Source: an uncultured Acholeplasmatales bacterium (GTDB lineage: Bacteria; Bacillota_I; Bacilli_A; Acholeplasmatales; Anaeroplasmataceae). Taken from it: 33,180 nucleotides of DNA. Within the stretch, counting starts at the first letter, position 1. Every line of letters starts with the position of its first letter. The stretch spans positions 1 to 33,180 of the forward strand of contig CALUXI010000016.1 in NCBI GenBank assembly GCA_944324705.1, read 5' to 3'. A model generated the notes under the pieces. It was not told the origin of the DNA. It worked only from the letters and a program-made list of their open reading frames with translations, and did not search any database. This document shows, piece by piece, positions 1 to 33,180 of this stretch. Position numbers and translations under genes: made by a program.

Positions 1-9
1 ATAAAGAAA

Positions 10-50
10 AAAGTGAGAAAATATACGCATTTTAGCATTTTTCTCACTTT
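10..50 (-). terminator. Intrinsic terminator, leftward
   Basis: A 12-bp perfect stem (10-21 pairs with 39-50) encloses a 17-base loop. Read on the minus strand it is followed by a T-rich run (positions 9 to 1), so it terminates leftward transcription. On the plus strand no T-run follows. The stop codon of the small minus-strand frame at 44-94 lies inside this stem. Confidence 0.6.
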
Positions 51-94
51 ATAGCATAACAACTGTAAAACTCAGGTATTACTAATACTTTCAT
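44..94 (-). CDS. Possible 16-codon mini-gene or gene remnant
   Basis: A minus-strand frame of 16 codons (MKVLVIPEFYSCYAIK, then TGA) starts at an ATG preceded by a good ribosome binding site (GGAGG, six bases upstream). It ends inside a leftward intrinsic terminator. I recognise no family. It could be a genuine micropeptide, a leader peptide, or the first codons of a larger gene removed by deletion. Support comes only from the position of the ribosome binding site and terminator around it; coding bias cannot be judged at this length. Confidence 0.35.
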   Translation of the reverse strand: MKVLVIPEFYSCYAIK

Positions 95-176
95 GATTAA
101 CCTCCATAAATATGATACTCTTAATAGCTGTAAAAATAAATACTTAGTTATTATTGTTTTTAAATATGAATGGATG

Positions 177-196
177 TGTTATAATTACACAGGAGG
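177..196 (+). promoter_or_regulatory. Extended -10 promoter and RBS of degV
   Basis: TGT followed directly by TATAAT (180-185) is an extended -10 element. No good -35 is visible at the usual distance. The ribosome binding site AGGAGG at 191-196 follows at once, so the transcript would have a very short leader. This placement rules out start codons upstream of 205. Confidence 0.55.
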
Positions 197-204
197 TATT
201 AGAT

Positions 205-1083
205 ATGAAAGACTATAGAATTATAAGTGATGGCTCTTGTGATTTAAATGTTTTAGATATTGAAAAATTAGATATAGATGTTGTACCTTTTTATGTAAAA
301 TTTAAAACAGATGAATATAAAAAAGAAGGTAAGGAAATAGAAGTAAGACAATTTTATGAAGATTTAGTAGAAAACCCTAATATTTTCCCTAAATCTAGTT
401 TACCAACTATAAATGATTATCTTGAGGTATTTGAAAATGCTGTTAAAAATAATTATGATATTATTTGTTTATGTATAACTAGTAAATTTAGTGGTTCATA
501 TAATTCGGCCTTAAATGCTAAAAATATTATGCAAGAAAAATATCCTAATTTAAATATTACAGTTATTGACACAACAGTTAATACGGTTTTACAAGGTTTA
601 GTAGTTAAGGAAGCTGTAAGGCTTAAAAGATTAGGATATAGTTATGATGAATTAGTTGAAGCTATTAATAGTCATTTAGCTACAGGTAGAATATTCTTTA
701 CGATTAAAGGTTTAAGTTATCTAAAAAATGGTGGTAGAATTGGTAAAGTTTCTTCAATTATTGGTGATATTTTAAAAATTAGTCCAATTATTACTTTAAA
801 AGAAGGAGAAATATTTTCTAGTGGGGTTGCTTTATCAAGGGGTAGAAGTTTGGCAAAGATTAAAAATATGCTACTTGATTATCTAAAGGATAGTCATCCT
901 GATGAATACATAATAGCTGTTGGTTATGGTTATGATATAGAAGAAGCTAAGAAATTTTGTAGTGAGGTAAAAAAATTATTACCAAATTATAAAGTTGATT
1001 TTGAACAAATTGGTTCAACTATAGCTGTTCATACTGGTCCGCATCCTTTAGGTGTAGCGGTTATCAAAAAATTTGATAAATAA
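205..1083 (+). CDS. degV: DegV family fatty-acid-binding protein
   Basis: This 292-residue protein matches the DegV family (EDD fold), which binds fatty acids; in Gram-positive bacteria some members (FakB) present fatty acids to the kinase FakA. Visible signatures are the N-terminal SDGSCDL, the SSLPT segment, ITSKFSGSY, LSYLKNGGRIGKV in the middle and HTGPHPLGV near the C-terminus. The ATG at 205 is chosen because AGGAGG lies eight bases before it. An upstream TTG at 154 in frame would lie before the -10 element and has no ribosome binding site. It is a single-gene unit with its own promoter and terminator. No fakA partner is present in the window, so lipid specificity cannot be assigned. 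Confidence 0.9.
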   Translation: MKDYRIISDGSCDLNVLDIEKLDIDVVPFYVKFKTDEYKKEGKEIEVRQFYEDLVENPNIFPKSSLPTINDYLEVFENAVKNNYDIICLCITSKFSGSYNSALNAKNIMQEKYPNLNITVIDTTVNTVLQGLVVKEAVRLKRLGYSYDELVEAINSHLATGRIFFTIKGLSYLKNGGRIGKVSSIIGDILKISPIITLKEGEIFSSGVALSRGRSLAKIKNMLLDYLKDSHPDEYIIAVGYGYDIEEAKKFCSEVKKLLPNYKVDFEQIGSTIAVHTGPHPLGVAVIKKFDK

Positions 1084-1110
1084 AAAAACGGGTTAGCCCG
1101 TTTTTCTTTT
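1084..1110. terminator. Bidirectional terminator between degV and gltD-like gene
   Basis: A 9-bp stem AAAAACGGG/CCCGTTTTT (1084-1092 with 1097-1105) has the loop TTAG. A-runs on the left and T-runs on the right make it work in both directions. The stop codon of the minus-strand gene (1093-1095) forms the loop, and the degV stop abuts the stem. Confidence 0.85.
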
Positions 1111-2340
1111 GCTATAGCAATAATCTTCAATTTCCTTAGCTACCATTTTAGAAACAGCCACTGCTTCAACAACGGTTTTTGCACCATAAACAACATCGCC
1201 GGCTGCAAATACGCCAGGACGAGTAGTTTCGCCATTTTGGGTAGTTTGAATTAAACCGCGTTTATTGGTATCAATATCTTTAGAAGTAGATACAATATTA
1301 GATTGGGGTCCTTGACCAATAGCGATTATTACAGATGTCGCAGGAATTTTATAGGCATTTTCACTAGCATTAATATAAGTTACTTCGCCATTTTCATTTT
1401 CTTGTTTAACAACTGGTTCAACAATAATGCCATCTTTTTCAATTTTAGTAGTATTCAAATAATAACGCATATTTAAACCATCTAAGATAGCTAAATTTAA
1501 CTCTTCCTCAGTAGCAGTAACTTCCTCCTTACCTCTAAAGAAGATGCAAGATACATTAGCGTGGGTTTTACGTAAGACAGTTCTAGCAACATCCATTGCT
1601 ACGTTTCCTGCCCCAATAATAACGATATTATCTCCTAAATTATTATAAGAATCAGGATTTTTTAAATAATCGATAGCAAAATGCACATTACCAAGAGTTT
1701 CACCAGGAATTTTTAAACGATTTGGTTTCCAAACCCCTGTTCCAATAAATATAGCATCATAACCATCTCTAAACATATCATCTATTGTAATACCAGGACC
1801 AATTAAAGTGTTTGGTCTAAATTTGATTTTTAAATCTAACATACGATTTAATAATTTGTCTAGTAAATCTTTTGGTAATCTAAATTCAGGAATACCATAA
1901 CGTAAAACTCCACCAATTTTGTCTTTTGAGTCAATAATAGTAACGTCAAATCCTTTTTCAGCTAGAATAATAGCAATAGTAATACCAGCAGGACCAGCTC
2001 CAATAATACCAATGTTAAAACCATTTGGTTCAGTGCTTTGTAGTCTAGCTTTTTCTAGGTAGAAAGTAGAAATATAGTTTTCAACTTCATAAAACTTAAT
2101 AGGATTACCTTTTCTATTTAATACACAATGACCCGTACAATTCTTTTCATGAGGGCAAATTAAAGCACATATTGCAGATAGTGGGTTATTAGCAAATAAT
2201 TTTTCCCCTGCCTCGTCTAGTTTACCATCTAAAAACATTTGCATTATTTCATTGATAGGTGTTTTAACCGGACAACCTTCTTTACATAAAGGTTTTTTAC
2301 ATTTTAAACAACGTTTAGCTTCTTCGATTACATCGGCCAT
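1093..2340 (-). CDS. NAD(P)-dependent GltD-like flavoprotein oxidoreductase
   Basis: This 415-residue protein resembles the small (beta) subunit of glutamate synthase and related FAD-dependent electron-transfer subunits such as NfnB/SudA. The N-terminal domain carries the cysteine clusters typical of the two [4Fe-4S] centres (CLKCKKPLCKEGCP near residue 12; CALICPHEKNCTGHC near 57). A first dinucleotide-binding motif, GIIGAGPAG (about 110), should bind FAD. A second, IIGAGNVAMDVA (about 240), should bind NAD(P)H. AAGDVVYG near the C-terminus closes the FAD site. The start has AAGGAGA upstream. No large glutamate synthase subunit or Nfn alpha subunit is in the window, so the electron acceptor is unknown. 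A cre-like site overlaps its promoter, suggesting carbon control. Confidence 0.85.
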   Translation of the reverse strand: MADVIEEAKRCLKCKKPLCKEGCPVKTPINEIMQMFLDGKLDEAGEKLFANNPLSAICALICPHEKNCTGHCVLNRKGNPIKFYEVENYISTFYLEKARLQSTEPNGFNIGIIGAGPAGITIAIILAEKGFDVTIIDSKDKIGGVLRYGIPEFRLPKDLLDKLLNRMLDLKIKFRPNTLIGPGITIDDMFRDGYDAIFIGTGVWKPNRLKIPGETLGNVHFAIDYLKNPDSYNNLGDNIVIIGAGNVAMDVARTVLRKTHANVSCIFFRGKEEVTATEEELNLAILDGLNMRYYLNTTKIEKDGIIVEPVVKQENENGEVTYINASENAYKIPATSVIIAIGQGPQSNIVSTSKDIDTNKRGLIQTTQNGETTRPGVFAAGDVVYGAKTVVEAVAVSKMVAKEIEDYCYSKRKTG

Positions 2341-2361
2341 AAAATCATCTCCTTGTTTTGT

Positions 2362-2390
2362 ATTATATCAATTTTCTTAATATTTTGAAA
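2362..2390 (-). promoter_or_regulatory. Promoter of the GltD-like gene
   Basis: On the minus strand TTTCAA (2385-2390) and TATAAT (2362-2367) are separated by 17 bases. The -10 is perfect and the -35 is weak. The -35 overlaps the cre-like site at 2386-2399. Confidence 0.5.
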
Positions 2391-2399
2391 GCGTTTACT
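2386..2399 (+). promoter_or_regulatory. cre-like catabolite-responsive element
   Basis: TGAAAGCGTTTACT matches the Bacillus cre consensus TGWAANCGNTNWCA at all positions but the last. It overlaps the -35 of the leftward GltD-like gene and lies about 25 bases upstream of the rightward rluA -10, so a CcpA-type repressor could act on the former. CcpA itself is not in the window. Confidence 0.55.
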
Positions 2400-2423
2400 A
2401 TATTTTTTTAAAAAGTTTTATAT

Positions 2424-2429
2424 TATAAT
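2424..2429 (+). promoter_or_regulatory. -10 element of the rluA-type gene
   Basis: TATAAT ends six bases before the ATG at 2436, so transcription should begin at or next to the start codon. No ribosome binding site lies between them, which suggests a leaderless mRNA. The -35 is unclear. Confidence 0.45.
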
Positions 2430-2435
2430 TAAACT

Positions 2436-3275
2436 ATGAGAGAAAAATTATTAGAATTTAAAGTAGATAAAGAAATTGTTTTAAGTGAATTTTTAAAAGA
2501 ACAATTATCTAAGAAATTTTATAGAAGACTCAAATATTTAGAAGCTAAAATATTTGTTAATAACATACCTTATGAAAGATATTTAAAAGTAAAAGAAAAT
2601 GACATTATAAAAATAATATATGAAGAAAAGAGCAAGGAAGAAAAATGGCCGTTGTATAATAAGCCTTTAAATATCTATTATGAAGATAAATATTATTTAG
2701 TGTGTTATAAAGAACCTAATCTTTTAACTATACCTACTAAGGCTTGTCCTATTAGTTTATATCAACAATTAATAGCTTATTTAGGAGAAGATAGTCATAT
2801 ATCTTTTTTAAATAGACTAGATAGAGAAACTGCTGGTTTAGTTTTAGTAGCTAAAGATACTTATAGTGCTAATTTATTAAATCCGGTTAAAACTAATGTT
2901 AAAAGAAAATATTTAGCTTTAGTTGAAGGTGAACTTTTAGGTTCAGGGACTATTAATAAAAAAATTAAAAGAAGTGAAGATTCTAATAAAAGGATAATTG
3001 CTGACGATGGTAAGGAAGCGATTACTCATTATGAAGTAGTGTGGCATAATAAAAATAAAAGTTTAGTTAGATTAGAATTAGAGACAGGTAGAACCCATCA
3101 AATACGGGTTCATTTAGCTAGCATTGGTCATCCAATTATCGGAGATGGTTTGTATGGTCAAAAAGCCGAAATAATGTGTTTAGAAAGCTATTATTTAGGC
3201 TTTAAATCTTTTTATGATAATATATATCATGAATTTAAAAGTGAAGGTGTAATATGGCAAAAACAGGAAAACTAA
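2436..3275 (+). CDS. RluA family pseudouridine synthase
   Basis: This 279-residue enzyme belongs to the RluA family, which isomerises specific uridines in rRNA or tRNA to pseudouridine. An S4-like N-terminal part (about 1-75) is followed by the catalytic domain. NRLDRETAGL contains the expected catalytic Asp (D129), and TGRTHQIRVHLASIGHPIIGD is the typical C-terminal signature. The target uridine cannot be told from sequence; RluD-, RluC- and YlyB-type members look alike here. The start agrees with the family N-terminus although no ribosome binding site precedes it. The gene overlaps the next by 22 bases, implying translational coupling. Confidence 0.88.
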   Translation: MREKLLEFKVDKEIVLSEFLKEQLSKKFYRRLKYLEAKIFVNNIPYERYLKVKENDIIKIIYEEKSKEEKWPLYNKPLNIYYEDKYYLVCYKEPNLLTIPTKACPISLYQQLIAYLGEDSHISFLNRLDRETAGLVLVAKDTYSANLLNPVKTNVKRKYLALVEGELLGSGTINKKIKRSEDSNKRIIADDGKEAITHYEVVWHNKNKSLVRLELETGRTHQIRVHLASIGHPIIGDGLYGQKAEIMCLESYYLGFKSFYDNIYHEFKSEGVIWQKQEN

Positions 3276-3994
3276 CAAAGGAAGATTTAAGAAGATTAAT
3301 AATTACATCTTCAGTTTTATTTGTTATAGTAGTTACAAGTATTGTTTTAATTATTGTATATTGGGATTATATTTATGGCTTATTTACTAGAGATGAAGAA
3401 GTTGTAGCTGGACTAGAAAATATGTTGGCTAGAACTGGATCATGGGCATGGTTAATTTTACTTTTACTAATTGTTTTACAAGTCTTATTTGCCTTTTTAC
3501 CTAATGGTCCTTTTGAAATGATTGCGGGATTAATGTATGGTCCGTTTGTTGGGGTTATAATTTCTTTAGTTGGAACAACTTTGGGATGTTTGGTGGTTAT
3601 ACTTTTAGTTAAGGCATTTGGCAAAGGGTTTGCGTGTCTATTTGTAAATTTAAAAGATGGTAAAAAATATAATTTATTGCAGGATGAAAAAAGATGTTTA
3701 GTTATGATGTTTGGTTTACTATTAATACCAGGTTTGCCAAAAGATTTTCTAGCCTTTTTAGTTCCTTTTACGAAAATTAAAACTTGGAAATTCTTATTAA
3801 TTAATTTAATAGCTAGAACCCCAGTTATTGTCTTTTCGGTTTATTTTGGTGATTCAATTAGATCTGGCAACTATAATTTAGCTATAATTTTAGGATCGAT
3901 TGCGGTTATAGCTGGTTTAATTTGTATTATTTTTAATAAAAAGATTGTTAATTTATTAAATAAAAGTACTAATAATACAGAAAAAGCGGAATAA
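3254..3994 (+). CDS. TVP38/TMEM64 (VTT/DedA-like) membrane protein
   Basis: This 246-residue integral membrane protein has an N-terminal transmembrane helix (about 15-38), a second hydrophobic stretch (about 60-80), a re-entrant-like glycine-rich core and two C-terminal helices. The core, LPNGPFEMIAGLMYGP followed by a GTTLG segment, is the hallmark of the VTT/SNARE-associated domain found in TVP38, TMEM64 and DedA proteins. Recent work on related families links them to lipid scrambling or lipid-carrier transport; the substrate here is unknown. The start ATG lies 22 bases inside the preceding gene, with GAAGGTG as a modest ribosome binding site, so the two are probably co-translated. No terminator follows. 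Confidence 0.85.
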   Translation: MAKTGKLTKEDLRRLIITSSVLFVIVVTSIVLIIVYWDYIYGLFTRDEEVVAGLENMLARTGSWAWLILLLLIVLQVLFAFLPNGPFEMIAGLMYGPFVGVIISLVGTTLGCLVVILLVKAFGKGFACLFVNLKDGKKYNLLQDEKRCLVMMFGLLLIPGLPKDFLAFLVPFTKIKTWKFLLINLIARTPVIVFSVYFGDSIRSGNYNLAIILGSIAVIAGLICIIFNKKIVNLLNKSTNNTEKAE

Positions 3995-4017
3995 GTATTA
4001 TATATTTAAGAAAAAAA

Positions 4018-4026
4018 TGCTATAAT
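4018..4026 (+). promoter_or_regulatory. Extended -10 promoter of the cytidylate kinase-like gene
   Basis: TGC followed directly by TATAAT (4021-4026) is an extended -10 element, eight bases before an AGGTGG ribosome binding site. No convincing -35 is present. Confidence 0.5.
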
Positions 4027-4046
4027 TAAATCGAGGTGGAAACAAG

Positions 4047-4664
4047 ATGAAATACGTAATTACAATTAGTAGAGAATATGGTTCAGGAGGACGTTTTATT
4101 GGTCGTCAATTAGCTAAACGTTTAGGCATTAATTATTATGATAATGAATTGTTGGCTCAAGCTAGTGAACAAAGTGGAATGTCTAAAGCGATCTTTGAAA
4201 ACTATGATGAACGTAAGGATGGTTTTTTTAGTGGTATAGTCCCTACAAGCTATGGTTTTGATATGTCAATGGGACAAAAAGTTTTCTTAGCTCAATTTGA
4301 TGCTATTAGAGCTATTGCCCAAAGAGAATCATGTGTCATAATAGGTCGATGCGCTGATTATGTATTGCGCGACATGCCAAATGTAGTATCAGTTTTCATT
4401 CATGCTTCAATGGAAAAGAAAATTGAAAGAGCAGTTAAATATTATGGTGTAAATCAAAACAAAGCTAAAGATACAATTATTAAAATGGATAAAAAGAGAA
4501 GAAATTATTATAACTTTTATTCAGATCGTGATTGGGGTAAAGCTAATACTTATGATTTATGCTTAACTAGCGATATAGGTCTTGATGAATCAGTTGATGC
4601 AATTAAAACTTTTGCAGAAAGAAAATTAAAAATTAAATTAGAAGAAGTAAAAGATAATGAATAA
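4047..4664 (+). CDS. Cytidylate kinase-like family protein
   Basis: The protein has 205 residues. Its N-terminus, ISREYGSGGRFIGRQLAKRLG, is a glycine-rich P-loop variant typical of the cytidylate kinase-like family, whose members occur in many Firmicutes next to transport or regulatory genes. Further signs are the YYDNELL segment, VIIGRCADYVL and the RRNYY...DRDWG region near residue 150, which resembles the lid and nucleoside-binding part of Cmk. It is shorter than and distinct from true CMP kinase, so real CMP kinase activity is not established. The AGGTGG ribosome binding site is at 4034-4039. It overlaps the following peptidase gene by eight bases. Confidence 0.82.
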   Translation: MKYVITISREYGSGGRFIGRQLAKRLGINYYDNELLAQASEQSGMSKAIFENYDERKDGFFSGIVPTSYGFDMSMGQKVFLAQFDAIRAIAQRESCVIIGRCADYVLRDMPNVVSVFIHASMEKKIERAVKYYGVNQNKAKDTIIKMDKKRRNYYNFYSDRDWGKANTYDLCLTSDIGLDESVDAIKTFAERKLKIKLEEVKDNE

Positions 4665-5877
4665 GTTGCTAAGAGAATATGCAAAATTGATTGTCCGTAA
4701 AGGTGTTAATGTTGCTGAAGGACAAGTTGTTTTAGTGAAAGCTCCAGTTGAAGTATATGATTTTGCTAGAATTGTAGTTGAGGAAGCTTATAGAGCTGGT
4801 GCTAGTAAGGTATATGTAGATTATAATGATGTAATGAATAACCGCAATGACTATGTATATCAAAATATTGACTCATTAAAAGAAGTTGAAGATTTTGAAG
4901 TTTCAAAAGCCAAATATTTAGTAGATAATAATTTTTGTGCAATATCCTTAGTTTCTCCTAATGTGGAAGCTTTAACTGGTATTGATGCTGTTAAATTACA
5001 AGCTAGAAGTCAGGCTAGAGGAACTAAGTTAGATTTCTTTTCTAAATATACTATGAATAATGATGGACAATGGGTAGTAGCGGCTGTAAGTTCAAAAAAT
5101 TGGGCTTTAAAAGTTTTTCCTAATGATTCTAATGCGGAAGAAAAATTATGGTCGGCTATATTTAAAGCTTGTCATGTTGATGAATTCGATAGTGTAGAAA
5201 ATTGGACTAAACATAGTGAAAAAATTAGTGAACATGCTAAGTTATTAAATGATTATGATTTTTTAAAACTTCATTTTAAAAATAGTTTAGGCACTGATTT
5301 AGAAGTATATTTAGCTGATGATAATATCTTTTGTGGTGGTGATGATTATTCTACTAAAGGTGTTAGATTTAGTCCTAATATACCTACAGAAGAAGTTTTT
5401 GGTGCTCCTTATAAAACTAAGGTTAATGGTAAGGTTGTAGCGACTAAACCTTTAAATTATCAAGGCTCTATTATTGATGGTTTTAGTTTGACTTTTAAAA
5501 ATGGAAAAGTTATTGATTACAAAGCTAAAGTTGGTGAAGATAATTTAAAATCATTAATTGAATTTGATGAAGGTAGTTGTTATTTAGGTGAGGTTGCCTT
5601 AATTAGTCATGATTCACCAATTTCTAATATGAACATTTTGTTTTACAATACACTATATGATGAAAATGCTTCTTGTCATTTAGCTTTAGGTGCTAGTTAC
5701 CCAACTAATATTAAAAATGGAACAAACTTAACAAGAGAAGAATTGAATCAAAAAGGTGCTAATGATTCACGTACTCATGTTGATTTTATGTTTGGTTCAA
5801 GTGATATGTATATTGTTGGTACTACTAGAAGTGGTGAAGAAGTAGTATTGTTTAAAGATGGTAATTTTATAATATAA
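4657..5877 (+). CDS. Aminopeptidase, M29 family (AmpS/PepS type)
   Basis: This 406-residue protein is a member of the thermophilic-type metallo-aminopeptidase family M29, which removes N-terminal residues from peptides in the cytoplasm. The C-terminal catalytic half has the expected metal ligands: Glu in TEEVFGAPYK, Glu in YLGEVALISHDSP, His in SCHLALGASYP, and His and Asp in THVDFMFGSSDM. The N-terminal half (about 1-190) is the usual substrate-gating domain. Length fits the family (about 400-415). The start overlaps the preceding gene by eight bases, so the two form one transcription unit ending at the terminator at 5881. Confidence 0.92.
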   Translation: MNKLLREYAKLIVRKGVNVAEGQVVLVKAPVEVYDFARIVVEEAYRAGASKVYVDYNDVMNNRNDYVYQNIDSLKEVEDFEVSKAKYLVDNNFCAISLVSPNVEALTGIDAVKLQARSQARGTKLDFFSKYTMNNDGQWVVAAVSSKNWALKVFPNDSNAEEKLWSAIFKACHVDEFDSVENWTKHSEKISEHAKLLNDYDFLKLHFKNSLGTDLEVYLADDNIFCGGDDYSTKGVRFSPNIPTEEVFGAPYKTKVNGKVVATKPLNYQGSIIDGFSLTFKNGKVIDYKAKVGEDNLKSLIEFDEGSCYLGEVALISHDSPISNMNILFYNTLYDENASCHLALGASYPTNIKNGTNLTREELNQKGANDSRTHVDFMFGSSDMYIVGTTRSGEEVVLFKDGNFII

Positions 5878-5880
5878 CAA

Positions 5881-5910
5881 AAAAGCTTACTTTGAGTAAG
5901 CTTTTATTTT
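5881..5910. terminator. Bidirectional terminator between ampS-type gene and clpB
   Basis: An 11-bp perfect stem, AAAAGCTTACT/AGTAAGCTTTT (5881-5891 with 5895-5905), has the loop TTG. A/T runs on both sides allow use by both convergent genes. The clpB stop codon (5904-5906) overlaps the stem. Confidence 0.88.
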
Positions 5911-8015
5911 ACAATTATAGTTAATTCGTTTCTTGTTATATCAAGAACATAAGGAATATTTGGCTTAATATCGCCATTTATTATTTTAGTAGCAATATAA
6001 GTTTCTATATATTTAGTGATAAATCTTTTAATTGGTCTAGCACCATATGTTATATCAAAACTTTGTTCTAATATCCAATTCTTTAAGTTATCAGTAAATG
6101 TTATATTTATATCTTGATGTAATAAACGAACATCTAAATCATGCAATAATTTAGTAACAATTTTAAGTTGAACTGTCTTGTCTAGAGGTTTGAAAGTAAT
6201 AATTTCATCAATACGATTTAAAAATTCAGGTTTAAAGTATTGTTTTAATAAATTTAAAACTTCAGTTTCTCCTTTATCTTGCAATAATAATTCACTACCT
6301 AAATTAGAAGTCATTATGATGATTGTATTTTTAAAATCAACAGTACGACCTTGACTATCGGTTAGTCTACCATCATCTAATATTTGTAATAAAATGTTGA
6401 AAACATCATGATGAGCTTTCTCGATTTCATCAAACAAAATTATAGAATAAGGATTACGTCTGATTTTTTCGGTCAATTGACCACCTTCGTCATATCCTAC
6501 ATATCCTGGAGGAGCACCAATTAATTTAGCTACACTATGTGGTTCCATAAATTCTGACATATCAAGTCTCACAATGTGAGTTTCACTATCGAATAATGCT
6601 TCGGCAAGTGATTTAGCAAGTTCGGTTTTACCTACACCAGTAGGACCTAAGAACAGGAATGAACCAATTGGTTTATATTCATCTTTAATACCAGCTCTTT
6701 GTCTTAAGATGGCATTAGAAACAAGTTCAACAGCATTATCTTGACCGATGACTCTTTTCTTTAATGTTTCAGCTAAGTGTAATATTTTTTCACGCTCGCC
6801 TTGCATTAATTTAGAAACAGGAATATTAGTAGTTTTAGAAACAACCTCAGCAATGTCGCTTTCATAAACAGTATCAGAAATCATTCTATTTTCTTTATTT
6901 TGTTGTTGAAAATTATTAATTTCTTTTTGTAAGTCAGGAATTATTTTGTATTGAAGTTCGCTAGCCTTTTTGTAATCACCATTATTGAAGGCCTTATCTA
7001 GTTCAAATTTCATTTGATCTAATTTTTTCTTTTCTTCTTTATAAGTATTTAATTCCTTAATTTCTTTTTGCCACTCAGCTGTTAATTCAGCTTGTTTTTT
7101 AGTTTCAGTTTCTAATTCTTTTTGTAAGTCATTTAATCTATTTTTACTTGCTGGATCAGTTTCCTTTTTTAAAGCCATTTCCTCAATTTTTAACTGAGTA
7201 ATCTTTCTTTCACAGTCATCAAGTTCAACTGGTCTTGAATCTATTTCCATTCTTAAGGAAGCACAAGCTTCATCGATTAAATCGATTGCTTTATCTGGTA
7301 AGAAACGATCAGTAATGTAACGATTAGCCATAGTAGCAGCAGCTACAATAGCATTATCAGTAATATGAACACCATGATGCATTTCAAATCTTTCCTTGAT
7401 ACCTCTTAATATGGAAATAGTGTCTTCAACGCTAGGTTCATTGACTAAAACCTTTTGAAATCTTCTTTCAAGAGCACTATCTTTTTCAATATATTCTCTA
7501 TATTCCTTTAAAGTAGTAGCACCTATACAATGCAATTCACCCCGCGCTAACATAGGCTTTAACATATTGCCAGCATCTAAAGCACCATCAGCTTTACCAG
7601 CCCCAACAATTAAATGGATTTCATCAATAAACATGATGATCTTACCATCAGATTCTTTAACTTTATTTAAAACAGCTTTTAATCTTTCTTCAAATTCACC
7701 TCTAAATTTAGCACCAGCTACAAGAGAACCCATATCTAATTCATAAATTTCTTTATCTTTTAATGATACAGGAACATCATTAGCAACTATACGTCTTGCT
7801 AAACCTTCGATAATTGCTGTTTTACCGACACCAGGTTCACCAATTAGAACCGGATTATTCTTAGTTTTACGAGTTAATATTTTTATTATATGTCTAATTT
7901 CTTCGTCCCTGCCTATAACAGGATCGATTTTACCTTGACGAGCAAGTTCAACAATATTGCGCCCAAATTTTTCAAGTACATTTGGATCATTTTGATAATT
8001 TGGTTCTTGTTGCAT
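5904..8015 (-). CDS. clpB: Chaperone disaggregase ClpB lacking the N-domain
   Basis: This 703-residue AAA+ disaggregase works with DnaK to recover aggregated proteins. NBD1 has Walker A GEPGVGKT (59-66) and Walker B IIMFIDE (126-132). A charged coiled-coil middle domain (about 260-385) is what separates ClpB from ClpA and ClpC. NBD2 has Walker A GPTGVGKT (457-464) and the pore loop GYVG. Typical ClpB is about 860 residues; this one starts where the linker after the N-domain would be, as in mycoplasma ClpB. The truncation is genuine: a strong AGGAGG ribosome binding site and a CIRCE promoter lie directly upstream. HrcA repression with heat induction is expected. Confidence 0.95.
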
Positions 8016-8059
8016 ACTTAATACCTCCTCTAAAAAGCCTATTAGCTTTTACAATTATT

Positions 8060-8087
8060 ATTATACTCAAATTATTGGCACTGTCAA
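8060..8087 (-). promoter_or_regulatory. clpB promoter
   Basis: On the minus strand, a perfect TTGACA (8082-8087) and a perfect TATAAT (8060-8065) are separated by 16 bases. The -35 lies inside the CIRCE element. Confidence 0.8.
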
Positions 8088-8101
8088 GTCGAGAGTGCTA
8101 A
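8075..8101 (-). promoter_or_regulatory. CIRCE operator (HrcA site)
   Basis: TTGGCACTG - nine bases - GAGTGCTAA matches the CIRCE inverted repeat TTAGCACTC-N9-GAGTGCTAA. One arm is perfect, the other has two changes, and the spacer is exactly nine. It overlaps the -35 of clpB, as expected for repression by HrcA. Confidence 0.88.
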
Positions 8102-8135
8102 AAAAACCGTTTACAACTATTTTACAATGTTTTTC

Positions 8136-8164
8136 TTTAACTATATTACTTGTCTTGTTATAAT
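8136..8164 (+). promoter_or_regulatory. Probable promoter of the phospholipase C-like gene
   Basis: A perfect TATAAT (8159-8164) lies 11 bases before the AGAGGAGA ribosome binding site. TTTAAC (8136-8141), 17 bases upstream, is a poor -35. Confidence 0.45.
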
Positions 8165-8189
8165 AAATTCAAGTAGAGGAGATGAAACC

Positions 8190-8963
8190 ATGCCAGCAAT
8201 TTTTGCTCATAAGTTAATAGCCAAAATTACCTTGTTCGATTACCCGGAAAAAATTAAAAAGATAATTCATAATTATAAAGAAGCGTATTATAGCGGAACT
8301 TTAGGTCCTGATCCATTATATTTTTATGGTTTTATGAAAAAATCACCTTTAACATCTAAAGCAGATGAAATTCATAGAACAAGTGGAAACATTTTATTTG
8401 CCGAAAAAGCAAATAATGAAGAATATCTATCATTTATGTTTGGCTTTATTACCCATTATACCCTAGATAAAAATATTCATAAATATGTTCATCAAATTGA
8501 AAATGAATTTTCTCATGTTAAATTAGAAAGAGAATTAGAGTATTTATTATTAAAGAGTAATCAAATTGATTATAATAGTTATAACTTTAATAAACATATT
8601 ATCTTACCTAAAAATATCGTAAATGAGGTTGATAGATTATTAAAAGTTGATTCAAAAACTGCCAATAAAGCTTATAAGGATACTAATTTTATTATTAAAT
8701 ATGCCTATAATTTGAAAAAAAGAAAATTAGTTAATATGATTATGAAATTAACTAAAACTTATGAAAAAAATAAAGATATGTTATTTGATATAACTCTTGA
8801 TCCCCTTTATCAAAAGAAATTAGAAACTATATATAATATATGGTTAGAAAGCATAGATGAAATAGTAGTAAATGTTAATAATTATTATGATTATATTTAT
8901 GAAAATAAACCTTTAAATAGTAATTTTAATTATAACTTTGAGGGAGAAGGAGTAAAGAATTAG
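8190..8963 (+). CDS. Zinc-dependent phospholipase C-like protein
   Basis: This 257-residue protein resembles the zinc-dependent phospholipase C / S1-P1 nuclease fold family found in many Firmicutes. Signs are the N-terminal MPAIFAHKL with a first histidine, GTLGPDPLYFY, the segment around IHRTSG, and FGFITHYTLDKNIHKYVHQ with spaced histidines suited to metal binding. There is no signal peptide, so it is probably cytoplasmic and its substrate is unknown. The start is the ATG at 8190, preceded by AGAGGAGA at 8175-8182; in-frame codons from 8127 lie over the promoter and have no ribosome binding site. It is monocistronic and no clear terminator follows. Confidence 0.78.
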   Translation: MPAIFAHKLIAKITLFDYPEKIKKIIHNYKEAYYSGTLGPDPLYFYGFMKKSPLTSKADEIHRTSGNILFAEKANNEEYLSFMFGFITHYTLDKNIHKYVHQIENEFSHVKLERELEYLLLKSNQIDYNSYNFNKHIILPKNIVNEVDRLLKVDSKTANKAYKDTNFIIKYAYNLKKRKLVNMIMKLTKTYEKNKDMLFDITLDPLYQKKLETIYNIWLESIDEIVVNVNNYYDYIYENKPLNSNFNYNFEGEGVKN

Positions 8964-9084
8964 TTTTTAGAAATGTATTTAATTAATAAAAAAGAATATA
9001 AATGTATAAATTTTATTTTAAAAATAGCTTTTTAGTAGTATTTATTCTTAGTTAAAATTAACAAAGAGAAAAAATAAAAAACAC

Positions 9085-9113
9085 TTGATTTAAATTGTCT
9101 TTTTTGATAAAAT
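9085..9113 (+). promoter_or_regulatory. tRNA-Cys promoter
   Basis: TTGATT (9085-9090) and TAAAAT (9108-9113) are separated by 17 bases, about 20 bases before the mature tRNA 5' end. Confidence 0.65.
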
Positions 9114-9132
9114 TAGAAAGCAATTGAGAAAT

Positions 9133-9206
9133 GGCCCTGTAGCCAAGTGGTAAGGCACGGCACTGCAACTGCCTGATCATGAGTTCGAATCTCTTCGGGG
9201 CCTCCA
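9133..9206 (+). tRNA. tRNA-Cys (GCA)
   Basis: A complete cloverleaf of 74 bases. The acceptor stem GGCCCTG pairs with CGGGGCC with one G-U pair. The anticodon loop contains GCA (Cys), the T loop is TTCGAAT, and the discriminator base is T, as expected for tRNA-Cys. CCA is encoded (9204-9206). The T stem has one T-T mismatch. It is a solitary tRNA with its own promoter and terminator. Confidence 0.96.
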
Positions 9207-9219
9207 TATTGAAAGCAAT

Positions 9220-9256
9220 GGTTTGATACAGTGAAAATCGCTGGTCAAACCTTTTT
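9220..9256 (+). terminator. Terminator of tRNA-Cys
   Basis: GGTTTGA (9220-9226) pairs with TCAAACC (9245-9251), with an inner CAGTG/CGCTG helix, followed by a T-run. Confidence 0.82.
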
Positions 9257-9271
9257 GTTATAAATTGAAAG

Positions 9272-9280
9272 TTATCCACA
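9272..9280 (+). other. Single DnaA-box match
   Basis: TTATCCACA is an exact match to the DnaA box consensus, placed between the tRNA terminator and the end of the LacI-family gene. No cluster of boxes, unwinding element or dnaA/dnaN genes surrounds it, so it is not an origin. Confidence 0.4.
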
Positions 9281-9304
9281 TATTAATTTGTATTTTAAAG
9301 GCAA

Positions 9305-9359
9305 AGGAAAAAAGAGCGGAAATTAATCAGATAAAATTCGAATTATTTCACACTCTCTT
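9305..9359 (-). terminator. Terminator of the LacI-family gene
   Basis: On the minus strand, AAGAGAGTG-T-GAAAT pairs with ATTTCCGCTCTTTT (about 14 pairs, one bulge, two G-T), followed by T-rich sequence. The loop contains the small palindrome AATTCGAATT. The stop codon of the regulator lies at the base of the stem. Confidence 0.65.
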
Positions 9360-10161
9360 ATATTCTTATAATATGTTCATCTTCGGCTATTTCTTTGTGC
9401 TCAATAGCTAAAGAAACAGCAGTTGTTATTTTATTAATGAAGGCATCTAAATTAAAATTATCACTGTAAACTAAAATATTTCTAGCATTTAAGAAATTAA
9501 AAATAGCAGCAGAACCAGCAACTATATTTTTATCTTTTATAGTAGGTATTAGATTTTCTAATTGTAAAAAATTAGAAATGAAGAAAACATTAGTATTATA
9601 ATTTAAAATTAAATCGGCTAAACCTTTAGAATTAGGTCTAGATGTTATTAAAATATAATCATTTAAATATAATGTTTCTGGTATATCACGGTAGACATGA
9701 CATATTTCAAAAGTCCATGGTATATGACGTAAACAATCTACGGCAATAACAGGAACAACATTAGCTTCAGAAATCATTTTAAATTCTTCATCGTATAAAC
9801 CATAGCAAATAATAGCATCTACATTATCAATCGTTTGATTATATTCATTAGTTAGTATAAATGAATTATAACCATTTTCATATAATTTTTTAGTTAATTT
9901 ATTTATTGTTACTAAGATATCTCCGTTTGTTAAAGAAAAATCATATTTACCTATATATATGCCAACACATTTACTTTTGCCATTAGCTAAAGCAGCTGCA
10001 AAAGTATTTTTTTTATAATTATGCAAATTGGCTATTTGCATAACTTTTAATTTTGTTTCTTCACTTACTTTTTGGGTTTGTACATTATTTAAAACATAAG
10101 AAACAGTAGCAACACTAACTCCAGCTTCTTGTGCAATATCTACTAATCTAACTTTTTTCAT
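9358..10161 (-). CDS. LacI-family transcriptional regulator
   Basis: This 267-residue protein begins with a classical LacI helix-turn-helix (RLVDIAQEAGVSVATVSYVLNN) and hinge helix region, followed by a periplasmic-binding-protein-like effector domain. That domain is short: LacI/CcpA proteins are usually about 330 residues. The second lobe seems trimmed after about residue 230. The start ATG at 10161 is preferred over an in-frame ATG at 10185, because the latter sits right behind the -10 TATAAT and has no ribosome binding site; GAGGGGG lies between them. It is divergent from the maltodextrin operon, so it is probably its local repressor or activator, with a maltose-type sugar as ligand (inference). 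Confidence 0.88.
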   Translation of the reverse strand: MKKVRLVDIAQEAGVSVATVSYVLNNVQTQKVSEETKLKVMQIANLHNYKKNTFAAALANGKSKCVGIYIGKYDFSLTNGDILVTINKLTKKLYENGYNSFILTNEYNQTIDNVDAIICYGLYDEEFKMISEANVVPVIAVDCLRHIPWTFEICHVYRDIPETLYLNDYILITSRPNSKGLADLILNYNTNVFFISNFLQLENLIPTIKDKNIVAGSAAIFNFLNARNILVYSDNFNLDAFINKITTAVSLAIEHKEIAEDEHIIRI

Positions 10162-10191
10162 AATATACCGGCGTCCCCCTCTCATATGTCT

Positions 10192-10197
10192 ATTATA
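10192..10197 (-). promoter_or_regulatory. -10 element of the LacI-family gene
   Basis: TATAAT on the minus strand, seven bases before the upstream in-frame ATG, which argues that translation begins at 10161. No good -35 is visible. Confidence 0.4.
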
Positions 10198-10249
10198 TTT
10201 TATTTAGAACTTAAAAGCTATAATTAAATTTTTTTAATTTTAAGTTAAA

Positions 10250-10263
10250 TGTAAGCCTTTACA
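10250..10263 (+). promoter_or_regulatory. Operator 1 (cre/LacI type) on the maltodextrin promoter
   Basis: TGTAAGCCTTTACA matches the cre/LacI-family consensus except that the central CG is CC. It extends as AATGTAA/TTACATT inverted arms. It covers the -35 of the rightward promoter. Confidence 0.6.
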
Positions 10264-10286
10264 TTAAGTTAAAAATGGTGTAGAAT
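10258..10286 (+). promoter_or_regulatory. Promoter of the maltodextrin operon
   Basis: TTTACA (10258-10263) and TAGAAT (10281-10286) are separated by exactly 17 bases. The expected start near 10293 gives a leader of about 90 bases that contains two more palindromic operators. Confidence 0.65.
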
Positions 10287-10299
10287 TAAGTGAAATTAG

Positions 10300-10311
10300 T
10301 TAAACGTTTAA
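10300..10311 (+). promoter_or_regulatory. Operator 2, 12-bp palindrome
   Basis: TTAAACGTTTAA is a perfect palindrome with a central CG, as in LacI-family operators, just downstream of the expected transcription start. Confidence 0.45.
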
Positions 10312-10331
10312 ATTGTTTTTTTAAGTAGTAG

Positions 10332-10345
10332 TAAAAGCGTTTACA
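10332..10345 (+). promoter_or_regulatory. Operator 3 (cre-like) in the leader
   Basis: TAAAAGCGTTTACA matches the cre consensus TGWAANCGNTNWCA except at position 2, with GTAAA/TTTAC inverted arms. Its position downstream of the start fits a roadblock type of repression. Confidence 0.6.
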
Positions 10346-10381
10346 AACATTTCAAGAATAAAGGAAATTTTAGGAGGAAAT

Positions 10382-12106
10382 ATGAAAAAAATAGTTACAT
10401 GGTTCTGTGCAATATTAAGTGTATGTTTAATTGGTATTGCATTGACAAGTTGTGAACAAAATGGTGGAGAGAATGAACAAAACGTTCATACTGTTACATT
10501 CTACGATCAAGATAAAACAACAGTATTGAAGAAAGCAGAAGTAAATGATGGTGAAAAAGTAGAGAGTTGGACACCAGATAATAAAGAAGATGCGACATTT
10601 GATGGTTGGTATGCTACACCTACTTTAAATATCCCATTTGATTTTAATCAAACTATTACAGAAGATAAATCAGTATTTAGTAAATGGAATAGTTTAGCTC
10701 AAGATCCTAATACTTGGGAAATTGTTGGTAATTTATCAGGTGATTTAATTTCATCAGATTGGGGTAAAGGAAATAAAGACAGTGATATCTTTGAATTAGA
10801 TAAAGTTAAAGGTAAACCTAATGTATTTGAAGGAACATTTGGTTTAGTTAAAGGTAATGAATTCCAATTTGCCGTATTAGAATTTGATGAAAGTGGTACA
10901 CCAGTATGGAAATATCAAATGGGTGGCGGATTACTTGATCAAGGCGATAACGAATGGTTCTCATCTGAAGGTAATTATCTAGATCCATCTGCTGGTTATA
11001 AAGAAAATATCATAGTTGAACAAGGTGGTTTATATAAATTTACTTTAACAACAGATTTAGTAACTCCTACAGCTGGTATAATTGAAGTTGAAAGAGTTGG
11101 AGAATTTAGCCTTGATACAGCATTTAGTCCATTCATTGGTGGTACACCTGCAGGTGGAGCAAATACTACAAATTATGCTGATTTAAAATTTGGGGTAGGT
11201 AAAGCTGAAGGAGATAACATTGTTTGGACTGGTGAATTCAGTTTCAATGCTGGTGAATTATTACAAATTTACATGGTAGATAAGGATTATACTGTTCAAT
11301 TAAGTGGATTAAAGAAGAACATTGATGCTGAAAATACAGATAGTGAAAATGTTAACTTAAATAGTGTTAATGAAATTGAAATTATTAACAGTGGTAAATA
11401 TGAAGTTAAAGTTACAGCAAACAAGAATGTAGCTAAATCAATTACTGAAGATGAAGTTATAGTAAATAAAGATACATACGGAAATTATGAGAGTTACAAA
11501 GTAGCAATCAATAGAATTGGGGATTATGAAGTAACTGATGGCGTAACTTATGATACATTTAATTTCAAATATAATGGTAAGGGTACTGATTATACAGTTT
11601 ATTTAAGAGATGGAGCAAAATTCCCTAATGTTAAAGCACCTACATTAACTGAAAATGAAGCACTAGCTGGTTGGTATTATGAAGTTGATGGTGAAAAACA
11701 TGGTATCAGCTATAATAGGGAAATTTATAAAACTACTGGCGCTACATATGATGTAAATTATGAAGTTGTAAGTGAAACTTCTAAAGATACACGTGATTGG
11801 AAATTAACAGGTCAAGCAACAGTTAATGGTGTTGAGACAACTTGGAGTGATTTTACAAGTTTAACACAAATAAATAATTATACTTATGAAGCTACACTTG
11901 AAGTTGCTGCTAATGCTGAATTCCAAATTGTTAGTTATTATTATGGCATCCATCAAGGTGTATTCTTAAGAGGTGGTAATGTAGTTAGTGAAGGTATTAC
12001 AGACCCAGCAACTGTTAGCAATATTAAGATTGTTAATGCTGGTACTTATAAATTAGTATTAAATTCATTGACTAATGAAATTACAATTACACCTGTTAGT
12101 GAATAA
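10382..12106 (+). CDS. Surface lipoprotein, InlB repeat plus SusE/F-like domains
   Basis: This 574-residue protein has a lipoprotein signal peptide ending in LTSC (lipidated C24). Residues about 35-103 are an InlB/Flg_new-type B repeat (FDGWYATP ... SKW). Three beta-rich segments follow: about 108-237 (WEIVGNLSGD ... WKYQMGGG), about 240-350 and about 470-574 (WKLTGQATVNG ... FQIVSYYYGIHQG). The first and third have the pattern of SusE/SusF or alpha-glucan-binding modules: an 'I-V-G' start, a W near the middle and an 'F-Q-I/F' strand. No catalytic site is seen. As first gene of the operon it probably captures starch fragments at the cell surface (inference). AGGAGG lies at 10372-10377. Confidence 0.75.
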   Translation: MKKIVTWFCAILSVCLIGIALTSCEQNGGENEQNVHTVTFYDQDKTTVLKKAEVNDGEKVESWTPDNKEDATFDGWYATPTLNIPFDFNQTITEDKSVFSKWNSLAQDPNTWEIVGNLSGDLISSDWGKGNKDSDIFELDKVKGKPNVFEGTFGLVKGNEFQFAVLEFDESGTPVWKYQMGGGLLDQGDNEWFSSEGNYLDPSAGYKENIIVEQGGLYKFTLTTDLVTPTAGIIEVERVGEFSLDTAFSPFIGGTPAGGANTTNYADLKFGVGKAEGDNIVWTGEFSFNAGELLQIYMVDKDYTVQLSGLKKNIDAENTDSENVNLNSVNEIEIINSGKYEVKVTANKNVAKSITEDEVIVNKDTYGNYESYKVAINRIGDYEVTDGVTYDTFNFKYNGKGTDYTVYLRDGAKFPNVKAPTLTENEALAGWYYEVDGEKHGISYNREIYKTTGATYDVNYEVVSETSKDTRDWKLTGQATVNGVETTWSDFTSLTQINNYTYEATLEVAANAEFQIVSYYYGIHQGVFLRGGNVVSEGITDPATVSNIKIVNAGTYKLVLNSLTNEITITPVSE

Positions 12107-12168
12107 TTAAATTAAGTTAAAAAATTAAGAAATTAATAAATATTTAAATTTAAGGAGGTCTATATCGT

Positions 12169-13869
12169 ATGAATAAACAAGCGATATACCATGAAGGCGA
12201 CTCTAATTTATGTTATCCAATCGATAAAAATACAATAACTTTAAGATTGAGGGTAGCAAAAGAAGATGTTTTTGATGAAATCAAGGTTATTTATGGTAAT
12301 AAATATGACTATTACATTAAACAAGAAGAAATTGCTATGAGTTTAAAGTATGAACTAGAGTTGTTTAAATATTATGAAGTAACAATTAAACTTAGGGATG
12401 TTAGATTTGTCTATATATTTAAACTCATATGTGAAGGGAAAACATATTACTTTTGTGAAGACGGCGTATTAGATAACTATGATTTTAGTTTTGCCTACTT
12501 TAATTGTTTTCAATATCCATTTATTAACGATATAGATGTTCCTAAATATGTAGATTGGTTAGAAAATAGAGTTTTTTATCAAATTTTTGTTGATCGCTTT
12601 GCTTGTGGGGATAAGGCAAAAGATCAAAGTTACATTAATTTAAAAGTTGATGAAATTCCTAAACCTACTAGTTTTTATGGTGGAGATTTAAGGGGCATTA
12701 TTAATAAGCTTGATTATTTAAGTGATTTAGGGATTAATGCCCTTTATCTTACACCAATATTTTCTTCAATTTCAAATCATAAGTATGATATTTATGATTA
12801 TTACAAAGTAGATAGCCAATTTGGTAGTAGTTTAGATTTAAAAGAATTAATAGAAAAATGTCATGAGAGAAACATTAAAGTTATTTTAGATGCCGTTTTT
12901 AACCATTGTTCTGATCGTCTAAAAGAGTTCCAAGATGTTTTAAAGAATGGTTCTAATTCACCATATTATGATTGGTTTATTATTCATGGTGATAAAGTAG
13001 ATCAAGAAAAAGTAAATTATGAAATATTTTCTATTTGCAATTATTTACCTAAATTTAATACTAGTAATAAAGAATTAAGAAAATATTTAATAGAAATTGG
13101 TAAGTATTATGTTCGGGAATTTGATATTGATGGTTGGCGTCTTGATGTAGCTGATGAAGTTAGTCATCGTTTTTGGCAAGAATTTAGAAATGCTGTTAAA
13201 GAAATTAAACCTAATTGTTTTTTAGTTGCTGAGAATTGGCACAATAGTTATACATTTTTAAGAGGAGATCAATTTGATTCTATTATGAATTATGCTTTTA
13301 CTAAAGCTGCTATTGATTATTTAGGTTTAAATAAGAAAAATGCATTAGAAATAAGTTATCAGTTAAATTCATTATTAATAAGAAATAATGATATTTGCAA
13401 TGATATGATGTTAAATTTATTAGATACTCATGATACTGATCGTTTCTTTACAACCTGTAAAAAAGATTTCGATTTATTACTATGTGCTTTAGCATTACAA
13501 TTTTGCTTTAAAGGTATACCAGGTCTTTATTATGGTATAGAGATACCTCTTGAAGGTGGATATGATCCTGATAATAGAAGACCTATGAATTTTAGTAAAA
13601 TCAATTATGATAGTAATTATTATAAAACATTAAAAGCTTTAATTAATTTACGAACAACAAATAAAGCTTTAGCTAAAGGAGATATTAATATTTTAGCTGA
13701 AGATGATGTTTTATATATTAAGAGAAAATATTTAAATAAATGTGTAACATTATGTATCAATAATAGTAATAAAGATTATCGTAAAATATTTAATAAAATT
13801 TTAATTAGTAATAAATTAGAAAATAATTTATTGAAGAAAAAAGGCTTTGTTATTTATGAGGAGGTGTAA
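12169..13869 (+). CDS. GH13 neopullulanase / cyclomaltodextrinase-type enzyme
   Basis: This 566-residue enzyme has an N-terminal CBM34-like domain (about 1-125) followed by an alpha-amylase barrel. Conserved regions are I DAVFNH (241-246), II GWRLDVADE with the nucleophile D326, III VAENWH with acid/base E355, and IV LLDTHDTDR with D422. The FYGGDLRGI segment near 170 is typical of the neopullulanase / maltogenic amylase subgroup. There is no signal peptide, so it acts in the cytoplasm on imported maltodextrins or cyclodextrins. It has a strong AAGGAGG ribosome binding site, no terminator separates it from the lipoprotein gene, and it ends three bases before the next gene. The exact specificity within the subgroup is open. 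Confidence 0.92.
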   Translation: MNKQAIYHEGDSNLCYPIDKNTITLRLRVAKEDVFDEIKVIYGNKYDYYIKQEEIAMSLKYELELFKYYEVTIKLRDVRFVYIFKLICEGKTYYFCEDGVLDNYDFSFAYFNCFQYPFINDIDVPKYVDWLENRVFYQIFVDRFACGDKAKDQSYINLKVDEIPKPTSFYGGDLRGIINKLDYLSDLGINALYLTPIFSSISNHKYDIYDYYKVDSQFGSSLDLKELIEKCHERNIKVILDAVFNHCSDRLKEFQDVLKNGSNSPYYDWFIIHGDKVDQEKVNYEIFSICNYLPKFNTSNKELRKYLIEIGKYYVREFDIDGWRLDVADEVSHRFWQEFRNAVKEIKPNCFLVAENWHNSYTFLRGDQFDSIMNYAFTKAAIDYLGLNKKNALEISYQLNSLLIRNNDICNDMMLNLLDTHDTDRFFTTCKKDFDLLLCALALQFCFKGIPGLYYGIEIPLEGGYDPDNRRPMNFSKINYDSNYYKTLKALINLRTTNKALAKGDINILAEDDVLYIKRKYLNKCVTLCINNSNKDYRKIFNKILISNKLENNLLKKKGFVIYEEV

Positions 13870-13872
13870 TGG

Positions 13873-15294
13873 ATGAAAAAGTTTTTAATAATCATTGGTC
13901 ATTTTGTAGTAATATTTGCCATATTAATATCAGTAGGTATTTTTAATAGAAACAATAGAAGTGAAGCACAAGGAAAAAATGAAATATTTACTGGTGAATT
14001 AGAAAAAGATCCTAATGGCGGAATAATAAAATTAAAAATATTAGAAAATGATACAGCTCGTGATCAAGGTTATTTAGATGAACTTCTTAATGCTTTTAAT
14101 GGGGCATTCAAAGAGTATGGCATAATGGCAGTAGATGCTAATCAGTCTGAAAGTTCAGATTTAGTCCAAAATGGTCCTTATGGTTTCGGACCTGATGTTT
14201 TATATCAAGCTAATGACCAAATTATGGGTTATGTTGATGGTAGGCATTTAATGCAAATACCAATTCAACTGGTTGATGATTATAATTTAATTGATGAAAA
14301 TGCTTGGAATGCATACAATCGTGATGGAGCTTATTATGGCGTCCCTGTCAATGTTCAAGAGCCATTATTATATTACAATAAAAGTGTAATTCCTGATGAT
14401 TGGGAAACAACTTGGGATGATGATAAAAATGGTGTTCCTGATATGCTTGAATCATGGCCGGCTTTATATAAATTCAGTGAAGAATTAAAAAACGATGGTA
14501 ATTCTAAAACTTGGGGATTTATGGAAAGTTATGATCAACCATATATGCAAATGGGATATTTGTTTAGTTATGGTGCTTACATATTTGGCGATAATGATAC
14601 TGATCCAACAGATGTAGGTATTAATGCTGGTAATGCTTATTTGGGCTTAAATGTAGCAAGACAACAAGCAAGTCAAATGGATGAAAGATGTGTTGATAAC
14701 TCAATTACAACATCTTCTTATACTTCACTTGCAAGTGGAGAATTCTTTTGTACTTTAACAACTCCAGATGTTTATACACGTTTCGTTGAAGCTTTTGGCG
14801 GTAATGTTGACAATTTAGGTGTCACTACTATGCCAAAATTACCAGTAAGTGGTGATTTGACAGATGAAGATGGTGAACTATTTAGAGCTACTCAAATGGG
14901 CGGGATTAATGGTTATGCGATTTCTGCATATACTGACTATCCTAATGCATCTTTAGCATTTATTAATTTTGCTACTAATTATGAAATGATTAATAAAAGA
15001 GCTGAAATGTTAGGTATAGTTCCAGCTCGTAAAGATATAGCAGAGGAATTAGACGAAGTTTCACAAATGGTATATGACGATTTAGAAAATGGTTATATTT
15101 ATGTTATGCCTTCAATTAGTGAGCTTAATCAAGTTTGGAAAGTAGTAGGTACTATGTTTATTGATTTAGCTAAAGATCCATTTAGAATTGCCGGTTCTAG
15201 TAATCCACCAAAATTTGATACTTTAGATAAACTTAAAGCTGAACTTGATAAAGTAAAAGAAGATATTATAAATGCTTTAACAACTTTAGGTTAG
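13873..15294 (+). CDS. Maltodextrin-type ABC solute-binding protein, membrane-anchored
   Basis: This 473-residue extracellular solute-binding protein (family 1 type) has a sugar-binding core: GPDVLYQANDQ, GVPVNVQEPLLYYNK, and the YAISAYTDYPNASLAFINF helix motif typical of MalE-like proteins. The N-terminus has a hydrophobic helix (about 4-24) but no lipobox cysteine, unlike the lipoprotein at the start of this operon. It is probably held by an uncleaved helix; a weak signal peptidase I site (SEA, about 32-34) is the alternative. A DDDKNGVPDMLE segment (about 176) resembles a calcium-binding loop and is an insertion relative to MalE. It delivers ligand to the two permeases that follow. GAGGAGG precedes the start. 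Confidence 0.88.
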   Translation: MKKFLIIIGHFVVIFAILISVGIFNRNNRSEAQGKNEIFTGELEKDPNGGIIKLKILENDTARDQGYLDELLNAFNGAFKEYGIMAVDANQSESSDLVQNGPYGFGPDVLYQANDQIMGYVDGRHLMQIPIQLVDDYNLIDENAWNAYNRDGAYYGVPVNVQEPLLYYNKSVIPDDWETTWDDDKNGVPDMLESWPALYKFSEELKNDGNSKTWGFMESYDQPYMQMGYLFSYGAYIFGDNDTDPTDVGINAGNAYLGLNVARQQASQMDERCVDNSITTSSYTSLASGEFFCTLTTPDVYTRFVEAFGGNVDNLGVTTMPKLPVSGDLTDEDGELFRATQMGGINGYAISAYTDYPNASLAFINFATNYEMINKRAEMLGIVPARKDIAEELDEVSQMVYDDLENGYIYVMPSISELNQVWKVVGTMFIDLAKDPFRIAGSSNPPKFDTLDKLKAELDKVKEDIINALTTLG

Positions 15295-15308
15295 GAAGGT
15301 AATTGTTT

Positions 15309-16751
15309 ATGGAAAAAGCAAATATATTTATGACTATTTGGCAAGCCATTTGTTCCTTCTTTGTAGCTTGTGGTAAAGCAATTGGTAATTTCTTTGTTAG
15401 AAAAGCTTGTCAAATTGGTCAGTATTTTAAAGATAATTATTTAAAATTAAAAACTGTAATGAAACATTCAAGTAAAAAAACGATGTTATCATTTATCATT
15501 ATGGGTGCGGGCCAAATTGCATACAAAAAATATATAAAAGGAATTATTTACTTTCTAATTCAAGTATTATTTATAGCATATTTTGTTTTAAAAGGTGGTA
15601 ATGATTTTATTAGATTATTCACTTTAGGTGATGTTTTACCAAATCCAAGTATTGGTATTGAAGGGGATAATTCGATTGTATGTTTGATATTAGGGGTTTT
15701 AACTTTATTTATCATATTATTCTATATTGCAATTTATGTATCAAACTGTCGTGATGCTTATAATACCCAATTAAGAATAGAAGAAGGTTTAGGACCTCGT
15801 CCATTTAAAGAAGAACTTAAAGATTTATTGAATCGTAAGTTCTATATTACAGTTTTATTCTTACCTGTAATTGGGGTAATGATATTTAACGTTTTGCCAA
15901 TCGTAGTTATGATTTTCATAGCTTTTACTGATTATGGCGGCGATATAGCTAATAATAATTTATTAGTTAGTTGGATAGGATTAGGAAACTTTGGCAGACT
16001 TGTTGCTTTAGGTGATTTATCTGGGACTTTCTTTAAGATTTTAGGTTGGAATATTTTATGGGCAGTTATGTCTACAGCCTTAAATTATTTTGTTTCTTTA
16101 GCTTTAGCTCTATTAATTAACAAGAAGATAGTAAAAGGTAAAACATTCTGGCGTGCATTCCCAATTATTGCCTATGCCGTTCCTGGATTTATTACTTTAT
16201 TAGGTTTTAAATTTATGTTCTCATTTGGTGGTCCAATTAACCAAATGATTACAGACGCAGGGAACCCAGCGGTTGACTTCTTGTCTATTGATGCTGGTTG
16301 GAACGCACGTATTTTGGGTTTATTTGTTAATGCTTGGATAGCTATTCCTTCTGGTATGTTACTTGCTACTGGTATTTTATCTAATATGCGTACTGATTTA
16401 TATGAAGTAGCTAGCATACATGGAGCTAAGCCATTTAAACAATTTGCAAGTATAACTTTACCTTATGTAGTTTTCTCAACAACTCCAGTTATTATTAATC
16501 AATTTATTGGTAACTTTAATAATTTTGGTATTTTCTATTTCTTAAGAGGAAGTAGTTTACAGGTTGATGGTTATTTTTTAGCTAGTGATACCGATTTATT
16601 AATCAACTGGTTATATAATTTATCTATTGATAATAATTATTATTCAATAGGGGCTGCTATTTCATTAATTATATTTATTATAACTTCAGTTATTTCCCTT
16701 ATTGTTTATGTATTATCACCAGCTTATAGACAGGAGGATACGTATAAATAA
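15309..16751 (+). CDS. Maltodextrin ABC permease, MalF/MdxF type
   Basis: This 480-residue membrane protein has the permease EAA loop EVASIHGAKPFKQFASITLP near residue 365, which docks on the ATPase. About eight transmembrane helices are visible. The N-terminus has an additional amphipathic, aromatic-rich stretch (about 1-50) followed by a TM2-like segment (FIIMGAGQIAYKKYIKGIIYF, given here from 62 on), seen in some Firmicutes MalF proteins. The start is ATG 15309, because AGGAAGG is correctly spaced from it; a TTG two codons upstream is too close to that site. The stop and the next start share one base (TAATG), so the two permeases are translationally coupled. Confidence 0.9.
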   Translation: MEKANIFMTIWQAICSFFVACGKAIGNFFVRKACQIGQYFKDNYLKLKTVMKHSSKKTMLSFIIMGAGQIAYKKYIKGIIYFLIQVLFIAYFVLKGGNDFIRLFTLGDVLPNPSIGIEGDNSIVCLILGVLTLFIILFYIAIYVSNCRDAYNTQLRIEEGLGPRPFKEELKDLLNRKFYITVLFLPVIGVMIFNVLPIVVMIFIAFTDYGGDIANNNLLVSWIGLGNFGRLVALGDLSGTFFKILGWNILWAVMSTALNYFVSLALALLINKKIVKGKTFWRAFPIIAYAVPGFITLLGFKFMFSFGGPINQMITDAGNPAVDFLSIDAGWNARILGLFVNAWIAIPSGMLLATGILSNMRTDLYEVASIHGAKPFKQFASITLPYVVFSTTPVIINQFIGNFNNFGIFYFLRGSSLQVDGYFLASDTDLLINWLYNLSIDNNYYSIGAAISLIIFIITSVISLIVYVLSPAYRQEDTYK

Positions 16752-17611
16752 TGCAAACAGTTAGTCAAACTAAGGTAAGTAAATTTAGACCTTATAGAAT
16801 TATTAGTGGGATAGTTACATATTTGCTTTTATTAATTGCAGCATTTATATTTTTCTTCCCAGTTTTATGGTTAGTTTTATCCTCATTTAGTAAAACAGGA
16901 AGTCTATATGATTTTGAAGGTTTCTTCCCACCTAGTTATGGTTTTGATACATACATAAAGTTATTTACAGACACAGGAAATTATGATTATCCACAGTGGT
17001 TTTTAAATACTTTATTAGTTGCTTGTGTAAGTTGTGTATTAGGTACTTTTTTAACAATTTTAACAGCTTATGCAATGTCAAGATTAAAATTTAAATCTAG
17101 AAAACAAATGATGAAATTAACATTAATTCTTGGTATGTTCCCATCATTTATGGGTATGATTGCAGTATATTTATTATGTACACAATTACATATAGTTGAT
17201 TCATTATGGGGCCTAATTTTAATCTATACAGGTGGCGCTCCTATGAGCTATATGGTCCAAAAAGGATTCTTTGATACTATTCCAAATGAAATAGATGAAT
17301 GTGCATTAATGCATGGTGCTAATAGGTTCCAAATCTTTATGAAGATTAATTTACCAGTTGCTAAACCAATGATAGTATATAGTGGTTTAACAAGTTTTAC
17401 ATTCCCATGGAGTGATATTATTCTTCCACAAATGCTATTAAAGAGTAAAAATCATTGGACTGTAGCAGTAGGGTTAAATGATTTAGATGCTACAGAGTTT
17501 GCTAGATTCGCAGCAGGTAGTATCTTCATTGCAGTACCAATTATAATTTTATATTTCTGTTTATCTAAATTCTTAGTAAATGGTATGTCTGCAGGCTCAG
17601 TAAAAGGATAA
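16751..17611 (+). CDS. Maltodextrin ABC permease, MalG/MdxG type
   Basis: This 286-residue permease has six predicted transmembrane helices and the EAA loop EIDECALMHGANRFQIF followed by KINLP near residue 190. Length and layout are standard for MalG-like proteins, the second half of the permease pair. Its start overlaps the stop of the MalF-type gene by one base, with GGAGG in the end of that gene as ribosome binding site. The ATPase gene follows 15 bases later. Confidence 0.93.
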   Translation: MQTVSQTKVSKFRPYRIISGIVTYLLLLIAAFIFFFPVLWLVLSSFSKTGSLYDFEGFFPPSYGFDTYIKLFTDTGNYDYPQWFLNTLLVACVSCVLGTFLTILTAYAMSRLKFKSRKQMMKLTLILGMFPSFMGMIAVYLLCTQLHIVDSLWGLILIYTGGAPMSYMVQKGFFDTIPNEIDECALMHGANRFQIFMKINLPVAKPMIVYSGLTSFTFPWSDIILPQMLLKSKNHWTVAVGLNDLDATEFARFAAGSIFIAVPIIILYFCLSKFLVNGMSAGSVKG

Positions 17612-17626
17612 TATGAGGTAATAAGT

Positions 17627-19108
17627 ATGGTTATAGAATTAAAACATGTGAAAAAAATATATGATAAAAATGGAATTGAAGTTGTTAAAGACTTTAATTT
17701 AACTATTGAAGATAAAGAATTTGTAGTTTTCGTAGGTCCTTCAGGTTGTGGTAAATCTACAACACTACGTATGATTGCAGGTCTTGAAGATATTACAGGT
17801 GGAACTATTAGTTTTGATGGGGAAATAATTAATAATAAATTGCCAGGAGAAAGAAATATTGGTATGGTATTCCAATCATATGCTTTATATCCTAATATGA
17901 CAGTTTATAAAAATATGGAATTCCCATTAAAGATAGCTAAGGTTCCAAAAGAAGAAAGAAAGAGAAGAATTTTAGAAGCTGCTCAAATGCTTGGTTTAAC
18001 TGAATATTTAGAGCGTAAGCCAAAAAATTTATCAGGTGGTCAACGTCAAAGAGTTGCAGTTGGTAGAGAGATAGTTCGTGATTGTAATTTATTCTTATTC
18101 GATGAACCATTATCTAACTTGGATGCTAAATTACGTGTACAAATGCGTACCGAAATTGCTAATTTACACCGTAGATTACAAAAAACTTTTATCTATGTAA
18201 CTCATGATCAAATAGAAGCTATGACAATGGCAACAAGAATTGTCATTATGTATAATGGTATAGTTCAACAAGTTGGTGCACCAAAAGAAGTGTACGATTG
18301 GCCAGAAAATATGTTTGTTGCGGGTTTTATAGGTACTCCAGCTATGAATTTTATTGAAGGTATTGTATCTGAAGATGGTTATTTTAGAAGCATTGAAAGA
18401 GATTCTACTTTAAAATCATTAACTATTGATGGTAACCCTCTTCCTGATTTTTATCGAAATACTTATAATTATGTATATGAATATAAGAGTGAAGATGCTG
18501 GTAAGAAAGCAAATATTGAAGCCATTTCAAGTTCTAAAATTGCTAAAGTTGAATATACTAATAATATTATTCTTTCTGAAGGTGCTACAGCAACCATTAA
18601 AGTTATAGCTGAAAATGGTAGTAGCAGTAATTATACAATCACATTAAAAGAGAAAAAAGAAGTTAAACCTAAAAAAGGTAGCGATGATGCTGATGTTTCA
18701 GTTGAAGAGGAAAATGTAGTAGTTGAATCAGCTGTGAAGAAAGCTTTATCTGAAGAAAAAGCAGTAAATAAAATTCAAATTAAATTACCAAAGGATAAAT
18801 TTGAATTATTGAAAGAAAATGGTTATTTAAATAAACAAGTAGTTTTAGGTATTAGACCTGAAAATATTACTGATACTTCTCATGATGGCCAAATGTGTGA
18901 TTTGGTTGTTGAATCAGCTGAATTATTAGGTTTTGAATATAATTTGATTATGGATATTTGTGGATCTCAAGTTATTTCAAGAATTAATGCAACTAATATT
19001 ATTAGACCTGGAGATAAAGTTAAATTAAGTTTTGATTTATCTAAAGCTCATTTCTTTGATAAAGAAACTACAAACCGTATTAAAGCAGGTTCTAATAATG
19101 ATAAATAG
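17627..19108 (+). CDS. Sugar ABC ATPase (MsmK/MalK type) with inserted cadherin-like domain
   Basis: This 493-residue protein powers the importer. The nucleotide-binding domain is intact: Walker [10 protein letters not shown] (37-45), Q-loop Q83, signature LSGGQ (135-139), Walker B LFLFDE (155-160), switch H193. MsmK-type proteins have about 370 residues; the extra 120 lie between the ATPase core and the C-terminal TOBE/OB part, after [12 protein letters not shown] (242-253). Residues about 261-341 fit the cadherin-like beta-sandwich pattern ([14 protein letters not shown] ... Y ... [17 protein letters not shown] ... YTITL). An acidic, lysine-rich linker follows (342-380), and then the TOBE part resumes with [19 protein letters not shown] and [10 protein letters not shown]. 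The frame is open throughout. Whether the insert affects regulation is unknown. Confidence 0.93.
18398..18742 (+). other. Inserted domain within the sugar ABC ATPase
   Basis: The DNA encodes about residues 258-372 of the ATPase: a cadherin-like beta-sandwich (about 261-341) and a charged linker. Composition resembles the surrounding gene and no direct repeats or mobile-element ends flank it, so the insertion looks old and maintained. Confidence 0.75.
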
Positions 19109-20591
19109 TCGAAAAGCAGGTCTTTTGTTACATATTAGTTCTTTACCATCTAATTATGGTATTGGTACACTTGGCAAAGAAGCATTTAAATTAATTGATT
19201 TTCTAAATGCTGCTGGTCTTAAGTTATGGCAAATATTACCATTAACCCCAACTGGTTTTGGTGATTCACCATATCAGTCATTTGCTAGTAATGCTTTAAA
19301 TTATTATTTTATTGATTTAGAAGAATTACAAGAAGAAGGCTTACTATCTAAAAATTTATGTGATGCTTTAGAATTTAGCACAAATGATAGAGTTAATTAT
19401 CAGCTAATATATAAGAATAAAACATATTGTTTAAGAGAAGCATTTACTAAATTTAGTATTAATAGTGATGAATTTAAAAAGTTTGTTAAAAGTCAAGAAT
19501 TCAATGATTATGCTATATTTATGACTTTAAAAACTAAATATAATGGAAAACCTTGGTATGAATGGCCAGAAGAATATAAGAATTATAGTTTAGACTTAGA
19601 AAATAAAGTAAAACAAGAAAATGAGTTAGAATATTATTTTTGGTTATTCACACAATATGAATTTAAAAAACAATGGGATAAATTACATCAATATGCTAAG
19701 AGTAAGGATGTAGAAATCATTGGTGATATACCTCTATACCTTTCTTATGATTCAGTTGATGTATGGAAATATAGTCAATATTTTGATTTAGATAATAATA
19801 AGCGAATGATAAATGTTGCAGGTTGTCCTCCTGATGCCTTTAGTGCAGATGGACAATTATGGGGGAACCCGGTATATAATTGGTCAAACTTAAAGAAAGA
19901 CAACTACAAATGGTGGTTAGATAGAATTAATAATACTTTAAAATATGTTGATATTTTAAGAATTGATCACTTTAGAGCATTTGATAGATTTTATGCAATT
20001 CCTAATGGTAGTCAAACAGCTAGAAATGGTAAATGGGTGGATGGACCTAAATTAGATTTATTTAAAGATATTTTAGACTATAATATTATTGCTGAAGATT
20101 TAGGTGTAATTGATGATGGAGTTAGACAATTAATGAAAGATGTCGGTTATCCAGGCATGAAAATATTAGAATTTGCTTTCGATGATAATCCTTTAAATGA
20201 ACATAAACCACGTAATTATACTCCTAATTATGTTGTATATACTGGTACTCATGATAATATGCCTCTATGGCAATATATTGAAGATTTAAGACCAGGAGAA
20301 AAACAAAATTTCTTATTCTCTCTTGCACAAGAAGCAGCTAAATTAGATTGTCGAGTAAAGGCTAATGATACGTGTGATATAGTTTGGTCAATCATTGAAT
20401 TAGCGTTTAGAAGTATTGCTAATACAGTAATTATTCCAATTCAAGATTTCTTATGTGAAGATGGAAATAGTAGAATGAATTTGCCATCTAATGTTTCAGG
20501 TTCTAATTGGTCATACCGCATTAAATCTAGTAGTTTAAGCCCTGATTTAGCAAATAAAATTAAGAAATTAGTTATAGAAAGTAATCGTTAA
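19098..20591 (+). CDS. malQ: 4-alpha-glucanotransferase (GH77)
   Basis: This 497-residue enzyme transfers alpha-1,4-glucan chains between maltodextrins, releasing glucose and making longer chains. GH77 signatures are present: [17 protein letters not shown] at the start, [34 protein letters not shown] (nucleophile Asp), IIAEDLG (acid/base Glu) and YTGTHDNMP. Length is that of a plain bacterial MalQ without extra domains. The ATG at 19098 fits the family N-terminus and overlaps the ATPase gene by 11 bases; an AGG eight bases upstream is a weak ribosome binding site. It is the last gene of the operon, with a strong terminator beginning at its stop codon. No maltodextrin phosphorylase is present here. 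Confidence 0.95.
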
Positions 20592-20618
20592 GGTTCTCAC
20601 TTTTTGAGAACCTTTTTT
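20590..20618 (+). terminator. Terminator of the maltodextrin operon
   Basis: A 10-bp perfect stem, AAGGTTCTCA/TGAGAACCTT (20590-20599 with 20605-20614), is followed by T-rich sequence. It overlaps the malQ stop codon. Confidence 0.92.
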
Positions 20619-20624
20619 ACATAC

Positions 20625-20651
20625 AAAATTGTAAAATTATTTTACAATTTT
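20625..20651. repeat. 12-bp perfect inverted repeat upstream of the lipoprotein promoter
   Basis: AAAATTGTAAAA and TTTTACAATTTT are separated by TTA. The repeat lies 15 bases upstream of the TTGACA of the next promoter and is not followed by a T-run, so it looks more like an operator than a terminator. The regulator is unknown. It resembles a Rex site but differs in the arm sequence and has a five-base rather than four-base spacer. Confidence 0.5.
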
Positions 20652-20666
20652 CAGCATTTTCATAGA

Positions 20667-20696
20667 TTGACAAAATACTATGGGGGAGGGTATAAT
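20667..20696 (+). promoter_or_regulatory. Promoter with G-tract dyad in the spacer
   Basis: A perfect TTGACA (20667-20672) and a perfect TATAAT (20691-20696) are 18 bases apart. The spacer contains ATAC-TATGGGGGAGG-GTAT, a G-tract flanked by short inverted arms. This is the layout of operators bound by the CsoR/RcnR/FrmR family. The assignment of the regulator is tentative; none is encoded in the window. Confidence 0.6.
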
Positions 20697-20722
20697 TTAT
20701 GTGGCATAAGTATGCTGCCCCC

Positions 20723-20737
20723 CGCTTTTTAAAAGCG
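20723..20737 (+). other. Small hairpin in the lipoprotein 5' leader
   Basis: CGCTTTTTAAAAGCG can fold into a short hairpin in a leader of about 90 bases. Six Cs at 20718-20723 directly precede it and are complementary to the G-run in the promoter spacer. No T-run follows, so it is not a terminator. Confidence 0.3.
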
Positions 20738-20792
20738 TAAAATTAAAAACCAGATGCTTAAATGCTAAAAATCAACAAAACAGGAGAAGAAA

Positions 20793-23624
20793 ATGAAAAA
20801 CAAAAAGTTTTTGGCAAGCTTGTTTCTTGCGATTTTTAGTGTCTTTGTATTAATTAGTTGTAAAACTAAAATGTACAATGTAAATTTTGAAGTTAATGGT
20901 GGAAGTTTTGTTCAAAGTCAACAAACAGAAGATGGAACTTTAGTTGAGCCAGCTGATCCGACAAGAGATGGTTATCAATTTGGTGGCTGGTATGAAGATT
21001 CTGAATTTACTGATCCTTTTGATTTTGCTACAGAAAAGGTAGATGGAGATACTACTTTATATGCAAAATGGGAAAAAATTGAAAATTCAGTTACTGTGGC
21101 ATTTGATACAAATGGTGGTTCTAAATTAGATAATGTTGTTATTGATGAGGGAACTACTTTAACTAAACCAACTGATCCTACTAAAGAAGGTTATAAATTT
21201 GGTGGCTGGTATAGTGATGAATCTTTAACAACAAAATTCGATTTTGCTACTAAGATTGAAAGCAATCTTACACTATATGCAAAATGGGATGTCTATACAA
21301 TTGCTGAAATTATTGAATTGTGTCAAGAATATGTTGATGAACCTTCAACAGAAAAATATGCTATTGAAGGTAAAATTGAGACAATTTCTAATGAAAGTTA
21401 TGGTAATATGACAGTTTCAGATTCTACAGGAAGTATTACTATTTATGGTTCATATAGTGAAGATGGCTCTGTTCGTTATGACGGTCTTGACAATAAACCT
21501 GTAGTTGGTGATGTTGTTGAATTCTTTGGTGTAATTCAAAACTACGGTGGTAAAACACCTGAACTTATTGATGCTTGGATGATTGGCTATTCAAATGAAC
21601 AAGGAATAGATAGTGATATCCCATCAGATCCAATAGATCCTAGTGTTGATAAAGCTGAACTTAAAACAATAGCCGAATTAATTGAACTTGCTGCTGATTA
21701 TCAAGATGGAGCATCAACGGAAAGATTTTATGTTCAAGCAGTAGTAGATAGTATTGATAATCCACAATATGGGCAAATGACTATTAGCGACGGAACAGGT
21801 ACTATATCTGTTTATGGAACTTATAGTGCAGATGGTGAATTAAGATATTCTGAATTGGATGAAAAACCAGTTGCTGGGGATATTGTTTTACTTTATGGTA
21901 CAATTCATGAATTTAAAGGTTCAGCTGAAATTTCTAGTGGTTGGATAATAGCTTTTGAAAAATCTACTCCTTCATTTGATATTAATGATTATGAAGAAAT
22001 GAGTATTGCAGATGCTCGTAAAGAAGAAGTAAATACAAAAGTTATTTTAGAAGGTGTTGTTGCTGCATACACTTATAATGCTGCCCAAAATCCAATTGGT
22101 TTTATTTTAATAGATGATACAAGTTCAATTTATGTTTATGATTCACAAATTGCCCCACAAGTAGAAATTGGTAATAAAATAAAAATTGCTGCTTCAAGGG
22201 AAAATTGGATTTTAGAAGATGAACAAACAAATGCGGCTAAGTATGGTTATGATGGTTGTATTCAAGTTGCAAGTGTATATCTTTTAGAAAATGATAAAAA
22301 TACGGATAATGTTTGGAATAAGGACTGGGTTTTAGATAGTACAGTAAAGAATATGATGAATAATGATGTTTCTCAACAAAATGACACATCATTAATTTAT
22401 AAAGTTAATGCGTTAGTAAAAGAAGTAGCAGGTTCTGGTTTCACTAATTTCTATTTCTTTGATATAGATGGTGTTACTGGTTCTTATACTTATACACAGG
22501 CTAATGGTAAAGATTTCACTTGGCTAAGAGAATTTGATGGTAAGATTTGTACAGTATATTTAATGGTATTAAATTATAAATCTGAAGCTTCAGGATTAAT
22601 ACCACGTTTATTACCTATTGAAGTAATAGATGAAAATTATCAATTTGATTTAAATAATGCACCACAAATGGTTTTAGATTATTATGTAGCAGATAATTTT
22701 AAAGTTGATACATATTATGCAAATCCTAATTTAGAATTACCTACAAGTGTTTCTAACGAGTTGTTGGGTTTTGAAAATGTTAAGATTGAATATAGTTCAA
22801 ATAATCCAGCTATTACATTTGTAAATAATGAAGAAACAAATAAAACTTATATGAATATTGTAGATTTAAGTGTTAGTAGAGAAGTTATTATTACAGTTAA
22901 AGCAACTTACGAAGAATATACAGCAAGTGGCGAATATCATATAAATATTGGTAATCTTGATAGTTTTGCAAGTGTAACTGTTGCTGAAGCTATTAATGCT
23001 GATTTAGAAACTGAAGTTACAGTAAGAGCTATTGTTGGTCCTTCATTAGTCAATAGAGATGGTTTCTATTTAATGGATGAAACAGGAATGATTGCCATTA
23101 CTACTGATACTGAAACTTTAGGTAGTTTGAATTTAGGTGATGAAGTAATTATTAAAGGTACTAGAACTCAATTTGGCACTGATACAGCAGCTTCTAAACC
23201 TGGACAATCTGTTTTATTAGATTGTAAAGTATTAGTTAATTTATATGGTGATAACCCTATTCCTACTAACAATTTTATAGAAGGTAAATCTATCAAAGAT
23301 CTTTATGAGTTAGATTATACAGAAGATCATACTACAGAAGTTTATTTAGTAAGAGCTAAGATTGAAGTAACTGAAACTCCATTCTATACTTCTATGAAAA
23401 TATTAGACCCTGTTAATCTAAATGAAGAAGGTCAAAACTATACAATTAATCTTTATAGCTCAAGTGCTAATCAATATAGTTGGTTATTTGATTTTGCCGG
23501 TGAAGAGGTAACTTTAGCTATTGCGCCATGTAATTGGAATAAGAAAGATCGCTATGCAGGTTGCGCATTATTCGTACAAACTAATGATGGGCACATAGTT
23601 TATAATACATTGAATTTTAATTAA
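20793..23624 (+). CDS. Large surface lipoprotein with InlB repeats and OB-like domains
   Basis: This 943-residue protein has a lipoprotein signal ending in LISC (C23). Two InlB/Flg_new-type repeats follow (about 28-93 and 99-165; GYQFGGWYEDSEFTDPFDFA and GYKFGGWYSDESLTTKFDFA). Then come two clearly homologous OB-like units (about 169-266 and 292-390), both starting TIAE(I/L)IEL and containing MT(V/I)SD.TG.I..YG.YS.DG. A third such unit lies at about 403-500, a divergent one at 505-615, an Ig-like segment at 622-719 and two more OB-like units at 726-818 and 830-940. No catalytic site or C-terminal anchor is seen. OB-like modules could bind nucleic acid or sugar; the ligand is unknown. It is monocistronic with a perfect promoter and terminator. 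Confidence 0.78.
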   Translation: MKNKKFLASLFLAIFSVFVLISCKTKMYNVNFEVNGGSFVQSQQTEDGTLVEPADPTRDGYQFGGWYEDSEFTDPFDFATEKVDGDTTLYAKWEKIENSVTVAFDTNGGSKLDNVVIDEGTTLTKPTDPTKEGYKFGGWYSDESLTTKFDFATKIESNLTLYAKWDVYTIAEIIELCQEYVDEPSTEKYAIEGKIETISNESYGNMTVSDSTGSITIYGSYSEDGSVRYDGLDNKPVVGDVVEFFGVIQNYGGKTPELIDAWMIGYSNEQGIDSDIPSDPIDPSVDKAELKTIAELIELAADYQDGASTERFYVQAVVDSIDNPQYGQMTISDGTGTISVYGTYSADGELRYSELDEKPVAGDIVLLYGTIHEFKGSAEISSGWIIAFEKSTPSFDINDYEEMSIADARKEEVNTKVILEGVVAAYTYNAAQNPIGFILIDDTSSIYVYDSQIAPQVEIGNKIKIAASRENWILEDEQTNAAKYGYDGCIQVASVYLLENDKNTDNVWNKDWVLDSTVKNMMNNDVSQQNDTSLIYKVNALVKEVAGSGFTNFYFFDIDGVTGSYTYTQANGKDFTWLREFDGKICTVYLMVLNYKSEASGLIPRLLPIEVIDENYQFDLNNAPQMVLDYYVADNFKVDTYYANPNLELPTSVSNELLGFENVKIEYSSNNPAITFVNNEETNKTYMNIVDLSVSREVIITVKATYEEYTASGEYHINIGNLDSFASVTVAEAINADLETEVTVRAIVGPSLVNRDGFYLMDETGMIAITTDTETLGSLNLGDEVIIKGTRTQFGTDTAASKPGQSVLLDCKVLVNLYGDNPIPTNNFIEGKSIKDLYELDYTEDHTTEVYLVRAKIEVTETPFYTSMKILDPVNLNEEGQNYTINLYSSSANQYSWLFDFAGEEVTLAIAPCNWNKKDRYAGCALFVQTNDGHIVYNTLNFN
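20874..21287 (+). repeat. Tandem InlB-type repeats in the lipoprotein gene
   Basis: Two copies encode about 65 residues each (20874-21071 and 21087-21287). They share the GGWY and LYAKW motifs and nearly identical stretches around them. Confidence 0.75.
21297..21962 (+). repeat. Duplicated OB-like units in the lipoprotein gene
   Basis: Two copies of about 98 codons (21297-21590 and 21666-21962) share the TIAE, SYGNMT/QYGQMT and YSEDG/YSADG motifs. A short, proline-aspartate-rich linker (PSDPIDPSVDKAEL) separates them. Confidence 0.7.
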
Positions 23625-23630
23625 TTATTT

Positions 23631-23676
23631 AAGGTAATATTAAGCTAATAATGGCTTGATATTGCCTTTTTCTTTT
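23631..23676 (+). terminator. Terminator of the large lipoprotein gene
   Basis: A 15-bp stem with two G-T pairs (23631-23645 with 23654-23668) is followed by a T-rich run. Confidence 0.88.
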
Positions 23677-23690
23677 TTGTGGTATATAAT
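23662..23690 (+). promoter_or_regulatory. Promoter of the hydrolase - Nudix - glpK unit
   Basis: TTGCCT (23662-23667) and TATAAT (23685-23690) are separated by 17 bases. The -35 lies in the descending arm of the preceding terminator. Confidence 0.6.
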
Positions 23691-23714
23691 TTAGAAAAAG
23701 GAAGGATACTAATT

Positions 23715-24620
23715 ATGAGAGATTTTACTGTTAAAAGTAGTTATGATAATTTAGATATAGTTTTAAGTGAATATTTATGTGATGATGCTAAAGCAAATGT
23801 ATTAATAGTTCATGGTATGATTGAGCATCGTAAACGTTATGAAGATTTTGCTAATTTTCTAAATAGTCATGGCTATAATGTTTATACTTTTGATAAAAGA
23901 GGTCATGGTGAATCTACTAACAAAGAAATTAAACATGGTTTTTTCTCTAGTGACGATGGTTTAAATGCTTTAAAATCAGATTTTTTAGATATAATTAGTT
24001 ATATTAAAAACACTAGTTCACTACCACTTCATATTTTTGCTCATAGCATGGGAACAATTGAAACACGAGTTTTCTTACAATTAAATAGTCATTTAGTAAA
24101 TAAAGTAGTATTATCCGGTGCTCCTAATTATCAAAAAGGCACTAAAATTGGAATAATGTTAGCTAAATTATTATCAATAGGGGAAGGTAGTAAAAAGAGT
24201 TCTAAATTGTTGTATAATTTAAGTTTAGGTCAATTTGCTAAAAAAGTTAGCGAGCCTCAAACTAATTTAGATTGGTTAAGTTATAATAAAGAAAATATTA
24301 AGAAATATCAAGCTGATGAATATTGTACATTTAGTTTTACAAATAATGGTTATTTAACTTTATTTAGGTTAGTTAATCAAATGCATAAATATAGAGCGTA
24401 TTTAAGTACGAGAGAAAATCCGATTATGTTCATATATGGTAAAGATGACCCTTGTACAGGTTTTAGTAAAGGTATTGATGATTCTATTAGAACTTTAAAT
24501 AAAGCAGGTTATATGCATATTAAAAAGATTGAATTACCTAATATGCGACATGAAATATTAAATGAAGAAAATAAAAATGAAGTTTATCAAAAGGTATTAG
24601 AATTTTATGAAGAATGGTAA
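23715..24620 (+). CDS. Alpha/beta hydrolase, monoacylglycerol lipase-like
   Basis: This 301-residue cytoplasmic serine hydrolase of the Hydrolase_4/S33 type has the oxyanion segment HGMIEHRKRY, then FDKRGHGES, the nucleophile elbow AHSMGT (S111), D244 or D245 in IYGKDDPCTGF, and H279 in MRHEIL: a complete triad. This set is characteristic of lysophospholipase and monoacylglycerol lipase relatives. The ATG at 23715 is chosen because GAAGGA lies eight bases before it; a GTG at 23679 precedes the -10. The gene overlaps the Nudix gene by 14 bases. Glycerol kinase lies two genes downstream, so release of glycerol from monoacylglycerols is a plausible role (inference). Confidence 0.85.
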   Translation: MRDFTVKSSYDNLDIVLSEYLCDDAKANVLIVHGMIEHRKRYEDFANFLNSHGYNVYTFDKRGHGESTNKEIKHGFFSSDDGLNALKSDFLDIISYIKNTSSLPLHIFAHSMGTIETRVFLQLNSHLVNKVVLSGAPNYQKGTKIGIMLAKLLSIGEGSKKSSKLLYNLSLGQFAKKVSEPQTNLDWLSYNKENIKKYQADEYCTFSFTNNGYLTLFRLVNQMHKYRAYLSTRENPIMFIYGKDDPCTGFSKGIDDSIRTLNKAGYMHIKKIELPNMRHEILNEENKNEVYQKVLEFYEEW

Positions 24621-25122
24621 TTTTACATATTGCCCTAATTGTGGTAAAAAATTAGAATTAAAGGAAGTTAAGGACGAAGGTTTAATTAAATATTGTTCTA
24701 GTTGTAATGAATTCTTTTTCCCTCAATTTAATGTAGCATGTAGTATGATTGTTGTTTATAAAGAAGAAACTTTATTAATTAAACAATATAATGGTCAAGA
24801 TTATATTTTAGTGGCTGGTTATATTATGCAAGGAGAGAGTGCAGAAAAGGCAGCAATTAGAGAAGTTAAAGAAGAAGTTGGCTTAGATGTGATTAATTTA
24901 AGAATTTTAAAGACTAAATATTTTTCTAAGTCTAACACTTTAATGATTAATTTATGTTGTGAAGTTAAGGATAATAAAGTATTAAGTAATTATGAAGTAG
25001 ATAGTTATAAATGGTTTAGTTATGAGGAAGCTTTAAATAAAATTAAACCTAATAGTCTAGCAAAAGAGTTTTATTTAAATTATTTTAATAATTATGTAGG
25101 TAAGGAAAAATGTATTATTTAG
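24607..25122 (+). CDS. Nudix hydrolase with N-terminal zinc ribbon
   Basis: This 171-residue protein starts with a zinc ribbon (C9, C12, C30, C33), as in NudC-type NADH pyrophosphatases and other zinc-ribbon Nudix proteins. The Nudix box runs from G71: G-x5-E-x7-REVKEEVGL, fully consensus. It would hydrolyse a nucleoside diphosphate linked to another group; the substrate is not evident, and the NudC-specific SQPWPFPxS motif is absent. It overlaps the hydrolase gene by 14 bases and the glpK gene by 13, so all three are likely translated together. Confidence 0.87.
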   Translation: MKNGNFTYCPNCGKKLELKEVKDEGLIKYCSSCNEFFFPQFNVACSMIVVYKEETLLIKQYNGQDYILVAGYIMQGESAEKAAIREVKEEVGLDVINLRILKTKYFSKSNTLMINLCCEVKDNKVLSNYEVDSYKWFSYEEALNKIKPNSLAKEFYLNYFNNYVGKEKCII

Positions 25123-26558
25123 TGATAGATGAGGGTACTACTTCAGCAAGAGCTATTGCTTATAGTTTAGATGGTAATACTCTAATGATAAGTCAAAAGG
25201 AATATGATCAAATATATCCTAAACCTGGGTATGTTGAACAAGATTTAAAAATAGTAATATCTGCTGTTGAAAATAGTATAAAAGAAGTTATTTCTAAATT
25301 AGGAAATGACATTCTAGCAATAGGTATAGCTAATCAAAGAGAGACAACAGTTCTTTTTAAACGTAATGGCAGGCCTATTTATAATGCTATATCATGGCAA
25401 TGTAGAAGAACTAGTCAACTATGTGAAAAACTTAAAAAACAAGGTTTGGAAAAAACAATTAAGGAAAAGACAGGTTTAAAATTAGATCCGTATTTTTCAG
25501 CATCTAAAATATATTGGTTATTACATAATATTCCTCATGCTTTACAAATAGCAGAAAAAGGTGAATTATTATTTGGAACGATAGATACATATTTAATGTA
25601 TTATTTATCAGAAGGTAAAATCTTTAAAACAGATGTGACAAATGCATCTCGAACTATGCTTTATAATATTTATGAAGATAAATGGGATGATGAATTATGT
25701 GCTATTTTTGGGGTTAAAAAAGAAATGTTGGCTGAAGTTTGTCCAAGTAAACATTTATTTGGCTATACAGCTAAAACTAGTATTTTTAAAAAAGAAATAC
25801 CAATATATGCCGTTGCTGGTGATCAACAGGCTGCCTTATTTGGTCACTTAGGAATTAAAGAAGGGGATACTAAAATTACATACGGAACAGGTTGTTTTAT
25901 TTTAACTAATATTAAGAATCTAGAATATAAAGCAAAAGACTTAATTACTACTCTAGGTGTGAGATATAATGATGAAAAAGATTATGTAATTGAAGGCAGT
26001 GTTTTTTATGGTGGTTCATTAATTAAATGGATAAGAGATAATTTAGGTTTAATTAAAACAGCTAAAGAAAGTGAAAATTGTGCCCTTGCAGTTAATAGTA
26101 ATTTAGGAGTTTATATAGTTCCTGCATTTACGGGTTTAGGCGCACCTTATTGGGAGGCTGAAGCAAGAGGTATTATTTGTGGTCTTACCGCAGGTGTTAA
26201 TAAAAACCATATTGTAAGGGCTGCTTTAGAAGCTATTTGTTATCAAGTAAATGACGTAACTAGTCTAATAACTAAAATTAAAAAGTTAAATAATGTCTAT
26301 GTTGATGGTGGGGCATCAGTTAATGATTTTTTAATGCAATTTCAAGCAGATATTTTAAATATTGATTTGAATAGGCCTGAAAATGTTGAAAGAACGAGTT
26401 TAGGTATTTATTATTTATTAGCTTTAGCATTTAAAAATGATATAACAACTTTAAATAGTGGAAAATATAATAAAATATATCCTATTATGAGTGATGAAGA
26501 AAGAAAGCTTTTACTTAAAGGCTGGGATAAAGCTATAGATAAGGCAATAGGTAAATAA
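25110..26558 (+). CDS. glpK: Glycerol kinase
   Basis: This 482-residue FGGY-family kinase phosphorylates glycerol to glycerol 3-phosphate. The ATP-binding DEGTTSARA is at residue 7. The glycerol-binding residues known from E. coli GlpK all have counterparts: R and E in NQRETT, W in ISWQCRRT, Y in LDPYFSASK, D in GDQQAALFG. TGLGAPYWEAEARG and VDGGASVNDFLMQFQAD complete the family signature. It is slightly shorter than the usual 495-500. There is no glpF or glpO/glpD beside it; instead it follows a lipase-like gene and a Nudix gene with overlapping ends. Glycerol 3-phosphate would feed lipid synthesis or glycolysis. Confidence 0.93.
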   Translation: MYYLVIDEGTTSARAIAYSLDGNTLMISQKEYDQIYPKPGYVEQDLKIVISAVENSIKEVISKLGNDILAIGIANQRETTVLFKRNGRPIYNAISWQCRRTSQLCEKLKKQGLEKTIKEKTGLKLDPYFSASKIYWLLHNIPHALQIAEKGELLFGTIDTYLMYYLSEGKIFKTDVTNASRTMLYNIYEDKWDDELCAIFGVKKEMLAEVCPSKHLFGYTAKTSIFKKEIPIYAVAGDQQAALFGHLGIKEGDTKITYGTGCFILTNIKNLEYKAKDLITTLGVRYNDEKDYVIEGSVFYGGSLIKWIRDNLGLIKTAKESENCALAVNSNLGVYIVPAFTGLGAPYWEAEARGIICGLTAGVNKNHIVRAALEAICYQVNDVTSLITKIKKLNNVYVDGGASVNDFLMQFQADILNIDLNRPENVERTSLGIYYLLALAFKNDITTLNSGKYNKIYPIMSDEERKLLLKGWDKAIDKAIGK

Positions 26559-26561
26559 AAT

Positions 26562-27086
26562 ATGGATAAAACTATTAGATTAAAAAGGTTAAATATTTTA
26601 TTTTTAACACTATATTTTATTTCTTTGTTATTCCTTCTATTTGTGGCTTTTATTCAAGTTAAAAGTAGTTTTTTATATTATGTTTTAGCAATATCTTATG
26701 CCTTATATATTGCGGATAATTATCTTTTAATAGAAAGTAAAAGACAAATTTATAAAGCATTTTGGGGACTTATAATAAATATAATTTGTTCTATAGGTAT
26801 GGGAATTCTTATGATTAAACTTGAAATTATTTTATTTATAGCAAGTTTAGCTTTTATTCCATTTATTATTTCCTTAGTTTTATTTATAAAAACGTACACT
26901 CCTAAATTGATTAAAAGAGTATATGTTTTATGGATGATTCCGATATTAGGTTTAGCTTATTATTGTGGTCTTTTTATGTTTTTCTGGTCTTGGATAGTTT
27001 TAGGTGTAATTATTTTTATAGCTATTTTATATTCTCTTTTTTTAGTTATTAAATATGATAGAGAAAAAGAAAAAATAATGACTTAA
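26562..27086 (+). CDS. Hypothetical membrane protein, about six helices
   Basis: This 174-residue hydrophobic protein has predicted helices near 11-31, 36-55, 64-85, 88-109, 118-138 and 140-163 and charged ends (basic N-terminus; KYDREKEKI C-terminus). I recognise no family or functional residue. It starts three bases after glpK with no good ribosome binding site, so it depends on coupling to upstream translation. A link with glycerol uptake is suggested only by position; the sequence lacks the NPA motifs of aquaglyceroporins. Confidence 0.7.
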   Translation: MDKTIRLKRLNILFLTLYFISLLFLLFVAFIQVKSSFLYYVLAISYALYIADNYLLIESKRQIYKAFWGLIINIICSIGMGILMIKLEIILFIASLAFIPFIISLVLFIKTYTPKLIKRVYVLWMIPILGLAYYCGLFMFFWSWIVLGVIIFIAILYSLFLVIKYDREKEKIMT

Positions 27087-27148
27087 CTTAGGAGAAAATA
27101 ATTCTTTGTCGTATGAGTAATTTTAATGTTTAAAATCAAAAATATTTG

Positions 27149-27177
27149 TTGCTTTTAGATATTAGATTTGGTAAAAT
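27149..27177 (+). promoter_or_regulatory. Promoter of yceD-rpmF
   Basis: TTGCTT (27149-27154) and TAAAAT (27172-27177) are separated by 17 bases, followed by a GAGGTG ribosome binding site before the ATG at 27199. Confidence 0.6.
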
Positions 27178-27198
27178 AAGAAAGCTGAGGTGATTTAG

Positions 27199-27657
27199 AT
27201 GAAGTTTACTTTAGCTCAATTGCGAAAATTAAATTTTCCTTATACTTATACTGAAGAATTAGATTTAAATAATGAATTAGTAGGAGTAGAAGACATTTTA
27301 AAGGTTCAAAGTGTTAAAGTTGTTAGTACAATAAAAGAAATTAGTGTTAGTAAGTATGAAATATCTTTTCATATTGTAGCAAATTTAGTTTTAGAATGTG
27401 CGGTTTCTTTGCAAGAAGTACCTTATCAATTAGAAACTGATGCTATAGAATGTTTTAGCACTAATATTGATGATGAAGATTCTTTTATAATCGATGGACA
27501 AACGTTAGACACTAAGGAAGCTATAATTACAAATATTTTAGTAGCTAAGCCTGCAAAGGTTTATGCTTCAAATGTTGAATTTCAAAGTGACCCAGAACCT
27601 GAGGAAAAAGAAGAAAAAGTAAATGAGGCCTTTAAGTCACTTAAGGATCTATTGTAG
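27199..27657 (+). CDS. YceD/DUF177 family protein
   Basis: This 152-residue protein is of the YceD (DUF177) type, which in E. coli and plants affects 23S rRNA accumulation. The N-terminal half is poorly conserved, as usual. The middle holds the family's C-x-V-S-L...VPY pattern ([14 protein letters not shown]), then an acidic region with [19 protein letters not shown], and the end is [11 protein letters not shown], matching the typical R-x-A-x-L-K-D-L-L ending. Its position directly before rpmF is the near-universal arrangement in bacteria and supports the call. Confidence 0.87.
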
Positions 27658-27668
27658 GAGGTGTAAAA

Positions 27669-27863
27669 ATGGCTGTACCTTTTCGTAGAGTATCTAAGAT
27701 GAAGAAGGGAATGAGACGTTCTCATCAAGCATTAAGCGTTCCTGGTATGATTACTTGTCCTAATTGTGGTGAATTAACTTTAGCACATAGAGTATGTGGT
27801 AACTGTGGTTATTATAAAGGAAGACAAGTAGTAGAAATTAAGAAAGCAGAAGACGCTGAATAA
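27669..27863 (+). CDS. rpmF: Ribosomal protein L32
   Basis: This 64-residue 50S subunit protein starts [20 protein letters not shown], the universal L32 beginning. It is the zinc-binding form: C30, C33, C43 and C46 form a four-cysteine ribbon, as opposed to the zinc-free variant found in some Firmicutes. AGGAGG at 27656-27661 overlaps the stop of yceD, so the two are coupled. A hairpin follows. Confidence 0.97.
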
Positions 27864-27882
27864 TTGCGAAATAGTCGGATAG

Positions 27883-27912
27883 AAATAGATGCATGAGGCA
27901 TCTATTTTCTAT
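27883..27912 (+). terminator. Probable terminator after rpmF
   Basis: AAATAGATGC and GCATCTATTT (27883-27892 with 27898-27907) form a 10-bp stem followed by an imperfect T-run. It is leaky-looking, so readthrough into rsmH is possible. Confidence 0.65.
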
Positions 27913-27926
27913 TTACGGGGGTTATT

Positions 27927-28853
27927 ATGTATAAACATATAAGTGTATTATTAGAAGAATCAATTAAAGCTTTAGAAATAAAAGAAAATGGTATTTATGT
28001 AGATATGACTTGTGGTGGAGCTGGTCATAGTCGGAGAATATTAGAAAAAATAAAAAATGGTCATTTATATGCTTTTGATCAAGATAGTTATGCCTTAAAT
28101 CGCTCTAAAGAAGTGTTAGATAAAGTGGGTTCTAATTATACTTTAATTAAAAGTAATTTTAGAAATCTTAAATATGAATTAAATAAATTAAATATTGATA
28201 AAGTAGATGGTATTTTATATGATTTGGGAGTTTCTAGTTTCCAATTAGATATGAAAGAAAGGGGATTTTCCTATAATGAAGATGCTCCTTTAGATATGCG
28301 AATGGATGAAACTAAAACTTTAACAGCTAGAGATATTGTCAATAATTATTCTTATAGTGATTTAGTTCATATTTTATTTAAATATGGTGATGAAGTAAAT
28401 GCTAAAAAAATAGCCAATATGATTTGTAAAGAAAGAGAAATAAAGCCGATAAATACAACTTTAGAATTAGTAGATGTAATTAAAAAATCTTTACCGCAAA
28501 AAGTTTTAAAACAAAAAGGGCATCCTGCTAAACTTACTTTCCAGGCATTAAGAATAGAAGTTAACGATGAACTAAAAGCTTTAGAAGAAAGCCTTGAACA
28601 AGCTTTAACATTATTAAATATTGGGGGAATAATTGCAGTTATTACTTTCCAACCAGAAGAAGATAAAATTGTTAAACATATTTTTAAGAAAGCTTCGACT
28701 ATTGATATACCAATTGGCTTGCCAATCGCTAATGTACCGGAAGCGGATTTCCAAATGGTTAATAAAAAACCAATATTACCAACTGATGAAGAATTAAAAG
28801 CAAATAATAGATCGCATAGTGCTAAGTTAAGAGTTTTGAGGAGAGTAAAATGA
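27927..28853 (+). CDS. rsmH: 16S rRNA (cytosine1402-N4)-methyltransferase
   Basis: This 308-residue SAM-dependent enzyme methylates C1402 in the decoding centre of 16S rRNA. Visible signatures are the SAM site YVDMTCGGAGHSRRIL, then LYDLGVSSFQLDMKERGFSY and the PLDMRMD motif, followed by the inserted helical domain and FQALRIEVNDELKALE. Length is standard (about 310). GGGGG before the ATG serves as ribosome binding site. It ends in TGA overlapping the next ATG (ATGA). Usually rsmH is followed by ftsL and penicillin-binding protein genes and preceded by mraZ; here neither is present. Confidence 0.95.
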   Translation: MYKHISVLLEESIKALEIKENGIYVDMTCGGAGHSRRILEKIKNGHLYAFDQDSYALNRSKEVLDKVGSNYTLIKSNFRNLKYELNKLNIDKVDGILYDLGVSSFQLDMKERGFSYNEDAPLDMRMDETKTLTARDIVNNYSYSDLVHILFKYGDEVNAKKIANMICKEREIKPINTTLELVDVIKKSLPQKVLKQKGHPAKLTFQALRIEVNDELKALEESLEQALTLLNIGGIIAVITFQPEEDKIVKHIFKKASTIDIPIGLPIANVPEADFQMVNKKPILPTDEELKANNRSHSAKLRVLRRVK

Positions 28854-30226
28854 GAATTAATTTAGGTTCAGATAGCATTAACAAAACTATATTTAAGTTA
28901 GCTATACCTGCTATGTTAGGCCAGTTAGTAAATGTTTTATATGGTATAGTAGATAGAATGTATATTGGTAATATTAAAGAAATTGGGGATATTGCCTTAG
29001 CTGGGGTTGGGGTATCAGTTCCAATTACTACTCTTTTAACTAGTTTTAGTTATTTAATTGGAGTCGGTGGTGCACCACTGCTTGCTATGAGTTTAGGAGC
29101 TAAAAAAGAACAAGAAGCAAAAAAGATTTTAGCTAATGGGTTTTTAGCTATGTTAGTTTTAAGTATTATTGTTCCACTTATTACTTTATTAGCATTAGAT
29201 CCTTTACTTTTAGCTTTTGGAGCAACTAATGAAAACCTGGTTTATGCTCATGAATATATGTTTATTTATCTATTAGGTGCCCCTTTTGCTATTATGGCTT
29301 TAGGCTTAAATCAATTTATTATCTGTCAAGGAAATTCAATGTCAGGAATGAAAACTATGCTGATTGGGGCAATTGTAAATATTATATTAGACCCTGTCTT
29401 TATTTTTGTTTTTAAACTAAATGTTGCAGGGGCAGCTATTGCTACTGTTATTGCGCAAGTAGCTAGTTTTCTTTACACCTTATTTATATTATTAAAAAAG
29501 ACACAAGTTAGAATTAACTTTGGAAATTATGATTTAAAATTAATTGGTAGAATAATCGTTATGGGCTTATCGCCATTTATTATTTTAGCTACGGATAGTG
29601 TTGTTAATATTTGTTTAAACAGTGCTTTAAAAAATTATGCTGGCACAGATGCTAATATGTATTTAACTATATCAACTATAACTACTAGTTTCTTTCAATT
29701 AATTACTATGCCATTAATGGGAATTTCAAGTGGAACTCAAGCTTTTATATCTTACAATTACGGAGCTAATAATTATGATAGAGTAATGCGTGGGGAAAGA
29801 AATATTTTAATATTTGCTATTATATTTTGTGCAGTTTGTTTTGGTTTATCATTTTTAATTACTAAACCATTTATTAAAATATTCACTAGTGATGCTGACA
29901 TTACAATGCATACGACAAGAAGTATTAGAATATTTATGTATGGTATAATACCTTTAGCCTTTCAATATTGTTTTGTAGATTGCTTAACAGCTTTAGCTAA
30001 ACCTAAGGCGGCGGCATTTTGCTCATTATTTAGAAAAATATTAATCATTTCAACAACATTTATTATTCCATTAATGTTAGGTGTAATGGGTTGTTTTTAT
30101 GCTGAAATGATTAGTGATATTATTTCTAGTACAGTAACTGCAATATTCTTTATTATAGCTTTTCCACGTATATTGCATCGTAAATTTTTACTAAATCCAA
30201 TTTTTAAAAGAAAAGAGGAATTATAA
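28850..30226 (+). CDS. MATE family efflux transporter (first copy)
   Basis: This 458-residue transporter has twelve predicted helices in two bundles of six. It begins NKTIFKLAIPAMLGQLVNVLYGIVDRMYIGNI, a typical MATE first helix pair, and repeats a similar pattern in the second half near residue 235. It belongs to the group of Firmicutes MATE proteins near MepA, which export cationic drugs using Na+ or H+. Substrate and ion cannot be told. Its start overlaps the rsmH stop by four bases, so it is co-transcribed with rsmH. Confidence 0.9.
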   Translation: MRINLGSDSINKTIFKLAIPAMLGQLVNVLYGIVDRMYIGNIKEIGDIALAGVGVSVPITTLLTSFSYLIGVGGAPLLAMSLGAKKEQEAKKILANGFLAMLVLSIIVPLITLLALDPLLLAFGATNENLVYAHEYMFIYLLGAPFAIMALGLNQFIICQGNSMSGMKTMLIGAIVNIILDPVFIFVFKLNVAGAAIATVIAQVASFLYTLFILLKKTQVRINFGNYDLKLIGRIIVMGLSPFIILATDSVVNICLNSALKNYAGTDANMYLTISTITTSFFQLITMPLMGISSGTQAFISYNYGANNYDRVMRGERNILIFAIIFCAVCFGLSFLITKPFIKIFTSDADITMHTTRSIRIFMYGIIPLAFQYCFVDCLTALAKPKAAAFCSLFRKILIISTTFIIPLMLGVMGCFYAEMISDIISSTVTAIFFIIAFPRILHRKFLLNPIFKRKEEL

Positions 30227-30249
30227 AATAAAAAAGGCTCTTAGAGCCT
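30226..30249 (-). terminator. Terminator of the second MATE gene
   Basis: A 6-bp stem, AGGCTC/GAGCCT, has loop TTA, the stop codon of the minus-strand gene (30241-30243). A T-run follows on the minus strand. On the plus strand there is no T-run, so it serves only leftward transcription. Confidence 0.75.
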
Positions 30250-31629
30250 ATTAGCAAGAGGAGATAAATCCTCTTTTTTTCTATATTCTAGTTTTTTTAC
30301 TTTATATCTAATTATAAATATTATTGCTTTGAAAATCCAATCAAAGACCATAGCAATCCAAACCCCAAGAGCACCTAAATGTAATGTGTAATGGAAAATA
30401 TAAGAAAAACCAAGTCTAAAAACAAACATTGAGAACACACTTATAACCATTGTAAAGACTACATCATTGCTAGCTCTTAGAGCATTAGGAAGAGTAAAGG
30501 CGGCTGGCCACAATAACATAGCACAACCATCATGAATTAGAACTAAATAAATTGTAAGTCGTTGAGCCTCAGGAGATATGTTATAGGCCTTAACGCATAA
30601 AGGAATAGTAGCACATATTATAACATTTAAACTAATAGTCATTAAATAAGTAATTTTTAATAATTTATTAGTATAATATCTAGCTGCTTTATAATCTTTA
30701 GCACCAATCATTTGTCCGACAACTGTAATCATAGCTAAATTCATTGCTGAACCTGGGATACAGCCTAAGGAATCAAAAGTATTAGCAACACTATTAGCTG
30801 AAATTTGGAATGTTTCATATTGACTAATTAATGATACTACTAAAATTCTACCTAATTGAAATAAACCATTTTCCAATGCGGAAGGAATACCATATTTTAA
30901 TATTAAAATTATTGTGTTAGGTCTAGGTATTGCTAGATACTTAAAATTGATATGTAATATTTGATGTTTGTTTAGTAATAAACCTAATATAATTAAGCAG
31001 GCAACAGCCCTAGATACAACAGTTGGGATAGCAACACCAGCAACCCCCATTTTAACACCATAAACAAGTATAGCATTACCACAACAGTTAATTAGATTCA
31101 TTAAAATAGATACAAACATTGAAACCTTAGAATTACCAATGCTGCGGTATATAGCAGCACTGCTATTATAAACAGCTAAGAAAGGGAAGGATATAGCAGT
31201 AATGCTTAAATATTTTTTGGCTGCATCCATAACGCTAAATTCAACATCTTGATATAATAAATTTAAGATTGACTCACCTAAAGTCAAGGTTATAGTCATA
31301 ATAATAAGACCAATAAGTAAAGAAATTGTCAAAAGCTGATTAGCAGCAATATTGGCTTCTTTATAGGCTTTTTTACCTATAGCTTGACTTACTACAACCG
31401 CTCCCCCGGTTGCTAGGGCACTAAAAATATTGATTAATAAAACATTTAACATATCTGATAAAGAAACACCAGATACAGCACTCTCCCCATTATATGATAC
31501 CATTAGAACATCAAGTAACCCTACTAGGACCGCTAGAGTTTGTTCAATTAATAAAGGTATAATTAGTTTTTTTAATTCTTGATTTGTAAAATAATTAGTT
31601 TTATTGTTTAAACTTAATTCTCCACTCAT
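30241..31629 (-). CDS. MATE family efflux transporter (second copy)
   Basis: This 462-residue protein has about twelve predicted helices and begins NQELKKLIIPLLIEQTLAVLVGLLDVLMVSY, the usual MATE first helix pair. Its pattern (GESAVSGVSL, ATGGAVVVSQAIG) places it in a different MATE subgroup from the convergent copy, so the pair is not a recent duplication. The ATG at 31629 is preferred: AAAGGTG is nine bases upstream, while the in-frame GTG at 31641 overlaps that site. TATAAT lies upstream on the minus strand. The last codons contain the terminator of the opposite gene. Confidence 0.9.
   Translation of the reverse strand: MSGELSLNNKTNYFTNQELKKLIIPLLIEQTLAVLVGLLDVLMVSYNGESAVSGVSLSDMLNVLLINIFSALATGGAVVVSQAIGKKAYKEANIAANQLLTISLLIGLIIMTITLTLGESILNLLYQDVEFSVMDAAKKYLSITAISFPFLAVYNSSAAIYRSIGNSKVSMFVSILMNLINCCGNAILVYGVKMGVAGVAIPTVVSRAVACLIILGLLLNKHQILHINFKYLAIPRPNTIILILKYGIPSALENGLFQLGRILVVSLISQYETFQISANSVANTFDSLGCIPGSAMNLAMITVVGQMIGAKDYKAARYYTNKLLKITYLMTISLNVIICATIPLCVKAYNISPEAQRLTIYLVLIHDGCAMLLWPAAFTLPNALRASNDVVFTMVISVFSMFVFRLGFSYIFHYTLHLGALGVWIAMVFDWIFKAIIFIIRYKVKKLEYRKKEDLSPLANRL
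30256..30280 (+). terminator. Terminator of the first MATE gene, inside the opposing gene
   Basis: AAGAGGA (30256-30262) and TCCTCTT (30269-30275) with loop GATAAA are followed by at least five Ts on the plus strand. It lies within the last codons of the convergent MATE gene. Confidence 0.75.
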
Positions 31630-31679
31630 AAAAAAAATCACCTTTTTGATTATAGTCCTATATTAGTAAAAAATAAAGA

Positions 31680-31708
31680 TTGTAAGTTAAAAAAAATAGT
31701 TTTATAAT
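31680..31708 (+). promoter_or_regulatory. Promoter of the antiporter gene
   Basis: TTGTAA (31680-31685) and a perfect TATAAT (31703-31708) are separated by 17 bases. Confidence 0.6.
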
Positions 31709-31733
31709 AAAAAAGTGAAAGAAGGTCAAAAAT

Positions 31734-33071
31734 ATGTTTTTAAATAGCTGGTTTTGGATAGAACCAGAACCATTTATGTATGTAATTTTTTGCTTGGCCG
31801 TAATCTTATTTTTTTCAAAATCTTTAGGAATTTTAGCAAGAAGATTAGGCCTACCTCAAGTAGTTGGGCAAGTTATTGCGGGACTACTAATAGGACCGGC
31901 ATTTTTTGTAGGTCTAGATAGTTTTCATGGTATTTTAAACCCAAATTCTGAAGAAATGGATATGCTGCATGTATTTAGTCAAATTGGTGTTATCTTCATT
32001 TTGTTCTCTAGTGGTTTAGATACTAATGTTAAAGAAATGAAAAAGGCAGGTTTAGTGGCTACATTAGTTGCTTGCGCAGGGGTATTGGTGCCATTAGTAT
32101 TAGGATTTTTAGTAGCTATGGCTTTTATGCCAGGTGGTTTTAGTAGTATAACTAACACAGATGCTGTTTTTAATGCTTTATTTGTTGGGGCAATTTTAAC
32201 TGCTACTTCGGTTGGTATAACTGTTGAAACATTAAGAGAATTGGGTAGACTTAGTTCAAAAACGGGAACTATTATATTAGGAGCAGCTATAATTGATGAT
32301 GTTTTAGGCATTTTAGTATTGTCAATTATTACCAGTCTCAAAGGTGGAGATATACCTGTTTATATCACTTTCTTAAAAGTCATATTATTCTTTGTTTTTA
32401 CTTTTGTCGTAGGTTATTTAGCACGTTTAGTATTTAAATGGTTAAGTAAGAATTACCCACATCATAGAAGAACTGGTATCTATGCGATTGCTATGTGTTT
32501 CATTTTTGCTTTTTTAGCTGAACAAGTATTTGGTGTAGCAGCAATAACTGGGGCTTATATGGCAGGTTTAATGTTATCAGGTATTGATGATACTGAATAT
32601 ATTAATAAGAAAGTTATTTCAAGCGGGTATTTAATTTTTTCACCAATATTTTTCGCCTATATAGGTATATCTGCTGATTTTAGTCATTTTGAACCTATGG
32701 ATTTAGTTTTCGCTCTTTGTTTTGTTTTAGTTGGTGTAATTGGTAAAATTATTGGTTGTGGTGCAGCTGGAAAAGCTACTAAACATACAATGCGAGATAG
32801 TTACATTATTGGATCTGGTATGATAGCGCGTGGTGAGGTAGCTTTGGCTGTTTATTCTGCCGGTAGTATGTTAATATGGCGTGATGAGGCCGGAAATTTA
32901 CTTGGTGTAGATCCGATGATTGCTACTATTTGTTTAATATTGATTTCTAGTATTTTATGTCCTATTTTATTAAAACTTGGTTTTAAAAATTATCCGTCAA
33001 TTGAAGAAGTTAAGGATACATATAATCCTAGTATGGCTAAAGAAGGACAAATTCCAAATATTAATGAATAA
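31734..33071 (+). CDS. Cation:proton antiporter, CPA2 family
   Basis: This 445-residue membrane protein of the CPA2 group (KefB/GerN/NapA type) has about 12-13 helices. Signatures are LGLPQVVGQVIAGLLIGP in the N-terminal part, ATSVGITVETLRELG, and the paired aspartates D188-D189 in AAIIDDVLGIL. Paired aspartates are typical of electrogenic Na+/H+ antiporters of this group. There is no C-terminal RCK/TrkA-N domain, so it is not a full KefB/KefC potassium channel. GAAGG precedes the start. It is monocistronic, with its own promoter and terminator. The ion (Na+ or K+) is not determined. Confidence 0.9.
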   Translation: MFLNSWFWIEPEPFMYVIFCLAVILFFSKSLGILARRLGLPQVVGQVIAGLLIGPAFFVGLDSFHGILNPNSEEMDMLHVFSQIGVIFILFSSGLDTNVKEMKKAGLVATLVACAGVLVPLVLGFLVAMAFMPGGFSSITNTDAVFNALFVGAILTATSVGITVETLRELGRLSSKTGTIILGAAIIDDVLGILVLSIITSLKGGDIPVYITFLKVILFFVFTFVVGYLARLVFKWLSKNYPHHRRTGIYAIAMCFIFAFLAEQVFGVAAITGAYMAGLMLSGIDDTEYINKKVISSGYLIFSPIFFAYIGISADFSHFEPMDLVFALCFVLVGVIGKIIGCGAAGKATKHTMRDSYIIGSGMIARGEVALAVYSAGSMLIWRDEAGNLLGVDPMIATICLILISSILCPILLKLGFKNYPSIEEVKDTYNPSMAKEGQIPNINE

Positions 33072-33074
33072 TAG

Positions 33075-33110
33075 AAAAGAGACTGTTAAAGAATTACAGT
33101 CTCTTTTCTT
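33075..33110 (+). terminator. Terminator of the antiporter gene
   Basis: A 12-bp perfect stem, AAAAGAGACTGT/ACAGTCTCTTTT (33075-33086 with 33096-33107), is followed by CTT. The T-run is cut short by GTGTG, which begins the intron-like sequence. Confidence 0.85.
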
Positions 33111-33180
33111 GTGTGCCGGGCATGGCATTAATCTAGTAGGTGAAAGTCCTACCACGGGTATTTACCGCCAAGTGTAGTGA
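33111..33180 (+). mobile_element. 5' end of a group II intron (partial)
   Basis: The last 70 bases start GTGTGCCGGGCATGGC and contain CTAGTAGGTGAAAGTCCTAC. This matches the usual 5' boundary (GTGYG) and the first domain I helix of bacterial group II introns; as recalled, the Oceanobacillus IIC intron starts GUGUGCCCGGCAUGGG and has GGGUGAGAGUCCC at the same place. GTAGG and CCTAC pair around TGAAAGT. The intron begins directly behind a terminator hairpin, as bacterial class C introns prefer. The reverse transcriptase and 3' end lie beyond the window. Confidence 0.75.

Follow-up and report, generated by a model that had tools for sequence, protein, structure and literature searches.

The analysed window is a 33,180-nucleotide stretch of DNA from an uncultured Acholeplasmatales bacterium. 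It encompasses a maltodextrin operon (LacI regulator, B-repeat lipoprotein, GH13, binding protein, permeases, MalK and MalQ) and, adjoining malQ, a gene whose real open reading frame encodes a lipoprotein of 943 aa with a lipobox (LISC, Cys23) read from the sequence. This product, called here the OB protein, carries InlB B-repeats next to its anchor followed by a series of OB units interrupted by an Ig-like domain (Table 1).

Table 1. Features of the OB protein gene and of its flanks (window positions; + strand where so marked)
Feature	Position	Strand	Basis
Terminator-like hairpin after malQ, parting the maltodextrin operon from the OB gene	20590..20614	+	terminator scan
Promoter-like site TTGACA-18-TATAAT, 12/12 consensus bases	20667..20696	+	promoter scan
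Conserved 5' leader RNA, core 20707-20759	20702..20767	+	pattern search, hand alignment
Six-OB lipoprotein gene, 943 aa	20793..23624	+	ORF, Pfam, model
Signal peptide and lipobox (LISC, Cys23)	20793..20861	+	sequence
InlB B-repeat 1, aa 27-97	20871..21083	+	Pfam; boundaries approximate
InlB B-repeat 2, aa 98-165	21084..21287	+	Pfam; boundaries approximate
OB1, aa 166-275; extra unit, OB2 relative	21288..21617	+	Pfam, identity to OB2, alignment
OB2, aa 288-392	21654..21968	+	Pfam, AlphaFold2 model, structure match
OB3, aa 396-504	21978..22304	+	model, structure match, profile
OB4, aa 505-616; most conserved unit	22305..22640	+	model, profile, weak structure match
Ig-like sandwich, aa 618-722	22644..22958	+	two models, structure match
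OB5, aa 723-822; OB3 duplicate	22959..23258	+	model, structure match, profile
OB6, aa 823-943; OB4 duplicate	23259..23621	+	strand pattern, profile; without own structure match
Terminator-like hairpin after the OB gene	23631..23668	+	terminator scan

Pfam recognised two stretches of the InlB B-repeat family (Flg_new, PF09479; E 7e-40, 135 bits against a cut-off of 27) and two stretches of the tRNA_anti-codon OB family (43 bits against a cut-off of 27), and no leucine-rich repeat. Neither Pfam (E up to 1) nor NCBIfam (E up to 0.01) revealed an enzyme or nuclease domain (EEP, 5'-nucleotidase, SNase or other) in the protein, in agreement with the earlier remark that nothing in it looks catalytic. 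Among NCBIfam models, those of internalins and one of a neuraminidase matched through the B-repeats far below cut-off, the B-repeat model itself being the only one of these not far below its threshold. A sub-cut-off OB match was detected at aa 724-789, and the YgiW/YdeI stress OB family (NF033674) scored 16.6 bits, not reaching its curated cut-off of 35. No Pfam or NCBIfam model spanned the whole protein.

The AlphaFold2 model of aa 286-943, built from seven sequences (pLDDT 78.9, pTM 0.56; OB1 lies outside the modelled part), showed five units of five strands, a helix following the third strand in each of them, and one Ig-like sandwich. When the model was re-aligned to solved chains, OB2 matched human AsnRS with Z 11.4, the matching portion of which we take to be the OB part of that enzyme, OB3 matched p204 HINa and archaeal RPA (Z 10.6 and 10.5, respectively) and OB5 matched YgiW (Z 11.1, 1.8 A over 82). 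In a second model, restricted to OB4 and the Ig-like domain (pLDDT 68), OB4 gave weak OB matches with a best Z of 7.2, a value below 8 that, according to the structure tool, may mean merely a common arrangement, and the Ig-like domain matched sandwich domains of AbnA (Z 8.3-8.9). The best Foldseek E-value (7.5e-9) was obtained with p204 HINab bound to dsDNA, at a TM-score of only 0.13-0.20 and 10% identity.

No structure match was found for OB6 alone, and its profile matched those of OB1, OB2 and OB4 with 95-98% probability. Profile comparison linked OB3 to OB5 (99.5%) and OB4 to OB6 (97.8%), and both OB1 and OB2 to OB6 (95-96%) and to OB5 (90-91%). The 100% probability between OB1 and OB2 says little, as the two profiles share members; OB1 was 44% identical to OB2 and also matched the Pfam OB family. 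The profile of the Ig-like domain matched none of the OB units. OB2, OB3 and OB5 are thus predicted OB folds well supported by their likeness to solved ones, and OB4 and OB6 have weaker support from strand pattern, profile likeness and less strong matches. OB1 is a relative of OB2. The protein is made of six OB units and one Ig-like domain, OB3-OB4 and OB5-OB6 are an internal duplication, and the order OB1, OB2, [OB3-OB4], Ig, [OB5-OB6] reads as a two-OB module duplicated about a hinge. The sequence-only reading had counted two clear and up to six possible OB units; its observation was confirmed, since six emerged from the Pfam, AlphaFold2, structure and profile matches (three good, OB4 weak, OB6 without a structure match of its own), and the two InlB repeats, the Ig-like part and the lipid anchor that it had described were all borne out.

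Matches to the OB protein at E <= 0.001 were found in 20 of the 55 genomes of the window's family, 16 of them with E <= 1e-100. At E <= 1e-10, it was detected in 19 of 160 genomes of the order and, partial matches included, in 47 of 395 genomes of the class, representing 21 of 192 genera. An alignment of 35 proteins was composed without the split or stopped genes of G036, G046, G069, G187 and G257, without G006 and without matches lacking retrieved neighbourhoods. In this alignment, OB2-OB6 and the Ig-like domain had a mean occupancy of 0.94-0.99, defining a core of OB-OB-OB-Ig-OB-OB, and OB1 had an occupancy of 0.06. The sixth OB unit has been added in the window's species and in G003; G006 and G007 carry their own second OB, which a B-repeat separates from the rest. 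OB4 was the most conserved unit, and it holds all three positions at which 90% or more of the sequences have K or R, a pattern that speaks against a nucleic-acid ligand. The OB protein is a widespread surface family assembled from known parts. The five split or stopped copies may reflect decay or assembly error; in G069 the gene consists of two adjacent frames (L062, 9815-12033, - strand), for which the same two explanations apply. By eye, lipoproteins of relatives in L036, L038, L039 and L034 also pair Ig-like parts with OB units and lack an obvious nuclease, and they perhaps constitute a second family of OB surface proteins.

All OB units of the protein were acidic, with a pI of 4.05-4.45 and a net charge of -6 to -17 each, and so were all 35 aligned relatives (pI 4.05-4.78, some values coming from fragments or over-long frames). 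Such acidity is poor for the binding of a polyanion, yet it is not decisive because two other exported proteins of the window, the B-repeat lipoprotein (pI 4.4) and the binding protein (pI 4.2), were about as acidic; it may be a habit of the organism. The uniform acidity of the OB units and relatives is the main objection to a nucleic-acid ligand and speaks for an OB/Ig scaffold that binds protein, peptidoglycan or envelope glycan and has no nucleic-acid role, the RNase neighbourhood described below being a lineage-specific chance. The similarity of OB5 to YgiW, a periplasmic OB protein that is not known to bind nucleic acid, points in the same direction, as does the lack, by eye, of any gene recurring beside the OB gene in 22 neighbourhoods of other families, close relatives aside. 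Against it stand the two different adjacent arrangements of OB and RNase genes and the fact that, of 16 family genomes encoding the OB protein, 14 also have the RNase. We consider this envelope scaffold a serious contender, nearly as likely as a scaffold for nucleic acid.

The position of the gene directly after malQ might suggest a starch- or maltodextrin-binding lipoprotein of the upstream operon, the polysaccharide ligand that the sequence-only reading had named beside DNA. A terminator-like hairpin and a promoter-like site separate malQ from the OB gene, and the operon is not kept beside the OB gene in relatives. In G001, the OB gene is located between a transporter and the same abhydrolase-nudix-GlpK genes, with the maltodextrin operon genes on another contig. 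The operon's own lipoprotein was near full length in 7 of the 55 family genomes, and in all five other same-genus genomes having both, it was encoded on a different contig from the OB gene. MalQ was not found in 5 of the 16 genomes with the OB protein, two of which (G036 and G046) are only 72-77% complete. The adjacency of operon and OB gene is not conserved and not linked by descent, and a maltodextrin role, largely refuted by synteny and distribution, is hardly credible.

Two further features of the operon were observed. Its first gene (10382-12106, + strand) encodes a lipoprotein in which the only Pfam domain is one B-repeat, just below cut-off; this protein possibly binds starch. MalK (17627-19105, + strand) is 493 aa long, and some 110 additional residues around aa 265-375 resemble, by eye, an extracellular-type beta domain inserted before the OB/TOBE part of MalK.

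A ClpB-like gene (5904-8015, below the ClpB cut-off) was located near the OB gene in the window and in G001 and directly beside it in four genomes of genus g5, which marks an old common position of the OB gene. Several other settings were considered and rejected. The plasmid collection gave no match and PADLOC detected no anti-phage defence. Purine auxotrophy as a driver does not track with the OB protein, since 9 of the 16 genomes encoding it had purF above cut-off; the own genome, which is one of the nine, gives no sign of a purine need, a point against the nucleic-acid reading. An EEP nuclease as partner was dismissed too: of 14 genomes searched, 10 had PF03372 matches, and every one fell within a frame of 251-377 aa, too short for a fusion to an OB array of such size.

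The search for neighbouring nucleases in related genomes, proposed by the sequence-only reading, was productive within the family. A barnase-type RNase domain (PF00545) was above cut-off in 17 of its 55 genomes, and the RNase, a secreted protein, was present in 14 of the 16 genomes with the OB protein. With thresholds of E <= 1e-100 for the OB protein and the Pfam cut-off for PF00545, 14 genomes had both, two only the OB protein (G006 and G017), three only the RNase (G002, G049 and, barely, G040) and 36 neither. This co-occurrence was significant (Fisher 1.6e-8), also after stratification by genus (P 0.007, 14 observed against 10.9 expected); genomes within one genus are not independent. Within single genera, the association reached P 0.024 in g5 and was not significant in g1 (0.46) and g3 (0.33).

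The two genes were adjacent in eight genomes, in two different arrangements. In six g5 genomes the RNase gene was convergent to the OB gene (gap 275-289), and in two g3 genomes it was divergent and upstream (gap 133-149). In one more g5 genome, G043, the OB and RNase genes stop 105 and 149 bases short of contig ends, and beside the RNase gene lies that of an H+-pyrophosphatase 90% identical to the one of G047, which makes G043 compatible with the g5 arrangement. In the window's genus, RNase and OB gene were on different contigs in all five genomes having both. In G004, an RNase lipoprotein gene directly follows a pot-type (polyamine) transporter set (L094, 8222-15446, - strand).

All five g5 RNases tested were lipoproteins combining the PF00545 domain with a B-repeat; the one g3 RNase tested was without it. 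The G047 RNase, the one compared with solved structures, matched barnase (E 1.1e-24), and an E, two R and an H, which we take to be the barnase active-site residues, were invariant in all 16 aligned RNases (16 of the 17 above cut-off, leaving aside G040 and the sub-cut-off g4 matches). Outside the window's family, no PF00545 match was found among the 160 genomes of the order, including three genomes of family f2 with the OB protein, and a profile of the 16 RNases detected none near the OB gene in the 22 neighbourhoods of other families, several of which end at contig ends. The link between OB protein and RNase is real but family-limited, and the nuclease expected near the OB gene was found inside the family and not in the 22 neighbourhoods beyond it.

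The charge of the RNases allows another arrangement, in which the acidic OB array would serve the RNase as anchor or modulator, docking its catalytic domain on the cell surface and not holding its substrate. Barstar is an example of such a charge match with an RNase. Among five RNases from gene-adjacent genomes, the last 100 residues had a pI of 8.6-9.0 in four and 7.8 in one, opposite to the acidic OB protein, but the RNase domain of the own genome is itself acidic (pI 4.35) and no RNase was found in the 22 neighbourhoods from other families, so we regard docking as unlikely. Still less probable is the capture of polyamines, in which the acidic protein would concentrate these cations for a Pot-type transporter. 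In G037 (g3), the OB gene is followed, on its own strand, by a pot-type set in which PotA is above cut-off and a PotD-like protein has its best match there but below cut-off; G036 (g3) has the same layout, and the position of the G004 RNase gene fits as well. These are only three genomes, two of one genus, and the transporter set was not seen in the other neighbourhoods.

The region upstream of the OB gene contains a conserved leader. Both in the window and in G069 it comes just behind a promoter-like site, although the scan that reported such sites yielded, overall, about as many as shuffled sequence (22 sites against 19.7). The leader is composed of a stem P1, a loop CCCCC, a hairpin P2 and a loop TAAAATTAAAA, and the core common to G000, G001, G004, G006 and G007 reads CCCCCG-hairpin-AAAATTAAAA, with the stem on its flanks. 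In G003, the gene start that matches lies at a contig end, on a different contig, and has the same leader before it; with this case inferred across contigs, all six same-genus genomes with the OB gene have the leader. It was also identified in two of three genomes of family f2 (G063 and G069, absent in G066) and was not found within 260 bases upstream of the other OB genes in 30 of 30 examined, some starts being uncertain. A pattern search of the 160 order genomes gave 15 matches in 13 genomes, eight before the OB gene and seven elsewhere, compared with three for the reversed control; five of the seven (all except those of G149 and G150) were inspected and had no leader-like setting.

In the hand alignment of the six genus sequences, which biases pair counts towards the drawn structure, 47 of the 48 cells of P1 were paired; the changes comprised a double one (G-C to A-T) and several single ones. 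For the outer part of P1, 29 of 30 cells were paired, and sliding it reduced this to 8-18 of 27-30. In P2, all six sequences kept the three basal pairs, and the higher pairs varied, some failing. Folding z-scores were -4.0 for G004, -2.2 for G000, -1.4 for G001 and -1.0 for G003; for G006 (0.3) and G007 (0.7) the drawn stem was not the best fold, and the two f2 leaders scored -1.1 and 0.6. In G063 and G069, a longer hairpin overlaps the 3' side of P2 (z -3.9 and -3.0); the simple terminator scan did not report it, though folding shows it, and it could compete with P2 as in attenuators. No Rfam 15 family reached its gathering score for the leader and nothing credible was found. The leader is structured and gene-specific, possibly a riboswitch or attenuator, and is a candidate regulatory RNA with one target gene, as far as the pattern search shows.

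Where OB folds are known outside the cell, they mainly assist nucleases as helper domains. The six OB units, several of which resemble OB domains that bind nucleic acid, and the co-occurrence with the RNase, together with two adjacent arrangements in eight genomes plus one compatible, argue for a scaffold that captures its ligand, probably nucleic acid, at the surface and has the RNase as its probable partner in the window's family; the acidic charge and the absence of any partner common to the class count against it. We favour this reading tentatively, as it falls somewhat short of an even chance. The lipid-anchored, non-catalytic scaffold would stand on the cell surface, with the InlB repeats as spacers near the anchor, and the OB array would hold extracellular nucleic acid, most likely RNA, close to the membrane. 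In the window's family, cutting of the held RNA would fall to a second surface lipoprotein, the one with the barnase-type RNase domain, and transporters would import the cleavage products. Such a system would be a split form of ExeM/SWAN-type nucleases, which carry OB and nuclease in one chain. A more specific form, in which two lipoproteins graze on RNA, the OB scaffold capturing and the tethered barnase cutting, with an undescribed riboswitch-like leader controlling the scaffold in the window's genus and one other family, is rather doubtful. The earlier interpretation of the protein as a scavenging or adhesion scaffold was partly supported. A conserved surface protein made nearly entirely of OB units, without a recognised enzyme and present in many uncultured small-genome Bacilli, would suggest that capture and cutting can be split, and OB scaffold and RNase form a concrete, testable pair.

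Among the papers searched, none joined OB-fold, InlB and lipoprotein, and the searches for OB-fold with barnase, or extracellular ribonuclease with barnase or InlB, gave nothing on this OB protein family. Its parts have parallels in several known systems. With internalins it shares the InlB B-repeats, two of which form a spacer near the anchor, but no leucine-rich repeats were found and an OB array is present instead. Tandem OB pairs are common to the OB protein, HIN-200 sensors and RPA; the HIN-200 likeness is at the level of fold, given the low TM-scores and identity, with no kinship shown. The fold of OB5 is similar to the YgiW/YdeI family, whose NF033674 cut-off was not reached. The OB protein itself is not a barnase. 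Its putative partner genes encode barnase-type RNases above the PF00545 cut-off with the active-site residues kept; unlike barnase, these RNases possess signal peptides resembling those with a lipobox, and most have a B-repeat or atrophied-Ig part in addition.

The nearest counterparts are YhcR, SWAN, SsnA and ExeM, likewise secreted or anchored surface proteins with OB domains. The OB domain lies beside the nuclease in SWAN (PMC4118848) and in SsnA (PMC9744736), and deletion of the two-OB region of ExeM abolished nearly all activity (PMC6085458), so that an OB pair can be essential for an extracellular nuclease. In contrast to these four proteins, no nuclease domain was found in the chain described here, which combines more OB units with an Ig hinge and a lipid anchor.
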